5,441 nt of DNA from an uncultured Woeseiaceae bacterium (GTDB taxonomy: Bacteria > Pseudomonadota > Gammaproteobacteria > Woeseiales > Woeseiaceae). Below, piece by piece: positions 1-5,441 of this stretch. Each line of letters opens with the position of its first letter. The stretch's first letter is position 1. The translations under genes and the position numbers were made by a program. The stretch lies in contig CAMYMP010000418.1 in NCBI GenBank assembly GCA_947259435.1, positions 1-5,441 on the forward strand, given 5' to 3'. The notes below the pieces were generated by a model. That model was not told the origin of the DNA. It did not search any database and worked only from the letters and a program-made list of their open reading frames with translations.

Positions 1-94
1 GTCCGTTGCTCAATTTGCACCACAAAGCAAGACGATGCATAGCTGATACACGCAATATTCACGCAGCCCTTCCACCGCTATTGTCGCCAGGATC

Positions 95-1684
95 TTAGAA
101 CTCCCAGAAAATGCTCAGTCCCGCGCGTAGTCGATCATACGCGCCGCGCGGGTCGGACGAATCAACGTCTTCATGTTCGACGTCGGCCCGCAAGGATAGC
201 CGGTCCGTGAAGCGATACAGCGCCGACGCGGAAACCTTGAGTTCCTGATATTCCTTCGCCGGCTGCGTCGGGTCGTTAAACGCGAAAGCATTGTCATACT
301 GCTGGTCGCGGTAGTCGATCTCGAGCTGCGCCGCAAAACTTTCGGAAAACTCTACGGTGGTCTCGAAACTGATCTTGTCCCTGGAATAGTTGTTGTAGCC
401 GACGTACTGATCTTCACGATCAGTCAGCGAATAGACGAGTTCGGTGACGACGCTCTCACTCAGCCGATGTCGCAGACCGAGTTCGAACATGCCGTACCGG
501 TACTCGAGGGTGGGGTTGGCGGCTGACGACTCGCCGTTTTCGTCCCTTGCCCGCCGTTCGTCGAAGGAACGAACGTAATACTGGTAGCCGATCTCTAGAC
601 GTGTCGTCCTCGCCAGCGGAATCTTAAAGGCACCGTGCAGCCAGTATGCCGACAGGTCGTACGATGATGCCGTCGGTACGTCCTCGTAGTCGCGTACCTG
701 GTAACTGCCGTCGATTTCGTATCGGAACCGGCCAATGCGGTTTCTGAGTTCCGCCCGGACGCCAGCCCCCGAGTAGTCGTAGCGTTCGGCAATGCTCGCA
801 CCGTCGTCGAAGCGCTCCAGGCCCTCATCGGGGTCGAAGTTGGTCTCCCCGTGACTGCGGATTTCGGCCAGATACGAGAGCTGCCGGCTCGATGACTTGC
901 CGTCACCGAGCGCGCGCTCCATGCCGAACCTCAGCTGATGGTCCGTTTCGTCCGCGTTATCCAGTTCCTTGTCGGTATAGTAGTCACCGCGATGACGATA
1001 CGACGCTATGAATGTGGAACGGTCGGAGACAGGATTGAAATACGTGGCCCTGATCCGGATCGGCACGAAGCTGCCGGACCGTTCGACAGGAACGACGGCC
1101 ACAGGCGGGTCCTGTGACAGATCGGTGTAAGGCTCGCTCGGTGCACGAAAAGCGTTACTGTCATGACCGAAACCGACAGAGAAAGACGACTCGAAACGCG
1201 GCTGTGACGCGCCGATCGTCTCGAGCGCGCGAACAGACAAAAGCCGCAGCTTGGGGCTATCGGCGTTGGCACGCGAGCGCTTGAACCACTTTTCGGCCGA
1301 TTGTTTGTCGCCTTCGCGATTGGCTAACACGCCGAGCTGATAGTGCGCGAGTGCAGCCATGCCGTCGTCCTTCGCCGCTTCGGTGAAAGCCCACCGCGCC
1401 TGCGAATACTGGTCGAGACGATAGTGTGCAAGACCCATGTTGTAGAACAGCCGGGAACTGTCCTTCCCGTTCGCCATAGCCTCGTTGTAGCCCGCCAGTG
1501 CGCCGGCGTAGTCGCTGTTCCTGAAAGCCACATTGGCCTGCTCGAAAGCCGCCTGCGCGGCGACGCTGTCGGCCGTCGCGAGTGAAGGTGCCAACAGCGT
1601 GGCACCGAGAATTAGACTGCACAGTGCCAGCCCGGAAAATCGAATGCCCATGTGGAAGTCCGCTCGTCTCTTGATGAAATCCAT
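95..1684 (-). CDS. TPR plus outer-membrane beta-barrel protein, Slam/DUF560-like
   Basis: This 529-residue protein is predicted to sit in the outer membrane with a periplasmic N-terminal helical domain. An uncleaved N-terminus is followed by a signal peptide with its hydrophobic core at about 16-33 and a likely cut after Ala-Thr-Ala at 38. Residues 43-144 hold about three TPR units, seen as alternating helices with NMGLAHYRLDQYSQA-like spacing. From about 164 to the end I count 14-16 alternating amphipathic strands, beginning with FSVGFGHDSNAF and ending WEF; the terminal Phe is the usual signal for the BAM machinery. This order (signal peptide, TPRs, barrel) is that of surface lipoprotein assembly modulators (DUF560, type XI secretion), although other TPR-barrel families share it. 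Neither start is decided by a ribosome site: the first ATG (1684) has none, and Met12 (1651) gives a more typical signal peptide. A terminator and an inverted repeat lie just upstream. Fold confidence is high; assignment to Slam is moderate. Confidence 0.85.
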   Translation of the reverse strand: MDFIKRRADFHMGIRFSGLALCSLILGATLLAPSLATADSVAAQAAFEQANVAFRNSDYAGALAGYNEAMANGKDSSRLFYNMGLAHYRLDQYSQARWAFTEAAKDDGMAALAHYQLGVLANREGDKQSAEKWFKRSRANADSPKLRLLSVRALETIGASQPRFESSFSVGFGHDSNAFRAPSEPYTDLSQDPPVAVVPVERSGSFVPIRIRATYFNPVSDRSTFIASYRHRGDYYTDKELDNADETDHQLRFGMERALGDGKSSSRQLSYLAEIRSHGETNFDPDEGLERFDDGASIAERYDYSGAGVRAELRNRIGRFRYEIDGSYQVRDYEDVPTASSYDLSAYWLHGAFKIPLARTTRLEIGYQYYVRSFDERRARDENGESSAANPTLEYRYGMFELGLRHRLSESVVTELVYSLTDREDQYVGYNNYSRDKISFETTVEFSESFAAQLEIDYRDQQYDNAFAFNDPTQPAKEYQELKVSASALYRFTDRLSLRADVEHEDVDSSDPRGAYDRLRAGLSIFWEF

Positions 1685-1702
1685 TATTCAAACAACAACA
1701 TA

Positions 1703-1736
1703 GATGGGTGCGCCCGGATTAACAGTGACACCCATC
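1703..1736. repeat. 8-bp inverted repeat in the barrel gene leader
   Basis: Perfect arms gatgggtg (1703-1710) and cacccatc (1729-1736) are separated by 18 bp. The repeat lies between the upstream terminator and the barrel start at 1684, within the only 55 bp available for a separate promoter or 5' leader. It could be an operator or an RNA stem that affects the leader. No protein or RNA family is recognised. Confidence 0.5.
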
Positions 1737-1739
1737 ACG

Positions 1740-1775
1740 AAAAAAAGGCCTTTCCCGGGGTGTCCGGGAAAGGCC
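1740..1775 (-). terminator. Rho-independent terminator after the acidic repeat gene
   Basis: Read on the minus strand, a perfect 12-bp GC-rich stem (ggcctttcccgg, 1747-1758, paired with 1764-1775) closes a five-base loop and is followed directly by seven T residues (complement of 1740-1746). This is a textbook intrinsic terminator. It ends transcripts coming from the sigma, membrane and acidic protein genes, and it stands 55 bp before the barrel start. The barrel gene therefore depends on read-through or on its own promoter. Confidence 0.92.
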
Positions 1776-1785
1776 GTACCTTCGC

Positions 1786-1805
1786 GTCAGTGGTTTGCCA
1801 CTGAC
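1786..1805 (-). other. Hairpin just after the acidic gene stop codon
   Basis: Perfect 8-bp arms gtcagtgg (1786-1793) and ccactgac (1798-1805) enclose a four-base loop. The hairpin starts three bases beyond the stop codon of the acidic protein gene and precedes the intrinsic terminator by about 10 bp. It has no T tract of its own, so it is more likely a 3'-end stabilising structure, or part of a bipartite terminator, than an independent terminator. Confidence 0.6.
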
Positions 1806-1808
1806 TGA

Positions 1809-2159
1809 TCAGGCGCCGTCGCTAGGCATCTCGTCGGAATCCTCTTCGGAATCGTCCTCCGAATCGGAATCGTCGAGTTCGCCGTCGGAGTCCTCACTGT
1901 CGAAATCCTCGCTGTCCGAGTCTTCACTGTCGGAGTCCTCACTGTCGACATCTTCACTGTCAACGTCTTCGCTGTCGCTGTCCTCGGAGTCATCGAGCTC
2001 GAGGATGCTGCCATCCTCGCTGTCCGAATCATCGAGTACATCGAACGAATCGACATCCAGATCGTCTGAATCGTCAGCCAACACCGCAGTCAGCGGTGCC
2101 ATTGCCAAGGCTATCGCCAAAGCCAGAGCCGACAAGAATGAGCTGATCTTTCCTTTCAT
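1809..2159 (-). CDS. Secreted Asp/Ser/Glu-rich pentapeptide repeat protein
   Basis: This 116-residue protein has a clear Sec signal peptide: lysines at 2 and 4, a hydrophobic core at about 8-27, and a likely cut after Val-Leu-Ala at 28. The mature part of about 88 residues has 35 Asp, 14 Glu and 21 Ser, with no Lys, Arg, His or Cys, so it is extremely acidic and almost certainly unfolded unless it binds cations. Residues 57-91 are seven tandem copies of DSEDx. There is no lipobox, so it is not a lipoprotein. A good AGGAG site lies 9 bases before the ATG. It sits 41 bp after the anti-sigma-like gene, probably in the same transcript, and is followed by a strong terminator. Function is unknown. 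Calcium or metal binding, or a surface or matrix role, is suggested only by composition. It may be a substrate of the TPR-barrel protein encoded next to it. Confidence 0.82.
   Translation of the reverse strand: MKGKISSFLSALALAIALAMAPLTAVLADDSDDLDVDSFDVLDDSDSEDGSILELDDSEDSDSEDVDSEDVDSEDSDSEDSDSEDFDSEDSDGELDDSDSEDDSEEDSDEMPSDGA
1887..1991 (-). repeat. Seven tandem 15-bp repeats encoding DSEDx
   Basis: The stretch encodes residues 57-91 of the acidic protein. The unit is Asp-Ser-Glu-Asp-x, with x being Ser, Val, Val, Ser, Ser, Phe, Ser in order. Third codon positions vary between units (for example tcg, tca and tcc variants appear on the plus strand), so the copies are not freshly duplicated. 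The peptide has kept its acidic character while the DNA diverged. Copy number may vary between strains. Confidence 0.85.
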
Positions 2160-2168
2160 CGTTTACTA

Positions 2169-2173
2169 CTCCT
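2169..2173 (-). promoter_or_regulatory. Ribosome binding site of the acidic repeat gene
   Basis: On the minus strand AGGAG ends 9 bases before the ATG at 2159. It is one of the clearest Shine-Dalgarno sequences in the window and supports this short, low-complexity ORF as a real translated gene. Confidence 0.8.
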
Positions 2174-2200
2174 GTGTTGCATTCCCATGCGCCTTTGACG

Positions 2201-2719
2201 TCAGATAACCTTGACGGCAAATTCGAATGTCTTCTCTTTACCCTGATGCTCGAGCCGCGCGAACACCGCGCCGCCGTTGCCGGAGCGAACGATGATCGGA
2301 AGCTCGAGAATGTTCGTTCCCGCCTTGACGGTCGTTCGCCAGCGGACCGAATCGCGACCTTCGTAACCGACGATTTCCACACCTTCGGGCAGGTCCACCG
2401 AGATCGCAGCTGCCTGCAGTTCGTGCTTCGAATCGAACGTCAGCCGGAAGGTCTTCTCGACGTTCATCGTGATCGTGACCGTCTCGAGCGCGGCTTCAGG
2501 CTGCGTCGGTAGCTCGGCCGGCAATACCAGGACCAGCCATGCCACGACACCGGCCGCAATGGCCGCGCCAATACCGGCTGTCGCGCGGAATCGGGTTTCG
2601 TTGCGGTGCGTATTGATGAGCGTCTCCTCCACGACGGCGTCGAGGAATCCGTCTTCGGGCGGCGGCACCGGCATGGCCTGTAGCGTGCGGCGCAGCGCCT
2701 GCTTGCGGGTGAAAGCCAT
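2201..2719 (-). CDS. Anti-sigma-factor-like single-pass membrane protein lacking a zinc finger
   Basis: The protein has 172 residues from the ATG at 2719, which overlaps the sigma stop as TGATG, implying translational coupling. Residues 1-44 are a charged cytoplasmic segment. It includes ALRRTLQAMPVPPPEDGF, the kind of stretch that follows the zinc finger in many zf-HC2 anti-sigma factors. One transmembrane helix lies at about 46-66. The periplasmic part (about 75-172) is beta-rich, with a pattern of alternating strands and an LPEGVEI/LELPIIVRSG core suggesting an Ig-like sandwich. Gene order directly after an ECF sigma factor and this topology argue for a sensor or anti-sigma role. However, no HxxxCxxC motif is present, so the usual sigma-binding domain is truncated or different. 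The ATG used here has a poor ribosome site. A strong site and a plausible anti-sigma N-terminus lie upstream in another frame. It could also be a plain membrane protein of unknown function. Confidence 0.78.
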   Translation of the reverse strand: MAFTRKQALRRTLQAMPVPPPEDGFLDAVVEETLINTHRNETRFRATAGIGAAIAAGVVAWLVLVLPAELPTQPEAALETVTITMNVEKTFRLTFDSKHELQAAAISVDLPEGVEIVGYEGRDSVRWRTTVKAGTNILELPIIVRSGNGGAVFARLEHQGKEKTFEFAVKVI

Positions 2720-2765
2720 CAAGAAATGGATCCAAGTTTTTCCGGAACTGATCGCAGTGCATCAT
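2715..2765 (-). other. Out-of-frame N-terminal remnant of a zinc-finger anti-sigma factor
   Basis: Starting at the ATG-ATG pair (2765 and 2762), this frame reads MMHCDQFRKNLDPFLDGF. It closely resembles the opening of zf-HC2 anti-sigma factors, where a Cys near residue 3-4, an acidic-x-Phe and a (Y/F)LDG motif are typical. After residue 17-18 the frame degenerates into Ala/Arg-rich nonsense, while the credible protein continues in the neighbouring frame from the ATG at 2719. Joining the two would need a +1 shift, and the joined product would still lack the roughly 25 residues that carry the HxxxCxxC ligands. The segment also overlaps the last codons of the sigma gene. It is interpreted as the surviving end of an anti-sigma gene that suffered an internal deletion. 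A frameshift error in the assembly is an alternative. Confidence 0.55.
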
Positions 2766-3342
2766 TTTCCTCGCCTCTATTGTCTTCAGACGCAGAAACG
2801 GCGCTTGCGGGTCCGTCGTCGAGCAAAAGTTGTAGCCGCTCGCGGGCACGGTGCCGCCGCGACTTGAGCGTACCGTGTGGAATCCCAGTAATTTCAGCGA
2901 TTTCCGTAATCGTGTAGCCCTCGACATCGTGCAGGTTGATGATCAGCCGGTGGTCATCGCTAAGCTGTTCGAGCGCGGCCTGCACCCGCGTTATGGTGAA
3001 TTCGCTCTCGACCAGTTCCTCGGTCGAGGCCTGCTCCGCCTGCGCGATATCCGGATTCGCCGAATAGTCTCTGTGTTCGACTATGCGCATCCGGCGCCGC
3101 AGGTAACGCCGCTGGTTGTCGATGAACTGGTTGTACAGGACGCGGTTGAGCCAGCTTGTCACGGAGTCGATATCAGCTATCTTGTCCGCCTGCGGGTGCA
3201 GCTTTAGCAGGACGTCCTGCACCAGATCCTGCGCATCCTCGCGATGCTGCGTCAAACGGTAAGCAAGCCGGTACAACCGCTCCAGGTGCGGCCGGACAAG
3301 CGCCGTGAACGACGAATGAATTTTGTTGCCTTCGTGCATCAT
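2719..3342 (-). CDS. ECF-type RNA polymerase sigma factor
   Basis: From the Met at 3342 the protein has 207 residues, typical for an ECF sigma factor. Region 2 spans about 10-82, with LVRPHLERLYRLAYRLTQHR, then EDAQDLVQDVLLKL in the core-binding helix, then the tryptophan-bearing SWLNRVLYNQFIDNQRR of regions 2.3-2.4. A variable acidic linker (about 88-117) joins it to region 4 (about 118-172). Region 4 holds ALEQLSDDHRLIINLHDVEGYT and the helix-turn-helix ITEIAEITGIPHGTLKSRRHRARERL. The frame extends upstream to 3543, but that part is unlike sigma factors and overlaps the divergent gene, so 3342 (or the adjacent Met at 3339) is preferred. No clear Shine-Dalgarno precedes it. The last 30 or so residues are low in conservation and overlap the anti-sigma start region. 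It probably directs transcription of its own operon, which is the usual ECF habit but is not shown here. Confidence 0.93.
   Translation of the reverse strand: MMHEGNKIHSSFTALVRPHLERLYRLAYRLTQHREDAQDLVQDVLLKLHPQADKIADIDSVTSWLNRVLYNQFIDNQRRYLRRRMRIVEHRDYSANPDIAQAEQASTEELVESEFTITRVQAALEQLSDDHRLIINLHDVEGYTITEIAEITGIPHGTLKSRRHRARERLQLLLDDGPASAVSASEDNRGEENDALRSVPEKLGSIS
2769..2778 (-). promoter_or_regulatory. Strong Shine-Dalgarno ahead of the out-of-frame anti-sigma start
   Basis: On the minus strand AGAGGCGAGG lies directly before the ATG-ATG pair. The AGAGG part is 8 bases from the first ATG and the GAGG part is 6 bases from the second. It is far stronger than anything before the in-frame ATG at 2719, and it lies inside the sigma coding sequence. 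It argues that the anti-sigma gene originally began here. Confidence 0.6.
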
Positions 3343-3415
3343 ATTGAGGATCGCGGGCCCGAGCGCGACTGACCGACCATTAGTATCATCAAACGAGGGT
3401 TCACGAAAGATAACT
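3343..3415. promoter_or_regulatory. Divergent intergenic region between sigma and membrane-TPR genes
   Basis: These 73 bp separate two divergent starts and must hold promoter elements for one or both. On the minus strand GTGAACCC (complement of 3397-3404) resembles ECF -35 boxes containing GAAC, and GATACTAAT (complement of 3379-3387) is a possible -10-like element, but spacing and match are not decisive. On the plus strand GAAAGA (3405-3410) is a plausible ribosome site five bases before the GTG at 3416. Autoregulation by the sigma factor is conjecture. Confidence 0.35.
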
Positions 3416-4789
3416 GTGAGCCAGCGCACGCTTTTGCTGATGGGCAAGCGTATTTTTGGGGGCGTATTGGGCACGTCTGGATACAGCGCTTTGCGAAACA
3501 ACCTGCATAAAACAGTAATCCTGGCCATCCTGGCCATCGTCATCGGCGCCTATACGCTGATGGCTTTTTGCTTTCCTTTGGCCTACATCTTTGCGACTTA
3601 CGAGGACCTGGTCGGTGAGTGGACGCAGACGTATTCGTTCCTGGCCGCAGCCGTACTTGCAGTTACTGTCGCTCTACGGTCAACGCATTATCGCTGGTTT
3701 TTCGCACTACTGGCCCTTGCCTGCAGCTACGTGTTTCTCGAGGAAATATCGTGGGGCCAGCGGATCTTCGGCTTCGAGACACCGGAGTTCCTGAAGTCCC
3801 GCAACCTGCAGGGTGAGGCGAACGTCCACAACCTGTTTACCGGGCCGCACAAGACGCTTCTGAAGGATCTGATCAGCATTGTGGTCTCGCTAGCGCTCGT
3901 GGGTTATGGCCTGTTGTACCCGCTATTGCAGAAGATCGGATGGCGAGTAGCGCTGTGGTTCGACCGAGTCGGTGTTGCGGCACCCCCTTTGATACTCTGG
4001 CCGTTCTTTACGCTTGCGGCATTCTTCGAACTCAAACCGCTGAGCTTCAATGAGGCGGAAGTTGCTGAATTGCTCATTGCATTCGCGCTGGCAACTACCG
4101 CATTGAATTACCAGTTCGTCACCCGGCACGAGCTGATGCCGGACGGCAAAAACTGGAACCGCAATCACTCTTTGCTCTTCGGCCAGCAGGTCATCGTACT
4201 TGCCGTTGCGATTCTCGGTGTCGCAGGTGCGACCACCGTGGGTTTCTACTCGGTACCGGCCAACAAGATGCGAGTCGACAATCGCATCGAGAACGGTATC
4301 GAAAAGTTTGCGGGCCGGTATGAGCGCTACGATCGTTGCGATATTGCGCTCGAGCTTTATCAGATGCTGTTGAAGAAGGAGCCTGAGCGCGTCTACATCC
4401 TGCGTAAATCGGCGGCCTGCTACCGCGACATCGACAAGCAGGACCTCTACGAGGAAACGATTGCAAAGGCGATCCGCATCGATCTCGACAAGTACGCCGA
4501 GGAACCGTGGCGTGCGTCCGTCAACCAGTCGCTGGTCCGAAGCTATCGGCTTGCACGGAATGAAGAACTGGCACAGGCACACCTGGACGAGGCCCTGCAC
4601 ATCGGCATAACCCGCATCACCGAACATCCCGACAGCGCCAGCGCCGCGTACTCCTATGGACGGACGCTGCAACTGGCGGGTCGTCTCGACGAGGCGTTCG
4701 AACAATTCACGCGAGCCTACGACATCGACCGAACCTCGTCGCGGTATCGGCGAGCGTATTTCGCTGCGCGAGCGGCGCTCAGCGACTGA
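3416..4789 (+). CDS. Polytopic membrane protein with C-terminal TPR-like domain, function unknown
   Basis: From the GTG at 3416 the protein has 457 residues. About seven hydrophobic segments lie near 33-59, 72-88, 93-109, 151-171, 188-206, 215-233 and 257-280. The loop after the third carries EEISWGQRIFGFETPEF (109-125) and NLQGEANVHNL (130-140). I associate this pattern with uncharacterised bacterial membrane proteins, and the paired Glu and the His look like conserved functional residues. Residues about 302-449 are soluble and helical with TPR-like periodicity, including ALELYQMLLKKEPE and AYSYGRTLQLAGRLDEAFEQFTRAY. With an odd number of helices the TPR part would lie on the opposite side of the membrane from the N-terminus. 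GTG is preferred because GAAAGA precedes it. An upstream ATG at 3323 would overlap the sigma gene, and an ATG at 3440 lacks a ribosome site. It is divergent from the sigma operon. No enzyme activity can be assigned. Confidence 0.85.
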   Translation: MSQRTLLLMGKRIFGGVLGTSGYSALRNNLHKTVILAILAIVIGAYTLMAFCFPLAYIFATYEDLVGEWTQTYSFLAAAVLAVTVALRSTHYRWFFALLALACSYVFLEEISWGQRIFGFETPEFLKSRNLQGEANVHNLFTGPHKTLLKDLISIVVSLALVGYGLLYPLLQKIGWRVALWFDRVGVAAPPLILWPFFTLAAFFELKPLSFNEAEVAELLIAFALATTALNYQFVTRHELMPDGKNWNRNHSLLFGQQVIVLAVAILGVAGATTVGFYSVPANKMRVDNRIENGIEKFAGRYERYDRCDIALELYQMLLKKEPERVYILRKSAACYRDIDKQDLYEETIAKAIRIDLDKYAEEPWRASVNQSLVRSYRLARNEELAQAHLDEALHIGITRITEHPDSASAAYSYGRTLQLAGRLDEAFEQFTRAYDIDRTSSRYRRAYFAARAALSD

Positions 4790-4840
4790 CACCTAACGAA
4801 ACCCTGAACCGCAGAAGGAAGGGGTGACCAGAGATGGACT

Positions 4841-4857
4841 AATCGCCGAAGGCGATT
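4841..4857. repeat. Short perfect hairpin AATCGCC-GAA-GGCGATT
   Basis: Seven-base arms with a three-base loop lie 52 bp after the stop of the membrane-TPR gene. Neither side carries a T run, so it is not a classic intrinsic terminator, though it might mark the transcript end or protect it. The same stem-short-loop-stem style recurs at 5317-5333 and 5348-5358. Confidence 0.55.
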
Positions 4858-4913
4858 GGACGGTGGGTGCTGCGTTGCCTCCGCCGTATATCGAATCGCA
4901 TAGAATCGCTGCT

Positions 4914-5114
4914 ATGAATACGATTCGAGTCCTGTCAATGTTTGCGATCTTATTTATTCAGTTTATTTACGTAATACATACCTATTCTAAGAGCGAAATG
5001 GCTACGAAGAACCCCACAAAGTCATTGACGAAAGACGCAGGCCTTCGAGCATTTGATTTCTTGCTAACTGGTGAAACTCCCAATAGGTGTCAACAGACAT
5101 CCGGAAATTCCTGA
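4914..5114 (+). CDS. Possible small single-pass membrane protein
   Basis: A 66-codon frame begins at an ATG at 4914, with no clear ribosome site. Residues about 5-24 are strongly hydrophobic (VLSMFAILFIQFIYVIHTY), giving one transmembrane helix or an uncleaved signal. The remainder is polar and resembles nothing I recognise. The region is richer in A+T than the flanking genes, as expected for recently acquired DNA. A longer in-frame opening from 4824 adds an unlikely leader. Near the end, a different frame (5071-5220) looks as protein-like as this one, so this may be the first half of a frameshifted gene. It could equally be non-coding. Confidence 0.3.
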   Translation: MNTIRVLSMFAILFIQFIYVIHTYSKSEMATKNPTKSLTKDAGLRAFDFLLTGETPNRCQQTSGNS

Positions 5115-5220
5115 CCTCTGTGCATCCAGATACTGGAACAAGGATCACGCAACCCACATTGGTGCGGCCGATTCTAAAGGGAGAGTAAAAGGCTCGGGTT
5201 GGTGGTCTTGCGGTAACTGA
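5071..5220 (+). CDS. Possible short ORF or frameshifted continuation of the upstream ORF
   Basis: A 49-codon frame opens at a GTG at 5071 in the +1 frame relative to the preceding small ORF and overlaps its last 44 bases. The peptide includes VNRHPEIPDLCASRYWNKD and later GSGWWSCGN, a mixed composition with two Cys and several aromatic residues that is less random-looking than usual. No ribosome site is evident. If the two frames were once continuous, the product would be about 100 residues: an N-terminal hydrophobic anchor and a small polar domain. This is weak evidence and no family is recognised. Confidence 0.2.
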   Translation: MKLPIGVNRHPEIPDLCASRYWNKDHATHIGAADSKGRVKGSGWWSCGN

Positions 5221-5297
5221 ACGACAGCCGAGGTCCCGCAATGCCTGCCCTGATGGGCGAGGCCGCCGGAACCTGAAGGCCAAGGCTCTTATTGAGG

Positions 5298-5414
5298 TGG
5301 TGGCCAGGGGCAGACCGATTCGCGCAGCGAATCAGGACAGCGAAGCTGCCCGCAGGGCGAGAACCGGTTTTGACCGGTTCGAGTCAATCGAACCACCGAC
5401 ACGCGGATTTTCAG
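5298..5414 (-). pseudogene. Displaced 3' fragment of a tRNA-Phe(GAA) gene, interrupted in the T loop
   Basis: Read on the minus strand, 5414-5386 gives a complete anticodon loop CTGAAAA (anticodon GAA), the 3' anticodon stem TCCGC, variable loop GTGTC, T stem GGTGG and T loop TTCGATT, as in proteobacterial tRNA-Phe. After 72 foreign bases, 5313-5298 supplies CTGCC (3' T stem), CCTGGCC (3' acceptor strand), A73 and an encoded CCA. The two T-stem strands can pair with two wobbles. The 5' half of the tRNA is missing: upstream of the loop the sequence is GCGTT instead of GCGGA and then diverges. It cannot make a functional tRNA. A copy running exactly from the anticodon loop to CCA is what tyrosine recombinases leave at the far end of an element integrated in a tRNA gene. 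The acceptor assignment rests on my memory of tRNA-Phe sequences. Confidence 0.7.
5317..5394. repeat. Cluster of short hairpins within and across the edge of the T-loop insert
   Basis: The 72-bp insert (about 5314-5385) is packed with perfect inverted repeats: gattcgc/gcgaatc (5317-5333, loop gca), gccc/gggc (5348-5358, loop gca) and gaaccggt/accggttc (5361-5380, loop tttg). A fourth pair, ggttcga/tcgaacc (5376-5394), spans the junction with the tRNA T arm and competes with the third. The copy of ggttcga echoes the T-arm sequence itself. No known mobile repeat family is recognised. Confidence 0.6.
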
Positions 5415-5441
5415 AACGCTAAGCGTTTGATGTTGCTCTTA

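Follow-up and report, generated by a model that had tools for sequence, protein, structure and literature searches.

Four described systems come closest to the locus considered here. According to the type XI paper, the Slam family barrel has 14 strands, and the clients of type XI secretion include soluble cargo. Among the exopolysaccharide exporters, PgaA and BcsC are 16-stranded (PMC9384988). Pseudomonas has the Rlo system (RloA, RloB and RloC), in which RloA cleaves substrates that contain 8 or 10 consecutive glutamates but spares those with no more than 6 (PMC12239564). Finally, ECF regions 2 and 4 are a feature of the sigma factors in class I ECF sigma pairs, and the sigma factor described below possesses both. 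The locus lies in a window of 5441 bases, which is the whole stretch of DNA that was analyzed. Its genes for a sigma factor, an anti-sigma-like protein, a small exported low-complexity protein and a TPR beta-barrel recur as one array. No description of this module was found in the literature, most subscription papers being outside reach.

Gene content of the window

The preliminary description placed four genes on one strand, and all four are indeed encoded on the minus strand. The ECF sigma factor gene (2719..3342, minus strand, 207 aa) matches Pfam Sigma70_r2 (E 1.3e-12) and Sigma70_r4_2 (E 5.9e-15), both above cut-off, and is also found in L001, a locus from a close relative. It is followed by the gene for an anti-sigma-like membrane protein (2201..2764, minus strand), the N-terminal zf-HC2 part of which is disrupted, leaving an open frame at 2722..2201. 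The third gene encodes a small exported poly-acidic protein of 116 aa with DSED repeats (1809..2159, minus strand), recognized by its composition, repeats, homologues and conserved place by the barrel. The last gene encodes a TPR domain and a predicted 16-strand outer-membrane beta-barrel of 518 aa (95..1651, minus strand). Its open frame extends from 1684 (529 aa), but the start is probably at 1651 because the close homologues are mostly 518 aa long.

An intrinsic-terminator-like hairpin with a T run and 12 pairs, 9 of them G-C, lies between the acidic gene and the barrel gene (1747..1775, minus strand). Because of this hairpin the four genes do not form a simple single transcript. Similar hairpins were found in 25 of 38 gaps between the small gene and the barrel, compared with 4.4 expected from shuffling single bases 20 times per gap. 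Their position suggests that more acidic protein than barrel would be made.

Relative to L001, the anti-sigma gene of the window is without 68 bases, a frameshifting gap that takes out the HxxxCxxC stretch; the preliminary description had not remarked on this break. The gap may be a natural loss or an assembly fault. Close relatives, P0096 among them, have the intact domain that the window is without. Among 87 anti-sigma relatives, 77 are 200-212 aa long and 61 possess zf-HC2 (PF13490). In the order as a whole, 46 of 67 anti-sigma ORFs have no HxxxCxxC within the first 90 residues, and loss of this motif is common across the wider family. The predicted model of an intact relative ends in a C-terminal beta domain with a mean pLDDT of only 66.5.

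On the plus strand, the array is adjoined by a divergent gene (3323..4789; TPR_12 above cut-off) whose product is a membrane protein with TPRs at its C-terminus. Among 41 loci, matches to it stand beside the module only in L001, L032, L033 and L034, and it is conserved there in close relatives only. The neighbor genes are presumably UvrD, TrkA and LemA. No Rfam family matched anywhere in the window at gathering thresholds, no RloB-like or ATP-grasp gene is present among the window proteins, and no polysaccharide synthase or synthesis gene was seen within its 5441 bases.

Conservation of the array and its acidic protein

The order searched was that of the genome bearing L001, a gammaproteobacterial MAG, and we take it to be Woeseiales. 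The barrel was matched in 118 of 296 genomes at E 1e-3 or better and in 76 at 1e-27 or better. From 75 of these 76 genomes, three of them with two copies, 78 loci were collected (G199 was left out), and the 76 with at least 400 bases upstream of the barrel were usable (L070 and L154 fell short). A small acidic exported gene was found directly upstream of the barrel in 74 of the 76, where it was defined as the most acidic eligible ORF adjoining the barrel with 20% or more D/E, a choice that favors acidity; 69 of these genes reach 30% or more. The two misses were L120, with a masked stretch and a short gap, and L152, with a partial barrel. As a check on this bias, ORFs with more than 30% D/E were counted in 41 loci; there was exactly one in 37 and none in 4, and without exception it occupied the position immediately upstream of the barrel gene.

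Sigma and anti-sigma genes were each found in 67 of the 76 loci, and all 8 loci without adjacent sigma and anti-sigma genes kept the small gene. L001 has the same array as the window. Since the array recurs in independent contigs whose barrels are 31 to 80% identical, it is not a product of chance. The pairing of the acidic gene and the barrel gene, which had been proposed from gene order, is therefore conserved and well supported across these genomes, and the barrel is not widespread without the acidic gene. In the plasmid collection the barrel had no match.

The acidic protein is extreme in composition. From residue 30 onward, its 87 residues comprise 48 D/E, 21 S and no K or R, with nine DSED words, and the gene contains tandem repeats at 1879-1985. 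Homologues numbered 32, and no Pfam family matched the 116-aa protein. The window protein has the signal-peptide-like start without a lipobox that was described for it originally. Under a crude rule, such a start is present in 73 of 74 small proteins of the order, and the lipobox-like patterns in 4 of the 74 are read as chance matches within the hydrophobic core. Behind the signal peptide, 71 of the 74 have in common a short head, typically DLDVTMEVLDD and in the window DLDVDSFDVLDD. A C-terminal motif is present in 55 of the 74, and the tail, unlike the shared head motif, is variable.

The barrel and its relatives

The window barrel protein matches Pfam TPR_16 above cut-off and the porin profile BBP2_2 just below it, and no BcsC, PgaA or PelB profile was among the families it matched. 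Its predicted model (pLDDT 92.6) shows TPRs and 16 long strands. With this model, Foldseek ranked the exporter BcsC best, at a TM-score of about 0.37-0.39, and PelB lower; ordinary porins also ranked high in both Foldseek and VIA-align. By sequence, the barrel profile had 141 matches among solved structures, and the best 60 of the 141 all fell in the TPR part. The lumen, whose faces were set by strand alternation and not from coordinates, is predicted to be only slightly positive (+3 in the window; mean +7.3, n=72). Across the loci of the order, lumen charge was not correlated with the acidity of the small protein (rho -0.11, p 0.37), and its relation to total net charge ran in the wrong direction (rho -0.22, p 0.07).

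The label "Slam-like" given to the barrel at first did not hold. PF04575 scored 11.7 bits against a cut-off of 22 (E 0.18), and the model has 16 strands and not 14. The low profile score, the strand count and the nature of the cargo led to the rejection of Slam or type XI membership.

The halves of the protein differ in their affinities. In hhalign comparisons, the barrel half matched the barrels of seven loci, L102-L108, with E 1.3e-80 over 367 columns, so that the barrel is homologous over its whole length. Against a shorter type of TPR-barrel, profile-profile comparison gave E 5.6e-11 over 206 columns for the barrel half and E 7.5e-43 over 148 columns for the TPR half, the control for the latter against other large TPR genes being E 1.1e-13. 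A chimeric origin of the window-type barrel protein, with halves drawn from different families, is well supported by these profile comparisons. All seven of L102-L108 carry genes for an RloB-like inactive transglutaminase and a glutamate-ligase-like ATP-grasp protein, one of the two being in two pieces in L106 and L107. These families were assigned on L103, where Pfam 7TM_transglut and ATPgrasp_ST are above cut-off and NCBIfam RloB and TIGR02291 match below theirs. None of the seven loci contains an ORF with more than 25% D/E.

The shorter type belongs to a wider family. The anti-sigma profile was matched in 40 of 369 genomes of the class, and 36 of 46 anti-sigma matches were followed within 3.5 kb by a barrel or TPR match in the same orientation, a count based on 67 barrel places after four rows that were second pieces of places already listed had been left out. 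Of the ten matches without a downstream barrel, six were looked at. Except for full-length matches in G001 and G007, the class barrels are mostly of the shorter type, about 415-491 aa, and their small partners combine a head of related sequence (such as VTMxV...IELP) with tails that are for the most part near neutral. The median net acidic fraction was 0.56 for partners of the 16-strand barrel (range 0.24 to 0.77, n=74) and 0.09 for partners of other barrels (range -0.18 to 0.45, n=19 of 22 loci, the small gene having been missed in L114, L115 and L170 and being visible by eye in the first two). Where a genome has both barrel types, the 16-strand partner was the more acidic in 9 of 9; G057 entered this comparison with one copy, and its second (L033) agrees in direction. 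Because the loci are related by descent, the p-values of this contrast are descriptive only. Partner acidity follows barrel type, a relation confounded by ancestry and with exceptions in L110 and L111, whose small proteins have partly acidic repeat tails, and in L156 and L157, where the barrel has no TPRs (309 and 323 aa) and adjoins a strongly acidic repeat protein. Other arrangements also occur. L158 has sigma, anti-sigma and small genes and no barrel, L159 has a small protein with a basic tail and a TPR-barrel on the opposite strand, and in L160 and L161 the barrel is missing and the small protein is of a different kind.

Possible export of the acidic protein and competing readings

The leading reading, unproven and given a probability of roughly 45%, is that the locus is a conserved sigma-linked envelope module in which the barrel passes or displays the small acidic protein as its candidate cargo. 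The small protein would cross the inner membrane by Sec, and its short conserved head would be read either by the TPR domain or by the barrel's periplasmic mouth. The disordered tail would then be passed or displayed at the cell surface by the 16-strand barrel, where in this order it could form a polyanionic, cation-binding coat. The hairpin would provide much cargo per pore, and the membrane anti-sigma protein would sense the state of the envelope through its periplasmic beta domain. This reading is favored by the persistence of the pair with and without adjacent regulators, by the confinement of highly acidic ORFs to the slot upstream of the barrel, and by the combination of signal-peptide-like start, shared head and variable tail. 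It is also favored by the modeled TPRs and 16 long strands with an exporter as best structural match, by the closeness of the barrel half to barrels beside RloB-like and glutamate-ligase-like genes, by the contrast in partner acidity between barrel types, also within single genomes, and by the frequent hairpins. It is weakened by a lumen that is only slightly positive and unlinked to cargo acidity, by the high rank of ordinary porins, and by the loci with a small gene and no barrel or with a TPR-less barrel. The basic tail in L159 and the ancestry and exceptions that confound the acidity contrast weaken it as well.

The same lumen charges and porin rankings, together with the near-threshold BBP2_2 score, speak for a rival in which the two proteins are co-regulated outputs with no client relation, the barrel being a porin or polysaccharide exporter and the acidic protein a cation-buffering polyanion of the periplasm or the cell surface. 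A shared need for both under the same envelope stress would then keep the genes together. This is a somewhat doubtful account, given that the small gene stays by the barrel in all 8 loci of the order without adjacent sigma and anti-sigma genes and that the window showed no gene for polysaccharide synthesis. Those loci also count against the small protein being a periplasmic signaling partner of the anti-sigma protein with the barrel as a target of the sigma factor, as do its long repetitive tails of very different charge, which would be odd in a specific partner. Even with the small gene following the anti-sigma gene where no barrel is present (L158, L160 and L161), and with barrel matches downstream of most anti-sigma matches in the class, such a role seems quite improbable. 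A Slam or type XI pair with an unusual client is by far the least probable explanation; a TPR domain and barrel adjoining a partner with a signal peptide, and the soluble cargo reported for type XI, speak for it, against the sub-threshold PF04575 score, the two additional strands in the model and a partner without an eight-stranded barrel.

Under the export reading, the pair may represent a little-known route by which acidic chains leave the cell. If acidic protein and barrel are cargo and exporter, they would add an export route with an unfolded polyanion as client. Several genomes possess two versions of the module that have similar TPR halves but differ in the barrel half and, strongly, in partner acidity, and these would constitute a natural experiment on client choice by TPR-barrels. 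An outer-membrane exit would also be suggested for the loci with glutamate-ligase-like enzymes. A broader and rather unlikely extension is that the barrels form an unrecognized outer-membrane family passing acidic polypeptides of two origins, namely polyglutamate-like chains made by enzymes in loci with the RloB-like transglutaminase and ATP-grasp genes, and gene-encoded DSED or poly-acidic proteins. In one gammaproteobacterial order the barrel would have been joined to the TPR domain of the sigma-linked module, and the small partner would have become strongly acidic.

With Slam and type XI systems the module shares a periplasmic TPR domain, a barrel and an exported protein encoded alongside, but PF04575 (SlipAM) is below cut-off, the model has 16 strands instead of 14, and the 116-aa partner is a poly-acidic repeat without the eight-stranded barrel found in known type XI cargo. 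The seven loci with RloB-like and ATP-grasp genes contain the barrels that the barrel half matches, whereas the window barrel has no adjoining Rlo-type enzymes and the main text of PMC12239564 mentions no barrel or TPR gene. As in class I ECF sigma/ZAS pairs, the sigma and membrane anti-sigma genes overlap and most anti-sigma relatives retain zf-HC2, although the window copy is broken and many anti-sigma ORFs of the order are without HxxxCxxC. In contrast to BcsC, PgaA and PelB, the TPR part is far shorter, the TM-score to BcsC is low and the neighbor is an exported acidic protein in place of polysaccharide genes. Like these exporters, however, the window protein is predicted to join N-terminal TPRs to a 16-strand barrel, and BcsC is the first structure that Foldseek returns for it.

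The HxxxCxxC motif of the anti-sigma proteins

The anti-sigma gene of the window is disrupted near position 2720 on the minus strand, where 68 bases are missing relative to L001, a close relative with the same array. Comparison with L001 showed that the gap takes out the HxxxCxxC stretch of this gene. Among the barrel loci of the order, 46 of the 67 anti-sigma ORFs lack the motif in their first 90 residues, so that the membrane protein may have ceased to be a classical zinc anti-sigma factor.

Neighboring genes

Downstream of the barrel, a protein whose start resembles that of a UvrD-type helicase is encoded in seven of seven loci (L035, L040, L056, L070, L071, L116, and L121), which suggests that the barrel locus occupies a fixed chromosomal place. 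The window also carries a divergent gene on the plus strand (positions 3323 to 4789) for a membrane protein with C-terminal TPRs. This gene adjoins the module in 4 of the 41 order loci first compared (L001, L032, L033, and L034).

The wider family

At two wider-family loci of the class, L160 and L161, the anti-sigma-like gene is followed by a gene for a small exported His/Arg/Asp-rich protein and by a presumably LemA-like gene; inspection of these two loci found no barrel. At four others (L110, L111, L156, and L157), the small exported proteins contain charged repeats that are almost perfect; examples are DSRDDSN, SMSDRED, and DEKDDAQ. In each of the seven loci L102 to L108, whose barrels match the barrel half of the window protein, the barrel gene is accompanied by large TPR genes as well as by RloB-like genes and ATP-grasp genes of a glutamate-ligase-like kind.
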